A stretch of 64,000 nt of DNA from Deltaproteobacteria bacterium. Its GTDB lineage: Bacteria > Desulfobacterota > Binatia > Binatales > Binataceae. Positions 1-64,000 of the stretch are shown piece after piece. Every line of letters starts with the position of its first letter. Position 1 is the stretch's first letter. Made by a program: the position numbers and the translations under genes. The notes below the pieces were generated by a model. The model searched no databases. It was not told the origin of the DNA and was given only the letters and a program-made list of their open reading frames with translations. The stretch lies in NCBI GenBank assembly GCA_021799495.1, contig JAJZAI010000001.1:62001-126000 (forward strand), read 5' to 3'.

Positions 1-1
1 T

Positions 2-2224
2 CGGCCGGCGCCCGACCACGCCAATGCGCGCTTCATCCTGCTGCTCAGCGCGCATCTTGAGGCCGGTCATTATTTCAATCCGCATGCGCAGCGGATTATC
101 GACGGCAAAGCGCGCGGCGCGAAAATCTGCGTAATCGATCCGCGGCTTTCCAACACCGCGGCGCGCGCCGATTACTGGCTGCCGACCTGGCCGGGAAGCG
201 AAGCCGCGGTGTTGCTGGCGATGTGCAAGGTGCTGCTGGACGAGGGCCTGTACGACCGCGAATTCGTGCGGCGCTGGGTGAATTGGGAGGAATATCTCCG
301 CGCGGCGCATCCGGATCTGGAGCAGACCTTTGACAATTTCATCGCGGCGCTGAAACAGGCCTACGCGCAATTCACGCCCGATTTCGCCGAGCGCGAATCC
401 GGCGCGCCGGCGGCGACGATCGTCGAGGTCGCGCGCGAAATCGGCCGCGCCGGCCACGCGGTCGCGACGCAGGTCTGGCGCGGCGCGGCGGCCGGCAATC
501 TCGGCGGATGGCAGGTGGCGCGCGCGCTCGAATTTCTTGCCGTGCTGGTTGGCGCGGTCGCAACGCCGGGCGGAACCGCGCCGGCGGCCTACAACAAATT
601 CATTCCGGCGCCGCCGATGATGCCGCCGCCGCCGGCGGTGTGGAACGAACTGACCTGGCCGCGCGAATATCCGCTCGCCTTCTTCGAGATGAGTTTTCTG
701 ATGCCGCACTTCCTCAAAGAAGGACGCGGCAAACTCGCGGCCTACTTCACTCGCGTTTACAATCCGGTCTGGACGAATCCGGACGGGATGACCTGGATCG
801 AAACGCTGCGCGACGAATCCCTCGTCGAACGGCACGCCTGCCTGACGCCGGTATGGAGCGAGACGGCGTGGTTCGCCGATTACGTGCTGCCGATGGGCCA
901 TGCGTCGGAACGGCACGACCTGATGAGCCAGGAGACGCACGCCGCGCGCTGGATCGGATTTCGCCAGCCGGTGCTCCGGGTCGCGCTCGAACGCGCGGGC
1001 AAACGCTTCGCCACGACCTGGGAGGCGCATCGCGAAGCCGGTCTCGGCGAAATTTGGGAGGAAGACGAATTCTGGATCGAACTGTCATGGCGGATCGATC
1101 CCGACGGCGCGATGGGTATCCGGAAATACTTCGAGTCGCCGTACCGTCCGGGCGAAAAACTGGATATCGACGAATTTTACCGGTGGATTTTCGAGCATAG
1201 CGTGCCCGGACTTCCCGCCGCGGCGGCGCGCGAGAACCTTTCGCCGCTCGAATACATGCGCAAGTACGGCGCCTTTCTGATCGAAGAAAGCCCCTACGGC
1301 CTGCATGAAAAAACGCTTGCGCCCGAGCAGCTCGAAAACGCCAGCATCGACGGCGCGTCGCGCGTGATCAAACGCGGCGGCGCGGCGATCGGCGTCGAAA
1401 TCGACGGCGTCGCGCGGACCGGCTTTCCAACTCCGTCGCGCAAGCTGGAATTTTTTTCGCCCACGCTCGCGCAATGGAAGTGGCCGGAAATGTCGATTCC
1501 ATTCTACGTCCGCAGCCACGTTCATCCCGATTCGATCGATCGCGAAAAGGGCGAGATGCTGCTGCTGCCGACTTTCCGCCTGCCGACGCTGGTCCATACC
1601 CGTTCCGGAAACGCGAAGTGGCTCTACGAAATTTCGCATCGCAACCCGCTCTGGCTGCATCCGGAGGACGCGGCAAGGTTTGAAGTTGGAACCGGCGACC
1701 TGCTCAAAGTCGTCACCGAAATCGGCTACTTTATCGACCGCGTATGGGTGACGGACGGAATCCGGCCGGGCGTCGTCGCCTGCTCGCATCATCTTGGAAG
1801 ATGGCGGCTCAACGATGAGCAGGGCGGCGAGCGATGGTCCACCGCGCTGGTCGATCTGCGCGAGACCGAGCCGGGGAAATGGTTCATGCGGCAGGTTCAT
1901 GGCGTGCGCCCGTTTCCGAGCGCGGACGCCGACTCAAGCCGGGTCTGGTGGGAAGACGCCGGCGTGCATCAGAACCTGACCTTTCCGGTGCAGCCCGATC
2001 CGATCAGCGGCGCCCATTGCTGGCATCAAAAAGTTCGCATGGAAAAACCCGGACCTCAGGATCGTTACGGCGATATATTCGTCGACACCAACGCCGCGCA
2101 TGAGGCGTACCGCCGATGGATCGCGATGACGCGGCCCGCGCCGGGTCCCGGCGGACTGCGCCGTCCGCTCTGGCTGGCGCGCGCCTATCGGCCCGCCGAC
2201 GAGGCGTTTTACATCAAGCCGTAA
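2..2224 (+). CDS. Molybdopterin oxidoreductase, DMSO-reductase family (5' partial)
   Basis: The reading frame is open from the window edge, so the N-terminus, including any 4Fe-4S motif and the Mo ligand, lies outside; 740 residues are visible. The start IDPRLSNTAARADYWLP is a classic Mo-bis-MGD cofactor-binding stretch of the DMSO-reductase superfamily. The C-terminal part from about residue 500 (GEMLLLPTFRLPTLVHTRSGN, then NPLWLHPEDAARF and GDLLKVVTEIG) is the molydopterin-dinucleotide-binding beta-barrel. Family members transfer electrons or oxygen to or from small molecules such as formate, nitrate, sulfur or arsenic compounds, usually with an iron-sulfur partner. No partner lies downstream, so the substrate cannot be inferred here. 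The next gene is 163 bp away and unrelated. Confidence 0.9.
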   Translation, partial: RPAPDHANARFILLLSAHLEAGHYFNPHAQRIIDGKARGAKICVIDPRLSNTAARADYWLPTWPGSEAAVLLAMCKVLLDEGLYDREFVRRWVNWEEYLRAAHPDLEQTFDNFIAALKQAYAQFTPDFAERESGAPAATIVEVAREIGRAGHAVATQVWRGAAAGNLGGWQVARALEFLAVLVGAVATPGGTAPAAYNKFIPAPPMMPPPPAVWNELTWPREYPLAFFEMSFLMPHFLKEGRGKLAAYFTRVYNPVWTNPDGMTWIETLRDESLVERHACLTPVWSETAWFADYVLPMGHASERHDLMSQETHAARWIGFRQPVLRVALERAGKRFATTWEAHREAGLGEIWEEDEFWIELSWRIDPDGAMGIRKYFESPYRPGEKLDIDEFYRWIFEHSVPGLPAAAARENLSPLEYMRKYGAFLIEESPYGLHEKTLAPEQLENASIDGASRVIKRGGAAIGVEIDGVARTGFPTPSRKLEFFSPTLAQWKWPEMSIPFYVRSHVHPDSIDREKGEMLLLPTFRLPTLVHTRSGNAKWLYEISHRNPLWLHPEDAARFEVGTGDLLKVVTEIGYFIDRVWVTDGIRPGVVACSHHLGRWRLNDEQGGERWSTALVDLRETEPGKWFMRQVHGVRPFPSADADSSRVWWEDAGVHQNLTFPVQPDPISGAHCWHQKVRMEKPGPQDRYGDIFVDTNAAHEAYRRWIAMTRPAPGPGGLRRPLWLARAYRPADEAFYIKP

Positions 2225-2269
2225 CGCCGCTTCAGTCGCTGAAATTAGTCTCTATAGGATGCTATGGAC

Positions 2270-2290
2270 CAGGATTGAATAGCAATCCTG
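2270..2290. terminator. Hairpin after the molybdopterin oxidoreductase
   Basis: A perfect 8-bp stem, CAGGATTG (2270-2277) and CAATCCTG (2283-2290), encloses a 5-nt loop 46 bp after the oxidoreductase stop. No T-run follows, so it may be a weak terminator or an mRNA 3'-end stabiliser. Confidence 0.4.
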
Positions 2291-2387
2291 CTCGAACTGC
2301 GCGCGTGATCGGATTTCAACTTCACAATCGCGCAGGTATGGCTACAATACCCGAACCCGACGGAGTTTGGCGCGGGACTGGGAGCCT

Positions 2388-3989
2388 ATGGAAGCGGCGC
2401 CGTTGGCTGCACAACTTCCTCACGCGGAAGCGCATAACCAGCACAAATGGCTAATCGCGCTGGCCGTGATGCTGGGGACGACGCTCGAGGTGCTCGACAG
2501 CTCGATCGTCAACGTCTCGCTTCCGCATATGCAGGGCACCTTCTCCGCCAGCGTCGATGAAATCGCCTGGGTGCTGACCAGCTATTTGGTCGCCAACGGA
2601 ATCATGATTCCGATGACCGGCTGGATTTCGTCGCGCTTCGGGCGCAAGCGCTATTTTCTGACTTCCGTGTTCACGTTCGTGGCCGCATCGGGCCTGTGCG
2701 GCGCGGCCGGCTCGCTCGGCCAAATCGTCCTGTTCCGGCTGATTCAGGGCGCGGCCGGCGCGGCGATGCTGCCATCGTCGCAGGCCATCCTGATGGAAAC
2801 CTTTCCGCCGGAGGAGCAGCAGCTCGCGATGGCGACCTGGGGCGTGGGGCTGATGTGCGCGCCGATCCTGGGTCCGACGCTCGGCGGATGGATTACCGAC
2901 AACTGGAACTGGCGCTGGAATTTCTACATCAACCTGCCGATCGGCGCGATCGCGTTCCTGATGGTTTCGGCATTCGTGCATGACCCGCCCTATCTGCGCA
3001 ATCGCGTGACCGGACGGCGCATCGATTATCTCGGCATCGTTTTTCTTGTGACTTCGCTGGGCCTGTTGCAAATCGTGCTCGATCGCGGACAACGCGCCGA
3101 TTGGTTCAACGCGCCATGGGTGGTTTGGGCGGCGATTGCGTCGGCGGCGGCTTTTCTGGCGTTATTCGTGCGCGAGCTTCATTTCGGCGAACCAATTATC
3201 GATTTGCGGATGCTCAAAATCCGCCTGTTCAGCATCGCGGTCTTGCTGGTGACGGTGCTTAGTTTCGTATTGTTCGGCACCGGCATGCTCAATCCCGTCT
3301 TTTTGCAGGAATTCATGGGCTACACCGCGTGGAAGGCGGGCCTTGTGATGGCGCCGCGGGCGGTCGCCGCGATGGCGTCGATGCTGATCGCGGGACAGGT
3401 CGCGCGAGCCGGTTACGACAACAAACGCCTGATCGGCATCAGCTTTGCCTTGATGACGGCGGGCCTGTGGTACATGGCGCACTGGAACCTCGACGTCGGG
3501 ATGTGGCAGATCATCTGGCCCGGCATCATCCTTGGCGCCGGTCTGGGCCTGTGCTTTCCGATTCTTTCCGCCGCCGCGTTGTCATGCGTCGCGCGCGAAC
3601 GGATGGGCTTCGCGGCGAGCTTGTACAATATGATGCGCAACACCGGCGCCGCGATCGGCATCGCGTACATGACCAATTCGCTGATCCGCAATCAGCAAAT
3701 CCATCAATCGTATCTGGTGCAGCATTTTTCGGTTTTCGACGCCTGGCGGCTTTCGAACATGCCGACGCACGCGCCCGGCGCGCCGCCTTTCGCCTATCTG
3801 CCGGAAATCGTAAGCGGTCGGAAACAGGGTCTCGGCCTCGTCTATGAAATGATTTTGGGACAGGCGTCGATACTCGCATTCAGCGACATCTACAGGATTC
3901 TCGCCATGATGACCGTGCTGATGATTCCGTCCTTCCTGCTGTTTCGCGGCGCACGCGGGGACACTGGCGGGAACGCCGCGATGCATTGA
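2388..3989 (+). CDS. DHA2-family drug:H+ antiporter (EmrB/QacA type)
   Basis: A 533-residue inner-membrane transporter of the major facilitator superfamily, 14-helix DHA2 family, which exports drugs using the proton gradient. The first helix carries LEVLDSSIVNVSLPHMQG, the cytoplasmic loop 2-3 motif reads GWISSRFGRKRYF, and the antiporter motif C is CAPILGPTLGGWITDNW followed by WRWNFYINLPIG, all hallmarks of EmrB. I chose the ATG at 2388, preceded by GGGAG at short spacing; an in-frame TTG at 2367 is also possible. EmrB proteins usually work with an EmrA periplasmic adaptor, but none is encoded next to it, and the flanking genes are unrelated, so it may act alone or with a distant partner. 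Confidence 0.93.
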   Translation: MEAAPLAAQLPHAEAHNQHKWLIALAVMLGTTLEVLDSSIVNVSLPHMQGTFSASVDEIAWVLTSYLVANGIMIPMTGWISSRFGRKRYFLTSVFTFVAASGLCGAAGSLGQIVLFRLIQGAAGAAMLPSSQAILMETFPPEEQQLAMATWGVGLMCAPILGPTLGGWITDNWNWRWNFYINLPIGAIAFLMVSAFVHDPPYLRNRVTGRRIDYLGIVFLVTSLGLLQIVLDRGQRADWFNAPWVVWAAIASAAAFLALFVRELHFGEPIIDLRMLKIRLFSIAVLLVTVLSFVLFGTGMLNPVFLQEFMGYTAWKAGLVMAPRAVAAMASMLIAGQVARAGYDNKRLIGISFALMTAGLWYMAHWNLDVGMWQIIWPGIILGAGLGLCFPILSAAALSCVARERMGFAASLYNMMRNTGAAIGIAYMTNSLIRNQQIHQSYLVQHFSVFDAWRLSNMPTHAPGAPPFAYLPEIVSGRKQGLGLVYEMILGQASILAFSDIYRILAMMTVLMIPSFLLFRGARGDTGGNAAMH

Positions 3990-4026
3990 CAGTCTCGCGG
4001 AATTTCCCGCCGCCTCACGATTTCAT

Positions 4027-4551
4027 TCACGGCTCCATCTTTTTCAATGTTCGCGCAAATATTTCGCGCGCCGTTTCGTCGAACAGCACGAATTCGATCC
4101 GCTCCAGCGACGTAAGCCAGCGCAGATGGTCGCGCGCCTCCGCCAGCATCACCTCGGCGCATCGCTCGAGCGGAAAGCCGGCGATTCCGGTTCCGACGGC
4201 CGGAAACGCGATCGATTTCAGGCCATGCTCCGCCGCGAGACGGAGCGCATTGCGCGTCGCATCGCGCAACCCTCGTTCCGACGTGCGCTCGCCCAGCCGC
4301 ATGCTTGCGGCATGGATCACGTGCCGGGCGGGCAGCCGTCCCGCGCCGGTGATTGCCGCTTCGCCGATGCGGATCGGGCCGATTTTATCGCACTCGGCCT
4401 GAATCGACGGGCCGCCTCTGCCGCGGATCGCGCCGGCGACCCCTCCGCCCAGCATCAAGTCATTGTTGGCGGCGTTGACGATCGCGTCCACGCGCGCTTC
4501 GGCAAGATCGCCCTGTCGGATGACGATCCGCGTGCGCCAGTCTGTATCCAT
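4027..4551 (-). CDS. Macrodomain protein (ADP-ribose-binding, YmdB-like)
   Basis: A 174-residue stand-alone macrodomain, a fold that binds or hydrolyses ADP-ribose derivatives such as O-acetyl-ADP-ribose or mono-ADP-ribosylated proteins. The N-terminal block GDLAEARVDAIVNAANN followed by LGGGVAGAIRGRGG is the ADP-ribose-binding signature with the catalytic-type Asn pair, and AFPAVGTGIAGFPLERCAEV forms the second phosphate-binding loop. The ATG at 4551 is preceded by AAAGGGGG at good spacing. The frame stays open further upstream, but that extension would overlap the divergent ABC transporter gene and lacks conservation. It converges on the DHA2 exporter with 37 bp between stops. Role inferred from the family only. 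Confidence 0.92.
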   Translation of the reverse strand: MDTDWRTRIVIRQGDLAEARVDAIVNAANNDLMLGGGVAGAIRGRGGPSIQAECDKIGPIRIGEAAITGAGRLPARHVIHAASMRLGERTSERGLRDATRNALRLAAEHGLKSIAFPAVGTGIAGFPLERCAEVMLAEARDHLRWLTSLERIEFVLFDETAREIFARTLKKMEP

Positions 4552-4678
4552 TGTGACGGCCCCCTTTGGCGAACGAGCCTTGTTGGCGCGATTACGCGGC
4601 TCCGCACAGCCACGGCCGTTCGCATTTGCTATTATTCGTCCCGGCGCGGGCTTACCCAAGGATGGGGCGTGGAAAGCG

Positions 4679-6247
4679 GTGAGGACGGAGCGGCGATTTT
4701 TTCGGACCGGCGCGATCGCGGCGATTTCGCTGGCCGCAATCTTTGCCGCCGGATGCGCTAAAGCGAAGCCGCGCACGCCGTCCGGCTATCTGCAAATCGA
4801 CATCAACACCTCGCCCGCGAATCTCGATCCCCGGGTCGCCACCGACGCAATCTCGGCCCGCATCGGAGAACTCGTATATGAATCGCTCGTCCGGATCGAT
4901 CGCGACGGAGCGTTTGTCGGCGACCTTGCCGAAAAAATCGAACGGCCCGCGCCGGACGCGATCATCTTTCATCTGCGCCACGGAGTACGTTTCAGCGACG
5001 GCCGTCCGCTCGATGCGCGCGACGTTCTTTACACTTACGCATCGCTGCTGGATCCGAAAAATCATTCGGTCAAACGCGCCGGACTGGCTGAATTGGCCGC
5101 GTTCGACGCGCTCGACCGATACACTATCCGAATGATCACGCGGCGACCTTACGCCGCCGCGCTGGAGATGGCGTTGCTCGGAATCGTGCCGCGCGGAACG
5201 CCGCTCGCCGCGCGCGACGCGATTGCCGCACCGCCCGGCAGCGGCCCGTTCAAAGTCGTCGCCTTTGAACGAGACGAGGCGGTAACGCTCGCGCGCAATC
5301 CTTACTATCCGGCGCCGCCCGGCGCGCTCGGCGGCATCGTGATGAAAGTGGTTCCCGACGCGACCGTCCGCGCGCTCGAACTGACCGAAGGAATTTGCGG
5401 ATTCGCGGAAAACGACGCGATTCAGCCTGAACTGATCGCATATCTCTCGCGCCAGCCCCGGCTCCGCTTAATCCGCTCGAACGGAACGACGTATCAATAT
5501 TTGATTTTCAATTTCCGCGACCCGCGCCTGCGCGATCCGCGCGTCCGCCGCGCGATCGCCTATGGAATCGATCGGCAGGCTATTGTCGCGGCTCTCCTGC
5601 GCGGCGACGCGCGCCTTGCGACGGGAATGCTGGCGCCGGAAAACTGGGCCTACAACGGCGACGTTCCGCGCTATCCTTACGATCTCGCCAAAGCTCGCGC
5701 CTTGCTTGAATCCGCGGGCTATACGCGCACGCGCCCGCTGCGCCTGATCTACAAGACGACGCCCGAGGGCCGGCGGCTCGCCGAAGCGATTCAGGCGATG
5801 CTGCGCCGGGTGGGCGTCGCGATCGAAATTCGCACCAACGAGTTCGCGACTTTCTATAGCGATCTGCGCTCGGGCAATTTCGATATCGCGGCCAGCCAGT
5901 GGGTGGGCGTCGCCGATCCGCATCAGTACTACCTAATTTTCGATTCGCGCATGACTCCGCAGGGCGGCGGCAACAATCGCGGCGATTACGCCAATCCGGA
6001 AATGGATCGTCTGCTGGAGGCTGGAGACGCCGAGCTTGATCCGGCCGCGCGCCGCGCGATTTATGCGCGGGTCCAGCAAATCGCCGCGGCCGACCTGCCA
6101 TACGTATCGCTGTGGTGGATCGACAACGTCGCCGTAATCGATCGCCGCCTCGACGGTTTCGAGCCGTTTCCCAACGGCAGTCTGCTTTCGCTCGGCGCCG
6201 CGCGATGGGACTCGCCGGCGGCGTCCGCCGGCGCCGCACACCCGTGA
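4679..6247 (+). CDS. ABC transporter substrate-binding lipoprotein (SBP_bac_5, peptide/nickel type)
   Basis: Encodes a 522-residue periplasmic solute receptor of the DppA/OppA type that delivers oligopeptides or similar ligands to the permeases that follow. The GTG at 4679, just after GGAAAG, gives a compact lipoprotein signal: RTERRFFRTG, a hydrophobic stretch, then the lipobox AAGC, so the mature protein should be lipid-anchored at Cys22. Family landmarks include VRFSDGRPLDARDVLYTY, LRDPRVRRAIAYGIDRQAIV and the late SQWVGVADPHQYY. Longer in-frame starts exist but run into the divergent macrodomain gene. Its stop overlaps the GTG of the first permease. No ATPase gene follows the two permeases, so that component must be encoded elsewhere. 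Confidence 0.92.
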   Translation: MRTERRFFRTGAIAAISLAAIFAAGCAKAKPRTPSGYLQIDINTSPANLDPRVATDAISARIGELVYESLVRIDRDGAFVGDLAEKIERPAPDAIIFHLRHGVRFSDGRPLDARDVLYTYASLLDPKNHSVKRAGLAELAAFDALDRYTIRMITRRPYAAALEMALLGIVPRGTPLAARDAIAAPPGSGPFKVVAFERDEAVTLARNPYYPAPPGALGGIVMKVVPDATVRALELTEGICGFAENDAIQPELIAYLSRQPRLRLIRSNGTTYQYLIFNFRDPRLRDPRVRRAIAYGIDRQAIVAALLRGDARLATGMLAPENWAYNGDVPRYPYDLAKARALLESAGYTRTRPLRLIYKTTPEGRRLAEAIQAMLRRVGVAIEIRTNEFATFYSDLRSGNFDIAASQWVGVADPHQYYLIFDSRMTPQGGGNNRGDYANPEMDRLLEAGDAELDPAARRAIYARVQQIAAADLPYVSLWWIDNVAVIDRRLDGFEPFPNGSLLSLGAARWDSPAASAGAAHP

Positions 6248-7167
6248 TTCGCTACTTCATCCGCCGTTTGACGGCGCTGGTTCCGGTGGCGCTCGGCGTC
6301 GTCACGCTCACTTTCGCGCTGGTCCACCTGGTTCCCGGCGATCCTGTGGTCGCGATGCTTGGCGATTACGCCGCTCCCGCCGACGTTCAGGCGCTGCGCC
6401 ACGAGCTTGGCCTTGACCGTCCGTTATGGCGACAATATGTCGCATTTCTCTACGGTCTGGCGCATGGCGATTTGGGCGAATCGATCTCGCAGCGCGAACC
6501 GGTGTCGCGGCTGATTCGCGAACGCTATCCGGCGACCGTCGAGCTGGCGGTCGCGGGACTCGCCGCCGCGATCCTGATCGCGTTTCCGCTCGGACTGGTC
6601 GCCGGCGCCGACCCCGGCGGCCCTGCCGATATGGGCGCGATGGGGTTTGCGATTTTGGGCATCTCAGTACCGCATCTTTATCTCGGCCCGTTGCTGATGA
6701 TCGTATTTTCGCTCGACCTCGGATGGCTGCCGCTCACCGGCCGCGGCGGTCTCTCGCACTTGATTCTGCCGGCGCTTACGCTCGGCGCGGCGCTGGCCGC
6801 AATCCTTGCGCGGATGCTGCGGCAGAGCCTGGTCGAAGTTTCGGACGCGGATTACATGCGCACGGCCCGCGCCAAGGGCCTCAGCCGGCCGCGCGCGCTG
6901 ATCGGCCATGGCCTGCGCAACGCGCTCACTCCGGTGGTCACGCTGCTCGGTCTCGAAGCCGGCGCGCTGCTTACGGGATCGATAGTGACTGAAATCATCT
7001 TTTCGTGGCCGGGTCTCGGCCGGCTGATGATTACCGCGATCAACAATCGGGATTACCCGCTGGTGCAGGGATGCGTGATGGTCTTTGCGCTCAGTTACGT
7101 CGCGGTCAATCTCGCGACCGATCTGCTGTACAGTGCAATCGATCCGCGGGTGCGGCTCTCGCGATGA
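6244..7167 (+). CDS. ABC transporter permease, DppB/OppB type
   Basis: A 307-residue inner-membrane subunit of the peptide/nickel importer. It begins VIRYFIRRLTALVPVALGVV, the standard DppB first helix, followed by LVHLVPGDPV and a long periplasmic segment with GDLGESISQREPV. The C-terminal half carries the EAA-type loop that docks the ATPase: DYMRTARAKGLSRPRALIGH. The GTG start at 6244 overlaps the TGA of the receptor gene and the gene ends overlapping the ATG of the second permease, so the three are translationally coupled. Confidence 0.94.
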   Translation: MIRYFIRRLTALVPVALGVVTLTFALVHLVPGDPVVAMLGDYAAPADVQALRHELGLDRPLWRQYVAFLYGLAHGDLGESISQREPVSRLIRERYPATVELAVAGLAAAILIAFPLGLVAGADPGGPADMGAMGFAILGISVPHLYLGPLLMIVFSLDLGWLPLTGRGGLSHLILPALTLGAALAAILARMLRQSLVEVSDADYMRTARAKGLSRPRALIGHGLRNALTPVVTLLGLEAGALLTGSIVTEIIFSWPGLGRLMITAINNRDYPLVQGCVMVFALSYVAVNLATDLLYSAIDPRVRLSR

Positions 7168-7973
7168 CGGCGCGGCGCAATCCCTCCCTCGTCGCCGGCG
7201 GCGCGATCGTCGCGGCGCTGACGGCGATCGCGCTGTTGGGACCGGTCCTGAATCGGACCGACCCGCTGGCGATCAATCTTTCGCTGGCGCTGGCCGGCCC
7301 GGGCCCGGGCCATCCGCTGGGATGCGATTCGCTGGGCCGCGACATCCTCGCCCGCATCCTGGCCGGAGCGCGGGTGTCGTTGGGCGTTTCGATCGTCGTC
7401 GTGGCGCTGTCGCTGGCGATCGGCGCGATCGTCGGCGGCGCCGCGGCGTTGGCCGGCGGGCGCATCGACGGCGCCGTTATGCGAACGGTCGATATCGTGC
7501 TCGCATTTCCCGGAATCCTGCTCGCGATCGCGCTTGCGGCGATCCTCGGTCCCGGCCTGCTCGATCTCGTAATCGCGCTCGGCGCGATCGGATGGACCGG
7601 CTATGCGCGGCTGGTGCGCGGCGAAGTTTTGTCGCTGCGCGAACGCGAATATGTCGAAGCGGCGCGTGCGCTCGGCGCCCGGCCCGGCCGCCTGCTGTTC
7701 CGTCATCTATTGCCGGGCGTCGCCGGGCCGCTTGCGGTGCAGGCGACTTTCGGCGCGGGCGGGCTGATTATCGCGGAGGCTGCGCTTTCATTCCTCGGAC
7801 TGGGCGTGCCGCCGCCCGCGCCGAGCTGGGGCAACATGCTCGATAGCGGCCGCGCGTTCATCCTTGTCGCGCCGCATCTCACCACCGCGCCCGGCGTCGC
7901 TATAGGACTGTCCGTGCTTGGCTTCAACCTGTTGGGCGACGGGCTTGCCCAGCGCTTCGGCCGGCGGCGTTAG
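7164..7973 (+). CDS. ABC transporter permease, DppC/OppC type
   Basis: A 269-residue second permease, starting at the ATG that overlaps the TGA of the DppB-like gene. HPLGCDSLGRDILARILAGARVSL is the typical DppC N-terminal landmark (quoted here in part of its length), and EYVEAARALGARPGRLLFRH is the EAA loop that contacts the ATPase. The C-terminal end shows EAALSFLGLGVPPPAPSWGN, also standard. Its last 50 bp overlap the 3' end of mtnA on the opposite strand, so the two transcripts converge and overlap. No oppD/oppF-like ATPase follows. Confidence 0.93.
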   Translation: MTARRNPSLVAGGAIVAALTAIALLGPVLNRTDPLAINLSLALAGPGPGHPLGCDSLGRDILARILAGARVSLGVSIVVVALSLAIGAIVGGAAALAGGRIDGAVMRTVDIVLAFPGILLAIALAAILGPGLLDLVIALGAIGWTGYARLVRGEVLSLREREYVEAARALGARPGRLLFRHLLPGVAGPLAVQATFGAGGLIIAEAALSFLGLGVPPPAPSWGNMLDSGRAFILVAPHLTTAPGVAIGLSVLGFNLLGDGLAQRFGRRR

Positions 7974-9009
7974 GGCTATGCGCCTTTTTCAGCCGCGCAA
8001 GACTTTTCGCGTAGGAAGGTCGCGCGACGCCGCGCTCGGTGATGATCGCCGTCACCAGCTCGGCCGGGGTCACATCGAAAGCCGGATTGAACACGCCGAC
8101 GCCTTTGGGCGTCACCGCCTTGCCCGCAAATTCGGCGATCTCCAGCGGCGAACGTTCTTCGATCGGGATTTGCTCGCCGCTGGCGCAAGCGAGGTCGATC
8201 GAAGAAAGCGGCGCGGCGACGTAAAACGGCACGTGATGGCGCCGCGCCAGGACCGCCAGCGGATAGGTGCCGATTTTGTTCGCGACATCGCCGTTGGCCG
8301 CGGTCCGATCCGTGCCGACGATCACGCAATCGATGCGGCCGCTTCTCAGCACCGTGCCCGCCATGTTGTCGGCGATAACCGTCACCGGAATCCGATCCTT
8401 GCGCAATTCCCACGCGGTCAGCCGCGCGCCCTGCAGAAATGGCCGAGTTTCGTCTGCATAGACGGCGACGCGCTTGCCCGCCTCACGCGCCGCGCGCACC
8501 ACGCCGAGCGCGGTTCCGTAGCCCGCCGTCGCCAGCGCGCCGGCGTTGCAATGGGTCAGGACGGTGGCTTCGGCGCCCAGCAGCTCCGCGCCGAATTTTC
8601 CCAGCGCGCGGTTCGCCGCAAGATCGGCGTCATAGATCGCCAGGGCTTCATCGCGCAGGCGGCGAAAAAGACGCGGCGCCTCAAGCGTGAGATTCTCGCG
8701 CAGCGCGCGTTCCATCCGCTCCAGCGCCCAGGCCAGATTCACCGCAGTGGGCCGCGTCGCGCGCAGCGTTTTCGCCACCTGTGCGAAGCGGGTTTCGGCG
8801 CGCTTGCCGGCGTGGCCCTTGATGCCCAGCGCGACGCCCATCGCCGCCGCGACTCCGATCGCCGGCGCGCCGCGAATCACCATCGTGCGAATCGCCTCCG
8901 CGACGCCGCGATAGTCATCGTACGCACGGACGATTTCTTTGCCGGGCAACAGCCGCTGATCGATCATGAAGACGCGATCGCCGCGCCATTCGATAGTCTT
9001 TACCGCCAA
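7924..9009 (-). CDS. mtnA: S-methyl-5-thioribose-1-phosphate isomerase
   Basis: A 361-residue cytosolic enzyme that converts 5-methylthioribose-1-phosphate to 5-methylthioribulose-1-phosphate in the methionine salvage pathway. Family motifs are clear: IRGAPAIGVAAAMG for phosphate binding, LTHCNAGALATAGYGTALG with the catalytic Cys, and VGTDRTAANGDVANKIGTYP with the catalytic Asp. Length fits the family. The start is TTG at 9009 (protein begins MAVKTIEW, a typical mtnA N-terminus); no better in-frame ATG lies upstream. No other mtn gene is nearby, so it works as a single salvage gene here. The 3' end overlaps the dppC-like gene. Confidence 0.96.
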   Translation of the reverse strand: MAVKTIEWRGDRVFMIDQRLLPGKEIVRAYDDYRGVAEAIRTMVIRGAPAIGVAAAMGVALGIKGHAGKRAETRFAQVAKTLRATRPTAVNLAWALERMERALRENLTLEAPRLFRRLRDEALAIYDADLAANRALGKFGAELLGAEATVLTHCNAGALATAGYGTALGVVRAAREAGKRVAVYADETRPFLQGARLTAWELRKDRIPVTVIADNMAGTVLRSGRIDCVIVGTDRTAANGDVANKIGTYPLAVLARRHHVPFYVAAPLSSIDLACASGEQIPIEERSPLEIAEFAGKAVTPKGVGVFNPAFDVTPAELVTAIITERGVARPSYAKSLARLKKAHSPNAAGRSAGQARRPTG

Positions 9010-9080
9010 TGGAATCGGAGCTCTCTAAAATCCAATCGGATTGAATAATCGGCGCCGTGCGGCGCCACTGAATATGCGAT

Positions 9081-9113
9081 GAGCGGCGCGGAACCTGATC
9101 GCCCGCGCCGCTC
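9081..9113 (-). terminator. GC-rich terminator hairpin
   Basis: An 11-bp perfect stem (9081-9091 with 9103-9113) around an 11-nt loop lies just past the stop of the gene ending at 9160. A smaller stem, GGCGCC-gtgc-GGCGCC, sits at 9050-9065. Neither has a T-run. Confidence 0.45.
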
Positions 9114-9159
9114 CATATCGGCTCGCCTTGCCCAAGCGCCGAATGACTGGATTATCGAA

Positions 9160-9561
9160 TCAGGCGCGCTCGTATAATCCGCGATCCTTGCGCTTTACGA
9201 TGCCGGCGTCGATCCAGCGCGTGATCGCCGCGAAGATTTCCGACGGACGCTTGTCTTTCAGCCCGCGGATTTCGCGAATCTGCGCGGCTTTGAATTGTTT
9301 TGGAAGCTGCTCGAGAATCACGCGCCAGTCGATTCGGCCGCGGCCCGCGCCGCGGCGGCGCGGCGCGGCGCCCGCGCCATGGCCTTTGGCCGGAGCGCTT
9401 CCGGTGAGACGGCTGAGATTCATCTCTTCGTCCTTCAGACGAAGCAATTCCGCCTCTTTCGTGCGTATTTCCTTTCTCAGGTTTGACAGCAGGCTGCGCG
9501 CCTGATCCTGAACCTGGCGAAATGCTGAAGCGACTCCGTCTTCATTTTTTCGTGCGGGCAT
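9160..9561 (-). CDS. Conserved hypothetical protein: coiled coil plus winged-helix-like tail
   Basis: A 133-residue protein I cannot name. Residues about 10-50 (FRQVQDQARSLLSNLRKEIR and on) are heptad-rich and look like a coiled coil. The middle, residues about 60-75, is a basic Gly/Ala/Arg linker (PRRRGAGRGR). The tail, residues about 78-133 (WRVILEQLPKQFKAAQIREI, then DAGIVKRKDRGLYERA), has the spacing of a winged helix in which KRKDRGLY would be the wing. The ATG at 9561 sits 8 nt after AAGGAG. A DNA- or RNA-binding regulator is a reasonable guess. The leader upstream contains two competing hairpins (9678-9719), which hints at post-transcriptional control. Confidence 0.7.
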   Translation of the reverse strand: MPARKNEDGVASAFRQVQDQARSLLSNLRKEIRTKEAELLRLKDEEMNLSRLTGSAPAKGHGAGAAPRRRGAGRGRIDWRVILEQLPKQFKAAQIREIRGLKDKRPSEIFAAITRWIDAGIVKRKDRGLYERA

Positions 9562-10557
9562 CAAGTAATCTCCTTAATCTTTTCGAGAAATCGAAGAACT
9601 AGCCATACACGCTACCCATATAACTCCGCAAAGACAAGTATCTGCGATCGAGTTTACCATTCGCGGCACCTGACTCGGCGCGGAGCCTCCGCGCAAATGG
9701 ATATACGCCGCATTTGCGCGAAAAGGCTCCATCCCGCTTTCACGCGGACCGCATGGATTCGTTCAAGGCCGATCGGCGAGGGAGCCATACTCACGAACGA
9801 AGCTTGCAATCGCCATGATTGCGATCGCGCGCGAATACCGAATCCGGCGAACTGTGTTGGGAAATTCAACCGGACCCGTACCGGACTGATTCTATCTCGC
9901 GAGATAACGTAATCGCATCTGCAAACTGGCGACCCCGGAAACCATAGCCAGAACCGATCGGCCGCATGGGAAAAACACCATAAATCGACTGATGAAAATT
10001 GTACTTGTGGCGTTTTGGAACACGCCCGATTGGCGAGTAGTATTTCAAGCGCGGAGAATAGATGGCTATCTGGAGCAATTTGATGGAACTTGGCGCACCT
10101 GGGCGCAACCGAAACCTTCAAGCCACATCATTCCGCATGCCGCGCGCGATCCGTCCGAAGCCAGCAACCCGTGCCGCTCGAACTCGCTTCGCAATCACTG
10201 GCGGATGTCGCGTGGCGCGGCGATTCAACGTCGCAAGGTGTTTGCGGCGCGGCGGCATAAAGCAAACAGGTTTTTGATATCGCCTGCTTCGTGACGCTTG
10301 CCAACTATGGATCATGACGGTCCGAACGGCTGGATTGGACCAAGCGGATAGTGAGTGTTGTTACATGAAGCCTAGTACCTCAGCGCTATGTTTCCGTTGT
10401 CAGCGATGCTATAAGAAACGATGAGTTGAGGTTCGATGCCGCTAATGAATCGGCGTGCGTGAAGGAATTCGGGCTCGGCGGCGAAGTGGATTGTTGATGC
10501 GGCGAGCCCGACTAAGCGGCGCGATTCAGGGCGTTCGGAACCTCCGGGGAGAGGTTC
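9562..10557. other. Non-coding stretch of about 1 kb with several palindromes
   Basis: I see no credible gene here: open frames exist on both strands, but none shows domain-like sequence, good start sites or codon use like the neighbours. The stretch contains overlapping hairpins at 9678-9694 and 9691-9719, a perfect 14-bp palindrome TATCTCGCGAGATA at 9893-9906, and the structured leader of the RRM gene from 10471. Base composition is visibly lower in GC than neighbouring genes. It could hold an unrecognised small RNA or be the remnant of decayed genes. Confidence 0.5.
10471..10557 (+). promoter_or_regulatory. Structured leader of the RRM gene with a hairpin at the ribosome-binding site
   Basis: Two stems precede the start codon. 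The first is GGGCTCG (10471-10477) with CGAGCCC (10503-10509). The second is GAACCTC (10538-10544) with GAGGTTC (10551-10557), a perfect 7-bp stem ending at the base before the ATG, with loop CGGGGA. The Shine-Dalgarno GGGGAGAGG is therefore half in the loop and half in the stem. Temperature-dependent or autogenous control by the RRM protein is plausible for this family but is inference. Confidence 0.45.
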
Positions 10558-10845
10558 ATGGGCCGTAGATTGTATGTTGGAAATCTCGCTTGGACGGTAA
10601 CCGACCAAGACCTGCATGACGTGTTTTCCGAGGCCGGCAAGGTCGAGAACTCCCAGGTCATAATGGACCGGGCGACAAACCGATCGCGTGGCTTTGGCTT
10701 CGTCGAGATGGCGAATGACGAGGATGCCGACAACGCGATCAAAAAGCTCAACGGACGCGACATCAAAGGCCGCGCGATAAAGGTCAACGAAGCGCAGGCC
10801 CGCACTGGCGGAGGCGGCGGCGCGCCACGCGGCCGCGATCGCTAA
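10558..10845 (+). CDS. Single-RRM RNA-binding protein
   Basis: A 95-residue protein made of one RNA recognition motif and a short Gly/Arg tail, like cyanobacterial and deltaproteobacterial cold-responsive Rbp proteins. RNP2 is LYVGNL at residues 5-10 and RNP1 is RGFGFVEM at about 44-51, with aromatic residues that stack on RNA bases. The tail RTGGGGGAPRGRDR is an RGG-like extension. Start is the ATG at 10558 directly after a strong GGGGAGAGG. It is a single-gene unit flanked by non-coding DNA, with a leader hairpin covering part of its ribosome-binding site. The family binds single-stranded RNA, often in the cold; targets are unknown. Confidence 0.95.
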   Translation: MGRRLYVGNLAWTVTDQDLHDVFSEAGKVENSQVIMDRATNRSRGFGFVEMANDEDADNAIKKLNGRDIKGRAIKVNEAQARTGGGGGAPRGRDR

Positions 10846-11250
10846 ACGCCAATTCCTGAAACCACTCGCGCCTGACAAATTCGATATCGCAAAGCGGCCC
10901 GGCGTTCAGTCGCCGACGGTGTTTCTTGGCTTGCGGTCCGCTTGAATGGCCATGATTGGTCCTTCGCAGGCGATCGTCTGCGATTTTGATCTTTACTTCC
11001 CGCGGACGATTCGCGGCGCAAACGACCCCAAGAAAAAGGGCCGAACGAATCGCTCCGTCCGACCCTCCGCCAACCGGGAAAAGGGGGGGCAAACCCCGGC
11101 TAGCGAAGCTAATTGTATTGTAGTTTAGATTAGTTGCAAGTCACTTTGTGATGAAAAGAAACGAAAATCACCATGCTTCCAATCTTTTACCATCAACTAT
11201 GGCGCTTTAGTGTTTATCGAAGCTGTTTAGCTCATCTATAGTCTGCTTTT
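10846..11250. other. Intergenic stretch between the RRM gene and the Mo-hydroxylase operon
   Basis: About 400 bp with no convincing gene. The part from about 11105 to 11245 is strikingly AT-rich for this genome. A short GGGG-gcaaa-CCCC hairpin sits near 11088-11100, just after a run of seven G. This could be the termination region for both convergent units; I see no clear intrinsic terminator with a T-run. Confidence 0.4.
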
Positions 11251-13584
11251 CTATCCAGCCGCGCTTGCCTGTTCCTCGACAGCCATACGTCGATTCTCAA
11301 GCATTCGTCTGAGCAATCGTGACGGCGACATTGGCAATTCAAACATCCTGACTCCAACCGCATGGTAAATCGCGTTCGCAACCGCCGCCATCGGCGGCAC
11401 GATTCCGACTTCTCCGACGCCGCGCACGCCGAGGGGATGATTGGGATTTGGAACCTCGACGAGAATCGTACCGATCATGGGCAAATCCAGACAGGTCGGC
11501 ATCCGGTAATCGAGCAAGCCAAAATTTCTTAAAGCGCCCTTCTGATCGTAAAAATATTCTTCGTTCAGCGCCCATCCGACGCCCTGCGCCACGGCGCCTT
11601 GAAGCTGGCCTTCGACATAATCGGGATGCAGTGCGCGTCCAACATCCTGCGCGATCGTCGCTTGCAGAATCCTGACCTTCCCGGTGTCCGGATCGACCTC
11701 GACATCGACGCAAACCGTTGCGAATGCGTTGCCCACGGCTCCAACCGCGCCGGCGTTAACCGTCGCCCGACCCACTACCGGACCGCCGGTGCGAGCGAGA
11801 CGCCCCGCGAGCTGCCGCAACGTAATCATTTGCCCATCATCGGCAAGCGATCGGAACACACCGCCGTCAAACTTCACTTCGTTCGGCTTTTTGTCCCATA
11901 ATTTTGCCGCTCGCACGGTCAATTGAGCGATTGCGTCCTGTGCCGCCTCGAGCACCGCCATCCCGGTCGCAAGCGCGGTACGGCTGCCGCCGGTGACGTC
12001 GGTATGCCCGATCGAATCGGTGTCGCCCACCACTGGCCTTACGTCCTCGACCGCCACGCCGAGCGCTTCCGCGACAATCATCGCCTGCGCCGCGCGTGTC
12101 CCGCCGATATCGACCGAACCAGTCACCACGCTGACGCTGCCGTCGCTATGGATGTTCACGGTCGCGGAGGATTGCAGGCCGCCGTTGAACCAGAAGCCCG
12201 ACGCGACGCCCCGGCCGCGATACGGGCCGCCGAGCGGCGTACGGTAATGCGCGCTTCGCCGCACCGCTTCGAGCGTCTCGGCAAACCCGATTTTCTTGAA
12301 CGGTGGCCCGGCGGGCATCGGCGTGCCCTCGTGCGCCGCGTTGCGCATCCGGAATTCGACTGGATCGATCCGGCACTGTTCAGCAAGTTCGTCCAGCACG
12401 CATTCGCAAGCGAAGGCCGACGCCGGCGATCCCGGCGCGCGATAGGCCGCGACTTTGGGCCGGTTCACGACGACGTCAAACGAGTCAATCCGCAGATTTT
12501 CGATTGCATACGGCGCCAGCGTGCACATCGCGCCCGGCGCGAACGGCGAGCCTGGAAATGCGCCGGCTTCATAAGCCAGCCAGACCTCGGCCGCGGTGAT
12601 TTTGCCGTCGCGCTTCGCGCCGATCTTCACCCTGGCCTTGATTCCCGACGTTGGACCGGTGGCCCGCAGCACCTCCGCCCGGTTCATGACCATCTTCACC
12701 GGCCGTCCCGAAATCTTTGACAGCAGCGCCGCGACCGGCTCGAGGTAGATCGTGGTCTTGCCGCCGAAGCCGCCGCCGATTTCCGCCGGAACGACGCGGA
12801 TGCCGCCTTCGGGAATCGCCAGCACGCTTGCGGTCAAGGTGCGCACGTTGAAAGCGCCCTGCGTCGAACAATAGATCGTCAAATGCCCGTCGGCGCCATA
12901 AACGGCCAGGGCGTTCTGCGGCTCGATATAACCCTGATGGACCGCGGCGGTCGTGAATTCGCGCTCGACCACAAAGTCGGCGGCGGCGAATCCTGCCGCC
13001 AAATCTCCGCGCTCGAAACGGATGTGCCCGGGCACATTGCTCGGACGGTCTGGCCCTTCGGGCGATCCGGGGTCGGTGCGATGCGCCATCAGGCGGGTGC
13101 GCAATTCGTCGAGCAGAACCGGCGCGTCGGGACGCATCGCCTCCTCGGCCGTCATCACCGGCGGCAGCGGTTCGTAATCGACCTCGATCAATTCAAGCGC
13201 CTCTTCTGCCACATGCTTGCTCACGGCGGCGACCGCGGCGACCGCATGGCCGTCATAGAGCGCCTTTTCGCGCGCCATCACGTTGAGCGAAAGATAGTGC
13301 GTGTTGACGATCAGTTCGCCAACCTGCGCCATCACCCCCTTGACCTCGGGAAAATCGGCGCCGGTCACGATCGCCTTGACGCCCGGCAGGCGGCGCGCCC
13401 GCTCGACGTCGATCGATTTGATTCGCGCGTGCGCATACGGACTGCGCAGCACTTTGCCATGCAGCATTCCGGGCAAGGCGTAATCGGCGCCGTACCTGGC
13501 GCGTCCCGTGACTTTTTCGACGCCATCGGGACGGATCGGCCGCGTGCCGATAATCTTGAATTCCCTGGATTGATCAGACGCCAT
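11251..13584 (-). CDS. Mo hydroxylase large subunit, xanthine dehydrogenase/CoxL form II type (paralogue 1)
   Basis: A 777-residue molybdopterin-cytosine-dinucleotide subunit of the xanthine oxidase family, hydroxylating an aldehyde, heterocycle or acyl-CoA substrate. It shows GTRPIRPDGVEKVTGRARYG at the N-terminus, EIGGGFGGKT at the cofactor, AAYRAPGSPASAF at the active-site loop, and RGVGEVGIVPP with the catalytic Glu near the C-terminus. The loop is AYRAPG rather than the Cys-containing AYxCSFR of true CO dehydrogenase, so CO oxidation is unlikely. Start is the ATG at 13584, 7 nt after GGAGGT; a longer frame to 13665 lacks support. It closes an operon with the FAD and FeS subunits, a first large subunit and a MoaD-like gene. 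Confidence 0.95.
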   Translation of the reverse strand: MASDQSREFKIIGTRPIRPDGVEKVTGRARYGADYALPGMLHGKVLRSPYAHARIKSIDVERARRLPGVKAIVTGADFPEVKGVMAQVGELIVNTHYLSLNVMAREKALYDGHAVAAVAAVSKHVAEEALELIEVDYEPLPPVMTAEEAMRPDAPVLLDELRTRLMAHRTDPGSPEGPDRPSNVPGHIRFERGDLAAGFAAADFVVEREFTTAAVHQGYIEPQNALAVYGADGHLTIYCSTQGAFNVRTLTASVLAIPEGGIRVVPAEIGGGFGGKTTIYLEPVAALLSKISGRPVKMVMNRAEVLRATGPTSGIKARVKIGAKRDGKITAAEVWLAYEAGAFPGSPFAPGAMCTLAPYAIENLRIDSFDVVVNRPKVAAYRAPGSPASAFACECVLDELAEQCRIDPVEFRMRNAAHEGTPMPAGPPFKKIGFAETLEAVRRSAHYRTPLGGPYRGRGVASGFWFNGGLQSSATVNIHSDGSVSVVTGSVDIGGTRAAQAMIVAEALGVAVEDVRPVVGDTDSIGHTDVTGGSRTALATGMAVLEAAQDAIAQLTVRAAKLWDKKPNEVKFDGGVFRSLADDGQMITLRQLAGRLARTGGPVVGRATVNAGAVGAVGNAFATVCVDVEVDPDTGKVRILQATIAQDVGRALHPDYVEGQLQGAVAQGVGWALNEEYFYDQKGALRNFGLLDYRMPTCLDLPMIGTILVEVPNPNHPLGVRGVGEVGIVPPMAAVANAIYHAVGVRMFELPMSPSRLLRRMLENRRMAVEEQASAAG

Positions 13585-13701
13585 CGGCGGGACCTCCTTC
13601 GGTCCGAACGCAACCGGCCGCGCTTTGCTGTTCGAATTATCAACTAATATCGCTGGATCCGTCACAACTGCCAGCGCAATGCGGCCAAGTATGAATCGCG
13701 A

Positions 13702-13965
13702 TCAGCCGCCGCCGATCGCGGGAATGAAAAATATCTCGCTGTGCTCGCGAACCGGTTCGAGCACTCCGGCAGTCGCCATCTCGCCGTCGATCGACACCGC
13801 GACCGACGGCTTGAGCTCGTCGTCCTCGATCAGATGCTCGCGCAAACCGGGGAATTGGCGCTCAAGGTCGGCGACCACCTGGCCGATATTGCGCCCGGCG
13901 ACCGCCACCCGATCCTGGCCGTTGGTCAGCTTGCGCAGTAAAGCGGGAATCACCACCGTCGCCAT
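13702..13965 (-). CDS. MoaD/ThiS-family sulfur carrier
   Basis: An 87-residue ubiquitin-fold protein (MATVVIPALLRKLTNGQDRV) ending in FFIPAIGGG. Proteins of this family are adenylated and thiocarboxylated on a C-terminal Gly-Gly and donate sulfur for molybdopterin or thiamine synthesis. This one ends in three glycines. Start is ATG at 13965; a GTG two codons earlier is also in frame. Its place between two Mo-hydroxylase large subunits suggests a dedicated carrier for cofactor or sulfido-ligand assembly, but that is inference from position. A strong hairpin separates it from the upstream large subunit. Confidence 0.85.
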   Translation of the reverse strand: MATVVIPALLRKLTNGQDRVAVAGRNIGQVVADLERQFPGLREHLIEDDELKPSVAVSIDGEMATAGVLEPVREHSEIFFIPAIGGG

Positions 13966-13973
13966 AAGCACAA

Positions 13974-14003
13974 CGGGCCGGACTCATTGCCGAGTCCGGC
14001 CCG
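13974..14003 (-). terminator. 12-bp hairpin between large subunit 2 and the MoaD-like gene
   Basis: The stem CGGGCCGGACTC (13974-13985) pairs perfectly with GAGTCCGGCCCG (13992-14003) around ATTGCC. On the minus strand it falls after the stop of the upstream large subunit and just before the MoaD-like start, without a T-run. It may attenuate transcription, protect the upstream message, or separate expression levels within the operon. Confidence 0.6.
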
Positions 14004-14030
14004 CCTCTAGCGTTGCTGAGATCGCATTCC

Positions 14031-16328
14031 TCAGTCGGCCGCGGCGGCTTGCGCCTCGCCCGCAGCGCGCTTTTTCAAAATCGCCTTGAGCAACCGCGGC
14101 GGCGACATCGGCAGCTCGGTCATCCTGACGCCGACCGCGTGATAGATCGCATTGGCCAGCGCCGCCGGCGGCGGCACGATCGAAACCTCGCCAACGCCGC
14201 GTATACCCAGCGGATGTCCCGGCGTCGGCACTTCGACGATCGCCGTTTCGATCGCCGGCAGGTCAAGACAAGTCGGCATCCGGTAATCGAGCAATCCGGT
14301 GTTACGCAAGATACCGCGATCGTCGTAGAAGTACTCTTCGTTGAGGCCCCAGCCGAGGCCCTGCGCCATGCCGCCCTGCATCTGCCCTTCGACGTACGAC
14401 GGATGGATCGCTTTACCGGCGTCCTGCGCGATCGTCGCCCGCAGGATCTGGGTCTTGCCGGTATCGGGATCGACCTCCACGTCAACGCAGACCGTTGCGA
14501 ACGCCGGGCCGACGCCGCGCGCGTTCACCGTGGCGCGGCCCACGATCGGCCCGCCCGTCCGCGCCAGACGCGACGCGATCTGCTTGATCGACATCGGCTT
14601 GAGCTCGCCGCCGGGCTGCGCCGGACTGAGCATTCCGTTTTCGAAGACGACCTCGTCGGGCTTCTTCTCCCACAGCTTGGCCGCGCGTTCCTTGAGCTGA
14701 CGCACGCAATCCTGCGCGGCTTCGTAAACCGCCCAGCCGGTGGCGAAGCAGGTGCGGCTGCCGCCGGTCACATCGGTATGGCCGATCGAGTCGGTGTCCG
14801 CGATGGTCGGCCGCACGTCGTTGATATCGACGCCGAGCACTTCCGCGGCGATCATCGCCTGCGCCGCGCGCGTGCCGCCGATATCGACGGAGCCGATTAC
14901 GACGCTCACCGTGCCGTCAGTATGGATATTGACCGTGGCCGAAGATTGCAGACCGACGTTGAACCAGAAGCCCGACGCCACGCCGCGTCCGCGGTTCGCG
15001 CCCGTCAATTTGGATTTGTAGTGCGGGCTGTTCTTGATCGCTTCGACAGTTTCCTTGAAACCGATCCGCTTGAACGGAGGTCCGACGGTTTGCGGCGTGC
15101 CCTCTTCCGAGCCGTTCATCAGGCGCATCTCGAGCGGATCGATTCCGCACTTCTCGGCCAGCTCGTCCAGCACCGTCTCCGACGCCATCGCGGCGTTGCT
15201 CGCGCCCGGCGCCCGATAGGCCGCCGTCTTCGGCCGGTTGACCACGACGTCATATGCGTCAACGAGGATATTCGGGATGTTGTACGGCGCAACGATCGTC
15301 ATCGCGCCCGCGCCCACCGGCGAACCCGGAAACGCGCCCGCTTCGTACGCCAGCCAGCACTGCGCCGCGACGAGCTTGCCGTCTTTGGTCGCGCCCATCT
15401 TGCACCGGATCGTCGATCCCGAAGTCGGCCCGGTCGCGCGCAGCACTTCCGCGCGCGTCATCGTGAGCTTTACCGGATGGCCGGTCTTCTGCGACAGCAG
15501 CACCGAAAGCGGTTCAAGGTAAATCGTGGTCTTGCCGCCGAAACCGCCGCCGATTTCCGCCGGCACGACCTTGATTTTGCCTTCCGCGATCCCGAGCACG
15601 GCGGCGCTCAGCGCGCGCACCACGAAGCTGCCCTGGGTCGAGCAGTAGATCGTCGCATGGCCGTCGGCGTTGTAGATGCCGACCGCATTATGCGGCTCGA
15701 TATACCCCTGATGGACCATCGCGGTCTTGAATTCCCGCTCGATCACATAATCGGCCTGCTTGAAGCCTTCGGCGACGTCGCCGCGCTTGAACTGCAGATG
15801 GGCCGCGACGTTGGTCTCCTTGTCGGGACCGTCTTCCTTGTTGCGCAGCGACGGCAGCAGGATCGTCGCGCCGGGCTTCATCGCGTCCTCGACCGTCATC
15901 ACCGGCGGCAGCAATTCGTATTCGACCTCGATCAGCCGCAGCGCCTCGTCCGCGATATGCGGACTGGTCGCGGCGACGGCCGCGATCGGATGGCCGTCAT
16001 AGAGCGCCTTGCCGCGCGCCAGGATATTCATCGACAGGTGATTCAGGTTGATCGCCTGCTCGCCCGCCGCTTCCATCTTGTCCGGCAGCGCCGGCAAATC
16101 GGCCGAGGTGACGATCGCCTTGACGCCCGGCAGCGCCAGCGCCTTGTCGATTTTGATCGATTTGATATTGGCGTGCGGATGCGGGCTGCGCAGCACTTTG
16201 CCATGCAGCATCCCGGGAAACGCGTAATCGGCGCCGTACTTCGCCCGGCCGGTCACTTTGTCAACGCCGTCGTGCCGAATCGGCCGCGTGCCGATAACCC
16301 TGAAACCGTTGGATGATGAAGCCGCCAT
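14031..16328 (-). CDS. Mo hydroxylase large subunit, xanthine dehydrogenase/CoxL form II type (paralogue 2)
   Basis: A 765-residue paralogue of the large subunit ending at 11251; the two share long stretches such as VTGRAKYGADYAFPGMLHGK versus VTGRARYGADYALPGMLHGK. It has EIGGGFGGKT, the AAYRAPGASNAAMASE loop and RGVGEVSIVPPPAA with the catalytic Glu. It starts at the ATG immediately after the TAA of the 2Fe-2S subunit, so it is the copy most tightly coupled to the small subunits. Two large subunits with one FAD and one FeS gene suggests interchangeable catalytic subunits with different substrates, or a heteromeric enzyme; the sequence alone cannot decide. Confidence 0.95.
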   Translation of the reverse strand: MAASSSNGFRVIGTRPIRHDGVDKVTGRAKYGADYAFPGMLHGKVLRSPHPHANIKSIKIDKALALPGVKAIVTSADLPALPDKMEAAGEQAINLNHLSMNILARGKALYDGHPIAAVAATSPHIADEALRLIEVEYELLPPVMTVEDAMKPGATILLPSLRNKEDGPDKETNVAAHLQFKRGDVAEGFKQADYVIEREFKTAMVHQGYIEPHNAVGIYNADGHATIYCSTQGSFVVRALSAAVLGIAEGKIKVVPAEIGGGFGGKTTIYLEPLSVLLSQKTGHPVKLTMTRAEVLRATGPTSGSTIRCKMGATKDGKLVAAQCWLAYEAGAFPGSPVGAGAMTIVAPYNIPNILVDAYDVVVNRPKTAAYRAPGASNAAMASETVLDELAEKCGIDPLEMRLMNGSEEGTPQTVGPPFKRIGFKETVEAIKNSPHYKSKLTGANRGRGVASGFWFNVGLQSSATVNIHTDGTVSVVIGSVDIGGTRAAQAMIAAEVLGVDINDVRPTIADTDSIGHTDVTGGSRTCFATGWAVYEAAQDCVRQLKERAAKLWEKKPDEVVFENGMLSPAQPGGELKPMSIKQIASRLARTGGPIVGRATVNARGVGPAFATVCVDVEVDPDTGKTQILRATIAQDAGKAIHPSYVEGQMQGGMAQGLGWGLNEEYFYDDRGILRNTGLLDYRMPTCLDLPAIETAIVEVPTPGHPLGIRGVGEVSIVPPPAALANAIYHAVGVRMTELPMSPPRLLKAILKKRAAGEAQAAAAD

Positions 16329-16889
16329 TTACTTAGCCTCTCCCTTCGCCAGCATCTCGCCGGCCATGCCCGAAGCGGTTTCGGACGGAACCGTCCCGTG
16401 CGCGGGATGCGTCCGGCCGGCCAGCGCCGCCGCCGCGTCCGTGACCGCGCGCACGATTTTGTCGTAGCCCGTGCAGCGGCACAGATTCCCGGCCAGCGCG
16501 TAGCGGATCTCCGCTTCGGTCGGATTAGGATTGCGATCCAGCAGCGCCTTGGCCGACATCAGAACGCCCGGCGTGCAGATTCCGCATTGCAGGCTCGCGT
16601 GCTCGAGGAACTTCTGCTGCAGCACATGCAGCGACATTCCCGAAGCGAGGCCCTCGACCGTGGCGACATTCTTGCCCGCCGCCTCCACGCCCAGCATCAG
16701 GCAGGAGCAGACCGGACGGCCGTCGATCACCACCGTGCAGGCGCCGCAATCGCCGGTCAGGCATCCTTCCTTGCTGCCGGTCAGTTCCAGCACGTCGCGC
16801 AGAACTTCAAGCAGGCTCTGGCGCGGCTCGCACAGCAGTTCGACGGGATCGCCGTTGATATTGATTTCGACAATGACTTTGTTCGCCAT
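16329..16889 (-). CDS. Mo hydroxylase 2Fe-2S subunit (CoxS/XdhC type)
   Basis: A 186-residue electron-transfer subunit with two [2Fe-2S] clusters. The plant-ferredoxin-like cluster uses GCLTGDCGACTV and a later Cys in VCSCLM; the helical C-terminal cluster uses QCGICTPG and NLCRCTGY. These Cys sets are complete. It passes electrons from the Mo site to the FAD subunit. About 25 extra residues (GRTHPAHGTVPSETASG) follow the conserved end, slightly longer than the 155-165 typical of the family. The stop codon touches the ATG of the large subunit, and the FAD gene lies 66 bp upstream. Confidence 0.96.
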   Translation of the reverse strand: MANKVIVEININGDPVELLCEPRQSLLEVLRDVLELTGSKEGCLTGDCGACTVVIDGRPVCSCLMLGVEAAGKNVATVEGLASGMSLHVLQQKFLEHASLQCGICTPGVLMSAKALLDRNPNPTEAEIRYALAGNLCRCTGYDKIVRAVTDAAAALAGRTHPAHGTVPSETASGMAGEMLAKGEAK

Positions 16890-16955
16890 GATTGATGCCG
16901 ATCTCTTCTAATTGGTTAGCCAGCCGCGGAAGCCCCGCTCAAGCGCGGCTCCGGG

Positions 16956-17840
16956 TCAGCGCTGATTCGCCTCGCGCGCCCGCTCGGCCGCTTTCGCCAG
17001 CGTCCGCCGGGTCAACACGCCCACCACGTGGCGGCGGAATTCCGCCGTCCCGCGCATGTCGTCGATCGGCGTCGCAACCGCGATTGCTAGGCGCGCCGCG
17101 TTTTCGATCGCCGCCGCGTCGAGCGTCTTCCCGATCAGCGATTTCGACGCCTCGGCCGCGAATATCGGCGTCGGACCGACCGCGCCAAGCCCGATGCGCG
17201 CTTCCACCACCCGGTCGTCGGAAACATCGAGACTGAGCGCCGCGCCCACGCCCACCACCGCGATATCCATCTCGTTGCGCGGGATGAAGCGCAGATAGGC
17301 GTCCGACGAATGGCGCTCCGGCGCGGGAATATGAAACTCCACCAGCAATTCGCCGGGTTGCAATACGGTGCGGCCGGGCGCGAGGCAAAATCCGTCAACC
17401 GGGACTGTCCGTTCGCCCTTAGGCCCGATCACCCGCGCCTGTGCGCCCAGCGCGATCAGCGCCGGCGTGGTGTCGGCCGCGGGCGAACCGTTGCACAAAT
17501 TGCCGCCGACCGTGGCGCGGCTCTGAATCTGCAGCGAACCGATCAGATGCGCCGCTTCGGTCAGGCCCGGATAGTATTTGCGCATGTCGCTGTTTTCGTG
17601 AATCGAAATACAGGGCGCGGCCGCGCCCAATCTGAGGCCGTGCTGCAGGCTGAAAGAAATTCGCGTCAGTTCCGGAATCTGCTTGATATCGACGACAAAT
17701 TCGGGCCGCCGCGTGCCGGCGCGCAATTGGATTAGCAGGTCGGTGCCGCCGCTCAGCGGCCGCGCTTTTTCGCCATGCGCGGCGAGCAGTTTGACCGCCT
17801 CGTCGAGGGATTTGGGAGCTTCGTAGTTGATGGCGTGCAA
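16956..17840 (-). CDS. Mo hydroxylase FAD-binding subunit (CoxM type)
   Basis: A 294-residue flavoprotein of the CO dehydrogenase medium-subunit family that reoxidises the FeS clusters. It shows ARPLSGGTDLLIQLRAG near residue 25 and TVGGNLCNGSPAADT near residue 108, the two FAD pyrophosphate-binding motifs. Start is taken as TTG at 17840, 8 nt after GGAGGT, giving the family-typical HAINYEAPKSLDEAVKLLA; a longer frame to 17927 has no such start signal. It is the first gene of the Mo-hydroxylase operon. The 207 bp upstream, after the kinase gene, may hold the operon promoter, though I see no clear consensus there. Confidence 0.94.
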   Translation of the reverse strand: MHAINYEAPKSLDEAVKLLAAHGEKARPLSGGTDLLIQLRAGTRRPEFVVDIKQIPELTRISFSLQHGLRLGAAAPCISIHENSDMRKYYPGLTEAAHLIGSLQIQSRATVGGNLCNGSPAADTTPALIALGAQARVIGPKGERTVPVDGFCLAPGRTVLQPGELLVEFHIPAPERHSSDAYLRFIPRNEMDIAVVGVGAALSLDVSDDRVVEARIGLGAVGPTPIFAAEASKSLIGKTLDAAAIENAARLAIAVATPIDDMRGTAEFRRHVVGVLTRRTLAKAAERAREANQR

Positions 17841-18047
17841 GGCCGCGGACCTCCATTGAACGGACGGCCAGTTACGTCCGGTCGTTTCAAACGCGCACTG
17901 TAGCGCAAAGCGAGCGCCGAAGGCCAACCCGCGGGCCGCCTGACGCCGGATCGATCGAATTGTTGCGCGGAACGGCGCAACCGCCCCGCACGCAAGCGCG
18001 GAAACCCCGCGCCCGCGTGCGAAAATATCGCGTCCGCGCGGCGCCGG

Positions 18048-19160
18048 CTAGTCCCGGAAACCCAGCCGCGCCGCGACCCGCGCCGCCGCCCGCGCCAGAA
18101 TCGGCGGATGCGCGCCCATCCGCTCGAAGCGCGGATCGGTGGTCTGGCCGCGCACGAAGCGGACGTAGATCTGCTGCAGCACGGTCGCGGTCTTCCAATG
18201 CGCCCAGGCGCGATAAAAATCGACCGACGAAAGATCGCGCCCGCTGCGCCGCGCATAGCGTTCGGTCAGTTGGTCGCGCGTCAGGAAACCGGGCCGCGCG
18301 GTATGCGCGTAGCCCTCGCTCATTTCGAGCATCTCTTCCGGATCGGACGCCTCGCGCCAATAGTTCAGGCTGGTGCCGACGTCGATCATCGGATCGCCGA
18401 GCGTGGACATCTCCCAGTCGAAAACGCCGACCACTTTTCCGGAATTGTCCGGCGCGAACATCACATTGTGCAGAAAGAAATCGTTATGCAGCAGCGTAGG
18501 CGGTTGCGGCGCCGGCATGTGCTCGAGGAACCACGCGCCCAGCTTGTTCATCAGCGGAACTTCGGCGGTTTTCGCCTTCTCCCAGCGATCCATCCAGCCC
18601 GTAATCTGCCGGCGCACGAAGCCGTCGGGCCGGCCAAGGCCGCCGAGGCCGAGCTTTTCGTATTCGACCGCATGGAGATCGGCGAGCGCGTCGATAAATC
18701 CTTCGGACATCGCGCGGAACGTCTCCGGCGTCTGCGTGATTCCGGGCGGCAGCGGCCGGCGATTCGGAATCACGAAACCGGTCCGGCGCTGCATCACGAA
18801 AAACGGCGCGCCGATAATCGACGGATCCTCGCACAGCAGAATCGCGCGCGGGGCCGGCTCGTACCCTTCCCACAGGCGCGAAAGCACCCGGTGCTCGCGC
18901 GCCATGTCATGGGCCGACGGCGGCAACGGTCCGAACGGAGGCCGGCGCACGACCCATTCCTGGTCGCCGAAACGCAGCAGATAGGTGAGGTTGGAATGGC
19001 CGCCGCGGAACTGCAGCACCGTGAGCGGCGCGTCGCCCGCGCCCGGCACTTTGTGCTCGCGCAGATAAGCGACCAGCCTAGGCCAGTCGAGCTGCTCCTC
19101 GTCGCGCACTTCGCCGTATTCGGGTAGCGGTTGATCGTTGTCTTCGAGTTCTTCAGCCAT
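18048..19160 (-). CDS. Aminoglycoside-phosphotransferase-fold kinase (ACAD10/LvaA-like)
   Basis: A 370-residue protein of the APH/choline kinase fold. The ATP lobe includes FRGGHSNLTYLLRFGDQEWVVRR, the catalytic loop is LLHNDFFLHNVMF with HND and Asn, and VGVFDWEMSTLGDPMIDVG carries the metal-binding Asp. It sits 95 bp downstream of an acyl-CoA dehydrogenase, matching the split arrangement of ACAD10/ACAD11 and of the Pseudomonas levulinate genes lvaA and lvaC, where such a kinase phosphorylates 4-hydroxyacyl-CoA. That substrate is inference from context. ATG at 19160 is preferred over a GTG at 19193 that lies inside a hairpin. Confidence 0.92.
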   Translation of the reverse strand: MAEELEDNDQPLPEYGEVRDEEQLDWPRLVAYLREHKVPGAGDAPLTVLQFRGGHSNLTYLLRFGDQEWVVRRPPFGPLPPSAHDMAREHRVLSRLWEGYEPAPRAILLCEDPSIIGAPFFVMQRRTGFVIPNRRPLPPGITQTPETFRAMSEGFIDALADLHAVEYEKLGLGGLGRPDGFVRRQITGWMDRWEKAKTAEVPLMNKLGAWFLEHMPAPQPPTLLHNDFFLHNVMFAPDNSGKVVGVFDWEMSTLGDPMIDVGTSLNYWREASDPEEMLEMSEGYAHTARPGFLTRDQLTERYARRSGRDLSSVDFYRAWAHWKTATVLQQIYVRFVRGQTTDPRFERMGAHPPILARAAARVAARLGFRD

Positions 19161-19179
19161 CGCAAGACCCGGAAATAGC

Positions 19180-19202
19180 GGCCGGCGCGTCACGCGCCGG
19201 CC
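19180..19202 (-). terminator. 10-bp hairpin between acyl-CoA dehydrogenase and kinase genes
   Basis: GGCCGGCGCG (19180-19189) pairs with CGCGCCGGCC (19193-19202) around TCA. It sits about 20 bp upstream of the kinase start, without a T-run, and could tune the ratio of the two proteins. Confidence 0.5.
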
Positions 19203-19255
19203 GGTTTGGGATATTCCCGTCTATAGCAGAAATCGGCCGCGCCCGCGCATCCGGC

Positions 19256-20455
19256 CTACTGCTTCCAGCGGCGGCATTCGCGCCGCGCGATCGTCATGCG
19301 ATGGACCTCGTCGGGGCCGTCCACGATTCGCATCGAACGGTTTTCGCGCCAGAAGCGCGCGATCGGCGTGTCGTCGCTCATGCCGAGCGCGCCGTGGAGC
19401 TGAATCGCGCGGTCCAGCACCTCCATCACCATGTTGGCCGCCAGCACCTTGATCATCGCGACTTCCTGGCGCGCCTGCGCCTTGCCGACGGTGTCGATCT
19501 TCCAGGCCGCCTGCATGACCATCAGGCGCGTCGCGTCGATCTCGATCCGCGAGTCGGCGATCCATTGCTGCACGTTGGCCTTGTCGGCGAGCAGGCTGCC
19601 GTGCGTCCAGCGCGTGTTTGCGCGCTTGCACATCAGTTCGAGCGCGCGCTCGGCCACGCCGATATTACGCATGCAGTGATGGATCCGGCCGGGGCCGAGG
19701 CGGGCCTGCGCGATCTTGAAGCCGTCGCCCTCGTTGCCGAGCACGTTGGTCACCGGCACGCGGCAATCCTTGTAGAGGATCTCGCAATGGCCGCCGCCGC
19801 CCGCGTGGCCCATCACCGGCACCGCGCGCACCATGTTGAAGCCGGGCGCGTCGGTCGGAACGATAATCATGCTGGCGCGGCGATGCGGCTCGGCGTTCGG
19901 ATCGGTCACCACCATCGCGATCGCGAAGCTCGAACCAATCCCGTTGGAGGTGAACCACTTGTGGCCGTTGATTACGTAGTCGTCGCCGTCGCGGACGGCG
20001 CGCGTCGCCAACTGGGTCGGATCGGAACCGGGCGTCTCCGGCTCGGTCATCGAAAAGCAGGTGCGCATTTCGCCTTCAAGGCAGGGGTCAAGCCAGCGCT
20101 TTTTCTGTTCGGGCGTCGCGAAATCCTCGAGAATTTCCATATTGCCGGTGTCCGGCGCCATGCAGTTGAATGCTCGGGCACCGATCGGGCTGCGGCCCAT
20201 GATTTCGCAAAGCGGGGCATATTCAGCCACTTTGAGGCCTTTGCCATGAACGTCGTCGGGCAAAAACAGGTTCCAGAGGCCGGCCGCCTTGGCCTTCTTG
20301 CGAACCTCCTTGAGCGCCTGCGGCTCGATATGCTCCTTGCCGGGCGCATGCATCTCCTGCTCGACCTGATGCTCGATCGGATAGACGTACTCGTTCATGA
20401 AATCGGAGACTTTTTTCTGCAGCTCCTGAACCTTGGGGGAAAGCGAAAAATCCAT
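19256..20455 (-). CDS. Acyl-CoA dehydrogenase (ACAD11-like)
   Basis: A 399-residue FAD enzyme that oxidises an acyl-CoA at the alpha-beta bond. Signatures include CFSMTEPETPGSDPTQLATR (FAD contact), YVINGHKWFTSNG and, near the C-terminus, QLHGALGMSDDTPIARFWR and IVDGPDEVHRMTIAR. The ATG at 20455 follows GAGGAG; MDFSLSPKVQELQKKVSDFM is a normal N-terminus. It is the first gene of a minus-strand unit with the kinase. Divergent to it, 189 bp away, lies a VOC-family gene, so both promoters should sit between 20456 and 20644. ACAD11 relatives act on 4-hydroxy fatty acids with the neighbouring kinase; that role is inferred. Confidence 0.95.
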   Translation of the reverse strand: MDFSLSPKVQELQKKVSDFMNEYVYPIEHQVEQEMHAPGKEHIEPQALKEVRKKAKAAGLWNLFLPDDVHGKGLKVAEYAPLCEIMGRSPIGARAFNCMAPDTGNMEILEDFATPEQKKRWLDPCLEGEMRTCFSMTEPETPGSDPTQLATRAVRDGDDYVINGHKWFTSNGIGSSFAIAMVVTDPNAEPHRRASMIIVPTDAPGFNMVRAVPVMGHAGGGGHCEILYKDCRVPVTNVLGNEGDGFKIAQARLGPGRIHHCMRNIGVAERALELMCKRANTRWTHGSLLADKANVQQWIADSRIEIDATRLMVMQAAWKIDTVGKAQARQEVAMIKVLAANMVMEVLDRAIQLHGALGMSDDTPIARFWRENRSMRIVDGPDEVHRMTIARRECRRWKQ

Positions 20456-20644
20456 CTGGCTCCTCGCGGACTGGAATGCAGTGCCAGTCTTATCCCTTCC
20501 CCCGCGCACATTCCAGACTCTGCATCGCAGGCGCGCGCCGATCCCCTTTGCGATCGGCTCCTCCCGAATCCTGTATTCTCGCGCCGCATTTTGCTAAGTG
20601 ACGCTGGCGGACACGCGCGGCTTTAGCCGCCGGAGGCGAATCTT

Positions 20645-21349
20645 ATGGAACTGGCCAAACCAACTATCGACATCGGCATCTTCACCAATCAGCTCGAGCC
20701 GATGCAGGAATTTTACGGCAAGAAACTTGGACTGCAGTTTGAATCGGTGCTGCCGGTGGGCGGCGGTTTCAAGCAATATCGCTATCTGGCGAACGGATCG
20801 GTGATCAAACTGATGCATACCCAGGCGCCGCTGCGGCGGCGGCGGCCGGGCGGCTACGAGACCATCATGTTGGCGGCGACCTCGGCGATTCGGGCCGAGC
20901 CGCTGCCCGATCCCGATGACAACACCATCCTGCTGGTGCCGCCGGGCCGCGACGACGTGACGCAAATCGAATTACGCACCGGAGTTGTGGACCCCGATGC
21001 TCATATGGAGTTTTACCAGAAGGCTCTGGGCGCGACTGATTTCAATCGCAACCGGGTCAAACTGGGCGAATCGATCGTCGCGTTCTATCATGAGCCGGTG
21101 GTGAAAAAAGCCTCCGGCCAACCGTTCGCCAATCCGATGGAAGTGATTCAGGCGATGGCCGAACTCGGCATCCAGTACATCACGCTTGGCGTCAAGGATT
21201 GCAACGCGGCGTTCGCGGCGGCGATCGCGGCAGGCGCGGCCGAGGCGGTCAAGCCGGCGAATTTCGGCACGGTCGCGCGCATCGCGTTTGTCCGCGACCC
21301 CGACGGTAATTTTATCGAGTTGGCGCAGCGTCCCGCGCCGGCGGCCTGA
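20645..21349 (+). CDS. VOC (glyoxalase/dioxygenase-fold) protein with two modules
   Basis: A 234-residue protein of the vicinal-oxygen-chelate superfamily. The first module begins ELAKPTIDIGIFTNQLEPMQ with FYGKKLGLQF, and the second part has HMEFYQKALGATDFNRN and ends VRDPDGNFIELAQR, the usual metal-ligand Glu context. The His expected in the first strand is replaced (DIGIFT), so metal binding in module one is uncertain. The ATG at 20645 follows GGAGGCG. It lies divergent to the acyl-CoA dehydrogenase and may act on a related carbonyl or CoA ester, for example as an epimerase; the exact reaction cannot be read from sequence. Confidence 0.88.
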   Translation: MELAKPTIDIGIFTNQLEPMQEFYGKKLGLQFESVLPVGGGFKQYRYLANGSVIKLMHTQAPLRRRRPGGYETIMLAATSAIRAEPLPDPDDNTILLVPPGRDDVTQIELRTGVVDPDAHMEFYQKALGATDFNRNRVKLGESIVAFYHEPVVKKASGQPFANPMEVIQAMAELGIQYITLGVKDCNAAFAAAIAAGAAEAVKPANFGTVARIAFVRDPDGNFIELAQRPAPAA

Positions 21350-21355
21350 TCTGAT

Positions 21356-21383
21356 GCGGCGGACGCCTCCCGGCGTCCGCCGC
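21356..21383. terminator. Terminator hairpin after the VOC gene
   Basis: A perfect 12-bp stem, GCGGCGGACGCC (21356-21367) with GGCGTCCGCCGC (21372-21383), loop TCCC. It stands 6 bp past the VOC stop and can serve both converging genes. Confidence 0.7.
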
Positions 21384-21398
21384 CAAACGCACAATCGA

Positions 21399-21430
21399 AC
21401 GGGGTGGACGGCTTCAACCGTCCGCCCCGT
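21399..21430. terminator. Second terminator hairpin before the helicase stop
   Basis: A 13-bp stem with one G-T wobble, ACGGGGTGGACGG (21399-21411) with CCGTCCGCCCCGT (21418-21430), loop CTTCAA. Together with the hairpin at 21356 it forms a double stop between the converging VOC and helicase genes. Confidence 0.65.
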
Positions 21431-21510
21431 CGATCATTCAGAGCCTTGCGGCGCGGCAACGCGTCCCCATCAAGAAGATCGCTGGCGGCCTGATAGAAAT
21501 GAATTGATCG

Positions 21511-22710
21511 TCAGCCCCAGCGGGAGCGGGCGCGGCGGCGCGGCGCGCTCGAGCGGAACAACTTGACCGGCTTCGGCGCGGTGACCTGCGGTTGATCGAA
21601 GCCTTCGACATACTCGCGTTCCAGCGTAAGTCCGAGCGCCCGTTCGATCCGTCCGAGATTCACGCGATCCTCCGGCGTCGCCAGGCTGATTGCGCATCCC
21701 TCGCGGCCCATCCGCGCGGTTCGGCCAATCCGATGAATGTAGTTTTCAGGCTCCTCGGGCAGGTCGAAATTGATTACATGCGAAACGCCATGAATATCGA
21801 GGCCGCGCGCCGCCACGTCGGTCGCGACCATCACGCGATAACTGCCGCGCCTGAATCCGGCGAGCGCCGCGTTGCGCTGGCCTTGCGAGCGTTCGCCGTG
21901 AATCGGAATCGCGCGGACTCCCGCCCGCGCCAGCATCCGCGCCACGCGATCGGTGCGATCGCGCGTGCGGGTGAAGACGATCGCGCTTTCGACCTCGGGC
22001 CGCTTCAGCAGCGCGAGCAGCACTTCGCCTTTTTGAGCATTGGTGACGGGACAGACTGATTGGATAATCGAAGCCGGCGGGAGCGCCTTTTCGCCCACGC
22101 TGACGCGCTCGGGGTCGTGCAGGAATTCGCGCGCCATCCGGTTCGCCGCCGACTCCATGGTCGCCGAAAACATCAGCGTCTGACGTTCCGCGGGTGCCAT
22201 CCGCATGATCCGCCTGAGTTGCGGCATAAAGCCCATGTCGAGCAGGCGATCGGCCTCGTCGATGACGACGACCTTCAGATTAGCGAGCGTGGTCACGCCG
22301 CGCTCCAGATGGTCGATCAGCCGTCCGGGGCAGGCGATCAGGACGTCGACGCCCTTTTCCAGGTCATGGATCTGGCGGCGCATCGATTCGCCGCCGACGA
22401 TCAACGCGGCGCGAATCCCGGTATGACGCGCCAGCAATATGAATTCCCGTTCGACCTGCGCCGCCAGCTCGCGCGTCGGCTCGATAATCAGCGCCGACGG
22501 CCGCTCCGGGCGTTCGCGATGGATCCGGTCGAGCAGCGGAATCAGGAACGCCGCGGTTTTGCCGCTACCGGTTTCGGCGGTGGCTACGATATCGCGTCCG
22601 GCGAGAACCACAGGAATCGCCGAGGATTGAATCGGCGTCGGTTGATGATGCCCGCGGTCGCGAATCGAACGATGGATTTCTGGCGTGAGTTCTAATGCGG
22701 AAAAAGACAA
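21511..22710 (-). CDS. DEAD-box ATP-dependent RNA helicase
   Basis: A 399-residue minimal DEAD-box helicase. Motifs in order: Q motif PTPIQ, motif I AETGSGKT, Ia PTRELA, Ib GRLIDH, II DEAD, III SAT, IV IVFTRTR, V ATDVAARGLDI, VI HRIGRTARMG. The tail is short and very basic (FRSSAPRRRARSRWG), as in RhlE-type proteins that unwind rRNA precursors and act in ribosome assembly or the degradosome. The start is TTG at 22710, 6 nt after AAGGT. Upstream, 113-136 bp away, are two adjoining palindromes that could be an operator. A cold-shock role is common in the family but not shown here. Confidence 0.95.
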   Translation of the reverse strand: MSFSALELTPEIHRSIRDRGHHQPTPIQSSAIPVVLAGRDIVATAETGSGKTAAFLIPLLDRIHRERPERPSALIIEPTRELAAQVEREFILLARHTGIRAALIVGGESMRRQIHDLEKGVDVLIACPGRLIDHLERGVTTLANLKVVVIDEADRLLDMGFMPQLRRIMRMAPAERQTLMFSATMESAANRMAREFLHDPERVSVGEKALPPASIIQSVCPVTNAQKGEVLLALLKRPEVESAIVFTRTRDRTDRVARMLARAGVRAIPIHGERSQGQRNAALAGFRRGSYRVMVATDVAARGLDIHGVSHVINFDLPEEPENYIHRIGRTARMGREGCAISLATPEDRVNLGRIERALGLTLEREYVEGFDQPQVTAPKPVKLFRSSAPRRRARSRWG

Positions 22711-22822
22711 TTTTTACCTTCGGTGGGACTGGGCGCGGAAAATTGGCTCGCTTGAGCCCAAGCCGCGCTTGAAGTGCGATTTGCGTGGGTACGTTCCCAA
22801 ACGCATCGTGTCCATAAATTAT

Positions 22823-22846
22823 TCTTATGCATAAGAGTACCGGTAC
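22823..22846 (-). promoter_or_regulatory. Two abutting palindromes upstream of the helicase
   Basis: TCTTATGCATAAGA (22823-22836, perfect 14-bp palindrome) is followed directly by GTACCGGTAC (22837-22846, perfect 10-bp palindrome). They lie 113-136 bp upstream of the helicase start and just past the end of the MocR gene, in an AT-richer patch. A regulator-binding site is the simplest reading. Confidence 0.4.
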
Positions 22847-22870
22847 GGCGGCGCCAACGCAATCATGCCG

Positions 22871-24190
22871 CTAGGCGGGATGGGTGCGACCGCCGGTTTT
22901 GAGCGTCGCCGCCAGCGAATCCGCAAAATCTTCCGCCGCGGACGGCAAGAGCGCGGCGATCGTCACCCGAATCGCCGGCGGAGTCGCGATTCGATAGCGC
23001 TCGCCGGGCGCGACGCCCCATCCGGCGCCGAGCAGCGCCTGCGCCACAGCGCCCTCTTCCGCCACCGGAATCCAGACGTTCATCCCCGACCGGCCCATCG
23101 CGCCGATTCCGCGCCGCGCGAGCGCGTCAAGCAAAGCCGTCCGGCGTTCGGCGTACGCCCGTTCCGCCGCGCTTACGAGCTTCAACGTATCGGCGTCGCG
23201 CAGCAATTCAGCGACCAGCCGCTGCAGGACCGTGCTGACCCATCCGGGACCCAGCCGCAGCCGTCCCGCCACCCGGCCGATCGTGGTTTCGTCGCCCGCC
23301 ATCAGCGCCACGCGCAGATCCGGGCCAAGCGATTTCGAAACCGATCGCACCACCGCCCAGCGCGGACGCTCCGGACCGGCCAGAGACAGCGCGGGCGCGC
23401 CGGCGATCGGGCCGGCGTGATCGTCTTCGATCAGCAAAACGTCGGGATAACGGACTAATATGCGCCGCAACTCGCCAGCGCGATCCGCCTCGAGCGCCGC
23501 GCCGGTCGGATTCTGCGCCCGCGGCGTGATTACGATCGCGGCCGCGCCGGCGCGCAGCGTTCGATCGAACTCGGCCGGAATCGGGCCATGCTCATCGACG
23601 CGCATCGGCCGGATTCGCAGTCCCAACGCGTGCGCGAGGTCGGCAACGTTCGGATAACCGGGATCCTCCATCGCGATTACGTCGCCCGCCCGCAGCCATG
23701 CCGCGAGTGCCCGCTCGACGCCGTCGCACGCTCCGCTGACCGCCGCCAGATGCTTAGCCGGAATCCCGCACGCCGCGAACATCGCGACCGCGAGCGCGGC
23801 CAGTTGCTCGTCGATCTGCCCCTCGCCGTAGCTTCGCCGCATCGGGCCAAGCCGCGCGAGGACGCGCGAAATGTCGGGTATGAACGCCGAGTCGGGATTG
23901 CCGAGCGTCAGGTTGCGCACGCCCGCCGGAATCGCCACCGGCGCGCGCGTGACAACTGGCGGCCGGTACAGCACCGACGTGCCCCGCCGGCCGTCGCCGG
24001 CGATCAATCCGCGCACGCGCAGGTCCCGGAACGCCGCCGCGATCGTCGCCGGACTGAGACCGAGGTTTTTCGCCAAGGTACGCACGGTCGGCAATCGAGT
24101 TCCGGGCGTAATCCCGCCCGCGGCGATCGCCCGCTCCACGCTGGCGGAGATTTCGCTTGCGGTCTGTCCGCGGATCGAATATCGTTCCAT
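22871..24190 (-). CDS. MocR-family transcription regulator (GntR wHTH fused to PLP aminotransferase)
   Basis: A 439-residue regulator. Residues 1-65 form a GntR-type winged helix (TRLPTVRTLAKNLGLSPATI). The rest is a fold-type I aminotransferase with NPTGA after the substrate Arg region and the PLP-binding SVSKSLGPDLRVALMAGD with the Schiff-base Lys. MocR proteins sense PLP or amino compounds and often control vitamin B6 or amino acid genes. Here it is divergent, with 30 bp between starts, from a pyridoxamine-phosphate-oxidase-fold gene, matching the PdxR/PtsJ theme. ATG at 24190 is chosen; a TTG at 24217 would leave 3 bp to the divergent gene. Residue-level effector is unknown. Confidence 0.93.
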   Translation of the reverse strand: MERYSIRGQTASEISASVERAIAAGGITPGTRLPTVRTLAKNLGLSPATIAAAFRDLRVRGLIAGDGRRGTSVLYRPPVVTRAPVAIPAGVRNLTLGNPDSAFIPDISRVLARLGPMRRSYGEGQIDEQLAALAVAMFAACGIPAKHLAAVSGACDGVERALAAWLRAGDVIAMEDPGYPNVADLAHALGLRIRPMRVDEHGPIPAEFDRTLRAGAAAIVITPRAQNPTGAALEADRAGELRRILVRYPDVLLIEDDHAGPIAGAPALSLAGPERPRWAVVRSVSKSLGPDLRVALMAGDETTIGRVAGRLRLGPGWVSTVLQRLVAELLRDADTLKLVSAAERAYAERRTALLDALARRGIGAMGRSGMNVWIPVAEEGAVAQALLGAGWGVAPGERYRIATPPAIRVTIAALLPSAAEDFADSLAATLKTGGRTHPA

Positions 24191-24220
24191 TACAGAATCA
24201 ATTTTGTACTGTGACAAAAA
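24191..24220. promoter_or_regulatory. Compact divergent regulatory region of the MocR/PNPOx pair
   Basis: Only 30 bp separate the two starts. The AT-rich spacer holds the inverted repeat ACAG-N13-CTGT (24192-24212), a plausible MocR operator covering the ribosome-binding region of both genes. No Shine-Dalgarno is visible for either gene, so leaderless or very short-leader transcripts are likely. Confidence 0.45.
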
Positions 24221-24919
24221 ATGAACAATCCAAGCAAGCCTCCGGAAGCCGTTTCAGGCCAGTTTATTCCGACCGACCGCACCCGCGTCCGGCGCTATCC
24301 GGCGCGCGCCACATATGAACGCGCAACCATCGAAGCGATTCTCGACGAAGGGATGGTCTGCCATGTCGGATTCGTCCACGACGGCCATCCGTTCGTGATC
24401 CCCACGATGTACGTGCGCGACGGCGCGCGCATCCTGATTCACGGCTCACCGCTCAGCCGGATGCTTACCGGGGCGGCCGAAGGCGTCGCGCTCTGCGTCA
24501 CGGTAACGCTGCTGGATGGCGTGGTGATGGCGCGCTCGGCGTTTCACCATTCGATGAACTACCGCTCGGTCGCGATCGTCGGCCGGGCGCGCGAGGTGGT
24601 CGAACCGGCGGGCAAGCTCGCGGCGATGCGCGCGCTGGTCGAGCGGCTGATTCCGGGCCGGTGGGATGACGTCCGCCAACCGACGCCGGGAGAGATGGCG
24701 GGCACGCGAGTGCTCGAGATTCCGCTGCTCGAGGCGTCGGCGAAGGCGCGGACCGGAGGACCGGTCGATCTGACCGAGGACGAATCGTTCCCGGTTTGGG
24801 CCGGCGTAGTGCCGCTCAGCCTGACGCCCGGCGAACCGATTCCCGACGCCAAGCTCGCGCCGGGAATCGAAGCGCCGGAATATGTGCGCCACTGGCGCCG
24901 CTCCGGGCGCCGGTCATGA
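24221..24919 (+). CDS. Pyridoxamine 5'-phosphate oxidase-fold flavoprotein (NimA-like)
   Basis: A 232-residue split-barrel FMN-binding protein. The N-terminal block RRYPARATYERATIEAILDE and VCHVGFVHDGHPFVIPTMYV is typical of the PNPOx-like/NimA group, with FHHSMNYRSVAIVGRAREV forming the dimer-interface flavin region. Such proteins bind FMN, F420 or heme and are often reductases of unknown substrate; true PdxH is about the same size but has different motifs. The ATG at 24221 lies 30 bp from the MocR start, so the pair is surely co-regulated, which supports a link to vitamin B6 or amine metabolism. It converges with the secreted protein gene 35 bp downstream. Confidence 0.88.
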   Translation: MNNPSKPPEAVSGQFIPTDRTRVRRYPARATYERATIEAILDEGMVCHVGFVHDGHPFVIPTMYVRDGARILIHGSPLSRMLTGAAEGVALCVTVTLLDGVVMARSAFHHSMNYRSVAIVGRAREVVEPAGKLAAMRALVERLIPGRWDDVRQPTPGEMAGTRVLEIPLLEASAKARTGGPVDLTEDESFPVWAGVVPLSLTPGEPIPDAKLAPGIEAPEYVRHWRRSGRRS

Positions 24920-24954
24920 AGCCGCGCGCCTGATCGATTGACGCGGGGGCTCTA

Positions 24955-26916
24955 TTATTTGACGACGAATTCGCTCAAGTAGGTATCCCAGTTGGCATCC
25001 GGAGCTCGCGTGTTATTGCATAGCGGATCCGATTGGTAAATTGCGGAGCTGCACGCGCTGCCAATAAATTCGGCGCCCATCCAGATTTGATCGCCGACTG
25101 CGGTCGCCGCCGTGTAGTCGCCCCATCGGCCGACATCGGCGGCGCCCGACAAATAGTTCTGATAACCGGTGAATCCGTCGTCCGGACCGGCCCCGACGGC
25201 GGCGAAATTGATCAATTGCCGTCCCGTCCGATAGAGCGGCAGCCAGGCCGCGCTGGGATAATAGTTGGCGCCTGAAAGCGAGAACGCCATGACCGCGCGC
25301 CCGTTCGAGGTTACGCCGATCGAGGGATAGTAAACGTCCGCGCCCGCCAGCGCGACCAGGGTCGTGCCCAAGGGACGCGCGGTAAATTTTTGCACCACGC
25401 CGTAGCGCGTTCGAAAACGGCGGAATTTCGGCAGCACGCGGAACGTCCGGATACCCGCGTGCAGATGCCCGCGGACGTTCAATGCGGTGGTCAATCCGGC
25501 ATAAAGCTTGCCACCGGCGTAAACCACCTGCTGCATGCGATCGTCGCCGGTATCGATCTCTTCCAACGGCGCGCCGACCGAATTGCCGAACGGAATCGGC
25601 CCGGATTTCTGCACCGCCGGCGGCGGATCGGAATAGATCCCCATCCGGATGACCGGCGGCGGCGTAACCAGCCCGAGCATTTCATGGCATGGAGTAGTGG
25701 TGGAGGAGGGAATTGCGCAGGTGTCGATCAGCGCCCACACCGCGACGCGTCTGTCGCCCGCGCCATCGAAGTCGAGCGAACTCATCATAAACTCGGTGCC
25801 GCCATTGTCGGTATCGAAAACGCCGTCGGTCGCGACCGCGGGCTGGATCGAAGACGCCACATTTCCGGCCAACGGAATCGCCGCTGGAATAAAGGCGAAG
25901 TATGCGGTCGGCGCGCCGGCCACCAGATCGGCTTTGTTGATCGCGTAAATTTGTGCGCCATTCCCGTTGGGATCGTTCGGATTGAGCGAAAATTCGTTGG
26001 TCGTCACATAGACGCCGTACTGGTCGGCGCCGAGCAGCGGCTGATCGCCAAAGCACGGACATCCGGGATGGGAAATTCCACCGTTCGATCCGTCGTCATT
26101 TGTGGAGATCGCGTAGGAGTTAATCGCCAGCGTTTTCGCGTTGATCGCCGCGACCAGTAAAGATGACGGCCCCGTTTGATTGGGGCCGAGATCGGTCATC
26201 GAGATGAAAAAAGTATTGGTCGGCGAATCGTAGATGCACTTCGGATCGCTGATGAAATCGGTCGAGGGCACGCCGAAAATCGCGGAGAGCGGAGTGGACG
26301 GACTTACCAGCGTCCCTCCGGTGGTATGCACCGACATCACGATGTTCACGGCTTCGACCACCAGGCCGTTGCCCACACATAACCCTTGATCGGGCGGCTC
26401 GACCGCGTAGCCGAGCGCTGGCGAGTTGACGTCAAGGCCGTTGGCGATCGCGCTGTCGAGCGCGTCAAGCCCTGGAAAGCCGAACAGAACCGGCGTGGAT
26501 TGCGGCGCGATTCTGCGGCTATGCGCCCGCGGAACAAACGAAAACAGCGGCGATGACGCGGCCGCATCGCTGATCTCCGCGTTCGCCGGCAGCGTCATCA
26601 TGCGGTTGTGGATCGGACGCGGCAGCGCGGCGATCATGCCGGCATGAGCCCGCGCCACGTCCGGCGACATCGGCGCGGCAAGTTGACCATTGGCCGTGGC
26701 GGCGGCGAGATCCTTGAGCGACGCCGCGCCGATACGGCTGGCGGCCATCGGCGTCGCCGCCATCACAGTCGCGTCCACCGCCGCGGCGTTCGCGTCGTCA
26801 ACCGCGGATGCGTCGCCGGCCATCGCACGAAACGCGAATCCGCCCAGCACGATCGCAAGCGCGAGGAAGGCGGTTCCGAAGCGTCGAGTAACCGTCCCAC
26901 TTCCACAACCAACCAT
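24955..26916 (-). CDS. Large secreted protein of unknown function
   Basis: A 653-residue protein I do not recognise by name. Residues about 10-35 (TRRFGTAFLALAIVLGGFAF, ending AMA-GDA) form a Sec signal peptide. The mature N-terminus to about residue 110 is Ala-rich and low complexity. The body has repeating beta-rich blocks with Asp/Asn/Gly turns (GLCVGNGLVVEAVNIVMSVH, DPKCIYDSPTNTFFISMTDL, GVYVTTNEFSLNPNDPNGNG), a pattern of beta-propeller or sialidase-like extracellular proteins. Several Cys pairs (PGCPCFG, CAIPSSTTTPC, CSS...CNN) suggest disulfides. Start ATG at 26916 follows GGGGTGAG. It stands alone next to recA. A surface or exported role is sure from the signal; function is open. Confidence 0.85.
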   Translation of the reverse strand: MVGCGSGTVTRRFGTAFLALAIVLGGFAFRAMAGDASAVDDANAAAVDATVMAATPMAASRIGAASLKDLAAATANGQLAAPMSPDVARAHAGMIAALPRPIHNRMMTLPANAEISDAAASSPLFSFVPRAHSRRIAPQSTPVLFGFPGLDALDSAIANGLDVNSPALGYAVEPPDQGLCVGNGLVVEAVNIVMSVHTTGGTLVSPSTPLSAIFGVPSTDFISDPKCIYDSPTNTFFISMTDLGPNQTGPSSLLVAAINAKTLAINSYAISTNDDGSNGGISHPGCPCFGDQPLLGADQYGVYVTTNEFSLNPNDPNGNGAQIYAINKADLVAGAPTAYFAFIPAAIPLAGNVASSIQPAVATDGVFDTDNGGTEFMMSSLDFDGAGDRRVAVWALIDTCAIPSSTTTPCHEMLGLVTPPPVIRMGIYSDPPPAVQKSGPIPFGNSVGAPLEEIDTGDDRMQQVVYAGGKLYAGLTTALNVRGHLHAGIRTFRVLPKFRRFRTRYGVVQKFTARPLGTTLVALAGADVYYPSIGVTSNGRAVMAFSLSGANYYPSAAWLPLYRTGRQLINFAAVGAGPDDGFTGYQNYLSGAADVGRWGDYTAATAVGDQIWMGAEFIGSACSSAIYQSDPLCNNTRAPDANWDTYLSEFVVK

Positions 26917-26965
26917 CACTCACCCCTTACCCAGCGTTCGGAATTGAAAAATCGAATTTGCGCTT

Positions 26966-28051
<1,086 letters not shown>

Positions 28052-28162
28052 CGCGGCCCTCGCGCCGATTGCCTGGTGGATACCGGGCAGATTCTGCCAT
28101 AAACGGCGGCGAATCGCGCTAGGGGGCGCGCGTATCAGCCGAAAAGCCGCGCGCAAGCGCAA

Positions 28163-28777
28163 TCACGGCGCGAACGGAAAGCGCGCCAGTTCGACGTATT
28201 GGGCGCCGTTCGGGCCGCCGCGGCTCCGGTAAAGGATGAGCGAATCGGCGATCGCCGCGGCGAATTCTCGCGCCGCCGCCGACGCTATCGCGGCTCGCAG
28301 CAACGACGCCGCGCGGCGGCCGCCGCGGATTCTGCCGATCGTGAGATGCGCGGTGAAGCCGCGCGGGTCCGGCGCGAATCCCGCGCGAATCGCCGACGTC
28401 TCGACCCGCGCCGCGAGATCGGAAAGCGGCGCGCCGGCCAGCCCGATCCAGAAAATGCGCGGCCGCGCCAGATTCGGAAACGCGCCGGCGCCGCGCCCCT
28501 CGATCCGGAACGAGGTGCACGCCGACGCGATTTCCGCGAGTCCGGCCTTGAGCCGCGCGATTCGATCGCGGTCCGCGTCGTCGCCGAGGAAACGCAGCGT
28601 CAGATGGAGCCGCGCCCGCGCCGTCCAACGCATCGCATCGGCGCCGGCGACTTTCCGCATTTCGCCGATAAAGCTCGCCGCCGCATCGGCGATTTCGCCG
28701 CTCATCCCGAGCGCGACAAACGCGCGCACGCCGCCGCCCGGCGGCTCCGCCGGCGATTCATTTTCCCCGGCGTTCAT
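28163..28777 (-). CDS. thpR: RNA 2',3'-cyclic phosphodiesterase (LigT/ThpR)
   Basis: A 204-residue 2H phosphoesterase that opens 2',3'-cyclic phosphate ends of RNA. The two catalytic HxT motifs are HLTLRFLG at about residue 58 and HLTIGRIRG at about 146. The N-terminus RAFVALGMSGEIADA matches the family. It is upstream of recA in the same direction, a frequent neighbourhood in bacteria (often with cinA or recX). ATG at 28777 gives an extra 17 residues before the conserved start, so a later start is possible, but no better one is seen. Confidence 0.93.
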   Translation of the reverse strand: MNAGENESPAEPPGGGVRAFVALGMSGEIADAAASFIGEMRKVAGADAMRWTARARLHLTLRFLGDDADRDRIARLKAGLAEIASACTSFRIEGRGAGAFPNLARPRIFWIGLAGAPLSDLAARVETSAIRAGFAPDPRGFTAHLTIGRIRGGRRAASLLRAAIASAAAREFAAAIADSLILYRSRGGPNGAQYVELARFPFAP

Positions 28778-28816
28778 CCGCGCCCGCGCGAAATTCGCCC
28801 GGCCACGTTTTTCCGA

Positions 28817-29431
28817 TCACGCGCGATGGAGCAGCGCGTGTTCGACCAGCGGCAACCGATCGTTGCCGAAGAACATCTCGCCATCGACGAAGATGGTCGG
28901 CGAGCCGAAGCCGCCGCGCTCCATCACCTCATCGGTATTGGCGCGGAGCTTGTCCTTGTACTCCTGCGTCGCGATTTTGGCGAAGTATTCGGTTTCGTCG
29001 AGTCCCGCTTCGCGCACGATCGCGCGCAGCACTTCGTCCTGGCTGATATCGAGATTGTCGCCCCAATAGCGCTCGAAGACGCGGCGCGAGTATCCGGCGA
29101 TTTTGCCGTGCTCGGCGGCGACGAACGCGCCTCGCATCGCCTTTACCGAATTGACCGGAAAGACCTTTAGCTCCGTGGGATCGAGAATTTTGAGGCCGTA
29201 CAGATGGGCCCAGTCACGCAGGTCCTTTTTGGCGTAGCGCGCCTTGGGTTTGACCGCACCCTTGCGCGATTCATAGACGGAAGGATTCACGGCGTTGAAC
29301 ACGCCGCCGACCAGAATCGGCTTCCAGAGCAAATCCGCGCCGTGGCGCGCCGCCACTTCCTCGATTCTGGAAAAGGCGAGATAGGTCCATGGACTCGAAC
29401 AGTCGTAGAAAAATTCCAGTTTGGCAGCCAT
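28817..29431 (-). CDS. 2-hydroxychromene-2-carboxylate isomerase / DsbA-like (GST kappa) protein
   Basis: A 204-residue thioredoxin-fold protein of the DSBA/HCCA isomerase family. FFYDCSSPWTYLAFSRIEEV carries the Ser-Pro site used to bind glutathione in HCCA isomerases; the C-terminal GGFGSPTIFVDGEMFFGNDR is the cis-Pro loop and its partner. HCCA isomerase acts in naphthalene and aromatic degradation, but many relatives have unknown substrates. Start ATG at 29431; the frame continues upstream, but that part translates REP-like repeat DNA. It ends 40 bp before thpR on the same strand. Confidence 0.92.
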   Translation of the reverse strand: MAAKLEFFYDCSSPWTYLAFSRIEEVAARHGADLLWKPILVGGVFNAVNPSVYESRKGAVKPKARYAKKDLRDWAHLYGLKILDPTELKVFPVNSVKAMRGAFVAAEHGKIAGYSRRVFERYWGDNLDISQDEVLRAIVREAGLDETEYFAKIATQEYKDKLRANTDEVMERGGFGSPTIFVDGEMFFGNDRLPLVEHALLHRA

Positions 29432-29510
29432 CGTGAACGCTCCCCGCGGGCGAATCGCCGCATCAGCGTGAAAATAGCACAGCCGGCGAATTGGCGGCCA
29501 AGCGCCGGCG

Positions 29511-29542
29511 GGATGGACCCTCGGGTCAAGCCCGAGGGTGAC
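29511..29542 (-). repeat. REP-like hairpin element, copy A
   Basis: The stem ACCCTCGGG (29517-29525) pairs with CCCGAGGGT (29531-29539) around TCAAG. On the minus strand it reads GTCAC-CC-TCGGG-CTTGA-CCCGA-GG-GTCCATCC, matching copies B and C in the invariant core GGG-CTTGA-CCC and flanking RTCCAT. It lies between the isomerase and DUF3108 genes. Confidence 0.8.
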
Positions 29543-29575
29543 TGATTTGAGACCTCTTGAGCGTGACTGATTTGA
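29538..29575 (+). repeat. 13-bp direct repeat next to REP copy A
   Basis: GTGACTGATTTGA occurs at 29538-29550 and again at 29563-29575, 25 bp apart, beginning at the edge of REP copy A. It could be the trace of a tandem duplication involving the element. Confidence 0.6.
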
Positions 29576-29673
29576 TGCGAGGATGACCGGTCGATTGAAG
29601 GGACGATTGATTTGGTTCCAGCGTGGCGTCGCGCTGATAACCTTACAAAGGAATCGCGGCGGCCTCTTTTCGG

Positions 29674-29709
29674 TCATGGCCGGGCTTGACCCGGCCATCC
29701 ATCCGGACA
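29674..29709 (+). repeat. REP-like hairpin element, copy B
   Basis: ATGGCCGGG (29676-29684) and CCCGGCCAT (29690-29698) enclose CTTGA, followed by CCATCCGGAC. Same core and 3' flank as copies A and C, in the opposite orientation to copy A, about 160 bp away. The two form a pair in one intergenic region. Confidence 0.8.
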
Positions 29710-29722
29710 GACCCGCGAGAAC

Positions 29723-30739
29723 TCACGGCGTGGGCGCGCCGCTCGGCGGCGCCGGCATCCCGGCGTATGGATTCGTCGTCGCGCGCGGACTCGGCCCGGC
29801 CGCGTCGCTGACGCCAAGCGAGCCGAAAGGCGCGCCGGTGACGCTGACCAGGTCGGCGTAAACATTGCCGAAAAAGATCGCAGCCGCGATACGGACGGGC
29901 AGATGGCGCGCATCGTCGGTTATCCAGATTGCGGTTTCGCGCGCGTCGGCGCGGAACGAACCCTCGCTCATCCAGATTACCGAAGGCTCGATCTTCACCG
30001 TGTCGAACGCGCCAAGAGCGGTCGTGATACGTTCCCGGCCGACCACATCGAAGCCGAAGACGTAACGGTTCCCGCCGCTGAAAATGTCGAATTTCAAATC
30101 GCTGCCGGGTTTGAGCGGTTGCGACAACGCCATTATCGCGCCGGAGAACGGCCCGAGCGGATCGCCGCCGGTGAAGCGCCGAATCGTCACCCCGCCGCGC
30201 CGATTGAACCTGGTCGCGGTGATTGTGCGGGCGTCGTAATCGAACGCCACGCGCCAATGGTAAAGGCGGTGGTTTTCGTGCTGCGTGATCTGGATATTTT
30301 CCGGGCGGAGCGTGCCGGCGGCGAAGTTCTCGTGAAAAAAATCCCGCATCCGGTAAACCAAGTCCACGACCGGACTCGTATTCAGCCACATCATGCCGGA
30401 CCATAAATCGGGATGGGCGGAGTTGCGCGCGATCACGATCCGGGCGTCGCCCGCCGGCACGTTCATCCAGGAAGCTTCGTAAACCAGCGATTCGCCGCTG
30501 CGGAAGGGATTCGGACCGGGCCGATAATCGGGAATATCGAGATCGGCGGGCAGCGCGATCGGTTTGGGCGGCGGCGGCAACCGCCGCTTGCGCGCGGCGG
30601 CGGCGGAATTCGGCGCCGAAGCCGCGCCGGCCGGCCGAGCGCCCGGATAAAGCGGCGCGAGCATGATCGCGATCGCGCCGATCAGCGGTGGAAAAATTCG
30701 CGCCGGGCGGATTTTCCGGATGACTGAAATCGAATACAC
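29723..30739 (-). CDS. DUF3108 family exported protein
   Basis: A 338-residue protein with an N-terminal hydrophobic segment (IFPPLIGAIAIMLAPLYPGA), likely a signal peptide, and a Pro-rich linker (RRLPPPPKPIALP). The body from about residue 80 (FRSGESLVYEASWMNVPAGD, then VDLVYRMRDFFHENFAAGTL and FDIFSGGNRYVFGFDVVGRE) matches the DUF3108 periplasmic beta-barrel-like family of unknown function. The tail is low-complexity Pro/Ala. Start is GTG at 30739 with no well-spaced Shine-Dalgarno; an ATG at 30664 is an alternative but would shorten the signal peptide. It is divergent from the HEAT-repeat gene, 39 bp apart. Confidence 0.88.
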   Translation of the reverse strand: MYSISVIRKIRPARIFPPLIGAIAIMLAPLYPGARPAGAASAPNSAAAARKRRLPPPPKPIALPADLDIPDYRPGPNPFRSGESLVYEASWMNVPAGDARIVIARNSAHPDLWSGMMWLNTSPVVDLVYRMRDFFHENFAAGTLRPENIQITQHENHRLYHWRVAFDYDARTITATRFNRRGGVTIRRFTGGDPLGPFSGAIMALSQPLKPGSDLKFDIFSGGNRYVFGFDVVGRERITTALGAFDTVKIEPSVIWMSEGSFRADARETAIWITDDARHLPVRIAAAIFFGNVYADLVSVTGAPFGSLGVSDAAGPSPRATTNPYAGMPAPPSGAPTP

Positions 30740-30778
30740 TTCCTCAGTGGATTTTGCCGGAAGCCGGAGGGCATGGGA

Positions 30779-31555
30779 ATGTCGCTAGCCCGATCGCTGT
30801 TTGCCGGAGCCGCGCTGCTCGCGGTTCTCGGCGCGCCGCTTTGCGCGCGCGCTCAAACGCTCGGCGGCCTGCCCGGTCCCGCCAACCAGATGATGCCGCT
30901 GTCGGCGCTCGAGCAGGCTGGTCCCGACACCGTGCACAAGCACGCCAAAGACGCGGCCGACGCGATCCGCAACGCCAAACGCAAGTACAACGACGCCGAT
31001 CCGCGCGTGCGCGTGCAGGGTCTGGAATCGTTGCGCTACGTCGACAGTCCCGAAGTGAACTCGATCCTTTTCCGCGGCCTTTCCGATCCCGACGTCCGCG
31101 TGCGCATCAAGGCGATCGACGTGCTCGGCGCGCGCGGCACGACCGACGCCGTGCCGCAGATGACGCAGGACCTCTATCTGCGCGATACGCCCGCGATCGA
31201 AAAACTGCATCTGGTGGCCGCGCTCGGAAGAATCGGCGATGCGCGCGGCGCGCTGCCGATCATCGATTTCCTCAAAAACACCGACGACAAAGACAGCCGC
31301 GGCACCGCCGTCTTCGCGCTCGGCGAAATCGGCAATCCTGTCGCCAACGACATCCTGATGCAGACCGTAAGCAGCGATCCCAGCCCGATGGTGCGCAAGC
31401 TCTCGCGCGAAGCGCTGGAAAAGATCGACGGCGAACTGCCCAGCCACCGCTCCGAAGAGGAGCAGTTGGCGAAAGAAAAACAGTTAGTTCCGACCGATCA
31501 GAAACTATCCAAGCTGCGCCAGATGGACGAGCAAATTCACGCGCACGAATATTGA
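30779..31555 (+). CDS. Exported HEAT-repeat protein
   Basis: A 258-residue protein with a Sec signal peptide (SLARSLFAGAALLAVLGAPL, cut near ARAQ). From about residue 65 it carries about four HEAT-type alpha-helical repeats with the typical D-P-x-V-R pattern: DPRVRVQGLESLRY, DPDVRVRIKAIDVLGARG, TAVFALGEIGNP and SPMVRKLSREALEKI. Such repeats mediate protein-protein contact. ATG at 30779 is chosen because GGAGG lies 8 nt upstream; an ATG at 30773 is too close. The C-terminus is charged. Partner unknown; it is divergent from the DUF3108 gene, so the two may share regulation of an envelope process. Confidence 0.88.
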   Translation: MSLARSLFAGAALLAVLGAPLCARAQTLGGLPGPANQMMPLSALEQAGPDTVHKHAKDAADAIRNAKRKYNDADPRVRVQGLESLRYVDSPEVNSILFRGLSDPDVRVRIKAIDVLGARGTTDAVPQMTQDLYLRDTPAIEKLHLVAALGRIGDARGALPIIDFLKNTDDKDSRGTAVFALGEIGNPVANDILMQTVSSDPSPMVRKLSREALEKIDGELPSHRSEEEQLAKEKQLVPTDQKLSKLRQMDEQIHAHEY

Positions 31556-31571
31556 TCGGCCGCGCCCATCG

Positions 31572-32867
31572 TCAGACCCGGATGATTCCGGCGGTGTTGC
31601 CGGTCATCGCGGGCCGGTCCGGAAAAACCTGCGCCAGTTGGTCATCGCCAAGGCCCAGATGGGCGCTCAGGACGCGGCAAATCGGCTCGCGGAAATCGGT
31701 GGTGACCGGCACGTCGCGCTCCTGATATAGCGCGGCCGGGTTGAGTCCGCGCCAATCGGCGTAAACCCGTCGGCCGCGAATCGGCCCGCCCATCGCCCAT
31801 ATCACGTTGCCGTGGCCGTGGTCCGTGCCGGCGTTGCCGTTTTCATGCACCGTGCGACCGAACTCCGAAATCACGAGAATGACGGTGTCGCCGTAGGCCG
31901 GTCCGAGTTGGCGCGCGAAATCCGCAAGGCCGTCGCCAAGCGGTTTCAGATGGTTCGCCAACTGGCCGCGATTCGCGCCCTGACTGACGTGCGTATCCCA
32001 TCCGCCGAGGGCCACGAACGCGAGCCGAATCGTCGGGTCGCGCGCGATCAGCCGGGCGAGGCGTTCCGCGTCGCCGGAAAATCCGTTGGGCATCGGCGCG
32101 CCCGCGTTCGCTTCGTTCATGTCGGCCTCGAGTTCGGCGAGCAGCTTGCGGCGCGCCGCGCGCCCCTCCCGATAGGCGCGGCTCAGCGCGTCGCCGCCGT
32201 CGTAAAGCCGATCGAAAGCCTCCTCGATGCGCGGATTGTCGAGCGGCATCGGCCGCGCCGCGCCCCGGCCCATCGGCAAATTCGCGACCGGCGCGCGTCC
32301 GGTCAGGATTCGCGGCACGAGCGGTCCCATGCTCAACGCCTCGGTCGAGTCGTGACGTCCGGGCAACGCCGCGAGCACACGGTTCATCCAGCCGTCCGCG
32401 GTCGCGCGGTCGCCGGGCGTGCCGCTCTCCATGAAAAACTGCGCGTCGAAATGCGATCGCGTCGGGTCGGGCGAGCCGCTCGCGTGGACGAAAGCCAGCG
32501 TGCCGTCCTTCCAATACGGCATCAGTGCGCTCAGATTCGGATTGAGGCCGAAATGGCCGTCGAGATTGATTGCGGCCCCCTCGCCAGATCCGCGTGGAAT
32601 CGCGATCGTCGACCGATGGTCGTAGTATTGCGAATCGCCGCAGGGCACGACCACGTTCAGGCCGTCGACCGCGCCGCGCATGAACACCACCACCAGCCGC
32701 TTGCGGCTGCCGTCGCCGCCGAGCGCGCGCGCGGCCCACGCATGCGGCCCCATCAGCACCACGCCCGCGGCGGCGAGCGTCGCGGCGGCGCGGATGAAAT
32801 CGCGTCGGCTGAACGCGCGCTCGCCCGCCGCAGCCGGCGCTTCGCATCGATCGCAGGGCTTCGTCAT
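31572..32867 (-). CDS. DUF1501 protein with Tat signal
   Basis: A 431-residue exported protein of DUF1501, related to the alkaline phosphatase/sulfatase superfamily. The twin-arginine signal is FSRRDFIRAAATLAAAGVVL. Body motifs: VVVFMRGAVDGLNVVVPCGD, RSHFDAQFFMESG, LGGWDTHVSQG and VISEFGRTVHENGNAGTDHG, the last with the Asp-His pair typical of the family's metal site. The ATG at 32867 overlaps the TGA of the 93-residue gene upstream, so translation is coupled. DUF1501 and DUF1800 genes are known partners, especially in planctomycetes; the pathway is not established. Confidence 0.94.
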   Translation of the reverse strand: MTKPCDRCEAPAAAGERAFSRRDFIRAAATLAAAGVVLMGPHAWAARALGGDGSRKRLVVVFMRGAVDGLNVVVPCGDSQYYDHRSTIAIPRGSGEGAAINLDGHFGLNPNLSALMPYWKDGTLAFVHASGSPDPTRSHFDAQFFMESGTPGDRATADGWMNRVLAALPGRHDSTEALSMGPLVPRILTGRAPVANLPMGRGAARPMPLDNPRIEEAFDRLYDGGDALSRAYREGRAARRKLLAELEADMNEANAGAPMPNGFSGDAERLARLIARDPTIRLAFVALGGWDTHVSQGANRGQLANHLKPLGDGLADFARQLGPAYGDTVILVISEFGRTVHENGNAGTDHGHGNVIWAMGGPIRGRRVYADWRGLNPAALYQERDVPVTTDFREPICRVLSAHLGLGDDQLAQVFPDRPAMTGNTAGIIRV

Positions 32868-33145
32868 CGGCCCGCCTCCGCCTGACCCAAGCCGCGCCAA
32901 CGCCGCGATTTTTCCAGCGCCGCCAACCGCGCAATCTCCGCCCGCACCTCCGCGACTGTGGCCGCGGGCGCGAAACTCCAGGCGATAAATCCACGCGAAT
33001 AGGAGCGGGCGCTGTTCGCCGCGAAATCGAAGGGACGGCGGACCGCGGCCAGCGGCGCCAGCGCCGCGCCTGCGATCGCGGCCGCGATCGCGCCGGCCGC
33101 GCGCAGCGGCCGTCCAAAATCGGGAAGCTCAACCTTGATCGCCAT
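32864..33145 (-). CDS. Small unknown protein between DUF1800 and DUF1501
   Basis: A 93-residue protein I do not recognise. Residues 15-35 (RAAGAIAAAIAGAALAPLAA) form one hydrophobic helix, possibly a membrane anchor, with a charged Glu/Arg-rich tail (TVAEVRAEIARLAALEKSRR) that could be helical. It starts 12 bp after the DUF1800 stop and its TGA overlaps the DUF1501 ATG. This tight packing strongly supports it as a real gene of the operon. It may be a membrane tether or coupling factor for the exported DUF1800/DUF1501 pair; this is inference. Confidence 0.75.
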   Translation of the reverse strand: MAIKVELPDFGRPLRAAGAIAAAIAGAALAPLAAVRRPFDFAANSARSYSRGFIAWSFAPAATVAEVRAEIARLAALEKSRRWRGLGQAEAGR

Positions 33146-33157
33146 GCGCCTCGCGCC

Positions 33158-34726
33158 TCAACGCGTCATGAATTCCGGACTGCCGAGGATCAGCGGCGCC
33201 CGCAGCGGCGGCGGCGCCTGTTCGACCGCGGCCGCCGTGTTCGGCGTGAACAGATCGCCGAGCGTCATCGCCAGCGCCGCCGGATCGGGCGGCGGCGGCC
33301 GATCGACGAATTCCGCCGGCCGCATCATCGGACGTTCCGCCGCGCCGTCCGGACTGCCGGCCGCATAATCCTGCGGCGGCCGGTTCAGCGGCAGCCGGCC
33401 CGCCCCGATCGCCGTCGCGAAGCTGAGCCGCATCATCATCCCGTCGGGATTGAGCCACGCTTCGCGCGTGTTGCTGTAGCCGTTCGGCGTCTGGCATCCG
33501 TACAGCGGCATCCCCATCATCGCCATCGAACCCGCCAGCGGCCGCGTGTTGATCACCTCGACTCCGGCCGCACGCGCGCACGAAATCACGTACTCATACG
33601 GCGATTTGAACTTCGTTCCGCGACAGCGCGGGTCGGAAAATTCCGCGCTCAGGAACATGGTTTCGAGCACGGCGCGAATTTCGCCGCCGCTTTGCAGATA
33701 CCGGCGCGCCATCCGCTCGACCAGCGCGTCAGGCGGCGCGTCGGCGACGAAATATTGCGCCAGTTGGAAGCTTAAATGCTTCGCGGTCGCAGGGCTTTCC
33801 GCGAGCATATCGAGCGCGCGTTCGCCCTCGGCCATTCCGCCGCCCGCGATTTTGCGCCCGAGGAAAAGCTTGTCGCTGTAATCATGCCGGCGCGGATAGA
33901 AGCGGAAGCCATACGCATCCGCGGCGCCGCCGGCCGCGTCCGCGCGCCGGCGCGCGAAGCGGCCAAACAGTCCGCCGCCGCCCATCCCGCCGAAACCGCC
34001 CATCCGCCGCGCGAATCCGGGACGCTCGATACTCCATCCGGTCAGGATATGCGCGAGCGCGATTACGTCGTCCTGATGGTAGCCGCCGTTGACGCCCAGC
34101 GTATGCAGCTCCATCACCTCGCGCGCGCAGTTCTCGTTGATGCCGTCGAATTTGCCGCGCGCGCCCGGCGAACCCGGCCCGGTGTTCTGCCAGTTGTCGA
34201 GATAAAAGAGCATCGCCGGATGCTTCGCGGTCGCGCCCAGCAGATCGCGAAAGCGGCCCATCGTGTGTGGCCGGATCGCCTCCTCCTCGAACGCGCCGAT
34301 CCAGATCGAGCAAAGCCCCTTGCCGGCGAAGACATTGAAGTGGTTGAACCAGAAGGCCGTCAGCACTTCCTGAAGCTGGCGCGGCCCGTGAATCGCGCGC
34401 ACGATCCGCGCATAGATGGCTTCCTGCACCACCTGCCGCGCCGCGCGGCGCGCGGCTTTCTTCGCCGCGACGTCGCCCTTCGCCGCTTCGCGAATCGGTT
34501 CCTGGAACTCCGCGAACAACTGCGGCGGCGTCATGCCGAGCGTTCTGATCCCGCGGATTTGCGCGGTCAGCTCCGGCGGAATCGGAATCGAGTCCGGCTC
34601 AAGTTGCCGTTCGAGATAGGCGCGCGCGCCCGCTTCGGCGACGGCGTCGGCATCGCCCGGACGCGGCCCAAAAGCCGCCCGATTGAGCGCGTGCAACGCC
34701 GCCGCCTTGTCGTTCGATGCGCTCAT
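33158..34726 (-). CDS. DUF1800 family protein
   Basis: A 522-residue protein of DUF1800. It begins DKAAALHALNRAAFGPRPGD, then LTAFWFNHFNVFAGKGLCS, NENCAREVMELHTLGVNGGY with HQDDVIALAHILTGWSIERP, and DALVERMARRYLQSGGEIRA, all standard. A Gly/Met/Phe-rich insert (RMGGFGGMGGGGLFGRFARR) at about residues 241-260 is unusual. No signal peptide is obvious, although family members are often envelope-associated. Start ATG at 34726 lies 36 bp after the repeat-protein gene, same strand. The four genes look like one operon. Confidence 0.93.
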   Translation of the reverse strand: MSASNDKAAALHALNRAAFGPRPGDADAVAEAGARAYLERQLEPDSIPIPPELTAQIRGIRTLGMTPPQLFAEFQEPIREAAKGDVAAKKAARRAARQVVQEAIYARIVRAIHGPRQLQEVLTAFWFNHFNVFAGKGLCSIWIGAFEEEAIRPHTMGRFRDLLGATAKHPAMLFYLDNWQNTGPGSPGARGKFDGINENCAREVMELHTLGVNGGYHQDDVIALAHILTGWSIERPGFARRMGGFGGMGGGGLFGRFARRRADAAGGAADAYGFRFYPRRHDYSDKLFLGRKIAGGGMAEGERALDMLAESPATAKHLSFQLAQYFVADAPPDALVERMARRYLQSGGEIRAVLETMFLSAEFSDPRCRGTKFKSPYEYVISCARAAGVEVINTRPLAGSMAMMGMPLYGCQTPNGYSNTREAWLNPDGMMMRLSFATAIGAGRLPLNRPPQDYAAGSPDGAAERPMMRPAEFVDRPPPPDPAALAMTLGDLFTPNTAAAVEQAPPPLRAPLILGSPEFMTR

Positions 34727-34762
34727 CTCTGACGCCCTGCGGTCTCCGCGCGCGCTCCCGGA

Positions 34763-35425
34763 CTAGTTCGCGTCCGCGCGATGATGCGCGCGGTCCCACC
34801 GGCTCTCGCTGCGATTGTAAAGATGTTCGCGATGCATGAAGCGATCGGGATGATCACGGAAGGCGTCGATCGCGCGCGGATGGTTCTGCGCCCATTCGCG
34901 CAGTTCCGGATGTTGCGCAAGGTATTGCTGATTGTCGATCAGATGCGGATTCGCGCTGAGCTGCTTCGCCACGTCGGGATGCCGGTCCAGATACCCGTCG
35001 AAGTCGCGCACGTACCCATGATGCTCGCCGTATTCGGTCGGCGGAGTCATTCCGCCCGGTCCTTCGCCGTGCCGTCCTTCCCATCCGGCTTCGCTGCGAT
35101 TGTAAAGATGTTCGCGATGCATGAAGCGGTCGGGATGGTCGCGGAAGGCGTCGGCCGCGCGCGGATGGTTCCGCATCCACTCGCGCAACTCCGGATGCTG
35201 CGCCAGGTATTGCGGATTATCGATCAGATGCGGATTGGCGCTGAGCTGCTTCGCCACATCGGGATGCCGATCCAGATACCGATCGAAGTCGCGCACGTAC
35301 CCATGATGCTCGCCGTATTCGGTCGGCGGAGCCATTCCGCCCGGTCCACCCTCCTGCGCTATCGCCGGCGCCGCCAAAGCGATTCCCATCGCTACCGCCG
35401 AAGCCAGCGTTACCAAACGTTTCAT
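34763..35425 (-). CDS. Exported protein with a 95-residue tandem duplication
   Basis: A 220-residue protein with a clear Sec signal (KRLVTLASAVAMGIALAAPA, cut after AIAQ) and then two near-identical 95-residue units. Each unit reads PPTEYGEHHGYVRDFD, YLDRHPDVAKQLSANPHLID, YLAQHPELREW and DHPDRFMHREHLYNRSE. His, Asp and Arg are very frequent, and the xHPxL-type phrases recur at about 11-13 residue steps, suggesting helical hairpins, perhaps metal- or polymer-binding. The ATG at 35425 follows AGGAGG. It heads the operon with DUF1800, the 93-residue protein and DUF1501. Function unknown. Confidence 0.85.
   Translation of the reverse strand: MKRLVTLASAVAMGIALAAPAIAQEGGPGGMAPPTEYGEHHGYVRDFDRYLDRHPDVAKQLSANPHLIDNPQYLAQHPELREWMRNHPRAADAFRDHPDRFMHREHLYNRSEAGWEGRHGEGPGGMTPPTEYGEHHGYVRDFDGYLDRHPDVAKQLSANPHLIDNQQYLAQHPELREWAQNHPRAIDAFRDHPDRFMHREHLYNRSESRWDRAHHRADAN
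34778..35347 (-). repeat. 285-bp tandem direct repeat inside the exported repeat protein
   Basis: Unit 1 spans about 35347-35063 and unit 2 about 35062-34778, exactly 285 bp (95 codons) each and in frame. Protein units differ at only about nine positions. Being this alike, they could recombine to change copy number, and short-read assemblies could collapse them. Confidence 0.85.
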
Positions 35426-35512
35426 GGTTGCAATTGCCTCCTGCGAATCTATACGCAGCAGGCCGGATGATTGTTTCAGCGGACGGGAGGGATGACGGGG
35501 ATGCGGCCGACG

Positions 35513-35962
35513 TCAGCGCGCCGCCCGGCCCCACGCCTCGATCAGGTTCTCGAAGGCGCGGCGCAACTCAGGATCCTTCAATTCCGGCAGCTCGATCGCA
35601 TGGCGGGTGGCGCGCGGCACGGTCCGCAGCCGCGGACGCTCGCGCCGGCTCAATCGGCCTTGCACGAAGCGGAGGTCGCGGACGGTATCGTTGCCCAGGG
35701 CGTCGTTAAGGCGCGCCAATATTTGCGGCTTCATCAGGTTGAGCTCCTGAATCCACATCGCGCCTGAGACCTTGACCGTCGCGACGTGAAACTTGAACCC
35801 CGCGATCTGCGTCCGCCGCGCGATCGTCTCGCCCACCGCCTCCGGCCAAATCCGCATCATCCGCACAATCTCGAAATGGCCCTCGGTATCGAGCCGGGCG
35901 AGAATCTCCTGCAGCGGACCGCCGATTTGCTGGGGATATTTGCGCCGCGCCGGAACCGCCAT
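35513..35962 (-). CDS. DciA-like protein (DUF721)
   Basis: A 149-residue protein whose N-terminal half (QQIGGPLQEILARLDTEGHF, WPEAVGETIARRTQIAGFKF, VKVSGAMWIQELNLMKPQIL) matches the DciA/DUF721 domain, a KH-like fold. DciA replaces DnaC/DnaI as the ancestral loader or recruiter of the replicative helicase DnaB in many bacteria. The C-terminal third is Arg-rich (GRLSRRERPRLRTVPRATRH) and probably disordered. Start ATG at 35962; no strong Shine-Dalgarno. It lies beside the only cluster of DnaA-box-like repeats in this window, 260 bp upstream, which may be meaningful. Confidence 0.85.
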   Translation of the reverse strand: MAVPARRKYPQQIGGPLQEILARLDTEGHFEIVRMMRIWPEAVGETIARRTQIAGFKFHVATVKVSGAMWIQELNLMKPQILARLNDALGNDTVRDLRFVQGRLSRRERPRLRTVPRATRHAIELPELKDPELRRAFENLIEAWGRAAR

Positions 35963-36223
35963 GCGTTAAACATAGCGCTTCGCGATCGGCGCCGCGACCG
36001 GATCTCGCAACACGCCCGCAATCGGCCCGCAACTTTATGCGCAGCCCGATCTCCCGCGCTACGGACCAATCGACCGGTCGCGGGCGGGCGCTGACAATCG
36101 CAGACCCGCACCCGGCTGACGACCGAAATATGCCAATAAAAGCTAAAGTCAGGCATTAAAGACACTAATGATCTATGATGTAGGAGCGAACCGGGGCTAA
36201 AGGCGGCGAAGATCTGTGCAAGA

Positions 36224-36267
36224 GTTATCAACAACCTGATATTGTGTTATCAACAAGTTATTCTACA
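36224..36267 (+). repeat. Array of 11-bp DnaA-box-like repeats
   Basis: GTTATCAACAA occurs perfectly at 36224-36234 and 36246-36256, and a diverged copy GTTATTCTACA follows directly at 36257-36267. Copy starts are 22 and 11 bp apart, so all lie on one helix face. The core TTATCAACA differs from the DnaA box TTATCCACA at one base. The array could be DnaA-binding or an operator for the downstream gene pair. Confidence 0.65.
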
Positions 36268-36287
36268 CCACAGGTTGCGTAATGAGC

Positions 36288-36314
36288 TTGACACATACGC
36301 CCACCGGGCATAAT
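36288..36314 (+). promoter_or_regulatory. Candidate sigma70 promoter for the ImmA/IrrE unit
   Basis: A perfect TTGACA -35 (36288-36293) is followed by CATAAT (36309-36314) at 15 bp or TAATTC (36311-36316) at 17 bp. It is the best promoter-like match in the window. The 11-bp array ends 20 bp upstream of the -35, where a regulator would be well placed. Confidence 0.5.
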
Positions 36315-36361
36315 TCCGTCATGTCGAAATCGTGGCTGCGGCGGGGAGCGGAGCCTCCGAA

Positions 36362-37057
36362 ATGGGAATTTCTAAAAAGTGCGCTGGAATTTCAGACCCA
36401 AGGGAGATTCGCCTTCTGGCCGAGAAATTGATTGAAGAAATCTTGCGCATCCGGGAAGACGGGGGGAACCGCAGAATCTCTCTTTTCGAATTGCTGCCGA
36501 TCGTTCCGAGAGATGCCGCTATCATCCGCGGAATCAAAATGGAGGAGGCCGAGGAACTGGACTCGCATCGGATCGTGGAGGGCGCCGCCGACACGAACAC
36601 CTCCAGGATTCGCATCGCCAGAACCATGCTAAGAAGGCGTCAGCGTTTCACCGAAGCTCACGAATTAGGGCATCTCCTGCTTGGGCATCCGCCAGGAATT
36701 CATCTTCGCGTTGCGGATGAATCCGGCACTCGGCCACCCGCAGAGATGGGGGCTGACAAGTTTGCGACCGAGTTTCTGATGCCCGAGCCTATAGTGACGA
36801 TGGTTTATGGGCATTACTTCGAGGAAGCATTGAATCACCGGGCGCTGACGGAGAATCAGGCGTATTTCCTGTGCGCCTCCTTGCCGCAGAAGTTCAGTCG
36901 AGCCGATTTCGCACGAATGAGTTTGAGAGAATTTTCAAAGATCGTCTCCGTCGTAACTAGCTTCGGCGGCGCTCCTTTCAGGCCGCTGGTTGACCTCTTC
37001 GACGTCTCCGCCGAATCGATGGCACGACGACTCGAAGAACTTCGATATCTCAGCTGA
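36362..37057 (+). CDS. ImmA/IrrE-family zinc metallopeptidase
   Basis: A 231-residue protein. The zinc motif EAHELGHLLLGH lies at residues 98-109 and the second part GADKFATEFLMPEP at about 146-159 matches the ImmA/IrrE E-x-x-A-D/N-x-F-A signature. ImmA cleaves phage repressors (ICEBs1) and IrrE/PprI cleaves the DdrO repressor; both answer DNA damage. No XRE-type helix-turn-helix repressor lies beside it, only a 67-residue gene 40 bp downstream. Base composition and codon use (tta, aaa, att) are lower in GC than the neighbours, a sign of transfer. ATG at 36362 follows GGAG; a GTG at 36332 is possible. Confidence 0.85.
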   Translation: MGISKKCAGISDPREIRLLAEKLIEEILRIREDGGNRRISLFELLPIVPRDAAIIRGIKMEEAEELDSHRIVEGAADTNTSRIRIARTMLRRRQRFTEAHELGHLLLGHPPGIHLRVADESGTRPPAEMGADKFATEFLMPEPIVTMVYGHYFEEALNHRALTENQAYFLCASLPQKFSRADFARMSLREFSKIVSVVTSFGGAPFRPLVDLFDVSAESMARRLEELRYLS

Positions 37058-37097
37058 CGAAACGCAAAGCAACGCTCCGAAATCAGGGGATATTACA

Positions 37098-37301
37098 ATG
37101 GCTAGAGGATTGGACGACCGCGAGAGAGACGAAAACGGTCGAATAAGAGAGAAAAATAGCAACACTTTGGTTGATACTCTACGCGAGACTTACGGTGATG
37201 GTTTCGGAGGTAAAATTCGGAGCGATGCGAAACTTCGCACTGTGTTGGACCGGGCAGGCGCGACCTCTCTTAGTGAATACCTGAGGCGGAAACGTCGGTG
37301 A
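37098..37301 (+). CDS. Small charged protein downstream of ImmA/IrrE
   Basis: A 67-residue very hydrophilic protein (ARGLDDRERDENGRIREKNS, then RETYGDGFGGKIRSDAKLRT and LRRKRR). The ATG at 37098 is preceded by AGGGGAT. I recall similar short proteins scattered in proteobacteria but cannot assign a family or function. The phrase DENGRIREKN and the regular C-terminal SLSEYLRRKRR tail suggest a small folded basic domain, perhaps nucleic-acid binding. Position, strand and composition match the metallopeptidase, so it is a likely partner: substrate, regulator or immunity-like factor. nrdJ begins 67 bp downstream. Confidence 0.65.
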   Translation: MARGLDDRERDENGRIREKNSNTLVDTLRETYGDGFGGKIRSDAKLRTVLDRAGATSLSEYLRRKRR

Positions 37302-37368
37302 AACCGCTAATTTGCAAACGACGAGCCCGAACGAATTCTCGGTTCACGCGCACGATAAGGAACGGGCT

Positions 37369-40176
37369 ATGGCCTCAGAGCTAGCAGCAGGAAACTCGGG
37401 AAAATCAGGGAAAATTACTCCCGACGCCGCCCGCAAACGCGCCGCCGGTATCGCGCTCGAGCGCTTCTTCACCCGCCCCGGCGTCGATCCGATGTCGCAG
37501 GTCGAATGGGAACTGCGCTCCGCCGTCATCTCGGGTGAAGACGGCCGCGTGGTCTTCGAACAGCGCGACGTCGAAGTGCCGCGCGCCTGGTCGCAGACCG
37601 CGACCAATGTCGTCGTTTCGAAGTATTTTCGCGGGCCGATCGGCAGCCCGCGGCGCGAAACCAGCGTCCGCCAGCTTATCGCCCGCGTCGTCGATACGAT
37701 TACGGCCTGGGGCGAACGCCAGAACTATTTCGCCGGCGACGCCGCCCGCGACGCCTTCAAGGCCGAACTCGCTTATCTGCTGATCAACCAGATGGCCTCG
37801 TTCAACAGCCCGGTCTGGTTCAACGTCGGCATCGAGCCCAAGCCGCAATGCTCCGCCTGCTTCATTTTGAAGGTCGAGGACAACATGGACTCGATCCTGG
37901 GCTGGTACCGCAATGAAGGAATGATCTTCAAAGGCGGCTCCGGTTCGGGCGTGAATCTTTCCGCGCTGCGTTCCTGCCGCGAGAAGCTCTCGGCCGGCGG
38001 CACCGCGTCGGGACCGCTCTCGTTCATGAAAGCCGCCGACGCCTCGGCCGGCGTAATCAAGTCGGGCGGCAAAACCCGCCGCGCGGCCAAGATGGTCGTG
38101 CTCAACGCCGATCATCCGGACATCAAGGATTTCATCACCTGCAAGGTCGATGAGGAAAAGAAGGCGTGGGCGCTGATCGACGCCGGCTACGACGGCTCGC
38201 TCGACGGTCCCGCCTACAGTTCGGTCTTCTTCCAGAACGCCAACAACTCCGTGCGCGCGACCGACGAATTCATGCGCGCGGTGGTTGACAACGGCGCCTG
38301 GCGCACCCATTACGTCACCGACGGCGCGATCGCCGACGAATATCGCGCGCGCGACCTGATGCGCATGATCGCCGAGGCGGCGTGGGCCTGTGGCGACCCG
38401 GGGATGCAATTCGACGACACGATCAATTCGTGGCACACCTGCCCCAACTCCGGCCGCATCAACGCCTCGAATCCGTGCAGCGAGTACATGCACCTCGACA
38501 ACTCCGCGTGCAACCTCGCTTCGCTCAACCTGCTCAGGTTCCTGGACGACGCCGGCAATTTCGACGTGCGCGCCTTCCGTCACGCCGTGGACGTGATGAT
38601 CACGGCGCAGGATATCGTGGTCGATAACTCCTCGTATCCGACCGACGAAATCGCCCGCAACGCGCACTCCTTCCGCGAGTTGGGATTGGGCTACGCCAAC
38701 CTGGGCGCAATGCTGATGGCGCTCGGGATGCCGTACGATTCCGATCAGGGCCGCGCCTATGCCGCCGCGATTACCGCCCTGATGACGGGCGAGGCCTATC
38801 TCCAGTCCGCGCGCATCGCGGAGGCGATGGCGCCGTTCGAGGGTTACGCGCAGAACCGCGAGCCGATGCTCCGCGTCATCGAACGCCATTGCAACTGCGC
38901 CCGCGAGCTCAAATCCGAATACGTGCCGCTCGATCTTCTGAGCGCCGCGCGCGAGTCATGGGACGACGCGCTGCGCCTCGGCCAGACCGCCGGCGTACGC
39001 AATTCGCAGGCGACCGTCATCGCCCCCACCGGCACGATCGCCTTCATGATGGATTGCGACACCACCGGCGTCGAACCCGATATCGCGCTGATCAAGTACA
39101 AGAAGCTGGTCGGCGGCGGGATGCTCAAAATCACCAACGGCTCCGTGCCGCGCGCGCTCAAGCGCCTCGGCTACGACTCGAAGGAAATCCAGGAAATCGT
39201 CGAATATCTCGACGAGCATGAGACCATCGAAGGCGCGCCCCATCTCGCCGACGCCCATCTCGCCGTTTTCGATTGCGCTTTCAAGCCGCGCGCCGGCTCG
39301 CGCACGATCCACTACCTCGGCCATCTCAAGATGATGGGCGCGGTGCAGCCGTTCATCTCCGGTGCCATCTCCAAGACCATCAATATGCCCGCCGACGTCA
39401 CCGTCGACGAAGTCGCCGAGGCCTATATCACCGCATGGCGGCTCGGGCTCAAGGCGGTCGCGATTTACCGCGACGGCTCCAAGCGCGTGCAGCCGCTCAG
39501 CACCGGCGGCGCGAAGGCGCAAGGCTCGTCCGCGCCCGCCGACGCGGTGCGCGCGGCGCAGGCGCTCGCCGCCGCGCCGTCCGATGAATTCCGGCCGCAT
39601 CGGCGCAAGCTCCCCGACGAGCGCAAATCGATCACGCACAAGTTCGATATCGCCGGCCACGAAGGCTACATCACGGTCGGGATGTACGAGGACGGCGCGC
39701 CCGGCGAAATTTTCGTCTCGATGTCCAAACAAGGCTCGACCATCTCGGGCCTGATGGATTCGTTCGCGACCGCGATTTCCTACGCTCTGCAATACGGCGT
39801 GCCGCTGCAATTCCTGGTGGACAAGTTCGCCCACATGCGCTTCGAGCCGTCGGGCTTCACCAAGAATCCGCAGATTCCATACGCCAAGTCGATCGTCGAT
39901 TACCTTTTCCGCTGGATGGCGTCGAAGTTCCTCGACGAGCAGGCGCGGCAGGAAGTCGGCGTGATCGGCCAGACGCCGGCGATCGAACCCGCGCTCAAGC
40001 CGATCGCGGCGGCGCCCGCGGCGGGCGCGCGAATCGAAGGCAAGGACTCCGGGATGCGGCAGGCGTTCATCAATCAGGCCGACGCCCCCCCCTGTCCCGA
40101 TTGCGGCTCGATCATGGTGCGCAACGGCGCCTGCTACAAATGCATGAATTGCGGCGCCACCAGCGGATGTTCCTGA
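37369..40176 (+). CDS. nrdJ: Adenosylcobalamin-dependent (class II) ribonucleotide reductase
   Basis: A 935-residue enzyme that makes deoxyribonucleotides from ribonucleotides with AdoCbl radical chemistry. Landmarks: QMASFNSPVWFNVGIEPKPQ, the GGSGSGVNLSALRS loop, INASNPCSEYMHLDNSACNL with the active-site Cys at about residue 370, and ATVIAPTGTIAFMMDCDTTG. The C-terminus has a redox and zinc-ribbon tail, CPDCGSIMVRNGACYKCMNC from residue 909. Start is ATG at 37369, 9 nt after AAGGA. A run of eight C at 40085-40092 immediately precedes the tail. No cobalamin riboswitch or NrdR box is evident in the 67 bp upstream. Oxygen-independent dNTP supply is expected. Confidence 0.97.
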   Translation: MASELAAGNSGKSGKITPDAARKRAAGIALERFFTRPGVDPMSQVEWELRSAVISGEDGRVVFEQRDVEVPRAWSQTATNVVVSKYFRGPIGSPRRETSVRQLIARVVDTITAWGERQNYFAGDAARDAFKAELAYLLINQMASFNSPVWFNVGIEPKPQCSACFILKVEDNMDSILGWYRNEGMIFKGGSGSGVNLSALRSCREKLSAGGTASGPLSFMKAADASAGVIKSGGKTRRAAKMVVLNADHPDIKDFITCKVDEEKKAWALIDAGYDGSLDGPAYSSVFFQNANNSVRATDEFMRAVVDNGAWRTHYVTDGAIADEYRARDLMRMIAEAAWACGDPGMQFDDTINSWHTCPNSGRINASNPCSEYMHLDNSACNLASLNLLRFLDDAGNFDVRAFRHAVDVMITAQDIVVDNSSYPTDEIARNAHSFRELGLGYANLGAMLMALGMPYDSDQGRAYAAAITALMTGEAYLQSARIAEAMAPFEGYAQNREPMLRVIERHCNCARELKSEYVPLDLLSAARESWDDALRLGQTAGVRNSQATVIAPTGTIAFMMDCDTTGVEPDIALIKYKKLVGGGMLKITNGSVPRALKRLGYDSKEIQEIVEYLDEHETIEGAPHLADAHLAVFDCAFKPRAGSRTIHYLGHLKMMGAVQPFISGAISKTINMPADVTVDEVAEAYITAWRLGLKAVAIYRDGSKRVQPLSTGGAKAQGSSAPADAVRAAQALAAAPSDEFRPHRRKLPDERKSITHKFDIAGHEGYITVGMYEDGAPGEIFVSMSKQGSTISGLMDSFATAISYALQYGVPLQFLVDKFAHMRFEPSGFTKNPQIPYAKSIVDYLFRWMASKFLDEQARQEVGVIGQTPAIEPALKPIAAAPAAGARIEGKDSGMRQAFINQADAPPCPDCGSIMVRNGACYKCMNCGATSGCS

Positions 40177-40205
40177 CCTTCCGGAGCGAAGGAGGAGAAA
40201 GGGGG

Positions 40206-40550
40206 ATGGAAACCGCGAAATCGGACCTCGGGCTGAGCCGGACGCGCGCGATTCTCGAACGCTCTCGCGATTTCGCCGTGCTGCGCGGCCGCGGCCATCA
40301 TCCGGTCTGCGGCGCGACGCTCACCTGCGCCAGCGATTTGCCGTGGCAGATGCAGATCCGCTGCGCCCGCTGCCAGGAAATTTTCTGCTTCGATAATCTG
40401 GCGTGGCGGACCGGCGGCGCCGACCGCTGGCGGCTGAATCGCGAATCGCGCGCCGCGGCTGAATCGGGATGCGCCGGGATGGCGGTGGACTTGCCGCTTG
40501 CTCACGCGCGAGTCGCCGCGTTCGCGCAGGCGGCGCGCGGCCAGCGTTAA
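40206..40550 (+). CDS. Hypothetical protein with Cys pairs, downstream of nrdJ
   Basis: A 114-residue protein of unknown family. The middle has a possible zinc-ribbon-like pattern: VCGATLTC, then IRCARCQEIFCFDNLAW. The N-terminus (ETAKSDLGLSRTRAILERSR) looks helical; the tail is Ala/Arg rich. ATG at 40206 is preceded by GGAGGAGAAAGGGGG, a strong ribosome-binding site, 29 bp after nrdJ, so it is probably co-transcribed. A link to nucleotide metabolism or DNA binding is possible but not shown. Confidence 0.6.
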   Translation: METAKSDLGLSRTRAILERSRDFAVLRGRGHHPVCGATLTCASDLPWQMQIRCARCQEIFCFDNLAWRTGGADRWRLNRESRAAAESGCAGMAVDLPLAHARVAAFAQAARGQR

Positions 40551-40759
40551 CAATAAGTTTGGGGATGGGGACGGTGGATGCGGGGGAGATGGCCCCGGAG
40601 AGGCGTGGACGAAAAGGCGGGGGAGGATTTTGCGGGCGGATGCGGCGGATTGCGGCGGCGGATGAAACGTTTCTCCGGGGCCTCATTTGATCTGACTTGA
40701 GAACGGGCGCGGCTCGTTCTCGTCGAGTGTGCGGCGGGGCGGCGGATGCGGGGATGGCA

Positions 40760-40786
40760 GGGGGTCGGGAGTCTCTCCCGACCCCC
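40760..40786. terminator. Terminator hairpin downstream of nrdJ operon and alaS
   Basis: A perfect 12-bp stem: GGGGGTCGGGAG (40760-40771) with CTCCCGACCCCC (40775-40786), loop TCT. It lies between the converging nrdJ unit and alaS. Apart from this hairpin and the REP element at 40888, the 416-bp stretch 40551-40966 shows no gene. Confidence 0.7.
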
Positions 40787-40887
40787 AATTGTTCCCGGAA
40801 TTAGTATTGCGACTGACTATTCGTTTGCGGCGACACCGTAATTCTTGTGCCCGACCTGAGAATCCCCGCCCAACGGCCCTCTACGCC

Positions 40888-40921
40888 GTCATTCTCGGGC
40901 TTGACCCGAGAATCCATGCGC
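40888..40921 (+). repeat. REP-like hairpin element, copy C
   Basis: ATTCTCGGG (40891-40899) and CCCGAGAAT (40905-40913) enclose CTTGA, followed by CCATGCGC. Core and flanks match copies A and B near 29.6 kb. It lies 46 bp past the alaS stop. Confidence 0.8.
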
Positions 40922-40966
40922 ACTCAAGCTTGCGGACGACCCACAAACCACGACTGACCCGGAAAA

Positions 40967-43645
40967 TCACACCAGCGAGGCGATTTGCTCCAGCGCCTCG
41001 TCAAGCCGCGACGCGTCGTGGCCGCCCGCCTGCGCGAAATCCGGCCGCCCGCCGCCGCTGCCGCCGACGATCGGCGCAATCCGCTTGATGATCTCGCCCG
41101 CCTTGATCCTGCCGGTCAGGTCCGGCGTCACCGCGACGATCAGCGCCGCCTTGCCCTCGCCCAAATCCGTGCCGATTCCGACCACCGCCGAGCCGTGCTT
41201 CTGGCGCATCCGGTCGGCCAGCTCGCGGAGAGCCTTGGCCTCGACGCCCTCGACCTTGCGCGTCACGATCTTCACGCCGTTGGCTTCGCGCACGCGCTCG
41301 GCGTCTCCGCCCGCTCCCGCGCCGGCGACCAGTTTCTGTTCGAGCGCGCGGAGCTTCTTCTCCAGCTCCTTCTCGCGCGCGACCAGTTTCTCCAGCCGAT
41401 CGAGCGCGGCGGCGTCGCGCGCGCCGAGACTCCGCCCGAGATCATCCAGAATCTTTTCGCGCCGCCGAATCGATTCCAGCGCGCCCTGTCCGGTGAACGC
41501 CTCGATCCGGCGCACGCCGGCCGCGACTCCGCCCTCGCTTTCCAGCTTGAAGAACCCGATGTCCCCCGTCCGCGCGACGTGCGTGCCGCCGCACAGCTCG
41601 GTCGAAAAATCGCCCATTCGCACGACCCGCACGATATCCCCGTACTTGTCGCCGAAAAACGCGAGCGCGCCCGTCTTGAGCGCCGCGTCGTAGGCCATCT
41701 CTTCGGTCGTTACGGCGGCGTTCTCGCGGATGCGCGCGTTGATCTCTTCCTCGATCGTCGCGAGGTCGCCCTCGCCCAACGGGCCGTTGTGGCTGAAGTC
41801 GAAACGCAATCGCTCCGGCGCGACCATCGAACCCGCCTGATGGACTTCCGCGCCGGCGATATCGCGCAGCGCGTAGTGCAGGATATGCGTCGCGGAATGG
41901 TTGAGCATCGCCGCGTCGCGCCGCGCGCGATCGATCTTCAGCTTTACGCGCCGGCCGCGCGCGAAATCGCCCGGCGCGCCTTGCAGTATCCGGCCGACGT
42001 GCAGAATCGCGCCGTCGTGCTTGCGTGTATCGTCGATTTCAACCAGCGCGCCCGACTCGGTTTCGATCACGCCGCGATCGCCGACTTGGCCGCCGCTCTC
42101 GGCGTAAAAGGGCGTCTCGGCCGCGACGATCGCGATTCGGCCTTCGCCCGCTTCATTCGCCGCGAGAATTTCCGATTCGGCCTCGTAACGACGCTCGCCG
42201 ACGAAGCGCGACTTGACGCCGCCGCTGATAATCAGTTCCGGCGCGATTTCTTCCTTGCGCGCCGCGCGGCCGCGTTCGCGCTGCTCCTCCATCAGCCGGT
42301 TGAATTCCTCGACCTCGACGGTGAAACCGTCCTCGCGCAGGATGTCCTGCGTCAGGTCGAGCGGAAAGCCGTAGGTGTCGTGCAACTGGAACGCGACATC
42401 GCCGGGAAAGACGGCGCTTTTGATCGTGCGCCGCCGCTCGCGCCATTCCTCAAGCAACTGCAAGCCGCGCTCCAGCGTCTGCTCGAATCGGCGCGCCTCG
42501 TCGCCGCATACTCTGATGATCTTTTGTTTATTGTCGCGCAGCTCCGGGTATGCGCCGCCCATCGCCTCGACGACGTATTGGACAACGCTGAAAAGAAAGA
42601 CTGCCAGCGAACCGCCAGAAGCCGGCACGCCAAGTTTATGCGCATGCCGGATCGCGCGGCGCATCAACCGCCGCAATACATATTCGCGATCGCTATTGCC
42701 GGGCTGAACGCCGTCACAAATGAGAAAACTGATTGCGCGCGCATGGTCGGCTATCGCGCGAAATGAGATATCGGATTCGGTATTCGAGCCGTAGCGAAAA
42801 TTCGCCTTATTATTTGCCAGGGTTTTAACCTGTATTTCGATTCCCGCGATAATCGTCTGAAACAGATCGATATCGTAGTTGCCGAGCAGCTTGCCGGTCT
42901 CGAGGCTCTGCATCACCGCCGCGACCCGCTCCAGCCCCGTCCCGGTATCGACATGTTTCATCGGCAGCGGCGTCAGCTTGCCAGTCGCGTCGCGGTTGTA
43001 CTGGATAAAGACGAGATTACCCAGTTCGATAAAGCGCGCGCATCCGTCGACGTTCACGCCGCACTCGCCCGCCGGATGCGGACACTGCGCCGACGCCTCC
43101 GCGCCGCGATCGATATGGATTTCCGAGCAGGGACCGCACGGCCCCGTCTCGCCCATCTCCCAGAAATTGTCCTTCTCGCCGAAGCGCAGAATCCGCCCGG
43201 GCAGCAGGTCCGGGATCGTCTTCCACGCCGCCTCGGCTTCGTCGTCGTCCTTGTAGATCGTCGCGTACAGCAGGCCGGCCGGAATCTCCCAGACCTTAGT
43301 CACCAGCTCCCAGTGCCACGCGATCGCCTCGCGCTTGTAGTAGTCGCCGAACGACCAGTTCCCGAGCATCTCGAAGAACGTATGGTGATAGCTGTCGCGG
43401 CCGACCGCTTCGAGGTCGTTATGCTTGCCGGAGATGCGCAGGCATTTCTGGCAATCAGCGACGCGCGGCGCCGGCGGCGTGCGCACGCCCAGGAAATAAT
43501 CCTTGAACGGAACCATCCCGGCGTTGACGAACAACAGCGTCGGGTCGCCCTTGGGAATCAGCGGCGCCGACGGAACAATTTCGTGTTTCTTCTCCTTGAA
43601 GAAATCAAGAAATGACTGGCGAATTTTATCGGTGGTCCAACGCAT
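40967..43645 (-). CDS. alaS: Alanine-tRNA ligase
   Basis: An 892-residue class II aminoacyl-tRNA synthetase charging tRNA-Ala. The N-terminus WTTDKIRQSFLDFFKEKKHE and FVNAGMVPFKDYFLG are standard. The editing domain has LNHSATHILHYALRDIAG and CGGTHVARTGDIGFF with zinc ligands, and the C-terminal C-Ala domain ends GGSGGGRPDFAQAGGHD. Length fits. A patch at about 42700-42860 (NNKANFRYGSNTESDISFRA) has clearly lower GC than the rest of the gene, though the protein sequence is family-typical. No leader peptide or T-box seen. Confidence 0.98.
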   Translation of the reverse strand: MRWTTDKIRQSFLDFFKEKKHEIVPSAPLIPKGDPTLLFVNAGMVPFKDYFLGVRTPPAPRVADCQKCLRISGKHNDLEAVGRDSYHHTFFEMLGNWSFGDYYKREAIAWHWELVTKVWEIPAGLLYATIYKDDDEAEAAWKTIPDLLPGRILRFGEKDNFWEMGETGPCGPCSEIHIDRGAEASAQCPHPAGECGVNVDGCARFIELGNLVFIQYNRDATGKLTPLPMKHVDTGTGLERVAAVMQSLETGKLLGNYDIDLFQTIIAGIEIQVKTLANNKANFRYGSNTESDISFRAIADHARAISFLICDGVQPGNSDREYVLRRLMRRAIRHAHKLGVPASGGSLAVFLFSVVQYVVEAMGGAYPELRDNKQKIIRVCGDEARRFEQTLERGLQLLEEWRERRRTIKSAVFPGDVAFQLHDTYGFPLDLTQDILREDGFTVEVEEFNRLMEEQRERGRAARKEEIAPELIISGGVKSRFVGERRYEAESEILAANEAGEGRIAIVAAETPFYAESGGQVGDRGVIETESGALVEIDDTRKHDGAILHVGRILQGAPGDFARGRRVKLKIDRARRDAAMLNHSATHILHYALRDIAGAEVHQAGSMVAPERLRFDFSHNGPLGEGDLATIEEEINARIRENAAVTTEEMAYDAALKTGALAFFGDKYGDIVRVVRMGDFSTELCGGTHVARTGDIGFFKLESEGGVAAGVRRIEAFTGQGALESIRRREKILDDLGRSLGARDAAALDRLEKLVAREKELEKKLRALEQKLVAGAGAGGDAERVREANGVKIVTRKVEGVEAKALRELADRMRQKHGSAVVGIGTDLGEGKAALIVAVTPDLTGRIKAGEIIKRIAPIVGGSGGGRPDFAQAGGHDASRLDEALEQIASLV

Positions 43646-43743
43646 ACCGGTTTTATTCTAGCGCATGCTCGCTGAGGCGCGCACTATCGCGGCGGGCCGC
43701 GCGCGAAACGCGATCGGCCCGAATGTGGCGCCAGATCGAAGCG

Positions 43744-43778
43744 CGCGGCGCGGACCGTTTCAGGCGATCCGCGCCGCG
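43744..43778 (-). terminator. Terminator hairpin after the OsmC gene
   Basis: CGCGGCGCGGA (43744-43754) pairs with TCCGCGCCGCG (43768-43778), an 11-bp perfect stem with a 13-nt loop. It lies past the OsmC stop on the minus strand and upstream of alaS. Confidence 0.55.
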
Positions 43779-43851
43779 TTTGGGTTCAGGGCAGAACCGT
43801 CAGCTCGATAGTGGTGTCGGCGGTCGCGACCGCGACCGATCCATACAGGGG

Positions 43852-44226
43852 TCAATGGCGTTTGTAGGTCTCGACGAACTCGCGCGCGAGCTTTTCATCG
43901 ACGCCGGCTATCGTGAAATGCAGGCGCGCGTTTTCGAAAATCGCCGGCCCTTCGCGCTTGGCCTGCGTATCGATCAGCGCCTCCATCGCGACCTCGACCC
44001 GCTTCAGCGGCGCGTTGGCGGCATGCGCCAGCCGCTCGACCATATGCGTCGCGCATCCCGTGATGCCGGCGAGGAACAGCTCGCCCGCGCCGGGCGCCTC
44101 GCCCGGTCCGCCGTGATAGGCGCCGTCGTCGACCACGAGCTGGTTGTGCCGGGCGTTCCAGAGATGCCGTCCCGGAATTCCGGTACTGACCGTTTTGACT
44201 TTCGGATTGATATATCGATCGGCCAT
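43852..44226 (-). CDS. OsmC-family protein
   Basis: A 124-residue protein with NPKVKTVSTGIPGRHLWNAR, GGPGEAPGAGELFLAGITGC and RVEVAMEALIDTQAKREGPA, matching OsmC/Ohr-type peroxidases that reduce organic hydroperoxides with a Cys pair. The first Cys (GITGCATHMVE) is present. The second, normally near the C-terminus in a CPV motif, is missing: the protein ends VETYKRH, about 15 residues short of the family. So peroxidase activity is doubtful. ATG at 44226 follows GGAGGGGAG. It reads away from the parS site. Confidence 0.88.
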   Translation of the reverse strand: MADRYINPKVKTVSTGIPGRHLWNARHNQLVVDDGAYHGGPGEAPGAGELFLAGITGCATHMVERLAHAANAPLKRVEVAMEALIDTQAKREGPAIFENARLHFTIAGVDEKLAREFVETYKRH

Positions 44227-44271
44227 TTCGACTCCCCTCCGTAGTCGCGATCGCGCCGTCAAAACGCGCGA

Positions 44272-44287
44272 TGTTTCACGTGAAACG
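44272..44287. other. parS: parS-like ParB-binding site
   Basis: TGTTTCACGTGAAACG matches the conserved bacterial parS consensus TGTTTCACGTGAAACA at 15 of 16 positions, with the 14-bp core GTTTCACGTGAAAC perfect. It lies in the short gap between the OsmC gene and the serine hydrolase gene. Chromosomal parS sites bind ParB and usually sit close to the replication origin. No parA or parB is encoded in the window. Confidence 0.85.
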
Positions 44288-44320
44288 GGATGAAATTTTT
44301 CACCCGCGCCGTCGTTACAA

Positions 44321-45520
44321 TCACTCCGCGCAGGCCCCCGCCAGACTGCATAGCGCGACGCTGCGCCGGCCCTCGCGCAGATCGTTGCGATCGAAGCCGT
44401 TGGTCAGATACGCGAACGAAATTCCGGTCGCCGGATCGGCCCACGCCATCTGCCCGCCGAAGCCCGGATGGCCGAAGGCGAGCGGGGAATTGGTGCGGCC
44501 GAAACCGCGCATGTTCGCGCGTCCGTCGTCGCCCGCGATCACGATGCCGAGGGCGCGGTTGGCGCGGATTTTCAGCACCGGATCGGTCAGCTCGCCGCTG
44601 CGGATCCGGCGCGCCTCGGCCAGCATCTCGGGCCGCCAGATCTGCTTGCCGTCGTACGCGCGGCCGTCGTTGAGCAGCGCCTGATAAAACAGCGCGAGAT
44701 CGCCCGCCGAGGTGATCAGGCCGCCGGCCGGAAAGTCGGTTTCGCGCAGCCCGGGATCGTTGAATTCGAGCACCACGCCCTCGTTGATCGAAGAAACGCC
44801 CGCGCGCGGCGGCGTTACGCCGAGCTTGCGGTATTCCTCGTCCTTGGCCGGCTCGCCGACCCATACGAGATCGGCGATCCGATCCTGCATCGCGCGCGGC
44901 GTGCCGATCCGCAAGTCGGGGATGCCGAGCGGCTCGGCGATGCGCGTGCGCACGAACTCGCCCAGCCGCATCCCGCTGATCCGTTCGATCGCCTCGGCGA
45001 TCGGCCAGTAGTTCGCATGCACGTGATAGGCGAATTTCGCGCCCGGCGGATGCTCGGGGCGCCATTGCGCGAAGCGCTCCAGCCGCCGCTTGCGATCGCC
45101 CCAATCCTTGGGCGAGCCGGGTGCGGCCGGGATTCCCGCGGTATGCGTCAGCAGATGCTCGACGGTCGTCGTCTCCTTGCCGTTGGTCCCGTACTCGGGC
45201 GCGAATTTGACGATCGGATCGCTGGCGGCGATGCGTCCCTCCTGCATCAGGAGCCAGAGCGCCGACGAGGTGATCGCCTTGGTCGCCGACATCGCGACGA
45301 AGCGCGTGCCGTCGGTCGCGTCGCGCTCGGCGCCGCCCTGGATTGCGCGCCCGTAAGTGCGCATCGCCGCGATCTTTCCGCGCCGCGCGATCGCCACCTG
45401 GCAGGCCGGCAGCAAGCCTTCGCGCACTTCGCGTCCGGCGCGATCCAGCAGCGCCTCAACCTTGTCGGGATTGAGGCCGACTTCGGCGGGACTATCGGCA
45501 AAGAAATGAGACGACGGCAT
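44321..45520 (-). CDS. Serine hydrolase, class C beta-lactamase / esterase (EstB) fold
   Basis: A 399-residue protein of the penicillin-binding-protein/beta-lactamase class C superfamily. The catalytic SxxK motif is SATK in FVAMSATKAITSSAL, the tyrosine motif is in the FAYHVHANYWPIAEAIERIS region, and the third motif is FGHPGFGGQMAW (H-x-G). LTHTAGIPAAPGSPKDWGDR is the usual omega-like region. No signal peptide is visible, so a cytosolic esterase or lactonase (EstB or LovD-like) is more likely than a beta-lactamase. ATG at 45520. A single-gene unit downstream of nothing obvious; divergent from the Nudix gene by 117 bp. Confidence 0.93.
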   Translation of the reverse strand: MPSSHFFADSPAEVGLNPDKVEALLDRAGREVREGLLPACQVAIARRGKIAAMRTYGRAIQGGAERDATDGTRFVAMSATKAITSSALWLLMQEGRIAASDPIVKFAPEYGTNGKETTTVEHLLTHTAGIPAAPGSPKDWGDRKRRLERFAQWRPEHPPGAKFAYHVHANYWPIAEAIERISGMRLGEFVRTRIAEPLGIPDLRIGTPRAMQDRIADLVWVGEPAKDEEYRKLGVTPPRAGVSSINEGVVLEFNDPGLRETDFPAGGLITSAGDLALFYQALLNDGRAYDGKQIWRPEMLAEARRIRSGELTDPVLKIRANRALGIVIAGDDGRANMRGFGRTNSPLAFGHPGFGGQMAWADPATGISFAYLTNGFDRNDLREGRRSVALCSLAGACAE

Positions 45521-45637
45521 CGTGGTTTTCTCCTCGCGCAGAGCTTAGCCTTTGCGCGCCGCGATCGTCCAACGGCGCGGCGTGCCCGTTTCGCGCGCCG
45601 ATGCGCGGCTGTTACGATCGCCGGCGAGGATCGCGCG

Positions 45638-46294
45638 ATGGCCGCTGATGATTTGATTGTTGAACTCGCCCGCTTCGTCGAACGCGTCGCCGCGATCGGC
45701 CGCACCGGCCTTGCGTTTCAGCCGCACGGTTACGACGCCGAACGCTACGAAGCGCTGCTGCACGAGGCGGCGCGGATTCATGCGGCGCTCGCCGCCGGCC
45801 CCCGGCCCGACGCGGCCGCGCTGGCCGCGCGATGGCGCGCCGGCGTTGGCGCCGGCTACGACGGCTACGTCACGGCGGGCGTCGGATGCGGCGCGATCGT
45901 CTTCAACGATCGCGACGAACTCCTGATGATCCAACGGCCGGGCGGACGCTGGTGGTATCCGACCGGCTTCTGCGACGTCGGCGAGTCGCCGGCCGAAAAC
46001 GTGGCGCGCGAAGTGGCCGAGGAAACCGGTCTGGCCGTCACGCCGACGCGCCTGATCGGCGTGATCGACAGTCTCAAGGCGGGCTCGCCGATGCGCCACA
46101 TCTATTCGATGCTCTTCCATTGCCGATTGGACGGCGGCGCTCTTCGCCTCCATCCGCTGGAAACTCTCGACGCGGGATTCTTTTCGCTGGAGCGGCTGCC
46201 CGAACCGCTGCACGGCTACGATCGGAAATGGATCCGGCTCGCGCGCGAATTCCATTTCGAGGGGCGCGTGGAAACCTGGTTCGATCCGCTGTGA
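45638..46294 (+). CDS. Nudix hydrolase with N-terminal YjhB-type domain
   Basis: A 218-residue pyrophosphohydrolase. The Nudix box is GFCDVGESPAENVAREVAEE followed by TG at about residues 110-131, with all Gly, Glu and REx-EE residues present. The N-terminal 65 residues (DDLIVELARFVERVAAIGRT) match the Nudix_N helical domain found in ADP-ribose- or sugar-nucleotide-type hydrolases. Likely substrate is a nucleoside diphosphate derivative; identity unknown. ATG at 45638 follows GAGGA by 8 nt. The same frame is open long before this, but that part lies antisense to the serine hydrolase. It converges with the ABC permease. Confidence 0.93.
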   Translation: MAADDLIVELARFVERVAAIGRTGLAFQPHGYDAERYEALLHEAARIHAALAAGPRPDAAALAARWRAGVGAGYDGYVTAGVGCGAIVFNDRDELLMIQRPGGRWWYPTGFCDVGESPAENVAREVAEETGLAVTPTRLIGVIDSLKAGSPMRHIYSMLFHCRLDGGALRLHPLETLDAGFFSLERLPEPLHGYDRKWIRLAREFHFEGRVETWFDPL

Positions 46295-46330
46295 TCGCGG
46301 AACCGCGGTACGCGCAAAGCTGTTACGAAT

Positions 46331-47116
46331 TCAGAACGCGGTCGCGCGCTTCGCCGTGCGGGCCGCCAGCGCGAACGTGGCGATTGCGAAGGCCACGGCG
46401 ATAACGATCGCGAAGGCGAGCGACGGCAATCCGCCGAGCGCCTGCGTTTCGCCGAGATAAAGCGTCTGCCGCAGCGCGGCCATCCCGTAAGTGAGCGGAT
46501 TCAGCCGCATGATCCATTGCAGCACGGCGGGCGCGCCGGCGATCGGCCAGAACGCGCCGGAAAGCAGCCAAATCGGCACCAGAATCAGGTTCATGATCGC
46601 GTGGAAGCCCTGCGTCGATTCGATCTTCCATGCGATCGCCAGGCCGATGCAGGTGAGCGCGAACGCGATCACCGCCATCATCAGCGCCGCCGCGAGCGCC
46701 GCGCCGAGGCCGAGATGGATTCCGGCGAACGGCGCGAGGACGAGAAAAATCACGCTCGGAACCCACGCCAGCGTGGCGCCGCCGAGCGCCTGTCCGATCA
46801 CAATGGTCGGGCGCGAGATCGGCGCGACCAGCACGCCCTGCAAAAATCCTTCGCGCCGATCCTCGACCGTCGAGATGGTCGCGAAAATCGCGGTGAAGAG
46901 CAGCACCAGCACAATGAAGCCGGGGTAGAGATATTCGAAATAGTCCATCCCGGCCGGCATCCCCGCCGGCTTGAACGACGCGCGCAGGCCCGCGCCGAGC
47001 AGCAGCCAGAAGACCAGCGGCTGCAGGAACGAACCGATCACGCGGCTGCGCTGGCGCATGAAGCGCGTGATCTCGCGCAGCCACAAAGTTCCGGCTTGCA
47101 GGGCGATTTCGTTCAT
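46331..47116 (-). CDS. ABC-2 type transporter permease
   Basis: A 261-residue six-helix permease of the ABC-2 export family. Helices start VIGSFLQPLVFWLLLGAGLR and FEYLYPGFIVLVLLFTAIFA; EDRREGFLQGVLVAPISRPT is the family's coupling loop. It pairs with the ATPase upstream, the ATG at 47116 overlapping its TGA. Such DrrB/NodJ-like exporters move drugs, lipids or polysaccharides outward; the cargo is not evident here. Confidence 0.93.
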   Translation of the reverse strand: MNEIALQAGTLWLREITRFMRQRSRVIGSFLQPLVFWLLLGAGLRASFKPAGMPAGMDYFEYLYPGFIVLVLLFTAIFATISTVEDRREGFLQGVLVAPISRPTIVIGQALGGATLAWVPSVIFLVLAPFAGIHLGLGAALAAALMMAVIAFALTCIGLAIAWKIESTQGFHAIMNLILVPIWLLSGAFWPIAGAPAVLQWIMRLNPLTYGMAALRQTLYLGETQALGGLPSLAFAIVIAVAFAIATFALAARTAKRATAF

Positions 47117-48120
47117 TGCGCGTCTCCGTCGTCGCGCGCGCCGGCCGCGCCCGCGAAAAAGCGATGGCCGGTTAGATGGACGAAAACGTCCTCGAGCGTC
47201 GGCTTGCCGAAGGCGACCGATTCGATTTCGTCGCCGAAGGCGTCAACCACGTCGCGCACGAAGTCGTGGCCGCGCGGCCGTTCGACGCGCAGCACGCCAT
47301 CCACCAGCGCCGCGTTGACGCGCATCCGCTCCGCGATTTTGCGGCGCAGCGTTTCGGGATCGCGCGAATTGATCGCGACGATATCGCCGCCCACGCGCGC
47401 TTTGAGTTCGGCGGGCGGCGCGATCGCAACGAGCCGTCCCTGATGGAGCACGCCGATGCGATCGCAGCGCTCGGCTTCTTCCATGTAATGCGTGGTCAGC
47501 ACGATCGTGACGCCGGCGGTTTCGCGCAGATGCGCGAGGTAGTTGAGGAAATCGCGGCGCGCGGCCGGATCGAGTCCGGTGCTGGGCTCGTCCAGCACCA
47601 GCAGTTCGGGATTATGAAGCAGCGCGGTCGCCAGTTCGACGCGGCGCTTGAGTCCGCCCGACAGCGTCTCGGCCAAATCGCCGGCGCGCTCGGACAGTCC
47701 CAGCCGTTCGACGATTTTGTCCGCGCGTTCGCGCAGGCGCGCGCCGCCGAGGCCGTAGAGGCGGCCGTGATGCGCCAGGTTTTCGCCGACCGTCAGCTTG
47801 CCGTCAACGCTCGGATGCTGAAAGACCACGCCGATGCGGCGGCGCAGCGCGAGCGTGTCGCGCCGCAAGTCGCAACCGAGGATGCGCGCGTCGCCTTCCT
47901 GCGGCGGCACGAGCGTCGAGATGATCTTGAAGAGGGTGGTCTTGCCGCCGCCGTTGGGGCCAAGCAGGCCGAAGAATTCGCCGCGCCCGATCGTGAAGCT
48001 TACGCCGTCGATCGCCGTGCGCTGACCGTAGCGGAAGCGCAGCCCGGACGCCGTTACCGCCGGTTCGGCGGATTCGTTCGTGGCGCGGGCCTGCGCCGGA
48101 ATCGCTGTTGACGCTGTCAT
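47113..48120 (-). CDS. ABC exporter ATPase (DrrA/CcmA type)
   Basis: A 335-residue ATP-binding subunit. Walker A is GPNGGGKTT at about residue 65, the signature is LSGGLKRRVELATALLH, Walker B LLVLDEPSTGLDPAARRDF, and the H-loop VLTTHYMEEAERCDR. The C-terminal extension (VFVHLTGHRFFAGAAGARDD) matches DrrA-type exporters. ATG at 48120 is chosen; a frame to 48219 is open but carries no ribosome-binding site. Together with the following permease it forms a two-gene exporter; no immunity or biosynthesis genes lie close. Confidence 0.94.
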   Translation of the reverse strand: MTASTAIPAQARATNESAEPAVTASGLRFRYGQRTAIDGVSFTIGRGEFFGLLGPNGGGKTTLFKIISTLVPPQEGDARILGCDLRRDTLALRRRIGVVFQHPSVDGKLTVGENLAHHGRLYGLGGARLRERADKIVERLGLSERAGDLAETLSGGLKRRVELATALLHNPELLVLDEPSTGLDPAARRDFLNYLAHLRETAGVTIVLTTHYMEEAERCDRIGVLHQGRLVAIAPPAELKARVGGDIVAINSRDPETLRRKIAERMRVNAALVDGVLRVERPRGHDFVRDVVDAFGDEIESVAFGKPTLEDVFVHLTGHRFFAGAAGARDDGDAQ

Positions 48121-48272
48121 CGAAGTCACAACCGGAATGATAGATGGCCGGAACCCGATTATCGTCCTTGACGGCGCCTGTCGCAACGCCGCCGCGCGGT
48201 CCCGAGCCGGCGGACTCATCCGCGCCGTATCGCCGGGCCATCAAGACGCCACGGCGCGCGGCGGATGGCGGC

Positions 48273-48671
48273 TCAATCTTTCTTGACGAAATCGAGCGAC
48301 GCCGAGTTCATGCAATAGCGCAGTCCGGTCGGCCGCGGACCGTCCTCGAACACGTGGCCGAGATGCGCGCCGCAGCGTGAGCACATCACTTCCGTGCGAA
48401 CCATCCCGTAGCTTCTATCGGTTGCGGTCTCGATTCGTTCCTCCGCCCGCGGCGCATAAAAACTCGGCCAGCCGCATCCCGAATCGTACTTCGTGTCGGA
48501 ACTGAACAGTTCGTTGCCGCAGCATACGCAGAGGTAAACGCCATTTTCGTGGAAGTCCCAATATTTACCGGAGAAAGCGCGCTCGGTGCCTTTGTGGCGC
48601 GTGACTTCATATTGTTCCGGCGTCAGCATCCGGCGCCATTCGTCGTCGCTCTTGATGATCTTTTCGGCCAT
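48273..48671 (-). CDS. msrB: Peptide-methionine (R)-S-oxide reductase
   Basis: A 132-residue repair enzyme that reduces methionine-R-sulfoxide in proteins. The structural zinc Cys pairs are CVCCG and [12 protein letters not shown] is the substrate pocket, and the catalytic Cys is in [11 protein letters not shown]. The full set of MsrB residues is present. No signal peptide, so it is cytosolic. ATG at 48671 follows GGAGGG by 9 nt. No msrA is adjacent. Confidence 0.97.
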
Positions 48672-48810
48672 CGGAATTACCCTCCGCCGCGGCCGCGATG
48701 CGGCGCGTGCGCAGAGGCTATCCTAATGCGAACGGCGCTGGAGCGAAAATCGGCGTGGCGCTTTCGATCATTGAATCCGCCGCGGCGGCGGAAGCCGCGG
48801 CGGGCGCGGA

Positions 48811-49344
48811 TCATCCGGGCCTGGCAAGGCGCGCCGCCTCGCCCAGACCGTAAAGCGCGTGCTGCAGGCGCGGCATCACCTCGCGTTCTTCTCGCGCGGT
48901 CATCTCGTCGAGCGCCACGGCGATATCGCGCATCGCCAGGCCAGCGTCTCTGGCCGCGCTCGGCGAGGCGGCGTCGAAATCCACGCGCGCAATCCGCCGC
49001 GCCAGTTCTTCCAATTTGTCACACAACTCGATCAGCGCGTCGGCCGTGGCCGGCGGCAATACCTTCATTTGCGACGCGCCGCGCAGCAATTCCGCGTCGT
49101 CGGCGCGCGCGAAATGGCCTTCCATCACCGTATCCAGCCGCCGCCACGCCTGCCGCGCCTCGCGGCGCAGATCCGCGTTGTCCGGATTCGCCGCAAGCGC
49201 GGCGCCAGCGGCCGCGACCTTCAGCAGCGGGAGGCGAAGCTGCCGATGCTCCTGGGCGAGTTCGTACACCAGCCGGCGCAATCCGGCCTGATTGAGAATG
49301 GCCGCCGCTTCGGCCCGAGGAAGGTTCGCGCTTTTTTCTTTCAT
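48811..49344 (-). CDS. Hemerythrin-like four-helix protein
   Basis: A 177-residue all-helical protein. The pattern QEHRQLRLPLLK, then WRRLDTVMEGHFARADDAEL and DEMTAREEREVMPRLQHAL resembles the hemerythrin HHE domain (His in helix one, HF in helix two, E-x-x-x-E-V-M/L-P in the last). Some expected His ligands are replaced, so a di-iron centre is not certain. Hemerythrin-like proteins bind oxygen or act in oxidative and NO stress. ATG at 49344. It lies next to msrB and the hsp20 region, consistent with a stress theme. Confidence 0.6.
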   Translation of the reverse strand: MKEKSANLPRAEAAAILNQAGLRRLVYELAQEHRQLRLPLLKVAAAGAALAANPDNADLRREARQAWRRLDTVMEGHFARADDAELLRGASQMKVLPPATADALIELCDKLEELARRIARVDFDAASPSAARDAGLAMRDIAVALDEMTAREEREVMPRLQHALYGLGEAARLARPG

Positions 49345-49735
49345 CGTTCGACTCCGCCGACAGGCAAGGGTATCCGCACTCGCTCACGACAATTGGAGCA
49401 TCAACGATGCCAGCTCAAGTTTTCGGCGCGCGCGGATAATCGACCTGTTTTCGGCTCGATAGCCTCGAATTATCCTGGCGAATCCGCATCGATGCGGCGC
49501 CGGTTCGGCTTCAGGCGGAGCGCCGCGCGGACGCGGCCGCCACACCCGATTGCCACAGCGGGGCGTCGGCGCCTGCGCGCGCGAACGCGATTAGCCCGGT
49601 TCTTTCCACAAGACCCGGCGGCGACGACAGGCATGGATGATGCTTCGGCATCTCTATGAACAGTCCGGTCCGAACGCGCAAATATCCACCTGTTTAAGGC
49701 GCTCTCGCTTCGCGCTGGAGCAAAGCCGATGTCGC
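49345..49735. other. Intergenic stretch before the hydrolase remnant
   Basis: About 390 bp without a credible gene. Open frames on both strands have no recognisable domain. It may contain remains of a gene upstream of the decayed hydrolase; the sequence is GC-rich and Arg/Ala coding in most frames. Confidence 0.4.
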
Positions 49736-49942
49736 GTAACGATTCCCTCCGACCATGTTTATCTGGAGGGCGATCTCGAAATTCCGCCCGGAGCGGCGGG
49801 TGTCCCGATCTCGCGCTTCGCGACCTCGGCGAAGTGCGGTCGCCGGTCTTGCTAATCGCCGGCGGGGCGGATAGTCGCCGACGACGAGGTGCGCCGGCTG
49901 CTGGCGCCGGAAACGCGCGGCGCCGCGGCCACGCGCGCGTGA
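49736..49942 (+). pseudogene. Remnant of an alpha/beta hydrolase (dienelactone-hydrolase-like)
   Basis: Three short pieces in different frames look like the ends of one hydrolase. The first (49736-49804) reads VTIPSDHVYLEGDLEIPPGA, the usual N-terminal strand pair. The second (49804-49872, +1 frame relative to neither neighbour) reads PDLALRDLGEVRSPVLLIAG, the late strand before the catalytic Asp. The third, after another frame change, reads DDEVRRLLAPETRGAAATRA and a stop at 49942. About 130 residues with the Ser nucleophile are missing. So the gene has suffered an internal deletion and a frameshift. It lies just upstream of hsp20. Confidence 0.55.
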
Positions 49943-49987
49943 AGCGAAGCCGCAATCACAACGCCATATTGGCAGGAGGAGATACAG

Positions 49988-50449
49988 ATGGGTTTTTTAG
50001 AAAAATGGAGCCCCGCAAAAGAAATGGATCGGTTCCGCCGCGAATTCGACGATCTTATCGATCGCTTCGGGTTCGATCGCGATTTTTTTGGCGGACGCGA
50101 ACGCCGCGCACTTGAGCCGGCGATCGAAACCTGCATCGAGGACGGAAAATTCATCGTGCGCACCGATCTGCCCGGAATCGATCCGAAGGACGTCGATATC
50201 AAGGTGGCCGGCGACCTGCTGACGATCAAAGGATCGCGGGAGGACAAGAGAGAAACCAAAAAGGGCGACTATTTCCGCCGCGAGATCCATTACGGATCGT
50301 TCGAGCGCGCGGTCACGCTGCCCGCGGGCGTGAAGGCCGAGGACCTGAAGGCGACCTATCGCAACGGCGTGCTCGAGTTGAGCGCGCCGATGCCGAAGGA
50401 GGCTACGCCCAAAGAGGTAAAAATCCAGGTGGACGGCGCCGAGCATTAA
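49988..50449 (+). CDS. Small heat-shock protein, Hsp20/alpha-crystallin
   Basis: A 153-residue holdase chaperone. The alpha-crystallin domain spans about residues 40-142: PAIETCIEDGKFIVRTDLPG, VDIKVAGDLLTIKGSREDKR, YGSFERAVTLPAGVKAEDLK and ATYRNGVLELSAPMPKE, ending with the VKIQV-type C-terminal tail. The N-terminal arm is short (MGFLEKWSPAKEMDRFRREF). ATG at 49988 follows GGAGGAG. No CIRCE element is visible upstream, so control is probably by sigma32 or another route. A single-gene unit. Confidence 0.96.
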   Translation: MGFLEKWSPAKEMDRFRREFDDLIDRFGFDRDFFGGRERRALEPAIETCIEDGKFIVRTDLPGIDPKDVDIKVAGDLLTIKGSREDKRETKKGDYFRREIHYGSFERAVTLPAGVKAEDLKATYRNGVLELSAPMPKEATPKEVKIQVDGAEH

Positions 50450-50609
50450 AAAGTGGAGGGCGAAAGCAAGCCCAAAGCCGCCTGAAACATTATCGGCGCG
50501 GCGGCGCGGCCGGACGTTTTCCGTCATCCGCGATCAAGCAGCCGGACGCGAGGGCCAAAGCGGGAACCGGAGCGCCGGGTGGTTCAGTCAGTCTTTTCGG
50601 GAACTCGAT

Positions 50610-50686
50610 TGGTTGCGGGGAGAGGATTTGAACCTCTGACCTCCGGGTTATGAGCCCGGCGAGCTACCAGACTGCTCCACCCCGCG
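50610..50686 (-). tRNA. Initiator tRNA-fMet (CAT)
   Basis: A 77-nt tRNA including encoded CCA. On the minus strand it starts CGCGGGGTGGAGCAG and has anticodon CAT in GGGCTCATAACCC, with the three G:C pairs of initiators at the base of the anticodon stem. Position 1 is C opposite A72, the unpaired initiator end that allows formylation. So this is the initiator, not an elongator. The T-arm GGTTCAAATCC is intact. Confidence 0.97.
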
Positions 50687-50888
50687 CGGCGCATACTAGC
50701 CGCCACCGGATCGGCAGGTCAATACAGCCTCCGGGAATCAGCATCCCGCGCGACTGGGAACTGGCAAACATGCGACGCTCGCGCCGCCTTCGCTATCCGC
50801 GAAACGCGGCGCTGGACAATCCGGCGCGATGGTGAATTTTTGGCGATCCTCTTGACTTGGCGGGTTGGCTCTAATTACGTGGTACGAT

Positions 50889-51536
50889 ATGGTGGCGTCA
50901 GACGAAGCGCTGATGGCCTATGCGGGGGGGCCAGCCTTGCTCAACAGCAAGGTGCTGGTTCTCAACCGCTCCTACCTGCCAGTTCATGTAACTTCAGTCA
51001 AACGCGGGTTTGCGCTGCTCTACCAAGGCGTCGCGCGCGCGGTTGACGAACAGTATCGAATCTTCGACTTCGACAGTTGGCGGGCGCTCGCCCTGGAGAC
51101 GCATCACGAGCGGATCGGCGTAATCGGCGGCGTAATCCGCGTGCCGCGGGTGCTGCTGCTTACGGCCTACGAGCGCGTGCCCAAGCGCCACGTGCGCTTT
51201 TCGCGCTTCAATATCTACGCCCGCGACAACAACACCTGCCAATATTGCGGACGGCGCTTGCCGCGCACCGACCTCAACCTCGACCATGTAATCCCGCGCT
51301 CGCGCGGCGGAATGTCCACATGGGAGAACGTCGTCTGCTCATGCCATCATTGCAACCGGCGCAAGGGCGGACGCACGCCGGACGAAGCCGGGATGCCTTT
51401 GGTGCGCAAACCGCAGCGACCGCAGTGGACGCCGTTCAGCACGGAGATGTTCAGTCTGCGTCGCTATCGGGAGTGGATGCCCTTCCTGACGACGATCGAC
51501 GCGGCTTATTGGAACACTGAATTGCTCAAGGATTGA
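50889..51536 (+). CDS. HNH endonuclease family protein
   Basis: A 215-residue protein. The HNH fold is complete: CQYCGRRL zinc pair, LDHVIPRSRGG catalytic core, and NVVCSCHHCNRRKGGRT second zinc pair. The N-terminal part (VLVLNRSYLPVHVTSVKRGF) matches the conserved chromosomal HNH proteins found as single genes in many bacteria; they are nicking or double-strand endonucleases of unclear role. Start is uncertain: ATG at 50889 is used, with TTG at 50865 and ATG at 50913 as options; none has a strong Shine-Dalgarno. A long hairpin terminator follows. Confidence 0.9.
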   Translation: MVASDEALMAYAGGPALLNSKVLVLNRSYLPVHVTSVKRGFALLYQGVARAVDEQYRIFDFDSWRALALETHHERIGVIGGVIRVPRVLLLTAYERVPKRHVRFSRFNIYARDNNTCQYCGRRLPRTDLNLDHVIPRSRGGMSTWENVVCSCHHCNRRKGGRTPDEAGMPLVRKPQRPQWTPFSTEMFSLRRYREWMPFLTTIDAAYWNTELLKD

Positions 51537-51537
51537 A

Positions 51538-51567
51538 CCCGCGCCGGCGATTTTTCGCCGGCGCGGG
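51538..51567 (+). terminator. Terminator hairpin after the HNH gene
   Basis: A 13-bp perfect stem: CCCGCGCCGGCGA (51538-51550) with TCGCCGGCGCGGG (51555-51567), loop of four T, one base after the HNH stop. Strong GC-rich stem but no downstream T-run. Confidence 0.75.
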
Positions 51568-51768
51568 CCAACGCCCTCGCCCCGCCCCCTCGATTGGCTT
51601 GTCCGTCGCGAAGGCGTAAATTCGACGAAAATCGATCAACAGGCGCTTGAGACACATCATCTGGGGCCTGTGGAAGCGTATCGCGACGACTGATTGGGTC
51701 TCTATTGACCATTGCGCGTCGCGTTGGGGTATTCTCGATGGGGTGGCGGCGGCGGAGGCGAAGGTGGT

Positions 51769-54700
51769 ATGCGGCTAAAAAGCCTTGAAGTAGTCGGCTT
51801 TAAATCTTTTCTCGATCCGACCGTTATCAGTTTCAGTCAGGGCGTCACCGCCGTGGTCGGGCCCAACGGATGCGGCAAATCGAACGTGGTCGATGCGATC
51901 CGGTGGGTGCTGGGCGAGCAGGCGCCGTCCCGCCTGCGCGGCAAAAGCGCCGAAGACCTGATTTACGCCGGCAACGATTCGAATCCCGCCGCCGGGATGG
52001 CCGAAGTCACCCTGATGCTCGAAGCGGAGGAAAGCTCCGCGCTGCCCGAGCCTTATGCGGCGCTGAGTGAGGTCGCGGTCACGCGGCGCGTTTACCGCTC
52101 GGGCGATTCCGAATACCTGCTCAACCGCATTCCCTGCCGTCTCAAGGATATCACCGAATTCTTTATGGCCGCGCAAATCCACAGCCGCGGCTATGCGCTG
52201 ATCGAACAGGGCCGGATCGAAGAGATTATCCAGGCCAAGCCCGCCGAATTGCGCACGATGGTCGAGGAGGCGGCCGGTCTCTCGCTCTTCAAGGGACGGC
52301 GCGAGATCAGCGAGCGCAAGCTCGAACGGGTGCGCGAAAATCTGGCGCGGGTGGACGACGTTCTGAAGGAAATCGAACGCCAGCTCAATTTCGCGCGCCG
52401 CCAGGCGAAAAAGGCCGAAGCTTTCAAGGCGATTCGCGCCGAACTGGTCGAACTGGAACGGCTCGGCGCGGGCCGCCGCCTGCTCGAGCTGCGCGCGGAA
52501 CTTTCCGCCGCCGCGGCGCATGAGCTCGAGTTGCGCGAATCGGCCGCCGCCGCGCATGGCGCGATCGGCGCGACCGAAGCGGCCGCGGAAGCCGCCACGG
52601 CGGCGCTTGCCGCCGCGCGCGACGAGCTTGCCGCCAGCCGCCGCGAACTCGAAAATCTGCGCGCCGCCTTCAGCGAGCGCGCCCGCGCGCGCGAGTTTCT
52701 CGCCCGCCGGCTCGAAGCGGCCGAGCGGCTGCAACCCGAACTCGAACAACGCCTCGCCGATCTTTCCGGGCGCGCCACGCTGGCCCGCGCGGCCCGCGCC
52801 CATGCGGGCGCGCGGCTGGCGCGCGAACTTAACGGCGGCGCCGATCGCCTCGGCGAAAGCGCTTTGACCGCGCTGCGCGCGGCGCATCAGGCGGCCGACA
52901 AGCTGCGCCGCGAGAGCGAGCGCCGTATCGAAGAGCTGAAAGACGAACTGAGCGAAGTCGTCCGCGAAGCCGCCGTCACGCGCGGCCGGCTGGCCGATCT
53001 CTCGGGCGAACGCGCCGAACTCGAACGCAAGCTCGGCTCGGCCGCGGTCGAACTGCCGTCGCTGCGCGACGCGCTGGCCGCCGCTCAAAACGACCTGGCG
53101 CAGGCCGATGCGGCGCTGGCCGAGAATCGTGCGGAAGCCGCCGCGCGCGATAACGTCCGCGCCGCGGCGGCGGAGGCGGAAGCCGCCGCGCGCGCCGCGC
53201 TTGACCATCAGGCGGGCCGCATGGCCGCGGCCGAAGAGGAACTTGCCGCCGCGCGCGCGCGCGCCCAGCGGATCATGCCGAATGGCGCGGGCGAGCGCTT
53301 GCGCGGCGTGCTCGAATCACTCAACGGCGACCGGCCCCCGGCCGACCCCGCGATGCTGCTCGAAGTGGTCAAGGCGCCGCCCGCGCTCGAACCGGCGCTG
53401 CGCGCGGTCCTCGGCGAGCAGATCGACGCGGTGATCGTTGACACTCCCGATTTCGCGATTCGCGCGATCGAAAGTCTCAAAAGCCGCAACGCCGGCCGCT
53501 TGAGTTTCATCCCGGCTTCACTGGCCGCCGGCGCGGCCCACGCGCCGATCGACGCGCCCGGTATCGCCGGCCGCCTGGTCGATTTGGTCGAGGTCGAGCC
53601 GTCCTATCAGGCGCTCGCCGAGGCGCTGATGGGCCACGTGATGGTCGCGGAAGATCTGAATTCCGCGCTGGCGGCGGCGAGTCTGAACGGAGTCGGAACA
53701 ATTTTCGTCACGCGCGAGGGCGACGTGCTCGCGCCGGAGCGGATGATCGCGGGCGGCAGCGGCGCCAGCGCCGCGGCTGGCTTTCTCGATTGGCACAGCG
53801 GCGCCCGCTCGGTCGAGGCGGCGCGCCACGCCGCCGACGCCGCCCGCACGGAGCATCAGGCGCTCGCCGAACGCCACGAAACGGCCCGTGCGGAGCATCG
53901 CGAAGCGCGCGCCGCGGTGGACGCGGCGCGCGCACGAATCGAAGCGGCCAATCGCGCGGCGGCCGAAACGCGCGCGGCGATCGCCCGCGCCGAGCAACGG
54001 ATCGCGTTGGCCGAAGCCGGCCACAACGCCGCCGATCGCCGGCGCGCCGAAATCGTCGCGGCGGCGCAGGCGGCGAACGCGCGGATGGAAGAACTGGCGG
54101 CGCTCGAACAGGCGGCGCGGGCGCGCCTGAACGCCGCCGCCGGCGAGCTGGCCGAACGCAAGGCGGCGGCGGAGCGGATGGCCGAGGAGATGCTGGCCGC
54201 GGCCGCCAGGGTCGAGGCGCGCAAGGCGGCGATCACCGGCCTTGAACAGGAATTGCGTCATCAGCGCGGAATCGCGGACGAACTGGAAGCGCAAATCGCG
54301 CAGAACCTGGCGGCGCGCAATCGCGCGCAGGGCGAACGAACTGAGTTTCAGGCCGAGCTTGAAAAGCTGGCGGCGCAGGACGCGGGCGCGGCGGCGCGGC
54401 GCGACGAGCTGGCAAGCGCGGTCGCGACGCTGGCCGGACAGGCCGCCGCGCGCGAAGCGGAACTCGAAGCGGCGCGCACGGCGCTGGCCGAGGCGCGCGG
54501 CCGGCTCGAAGCGCTGGAGGCTGAAACGATCGAATACAGCCTCAAGCGCGAACGCGCGCGCACGCTGATCGAGGAACTCGAACGCGCCTTCGCCGAAAAA
54601 TTCTCCGCCGCGTTCGGGGACGCCGCCGCCGGGATCGAATCCGCGCTCGCCGGACGCGACGGCGCCGCGGACGAGGCGCGGCTGCGGGAATTGCGCGCGC

Positions 54701-55314
54701 GCGCCGAAAAAATCGGCGAGGTTAACCTTGCCGCCGAAAGCGAGGTCGCGGAGCTTGAACAGCGCGCGGCGGCTCTTGCCGCCGAACGGGCCGACCTTGA
54801 GGCCGCGGTCAACGATCTGACGCATACGATCCAGAAGCTGAATCGCGAGGCGCGCAAACGCTTCGCCGAGACCTTCGAGGGCGCGGCCAGAAATTTCGAG
54901 GAGCTGTTTCCGAAACTGCTGCGCGGCGGCAAGGGCCGGCTGGAACTGACCGATCCCAACGACGTGCTGGAATCGGGCGTCAATATTCTCGTGCAGCCGG
55001 CGGGCAAAAAGGTGAAGGAAATCGGCCTGCTCTCGGGCGGCGAGAAGGCGCTTTCGGCGATGGCGCTGATTTTCTCGCTGTTCCTGCTGAATCCGAGTCC
55101 GTTCTGCGTGATGGACGAAGTGGACGCGCCGCTCGACGAATTCAGCCTCGCGGCCTTCACCGGCCTGGTGCGCGAACTGAAAGAGCGCTCGCAGTTTATC
55201 GTGATCACGCATAATCAGCGCACCATGCAGAGCGCCGACCATATCCACGGGGTGACGATGGATCGGCCGGGCGTGTCGCGGATTATCTCGCTCACGATTC
55301 CCAACGCGGCGTAG
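51769..55314 (+). CDS. smc: Chromosome segregation protein SMC
   Basis: An 1181-residue SMC ATPase that folds and segregates chromosomes with ScpA and ScpB. Walker A GPNGCGKS is at residues 31-38, followed by a long coiled coil, the hinge at about residues 505-640 (RLRGVLESLNGDRPPADPAM, AVLGEQIDAVIVDTPDFAIR), a second coiled coil and the C-terminal head with LSGGEKALSAMALIFSLFLL at about 1088 and Walker B FCVMDEVDAPLDE at about 1112. Start is ATG at 51769 after AAGGTGG; the open frame upstream is Gly-rich and unlikely. The coiled coils are unusually Ala/Glu/Arg rich, as expected for high GC. No scpAB nearby. SMC is loaded by ParB at parS, and a parS site lies 7.5 kb away. Confidence 0.98.
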   Translation: MRLKSLEVVGFKSFLDPTVISFSQGVTAVVGPNGCGKSNVVDAIRWVLGEQAPSRLRGKSAEDLIYAGNDSNPAAGMAEVTLMLEAEESSALPEPYAALSEVAVTRRVYRSGDSEYLLNRIPCRLKDITEFFMAAQIHSRGYALIEQGRIEEIIQAKPAELRTMVEEAAGLSLFKGRREISERKLERVRENLARVDDVLKEIERQLNFARRQAKKAEAFKAIRAELVELERLGAGRRLLELRAELSAAAAHELELRESAAAAHGAIGATEAAAEAATAALAAARDELAASRRELENLRAAFSERARAREFLARRLEAAERLQPELEQRLADLSGRATLARAARAHAGARLARELNGGADRLGESALTALRAAHQAADKLRRESERRIEELKDELSEVVREAAVTRGRLADLSGERAELERKLGSAAVELPSLRDALAAAQNDLAQADAALAENRAEAAARDNVRAAAAEAEAAARAALDHQAGRMAAAEEELAAARARAQRIMPNGAGERLRGVLESLNGDRPPADPAMLLEVVKAPPALEPALRAVLGEQIDAVIVDTPDFAIRAIESLKSRNAGRLSFIPASLAAGAAHAPIDAPGIAGRLVDLVEVEPSYQALAEALMGHVMVAEDLNSALAAASLNGVGTIFVTREGDVLAPERMIAGGSGASAAAGFLDWHSGARSVEAARHAADAARTEHQALAERHETARAEHREARAAVDAARARIEAANRAAAETRAAIARAEQRIALAEAGHNAADRRRAEIVAAAQAANARMEELAALEQAARARLNAAAGELAERKAAAERMAEEMLAAAARVEARKAAITGLEQELRHQRGIADELEAQIAQNLAARNRAQGERTEFQAELEKLAAQDAGAAARRDELASAVATLAGQAAAREAELEAARTALAEARGRLEALEAETIEYSLKRERARTLIEELERAFAEKFSAAFGDAAAGIESALAGRDGAADEARLRELRARAEKIGEVNLAAESEVAELEQRAAALAAERADLEAAVNDLTHTIQKLNREARKRFAETFEGAARNFEELFPKLLRGGKGRLELTDPNDVLESGVNILVQPAGKKVKEIGLLSGGEKALSAMALIFSLFLLNPSPFCVMDEVDAPLDEFSLAAFTGLVRELKERSQFIVITHNQRTMQSADHIHGVTMDRPGVSRIISLTIPNAA

Positions 55315-55320
55315 TGCGAA

Positions 55321-55339
55321 GCGCATCCGGGCGATGCGC
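55321..55339 (+). terminator. Hairpin after smc
   Basis: GCGCATC (55321-55327) pairs with GATGCGC (55333-55339) around CGGGC, 6 bp after the smc stop. A larger alternative stem joins 55316-55327 with 55354-55365. No T-run. Confidence 0.5.
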
Positions 55340-55520
55340 CGCGGCGGGGGTGCGATGCGCTTTGCGTTCGCTGGCGTTTTGGAATTGCTCCGGCGCTGAT
55401 ATTCTGATGCGAATCGCCGGCGCGCGGGCGGCGGTAGCGGCTCGGACTGGAAGGTTGTTTCGAGCCGCGACCGGCGCAGGCGGCGCCCGGGCGAAGATTC
55501 TTTAACCGAGGCCAAACGCC

Positions 55521-56930
55521 TTGCCGACGATCCATCTGAATACGCTGCAACTGGCGATGGCTATCGCCATCGGCGCGCAGCTTCCGCTGCTCGGTCTGGC
55601 TTTCCTGAGCGAGTTCAGCGCGCGGAAACGGCGGCCGGCGTTCGCCGCCGCGCCAGGCGCCGAACGGCCGGAGGCACCAAGACCGGCGCCCACCGCCGTC
55701 CCGGCCGAGACGGTTTCGACCGCGGCGCCGGTAGAAATCACAGCGGCTCCGGAGGTTGCGGTCGAAGCCGCGCCATCGCCGGATGCCGAAACGGCGTATC
55801 CGGCAGAGACTCCTACCGCGTTTGCCGCGGCTCCAATCGCTCCGGCCGAAACGGTCGAGGCGGTAAGCGCGACCGCGACGCCTGCGCCGGTCGAGGAATT
55901 GGCGGAAGCCGAGGCGCCGACCGCCGTTATCGCATCGGCGCCAATCGAACCGCCGGAAGAGGCGCCTGCCGCAGTCGCGCCGGCTGCGGTGGCGCGTCCG
56001 GCGCCGGCGCGGATCGGGCTTGGCTTGCGCAAGACGCGCGAGAACTTTCTCGCCCGCCTGCGCGCCGCGATTACTGGCAGCGCCAAGTCCGACGAGATTT
56101 ACGAAGGCCTGGAAGAAGCGCTAATTGGCGCCGACGTTGGCGTTGAGGGCAGCTTGAAGCTGGTCGAGGCGGTGCGGTCGCGGCTCAAGAACGACGCCCG
56201 GCCGGAAGTTATCCGCGAGGCGCTGAAAGACGAAATCGCGCGCGTGCTCAACGCCGCCGAGCGGCCGATCGTCGATTCCGGCGACGCTCCGATGGTAATC
56301 ATGATGGTCGGCGTCAACGGCGTCGGCAAAACCACCACGGTCGCGAAACTGGCGGCGCTGCTCAAGGCCGAGCGGGGATCGGTTTTCGTCGCCGCGGCGG
56401 ACACTTTTCGCGCCGCCGCGATCGATCAACTCCAGGTCTGGTGCGATCGGGTGGGGGTCGATTTAATCAAGCAAAAACAGGGCTCCGATCCGGCCGCGGT
56501 GGCCTTCGACGCGGTCAAGGCCGCCGTCGCACGCGGGGGGCGCGCGGTGCTGATCGACACGGCGGGGCGCTTGCAGACCAAGGTCAATCTGATGGAAGAG
56601 CTGAAGAAGATCGCGCGCGTGGTCGGACGCGAGCTTCCCGGCGCTCCGCACGAGACCTGGCTGGTGCTGGACGCGACGACCGGGCAAAACGCGCTCAGCC
56701 AGGCCAAGCTGTTTGGCGAATCGGCGCCGCTGACCGGCGTGGTCTTGGCGAAGCTCGACAGCACGGCCAAGGGCGGCGTAATCGTGGGTATCGCCGAACG
56801 GCTGAAACTGCCGGTGCGTTACGTCGGCTTGGGCGAAAATCTTGAGGATTTGCGGCCCTTCGACCCGCGCGAATTCGTCGAAGCGCTGTTTGACGAGAGC
56901 GCGGCGGCGAGCGGTTCTTATGCGGCTTGA
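55521..56930 (+). CDS. ftsY: Signal recognition particle receptor FtsY
   Basis: A 469-residue SRP receptor GTPase that targets membrane proteins to the translocon. The N-terminus has a hydrophobic segment (QLAMAIAIGAQLPLLGLAFL) followed by a 120-residue Ala/Pro/Glu acidic A domain. The NG domain starts near residue 170: LGLRKTRENFLARLRAAITG, G1 GVNGVGKTTTVAKLA, AADTFRAAAIDQLQVW, DTAGR, and LAKLDSTAKGG. All GTPase motifs are intact. Start is TTG at 55521 after GAGG; no ATG gives the conserved TM segment. Unlike E. coli FtsY, the predicted TM helix is at the extreme N-terminus. Confidence 0.96.
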   Translation: MPTIHLNTLQLAMAIAIGAQLPLLGLAFLSEFSARKRRPAFAAAPGAERPEAPRPAPTAVPAETVSTAAPVEITAAPEVAVEAAPSPDAETAYPAETPTAFAAAPIAPAETVEAVSATATPAPVEELAEAEAPTAVIASAPIEPPEEAPAAVAPAAVARPAPARIGLGLRKTRENFLARLRAAITGSAKSDEIYEGLEEALIGADVGVEGSLKLVEAVRSRLKNDARPEVIREALKDEIARVLNAAERPIVDSGDAPMVIMMVGVNGVGKTTTVAKLAALLKAERGSVFVAAADTFRAAAIDQLQVWCDRVGVDLIKQKQGSDPAAVAFDAVKAAVARGGRAVLIDTAGRLQTKVNLMEELKKIARVVGRELPGAPHETWLVLDATTGQNALSQAKLFGESAPLTGVVLAKLDSTAKGGVIVGIAERLKLPVRYVGLGENLEDLRPFDPREFVEALFDESAAASGSYAA

Positions 56931-56967
56931 CACCATATTTAATCCAAAATTAAAGTGAAGGTGGAAA

Positions 56968-57204
56968 TTGGCAGACATGGCGACTGACGTCCTAAAGCAA
57001 CTGGACGAACGTATACAGGCATCGATCGGCAGGATTCAGCAATTACAGCGCGAAAATGAGCAATTGGCGCGACAGTTGGCGGAGAGCGAACAACGCTTTC
57101 AGCAGGCGAGCGCCGAGTTGCGCGAACACGAGGCCGCCCGCGCGCAGGTAAAAGAACGGATCGAAAGCATCTTGGCGCGGTTTGACGGTCTCGATCTTGG
57201 CTGA
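56968..57204 (+). CDS. ZapB-like coiled-coil division protein
   Basis: A 78-residue, almost wholly coiled-coil protein (QLDERIQASIGRIQQLQREN, then EQLARQLAESEQRFQQASAE). Position directly before zapA and the length match ZapB/DUF904-type proteins that bridge ZapA-FtsZ rings. The start is TTG at 56968 right after AAGGTGGAAA; an ATG at 56977 is 3 codons later. Its stop lies 2 bp before zapA, so the two are co-translated. ZapB has little sequence conservation, so the name rests on size, coil and place. Confidence 0.75.
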   Translation: MADMATDVLKQLDERIQASIGRIQQLQRENEQLARQLAESEQRFQQASAELREHEAARAQVKERIESILARFDGLDLG

Positions 57205-57206
57205 AG

Positions 57207-57491
57207 ATGAGCGGCGTCAACGTCGAAATCATGGGGCAGCAGTTGAAGCTCAGCAGCGGCCCGGGCGCGGATGACGACGAGCGCGTGCGCGCGATTGCGG
57301 CGACGGTTGACGAAAAGATTCGGAATATTCGCGCCAGCGGACAGACGGTAAATTCGATCAATCTGGCGATTCTGGCGGCGCTTCAGTTCGCCGAAGAACT
57401 TGAGCGGCTGCGCCGGGACCATCAGGACCTGCTGAGCCATCTGGAGTCGCTCAACCGGCGGCTCTCGGTGGCGATCGAAGCGGGAGATTGA
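57207..57491 (+). CDS. zapA: Cell division protein ZapA
   Basis: A 94-residue FtsZ-ring stabiliser. The N-terminal globular part reads VNVEIMGQQLKLSSGPGADD, followed by VRAIAATVDEKIRNIRASGQ, INLAILAALQFAEEL and a C-terminal coiled coil, a standard ZapA. ATG at 57207, 2 bp after the ZapB-like stop. In many proteobacteria 6S RNA follows zapA and precedes the 5-FCL gene, as the spacing here allows. Confidence 0.93.
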   Translation: MSGVNVEIMGQQLKLSSGPGADDDERVRAIAATVDEKIRNIRASGQTVNSINLAILAALQFAEELERLRRDHQDLLSHLESLNRRLSVAIEAGD

Positions 57492-57630
57492 ATTTACCGG
57501 CGCTGACCGCGGGTGCGTTGACGATAAGGCGGCGAAGGTGTCGAGGGGGCGGGATTTCGCGGGGCCGGGATGGATTCAGCGTTGCTACGCTCACAATCGA
57601 GAGCGATTGACGCATTATATTTCGATGACG

Positions 57631-57720
57631 AAAAGCGGCATTTCGACTTTTGACGCATGCTCGTCGTGCGCTTCCGACAGGCGGAAGTCAGTATTGCGAT
57701 GAGACGCGACAGCTATCCGC
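57631..57720 (+). ncRNA. Candidate structured RNA, possible 6S RNA position
   Basis: The 282-bp gap between zapA and the 5-FCL gene holds an extended hairpin: CTCGTCG (57660-57666) with CGATGAG (57697-57703), a bulge, then CTTCCG (57671-57676) with CGGAAG (57682-57687), loop ACAGG; outer arms GCGG and CCGC may close it. The zapA-6S RNA-fthC order is conserved in proteobacteria, so ssrS is plausible. I cannot confirm the central bubble typical of 6S RNA; extent is approximate. Confidence 0.3.
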
Positions 57721-57773
57721 AAGAGGCGAACAGCACGCCGACTTAGCCCCGCTCCCGCCATCGCACAGCAAGC

Positions 57774-58424
57774 ATGGCGGACGAAAAAAATCGTTTGAGG
57801 CGAATTTTCCGGGAGTGCAGAAATGCGCTCGACGCGGATTACGCCGCTACGCTCGCCTGCCGAATTCAGCAGAACCTGCTTGAAACTTCCTGTTACGCCG
57901 CGGCCGATCGGGTGGCGTTGTACGCCGCCGCCGGCCATGAAGTATCGACCGGGATGATCATGCGCGACGCGCTGCGCTCCGGGCGGCGCGTCTATCTTCC
58001 ACGCATCGCGCCGGAGCGGCGGAACCTTCAGATGGTCCGCGTGAACGATCCGTCGGAAATGCGCTTGGGGGCGTTCGGAATACCCGAGCCGTCGGGGGCG
58101 GAAGTCGCGTCGTCGCGGGATTTGCGGCGGGCGCTGATTTGCGTCCCCGGCCTGGCATTCAGCCTTGCGGGCGGACGCCTCGGCCGCGGAGGCGGACATT
58201 ACGATCGTTTTCTGGCTGGCGCCGCTGAAGCAGCGGTGGCGGCCGGTCTGGCCTACGACTTTCAGGTGCTGGACCGGTTGCCCGAGGAGCCGCACGACCG
58301 GCGCCTCGGCCTAATCGTCACCGAGTCCGCCGTGCTGCGGCCCGCCCAATCCGTGATGGGAGCGGCGGCGCGGCCGGACGACCAAGGAGGTATGAACCGG
58401 TGTTGTTGGACGCGGGACTGTTAA
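57774..58424 (+). CDS. 5-formyltetrahydrofolate cyclo-ligase
   Basis: A 216-residue enzyme that converts 5-formyl-THF to 5,10-methenyl-THF, recycling a folate storage form. The conserved blocks are RRIFRECRNALDADYAATLA, VALYAAAGHEVST, LICVPGLAFSLAGGRLGRGG and the catalytic GGGHYDRFL. ATG at 57774. The last 25 bp overlap the start of rny, including rny's ribosome-binding site, so they are translationally linked. The zapA-fthC neighbourhood is common. Confidence 0.94.
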   Translation: MADEKNRLRRIFRECRNALDADYAATLACRIQQNLLETSCYAAADRVALYAAAGHEVSTGMIMRDALRSGRRVYLPRIAPERRNLQMVRVNDPSEMRLGAFGIPEPSGAEVASSRDLRRALICVPGLAFSLAGGRLGRGGGHYDRFLAGAAEAAVAAGLAYDFQVLDRLPEEPHDRRLGLIVTESAVLRPAQSVMGAAARPDDQGGMNRCCWTRDC

Positions 58425-59965
58425 TCCTGGGCGTCGTAATCTCCGGCGTGGCGTTCCTGTTTATTCTGAACGCGCGCGGCCGGAGCGACGCCGAAGCGGC
58501 GCGCGGCGCCGCCGGCGAAGCTCAACGAATTCTCGAGGAGGCGAAAACCAAAAGCGAACTTTTAATCAAGGAAGCGGAACTCAAGGCCAAGGACGTGATC
58601 GTCGCCGCGCGCGACGACGCGGAGCGCGAGCTGCGCGAGCGGCGGCGCGAACTGGCCACGCTGGAAAACAAGCTGGAAACGCGCGAGGAGGCGTTCGAGA
58701 AGCGCCAGGAAGCGTTCGAGCGCCGCGAGACCGAACTGAACCGGCGCGATCAGAGCGTGCGCAATCGCGAAAAGGCGATCGGCGAGAAAGAGGCCGAACG
58801 GCAGGCGCTGGTCGAGGAAGCGCGCATCCGGCTGGAAACGATCGCCGGGCTTACGCGCGAAGAGGCCAAACGCACGTTGATCGACGAGATGGTCGGACAG
58901 GCGCGGCACGAAGCGGCCCGCCATATACGGGTGGTGGAAGAGGAGGCGCGCGAAGAGGCCGATCGCAGGGCCAAGCGAATCATCTCCATCGCGATCGAGC
59001 GGCTGGCGGGCGAATTCGTCGCCGAGCGCACGGTTTCGGTAATCGCGCTGCCGTCCGACGAGATGAAAGGGCGGATCATCGGGCGCGAAGGGCGCAATAT
59101 CCGCGCGATCGAAGCCGCGACCGGCGTCGATATAATTATCGACGACACGCCCGAAGCGGTGGTCATCTCGTGCCACAATCCGATTCGCCGCGAAATCGCG
59201 CGGGTCGCGCTGGAGCGGCTGATCTCCGACGGCCGCATCCATCCGGGGCGAATCGAAGAGGTCGTGCGCAAGGCCGAGCAGGAGGTCGAGGAATCGATCA
59301 AGGAAGCGGGCCAGCGAGCGCTGATCGAGGTGGGCGTCCACGGCGTGCATCAGGAGCTGGTCAAGCTGCTCGGGATGCTGAAGTACCGCTACTCGTACGC
59401 GCAGAACGTGCTGATGCATTCGATCGAGGCGGCGTTCATCTGCGGCGCGATGGCCGCGGAACTGGGATTGAACGAAAAGCAGGCGCGCCGCGCGGCGCTG
59501 CTGCACGACATCGGCAAGGCGCTGACGCACGAGGTCGAAGGATCGCACGCGCTGATCGGCGGCGAGCTCGCGCGCAAATACGGCGAGTCGGCGAAAATCG
59601 TCAACGCCATCGCGGCGCATCACGAGGAAGTCAAAGCCGAGACCATCCTTGCGCCGCTGGTCGACGCCGCCGACGCGCTTTCGGGCGCGCGGCCTGGCGC
59701 GCGGCGCGAGGTGCTGGAGAGCTACGTCAAACGGCTGGACGATCTGGAAACGATCGCGAAGTCGTTCAAGGGCGTGGACAAGTGCTTCGCGGTGCAGGCG
59801 GGGCGCGAGATGCGCGTGATCGTCGAACCGAACCAGGTTTCCGACGAAGAGGCGACGATGCTGGCGCGCGAGGTCGCGCGCAAGATCGAAACCGACATGA
59901 CCTATCCGGGACAAATCCGGGTGACGGTGATTCGGGAAACGCGCGCGACCGATCTGGCGCGATAG
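58400..59965 (+). CDS. rny: Ribonuclease Y
   Basis: A 521-residue membrane-anchored endoribonuclease that starts mRNA decay. N-terminal helix DAGLLILGVVISGVAFLFIL anchors it, followed by a coiled coil to about residue 190, a KH domain (EMKGRIIGREGRNIRAIEAA) and an HD domain with LLHDIGKALTHE and IAAHHEE ligands. Start is GTG at 58400, 9 nt after AAGGAGG; an out-of-frame ATG at 58392 belongs to the upstream gene. RNase Y is typical of Firmicutes and deltaproteobacterial lines, not of gammaproteobacteria, which helps place the organism. Confidence 0.97.
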   Translation: MLLDAGLLILGVVISGVAFLFILNARGRSDAEAARGAAGEAQRILEEAKTKSELLIKEAELKAKDVIVAARDDAERELRERRRELATLENKLETREEAFEKRQEAFERRETELNRRDQSVRNREKAIGEKEAERQALVEEARIRLETIAGLTREEAKRTLIDEMVGQARHEAARHIRVVEEEAREEADRRAKRIISIAIERLAGEFVAERTVSVIALPSDEMKGRIIGREGRNIRAIEAATGVDIIIDDTPEAVVISCHNPIRREIARVALERLISDGRIHPGRIEEVVRKAEQEVEESIKEAGQRALIEVGVHGVHQELVKLLGMLKYRYSYAQNVLMHSIEAAFICGAMAAELGLNEKQARRAALLHDIGKALTHEVEGSHALIGGELARKYGESAKIVNAIAAHHEEVKAETILAPLVDAADALSGARPGARREVLESYVKRLDDLETIAKSFKGVDKCFAVQAGREMRVIVEPNQVSDEEATMLAREVARKIETDMTYPGQIRVTVIRETRATDLAR

Positions 59966-59983
59966 TCAATCAACGCGATGCGC

Positions 59984-60023
59984 AAGCCGGGACGGCGCTT
60001 TCCGCCGTCCCGGCTTGTTTTTT
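59984..60023 (+). terminator. Strong intrinsic terminator of the zapA-rny operon
   Basis: A 14-bp perfect stem, AAGCCGGGACGGCG (59984-59997) and CGCCGTCCCGGCTT (60003-60016), loop CTTTC, followed by G and six T (60018-60023). It lies 19 bp past the rny stop. The cleanest terminator in the window. Confidence 0.95.
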
Positions 60024-60098
60024 GAGGATTTCAGATCGCAACGCAACGCCGATTCGGCGTCCTGCGGCCTTGATGGTTGCGCGCGCGACGACCCGGAA

Positions 60099-61346
60099 CT
60101 ATTGCGCGGGATGGGCCGCGGCGGCGCGCCGCGCCAGCAACCGTTCGGCGTCGAAGCGAAACATCTTCGCGGAGTTGAGGCCGAGGATTTTCGCCCGCGC
60201 GCCGTCATCGAGCGATTGCATCTGCCGCTCGATCGCCTCGGCGGAATGCGGCCACGTGCCCTCGGCGTGCGGATAGTCGTTGGCCCACAGGAAATTGCCG
60301 GCCAGTTTGAAGGACTCGGCCAACTGCACGCCGGCGGGATCTTCCTGGAACGAAACCGCGCCATGCTCGCGGAAATATTCGCTGGGCATCCGCTTGAGCT
60401 TGGGCCACGCCCACAGGTGATGTTTCAGATAGGCCTCGTCCATCGCGCCCAGCGCCCACGCGACCCATCCGATGCCCGATTCGATCAGTGCGAAACGCAG
60501 GCGCGGGAAGCGCTCGAGCACGCCCGAAGCGCACAGGCACGACATCGGCTCGATCACCGTGGTGCAGGCGTGAGTAACGTAGTTGATCACGGCGCCGCCG
60601 TCCTTGCGGGCGGCGCGCGGATCCATCCCGGTCGAAATGTGAAAAGTAATCGGCAGGCCCGTGTCCTGGATCGCCGCCCACATCGGATCGAAGAGCGGGA
60701 GGTTGTAATTGGGATGCCGCGCGTCGTGGGCGCCCCAAACCGGCTTGGCGGGCAGATTCAGGCCGCGAAAGCCGAGTTTGGCGGCGCGCTGAATTTCCGC
60801 GATCGCGATATCGACGTCAGCCGTCATGATCGCCGCCATCGGCGACATGAAATCGTTGTACGGACCGAAAGTCTCCCACGCCCAGTCGTTCCACACGCGG
60901 CACTGCGCTGCGCCGAACTCCGCATCCTGCGTCGCCCACATCGAGAGTCCCTTGTTGGGGAACATGATTTCGGCGTCGATGCCGTCGCGCAGATGGTCCT
61001 GGATGCGCTCTTCGGGCGCGCGGCCGGCATTGCCGCGCAGGCGATCCTCGCCGCCCTTGGGCGCATCGCCAATATTGACCGCGCGAATACGCGATTTCTG
61101 ATAACCCTCGACAACCATCCATTTGTCGCCATGCTCGTCGACTTCGACGTGCGGCAAGCGATGCTGGAACTTCTTGTCGATGCGTTGCCACCAGAGGCCG
61201 CCAGGCTCGTTGCAATGGCAATCGGCCGAGATCAGCAAATAGCGGCCCGGATCGTCCGGGCGCGCCGTGCGCCGCCATCCCTGATGGCCGGGCGTTTCGA
61301 GCCGCCAGCGGTTTTTCTCGTCAACGGTCGTCGATTCCTGCAACAT
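60099..61346 (-). CDS. Amidohydrolase family protein
   Basis: A 415-residue metal-dependent hydrolase or decarboxylase of the amidohydrolase 2 (ACMSD-like) group. [20 protein letters not shown] gives the DxH metal motif, FHISTGMDP and [12 protein letters not shown] come from inner strands, and [14 protein letters not shown] carries the late catalytic Asp. Such enzymes act on aromatic or carboxylate substrates, often in degradation operons. ATG at 61346. It is downstream of the thiolase on the same strand (42-bp gap), so the two may form an operon. Confidence 0.92.
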
Positions 61347-61388
61347 CCGCGAACACTCCTCGCTTGCCGATTCGCAATCCGGCGCCAG

Positions 61389-62615
61389 TCAAACGCGCTC
61401 GATAATCGTGGCCACGCCCATGCCGCCGCCGATGCACATCGTGACCAGCGCGGTGGTTTTGTCCTGGCGTTCCAGTTCGTCGAGCACCGTTCCGATCAAC
61501 ATTCCGCCGGTCGCGCCGAGCGGATGGCCAAGCGCGATCGCGCCGCCGTTGACGTTGACGGTCTCCGGATCCATCTCGCAGTCGCGCATCACCTTGAGCG
61601 GCACGGCGGCGAACGCCTCGTTGATTTCGACGAGGTCGATGTCCCTGATCGTCATGCCGGCCTTTTTGAGCACGCGGCGCGACGCGGGCACCGGCGCGGT
61701 GAGCATGATAATCGGCTCGTCGCCGGCGGTCGCGGTCGCCACGACACGGGCGCGCGGCTTGAGTCCGTGCGCTTTCGCGTATTCAGGCGAAGCGAGGAGC
61801 AGCGCGCTGGCGCCGTCCACGATGCCCGACGAATTGCCCGCATGATGGACGTGCGGAATCGATTCGACGTTCGTGTAACGCGACTGCGCTTTCTGATCGA
61901 AGCTCAGCGTGTCGCCCTTCTGCACGTATTTGCCGATTTGCTCGAACGACGACGGCAGCTTGCCTAGTCCTTCCATCGTGGTCGGACGCGGATGCTCGTC
62001 GCGGTCCAGCAGCAGGCGGCCGCCGGCGTCGAGCACCGGAATCAGGCTTTTCTTGAGACGGCCCTCGGCGTGAGCGCGCGCGTAGCGGCGCTGGCTTTCG
62101 AGCGCGAAGCGGTCGCAATCCTCGCGCGAAAATCCTTCGATCGCCGCGATCAAATCGGCCGAAATTCCCTGCGGGACCAGCGGATGAAGCTGGCGCAGAT
62201 GCGGATTGTGGCCGTCGATTCCGCCGCGGTCGGCGTCCATCGGCACCCGCGACATCGATTCGACGCCGCCGGCGACGACCAGATCCTGTTCGCCCGCCTT
62301 GATTCCCATCGCCGCGAAATTAACCGCCTGCTGGCCCGAGCCGCAAAAGCGATTGATCGTCACTCCCGTCGAATCGTTCGGCCATTCCGCCGCCAGCACC
62401 GACATCCGGGCGATGCACATCGCCTGATCGCCGTATGCCGTGACGCATCCCACGACGACGTCGTCAACGTCGCGCGGGTCGATATGATTGCGGTCCTTGA
62501 TCGCATTGAGCGCGCGCGCCATCAGTTCCTGCGGATGCAGTCCGGCGAGCGCGCCGTCTTTCTTGCCACGGCCGCGCGGAGTGCGCACCGCGTCGATAAT
62601 CCATGCTTCGCCCAT
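61389..62615 (-). CDS. Acetyl-CoA acetyltransferase (thiolase)
   Basis: A 408-residue thiolase that condenses or cleaves acyl-CoA. Active Cys is C91 in [17 protein letters not shown]; the second site is [18 protein letters not shown] with its His, and the third [16 protein letters not shown] with the second Cys. A full set, so catalytically competent. ATG at 62615 follows AAGGAGACG. Its role, degradative or biosynthetic, depends on context; next to the amidohydrolase and the acetoacetate-decarboxylase-like gene a degradative one is likely. Confidence 0.96.
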
Positions 62616-62704
62616 CGTCGTCTCCTTTGTGCAACGCCTTAATATCGCGAATCCGCGGCGGGATGTCCAAGGAAAACGAAGCGGCTGGAACCGTAGATGC
62701 GCGC

Positions 62705-62739
62705 CGAAAAAACGGCCGGAGCGATTTCGCTCCGGCCGT
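62705..62739 (-). terminator. Intrinsic terminator after the acetoacetate-decarboxylase-like gene
   Basis: A 12-bp perfect stem, ACGGCCGGAGCG (62712-62723) with CGCTCCGGCCGT (62728-62739), loop ATTT. On the minus strand it is followed by six T (complement of 62707-62712). It stops the LLM/ADC operon before the thiolase gene. Confidence 0.88.
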
Positions 62740-62796
62740 CGGCCGCGAACGAGATGGAAGATACGCTCTACGCGCGGACGAACGCGCTTCGACCTT

Positions 62797-63558
62797 TCAG
62801 GCGGCGACCTGCGTCGTGCCGCGGAACGCGTCCTGGTTCGGATCGCTGACGTAGCGGATTTTCGAGAGCGTCACGTCGGCGATCGCATAGCTGGCGGAAA
62901 TCGGCCAATTCGGCCGGACTTTGTCGCCGCCGTTCCATAGCGCCGAATCGAACGAGACCAGATTGGGACGGCCGCGCTCGGCCTTGCTGAAGGTCCATTC
63001 CGGATCGCACTGCACGATCGTCAGCTTGCCGTCTTCGCGATTGCGGCACAGATGCATGCTCGAAACGTACTGGATATCGCCGCCGCTGATGAAATCGCGA
63101 TCCAGCATCTCGACTTCCAGCGCCGGCTTGCCCTCGGCCGTAACCACGCGGCCCACGATGCGATCATGAAAAGCGCGCAGAGCGACCTTGCCGACGCGCG
63201 CCGGAAACCCCCATCGATGCGCCAGTTCGCGCGCCGCCGCTTCGCTGTCAACGTAGCTTGCGAGCGTGAAGCCGCGCGGCCGCACGCCGGCGCGGCATCC
63301 GAGGCGCACGTCGGCGATTGTGAACGGCCCAACCAGACTTTCCGGATAGTGCGTTACGTTGAACATCGCGTAGGCCGGAATGACGGGACGGACCGTCACC
63401 GGCAGCAACTGCTGCGCCAGATCGATATCGACTTCGTAATAGACGTTGAGGATCTGCGCGCCCTTGAGCGTCCAGGCGTCGGTCTTGAAGCCGTGAATCT
63501 CGGCAAGATGCGCGCCGGCGGCGAAGGCCGCCACATCCATTGTTCCCGAAAGCGGCAT
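62797..63558 (-). CDS. Acetoacetate decarboxylase-fold protein
   Basis: A 253-residue protein that resembles the ADC superfamily: [40 protein letters not shown], and the central [20 protein letters not shown] where true ADC has its Schiff-base Lys. Here a Lys sits in VGKVAL, but the Glu pair typical of the active enzyme is not clear, so activity may differ; many homologues act in secondary or degradative pathways. ATG at 63558 overlaps the TGA of the LLM oxidoreductase gene, giving translational coupling. Confidence 0.75.
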
Positions 63559-64000
63559 CAGCGTCCGCCTCCTGCCGCCGCGGCCTGCGACGAACTGTCC
63601 TGAAAATGCGGCATCACGTGCTTGGCGAAAGTGCGCAGACTATTGAGCACCTCCTCCTGCGGAATCGTTTCAAGCGCGTTGAGCAGGAAGTTGATTCGAT
63701 CGACGCCGACCGATTCCCATCGCTTGCAGGCGCGCAGCACGCGCTCGGGGTCGCCGATCGCGATGCCTTCGGGCACGCCCGCCGGATCGGCCGGTCCGGA
63801 CGCCTCTTTGCGCAGCGACGGCAGCAATCCGAGCGAGGGGTACGATTTGGTCGGATAGGCCTCGCGCGCGGCGAGCAGTTGCGCCGCGAGGAAATTGAAC
63901 GTGCCGAGCATCCGCCGGCCGATCTTGTTTCCCTTCTCCGTATCTTCGTGGCAGAAGAGAAAATTGACGGTGCTGACCTGATTGTTGACGACTTCGCCGA
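63558..64000 (-). CDS. LLM-class flavin-dependent oxidoreductase (5' partial)
   Basis: The last 146 residues of a luciferase-like monooxygenase; the N-terminal barrel lies outside the window. Visible: EVVNNQVSTVNFLFCHEDTE, RMLGTFNFLAAQLLAAREAY, VPEGIAIGDPERVLRACKRW and VGVDRINFLLNALETIPQEE, matching the C-terminal part of F420- or FMN-dependent LLM proteins. The frame runs open to the window edge. Its stop overlaps the start of the ADC-like gene. Probably part of an aromatic or alkane-type degradation operon. Confidence 0.9.
   Translation of the reverse strand, partial: GEVVNNQVSTVNFLFCHEDTEKGNKIGRRMLGTFNFLAAQLLAAREAYPTKSYPSLGLLPSLRKEASGPADPAGVPEGIAIGDPERVLRACKRWESVGVDRINFLLNALETIPQEEVLNSLRTFAKHVMPHFQDSSSQAAAAGGGR

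Follow-up and report, generated by a model that had tools for sequence, protein, structure and literature searches.

The known role of proteases of the M78 (ImmA/IrrE-like) family is to switch DNA-damage and phage responses by acting on XRE repressors, and ssDNA activates two of them, PprI and CapP (PMC10904395). The 64-kb stretch of DNA analyzed here, which we refer to as the window, harbors a gene for an M78 protease followed on the same (+) strand, after 40 nt, by a gene for a 67-residue protein; these two genes together constitute the cassette. The order on the + strand is M78, small gene, nrdJ, and the M78 gene is thus upstream of nrdJ in the window. The features of the locus are as follows.

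35513..35962, − strand: dciA, the divergent neighbor (Pfam DciA, 66.6 bits)
36354..37401, + strand: inserted stretch (homology to close relatives ends at ~36353 and restarts at ~37402)
36362..37057, + strand: M78 (ImmA/IrrE-like) metallopeptidase, 231 aa, active site intact, without a zinc-ribbon tail
37098..37301, + strand: small charged protein, 67 aa, with 17 K/R and 12 D/E, a member of a conserved family without a name
37369..40176, + strand: nrdJ, class II (B12-dependent) ribonucleotide reductase (RNR; NCBIfam PRK06556, 1454 bits)

Gene calls, including the nrdJ frame, derive from a heuristic script rather than a gene finder; the nrdJ start was set at ATG 37369 and not at TTG 37312 on comparison of the N terminus with those of relatives. 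The original prediction of an ImmA/IrrE metallopeptidase with a 67-residue partner is borne out, with both open reading frames intact as described and a complete active site. Elsewhere in the window, a 220-aa open reading frame (34763-35425, − strand) has a signal peptide–like start and two near-identical repeats (PPTEYGEHHGYVRDFD...RHPDVAKQLSANPHLIDN), and matches no Pfam family at its cut-off.

The window protease scores 38 bits against Pfam Peptidase_M78 (cut-off 22) and retains the HELGH motif and the third metal ligand, with H100, E101, H104, and E128 invariant in the alignment. An AF2 model (pLDDT 78.6) finds its best PDB fold matches in IrrE, CapP, and PprI, and the fold search returns IrrE (3dti, E = 4e-4) and CapP (7t5t, E = 1e-3) at a probability of 1.00, with TM-scores of only 0.3 to 0.4. 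CapP is also the best PADLOC match, and the spr1629 antitoxin model reaches just 27 bits, far under its cut-off of 335. The tail harbors no cysteine, and there is no C-terminal CxxC...CxxC ribbon. By sequence, this is an ordinary member of the M78 family in an unusual context. The same genome encodes a second short M78 protein (L024 1477-2205, − strand; also found as L127, G000:C1) that is ~30% identical; its gene is directly before pyrD and divergent from thyX, two nucleotide-synthesis genes named by eye, and is without a small partner.

The cassette was expected to form an island of lower GC content, and it does: its GC content is 53.5% versus 64.5% for the window, with only 0.5% of equal-size window stretches equally low, and the GC3 of its two genes is 0.61 and 0.47 versus 0.85 for nrdJ. 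In same-family relatives, dciA (found in 31 of the 33 relatives searched) and nrdJ diverge across a conserved intergenic region, and the gap between them is without the cassette, one other genus (G015, below) excepted; only two of the Binataceae genomes compared carry it. The point at which homology to close relatives restarts (~37402) is already within the part of nrdJ that encodes its N terminus. The nrdJ ATG of the nearest relative is 148 nt past the −35 element of a promoter that is 93 to 95% identical, whereas in the window the nrdJ ATG is 1081 nt and the M78 ATG 74 nt from that element, distances that indicate that most of the nrdJ leader gave way to the cassette, which sits just behind the nrdJ promoter. 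Comparison with relatives thus shows a two-gene cassette of foreign composition inserted in the 5′ leader of nrdJ, downstream of its promoter. This position within the leader probably entails cotranscription with nrdJ, and a single M78–small gene–nrdJ transcript is probably the natural reading of the locus. Terminator-like sites in the cassette region are not above the chance level, and an Rfam search of 34000-41000 gave no match to an RNA element. We are highly confident of this anatomy and of the linkage.

The region ahead of the cassette contains GTTATCAACAA twice, 22 bp apart, and the following elements.

36225..36233, + strand: DnaA box–like site TTATCAACA, copy 1, inside the first GTTATCAACAA, its position conserved in relatives
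36247..36255, + strand: DnaA box–like site TTATCAACA, copy 2, 22 bp from copy 1
36234..36249, + strand: NrdR box–like 16-mer, box 1, weak in the window
36265..36280, + strand: NrdR box–like 16-mer, box 2, 31 bp downstream of box 1
36288-36293 (TTGACA) and 36309-36314 (CATAAT), + strand: ancestral nrdJ promoter elements, read by eye, with 15 nt between them and conserved in cassette-less relatives

The consensus DnaA box is TTATCCACA, which is present at the DnaA box–like positions in three genomes; the relatives otherwise carry TTATCAACA or variants. The NrdR box–like pair, with boxes 31 to 32 bp apart, is interleaved with these sites and is conserved across the family. Scored against the NrdR consensus of general knowledge, the pair reaches 20/32 in the window and up to 27/32 in relatives, where shuffles of the window region give a mean of 16.7 and a maximum of 21; the case for NrdR boxes therefore rests on conservation, since the window pair by itself falls within the shuffle range. 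The genome encodes NrdR (TIGR00244, 196 bits versus a cut-off of 124.65), and a sigma-70 scan returned no site at its threshold in the promoter region. Each NrdR box of E. coli spans 16 bp, the linkers are 15 bp, and an RNR promoter there is also bound or acted on by DnaA (PMC12176259).

These elements had been taken for a strong promoter belonging to the cassette itself, with phased, operator-like 11-bp repeats. The paired GTTATCAACAA repeat is indeed there, but the same block of promoter and repeats precedes nrdJ in relatives without the gene pair, which identifies it as the ancestral nrdJ control region. The relatives without the cassette thereby contradict a self-contained module with its own promoter and 11-bp operator. 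For a damage-response or toxin–antitoxin-like unit of this kind, with the small protein bound to the 11-bp array and cleaved by the protease, speak the family of the protease, which is the right one, and the conservation, high charge, and partly helical prediction of its partner; given that the array and promoter belong to nrdJ, and that searches of DNA-binding families and PDB folds gave no match to the small protein, we consider it highly improbable.

The small protein has no named family in Pfam, NCBIfam, or PADLOC (its PHROG match is weak, E = 0.034), no known toxin or antitoxin family above cut-off in the first three of these collections, and no significant PDB relative by sequence or fold; its AF2 model (pLDDT 73) has three short helices. 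The description of a protein of no known family stands to this extent, but the protein is not alone, with relatives in several phyla. These relatives are found in 98 of 399 genomes in the family of Bradyrhizobium manausense (G442), in 9 of 348 in the family of Acidocella (G438), in 7 of 347 in the phylum of an Acidobacteriia MAG (G441), and in 3 of 57 near relatives, the window genome counted. They also occur on two plasmid records and a few viral contigs. We rejected the possibility that the small gene is a phage or plasmid gene, as an annotated phage collection gave no match and only two plasmid records carry it.

A search for the gene pair in other genomes places an M78 gene within ~3.2 kb of the small gene, and often within 500 bp, in 23 of the 60 loci compared, where the chance expectation is well below 1 per cent (one to six M78 genes per genome of several Mb). 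The M78-linked loci are clustered on the small-protein tree (10 changes versus 18.7 in shuffles, with 0 of 500 as low), a tree of only 69 columns and weak resolution. In the G442-family genome G653 (L124 6878-7702, − strand), a single open frame runs without interruption through the small gene and an M78 gene, and nrdJ and a first, ribbon-tailed M78 gene are upstream of it; a ribosome-binding-like site before the internal ATG is compatible with either a coupled start or a fusion. Both this frame and the proximity of the two genes in several phyla support the original prediction that protease and small protein belong together. The pairing is not universal, however: two large small-protein subgroups in the G442 family (L109, L111-L122; L098-L108) have no M78 gene nearby, which indicates that the small-protein family has other roles too. 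Some of the loci in these M78-less subgroups are apparently in conserved chromosomal settings, with L098 and L099 near clpS-like genes. These data provide a widespread, unnamed small-protein family with a genomic context that is open to testing.

The absence of an XRE repressor, a further element of the original prediction, applies to the window, in which a small 5-seed HTH profile found no XRE gene over the full 64 kb, but not to the family at large. The M78 gene near a small gene is commonly part of a divergent XRE–M78 pair, and an XRE gene or domain is close by in most other small-gene/M78 loci, which makes the XRE-less form of the window a variant. Other neighbors of the small gene include annotated TIR genes and, as named by eye, genes for a ubiquitin-like E1, for AAA and subtilase proteins, and for methylases. 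A pair encoding an AAA ATPase and a subtilase-like protease, defense-like in character, is found near the small gene in a viral contig and in an Acetobacteraceae MAG (L138 1505-4874 and L009 1-2134).

Such neighborhoods lead to the main rival explanation, that the cassette is the relic of a defense-island control module of the CapH/CapP-like XRE–M78 type, which in other genomes adjoins the small gene and variable effectors, but here is without its XRE and effector genes and lives off the nrdJ promoter, with its closeness to RNR accidental in this genome. The foreign composition of the cassette and the PADLOC match to CapP fit a relic, as does the usual location of the small gene near XRE–M78 pairs with TIR, ubiquitin-like E1, AAA plus subtilase, or methylase genes close by. 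Against it are the place of the window protease on the M78 tree, where it joins the side that is XRE-less and includes nrdJ-linked members, the presence of the same two genes at the same site in a second genus, and the repetition of the trio in two G442-family genomes, all described below. On balance, we judge the relic explanation unlikely, while the strongest of the rivals.

Several genomes place M78 genes beside nrdJ. In G015, which belongs to another Binataceae genus, dciA is followed by an nrdJ-like N-terminal fragment, an M78 gene, and the small gene, at the same site as in the window; the contig stops 63 nt into an apparent nrdJ, and the small gene, which has no standard start codon, may be decaying. 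Identity to the window is 34% for the M78 protein and ~50% for the small protein, values low enough that the cassettes may stem either from two separate events or from a single old one followed by many losses. In G805 and G653 of the G442 family, nrdJ precedes an M78 gene and the small gene. G805 also has an XRE-like gene (L123 7597-7980, − strand) after nrdJ, a ribbon-tailed M78 gene, and the small gene, and thus holds the full set of parts in one place.

A query with the G653 M78 protein minus its ribbon matched 25 of 310 G442-family genomes. Among 22 Nitrobacteraceae-family loci examined with wide flanks (20 fetched, plus G805 and G653), the M78 gene is directly after nrdJ on the same strand in 18, a count from a query-selected set and not from all nrdJ genes, in which many members are only ~30% identical to the query; of the remaining four, one begins at the end of a contig and three are without an nrdJ in the vicinity. 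Ten nrdJ–M78 genomes together hold 28 M78 matches, and most nrdJ-linked M78 genes have no adjoining small gene. M78 relatives on plasmids are few, and the one that we inspected has an HTH gene rather than nrdJ as its neighbor. On the M78 tree, the nrdJ label requires 6 changes versus 14.8 in shuffles, and the M78 proteins of the window and of G015, along with the second M78 protein of the window genome, fall on the side that is XRE-less and includes the nrdJ-linked proteins (a short branch, SH-aLRT 91). The window protease is thus shown, on a weakly resolved tree, to group with short XRE-less M78 proteins that recur beside nrdJ. A limited search of the open-access literature found no report of a link between nrdJ and M78/IrrE, and the recurrence suggests an unrecognized tie of this protease family to DNA-precursor synthesis.

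A second connection to RNR comes from the C-terminal ribbons of some of these proteases. In S. nassauensis NrdJ, four cysteines were modeled as zinc ligands and C933 and C945 as a terminal redox pair (Loderer et al. 2017, PMC5704485), and all six cysteines are required for turnover with TCEP (PMC5704485). Twelve nrdJ-linked M78 proteins match a profile of the NrdJ tail above the inclusion threshold, with E-values from 7e-17 to 0.008, of which the weaker matches could be generic zinc ribbons. These tails mostly keep the four zinc cysteines and have lost one or both cysteines of the redox pair. From these residue patterns, we infer that the ribbon of nrdJ-linked M78 proteins may be a docking or decoy element, for which the loss is a better fit than for electron transfer.

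Tails that resemble the end of NrdJ also bear on the next rival explanation, an insertion hot spot, in which the ends of nrdJ tolerate or attract M78 cassettes that pick up pieces of nrdJ without regulatory meaning. In favor of a hot spot, the 5′ end has insertions in the window and in G015, where an N-terminal piece resembling nrdJ is also present, and insertions at the 3′ end come with the NrdJ-like tail. Yet the linked genes are repeatedly M78 genes, drawn from divergent subgroups, they follow closely behind nrdJ on the same strand, and the tail retains its four zinc cysteines despite many silent and coding changes. A hot spot without regulatory meaning is thus improbable in our assessment.

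We favor an RNR-coupled regulated-proteolysis module, with the small protein perhaps a substrate or an adaptor, and place it, from genomic evidence, close to an even chance. In its favor are the insertion between promoter and reading frame, the DnaA-like and NrdR-like sites together with the NrdR gene, the second Binataceae genus with the same site, the recurrent nrdJ–M78 order, the NrdJ-like ribbons, and the proximity of small gene and M78 gene, with their shared frame in G653. Counting against it are the ribbon-less tail of the window protease, the many nrdJ-linked M78 genes with no adjoining small gene, the two M78-less subgroups, the query-selected origin of the nrdJ–M78 count, a window NrdR box pair within the shuffle range, and a cassette found in just two of the Binataceae genomes compared. 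The cassette and the class II RNR would be made together under NrdR/DnaA-type control, at times of dNTP shortage or disturbed replication. By analogy with PprI and CapP, ssDNA or nucleotide state might trigger the peptidase, which would cleave the small protein or be restrained by it, and the outcome would be an adjustment of NrdJ or of a replication-stress output. A functional tie of the cassette to RNR we regard as tentative, somewhat short of an even chance, and that the small protein is the cleaved substrate is doubtful. Broader still, and also rather unlikely as a whole, is the proposal that M78 proteases might form a dedicated, unrecognized control layer of class II RNR. In this view, their genes would lie within or beside the nrdJ unit in two phyla or more, some of the proteases would dock on the enzyme, or on its partners, by means of a redox-dead mimic of the NrdJ C-terminal zinc domain, and the small protein, as their adaptor or substrate, would link the supply of dNTPs to a proteolytic switch for damage or phage defense. 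The linkage to class II RNR and the RNR-like ribbon in some of the proteases point to a second kind of target for this family, and yield a testable claim on how bacteria tie dNTP synthesis to stress or defense.

Relative to described systems, the window locus is closest in its protease to IrrE/PprI–DdrO of Deinococcus and to CapP–CapH, which controls CBASS: all have an M78 protein with an intact HExxH motif, and IrrE, CapP, and PprI are the best PDB fold matches. In contrast to these systems, the window has no adjoining XRE repressor, the neighbor is a small protein of another family, and the gene is in the nrdJ leader. The ImmA–ImmR and XRE–M78 regulators of mobile elements and defense loci employ the same protease family, and relatives of the small gene are often beside such pairs, whereas the window pair is without XRE and on the other side of the M78 tree. 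With NrdR-regulated RNR operons, the window family shares a box-like pair 31 to 32 bp apart and an NrdR gene, but the window boxes are weak (20/32), and the predicted transcript would add a protease and a small protein. Finally, the C-terminal zinc domain of class II RNR (PMC5704485) resembles the ribbon tails of several nrdJ-linked M78 proteins, but most of these tails are short of one or both redox-pair cysteines, and the window protease has no such tail.
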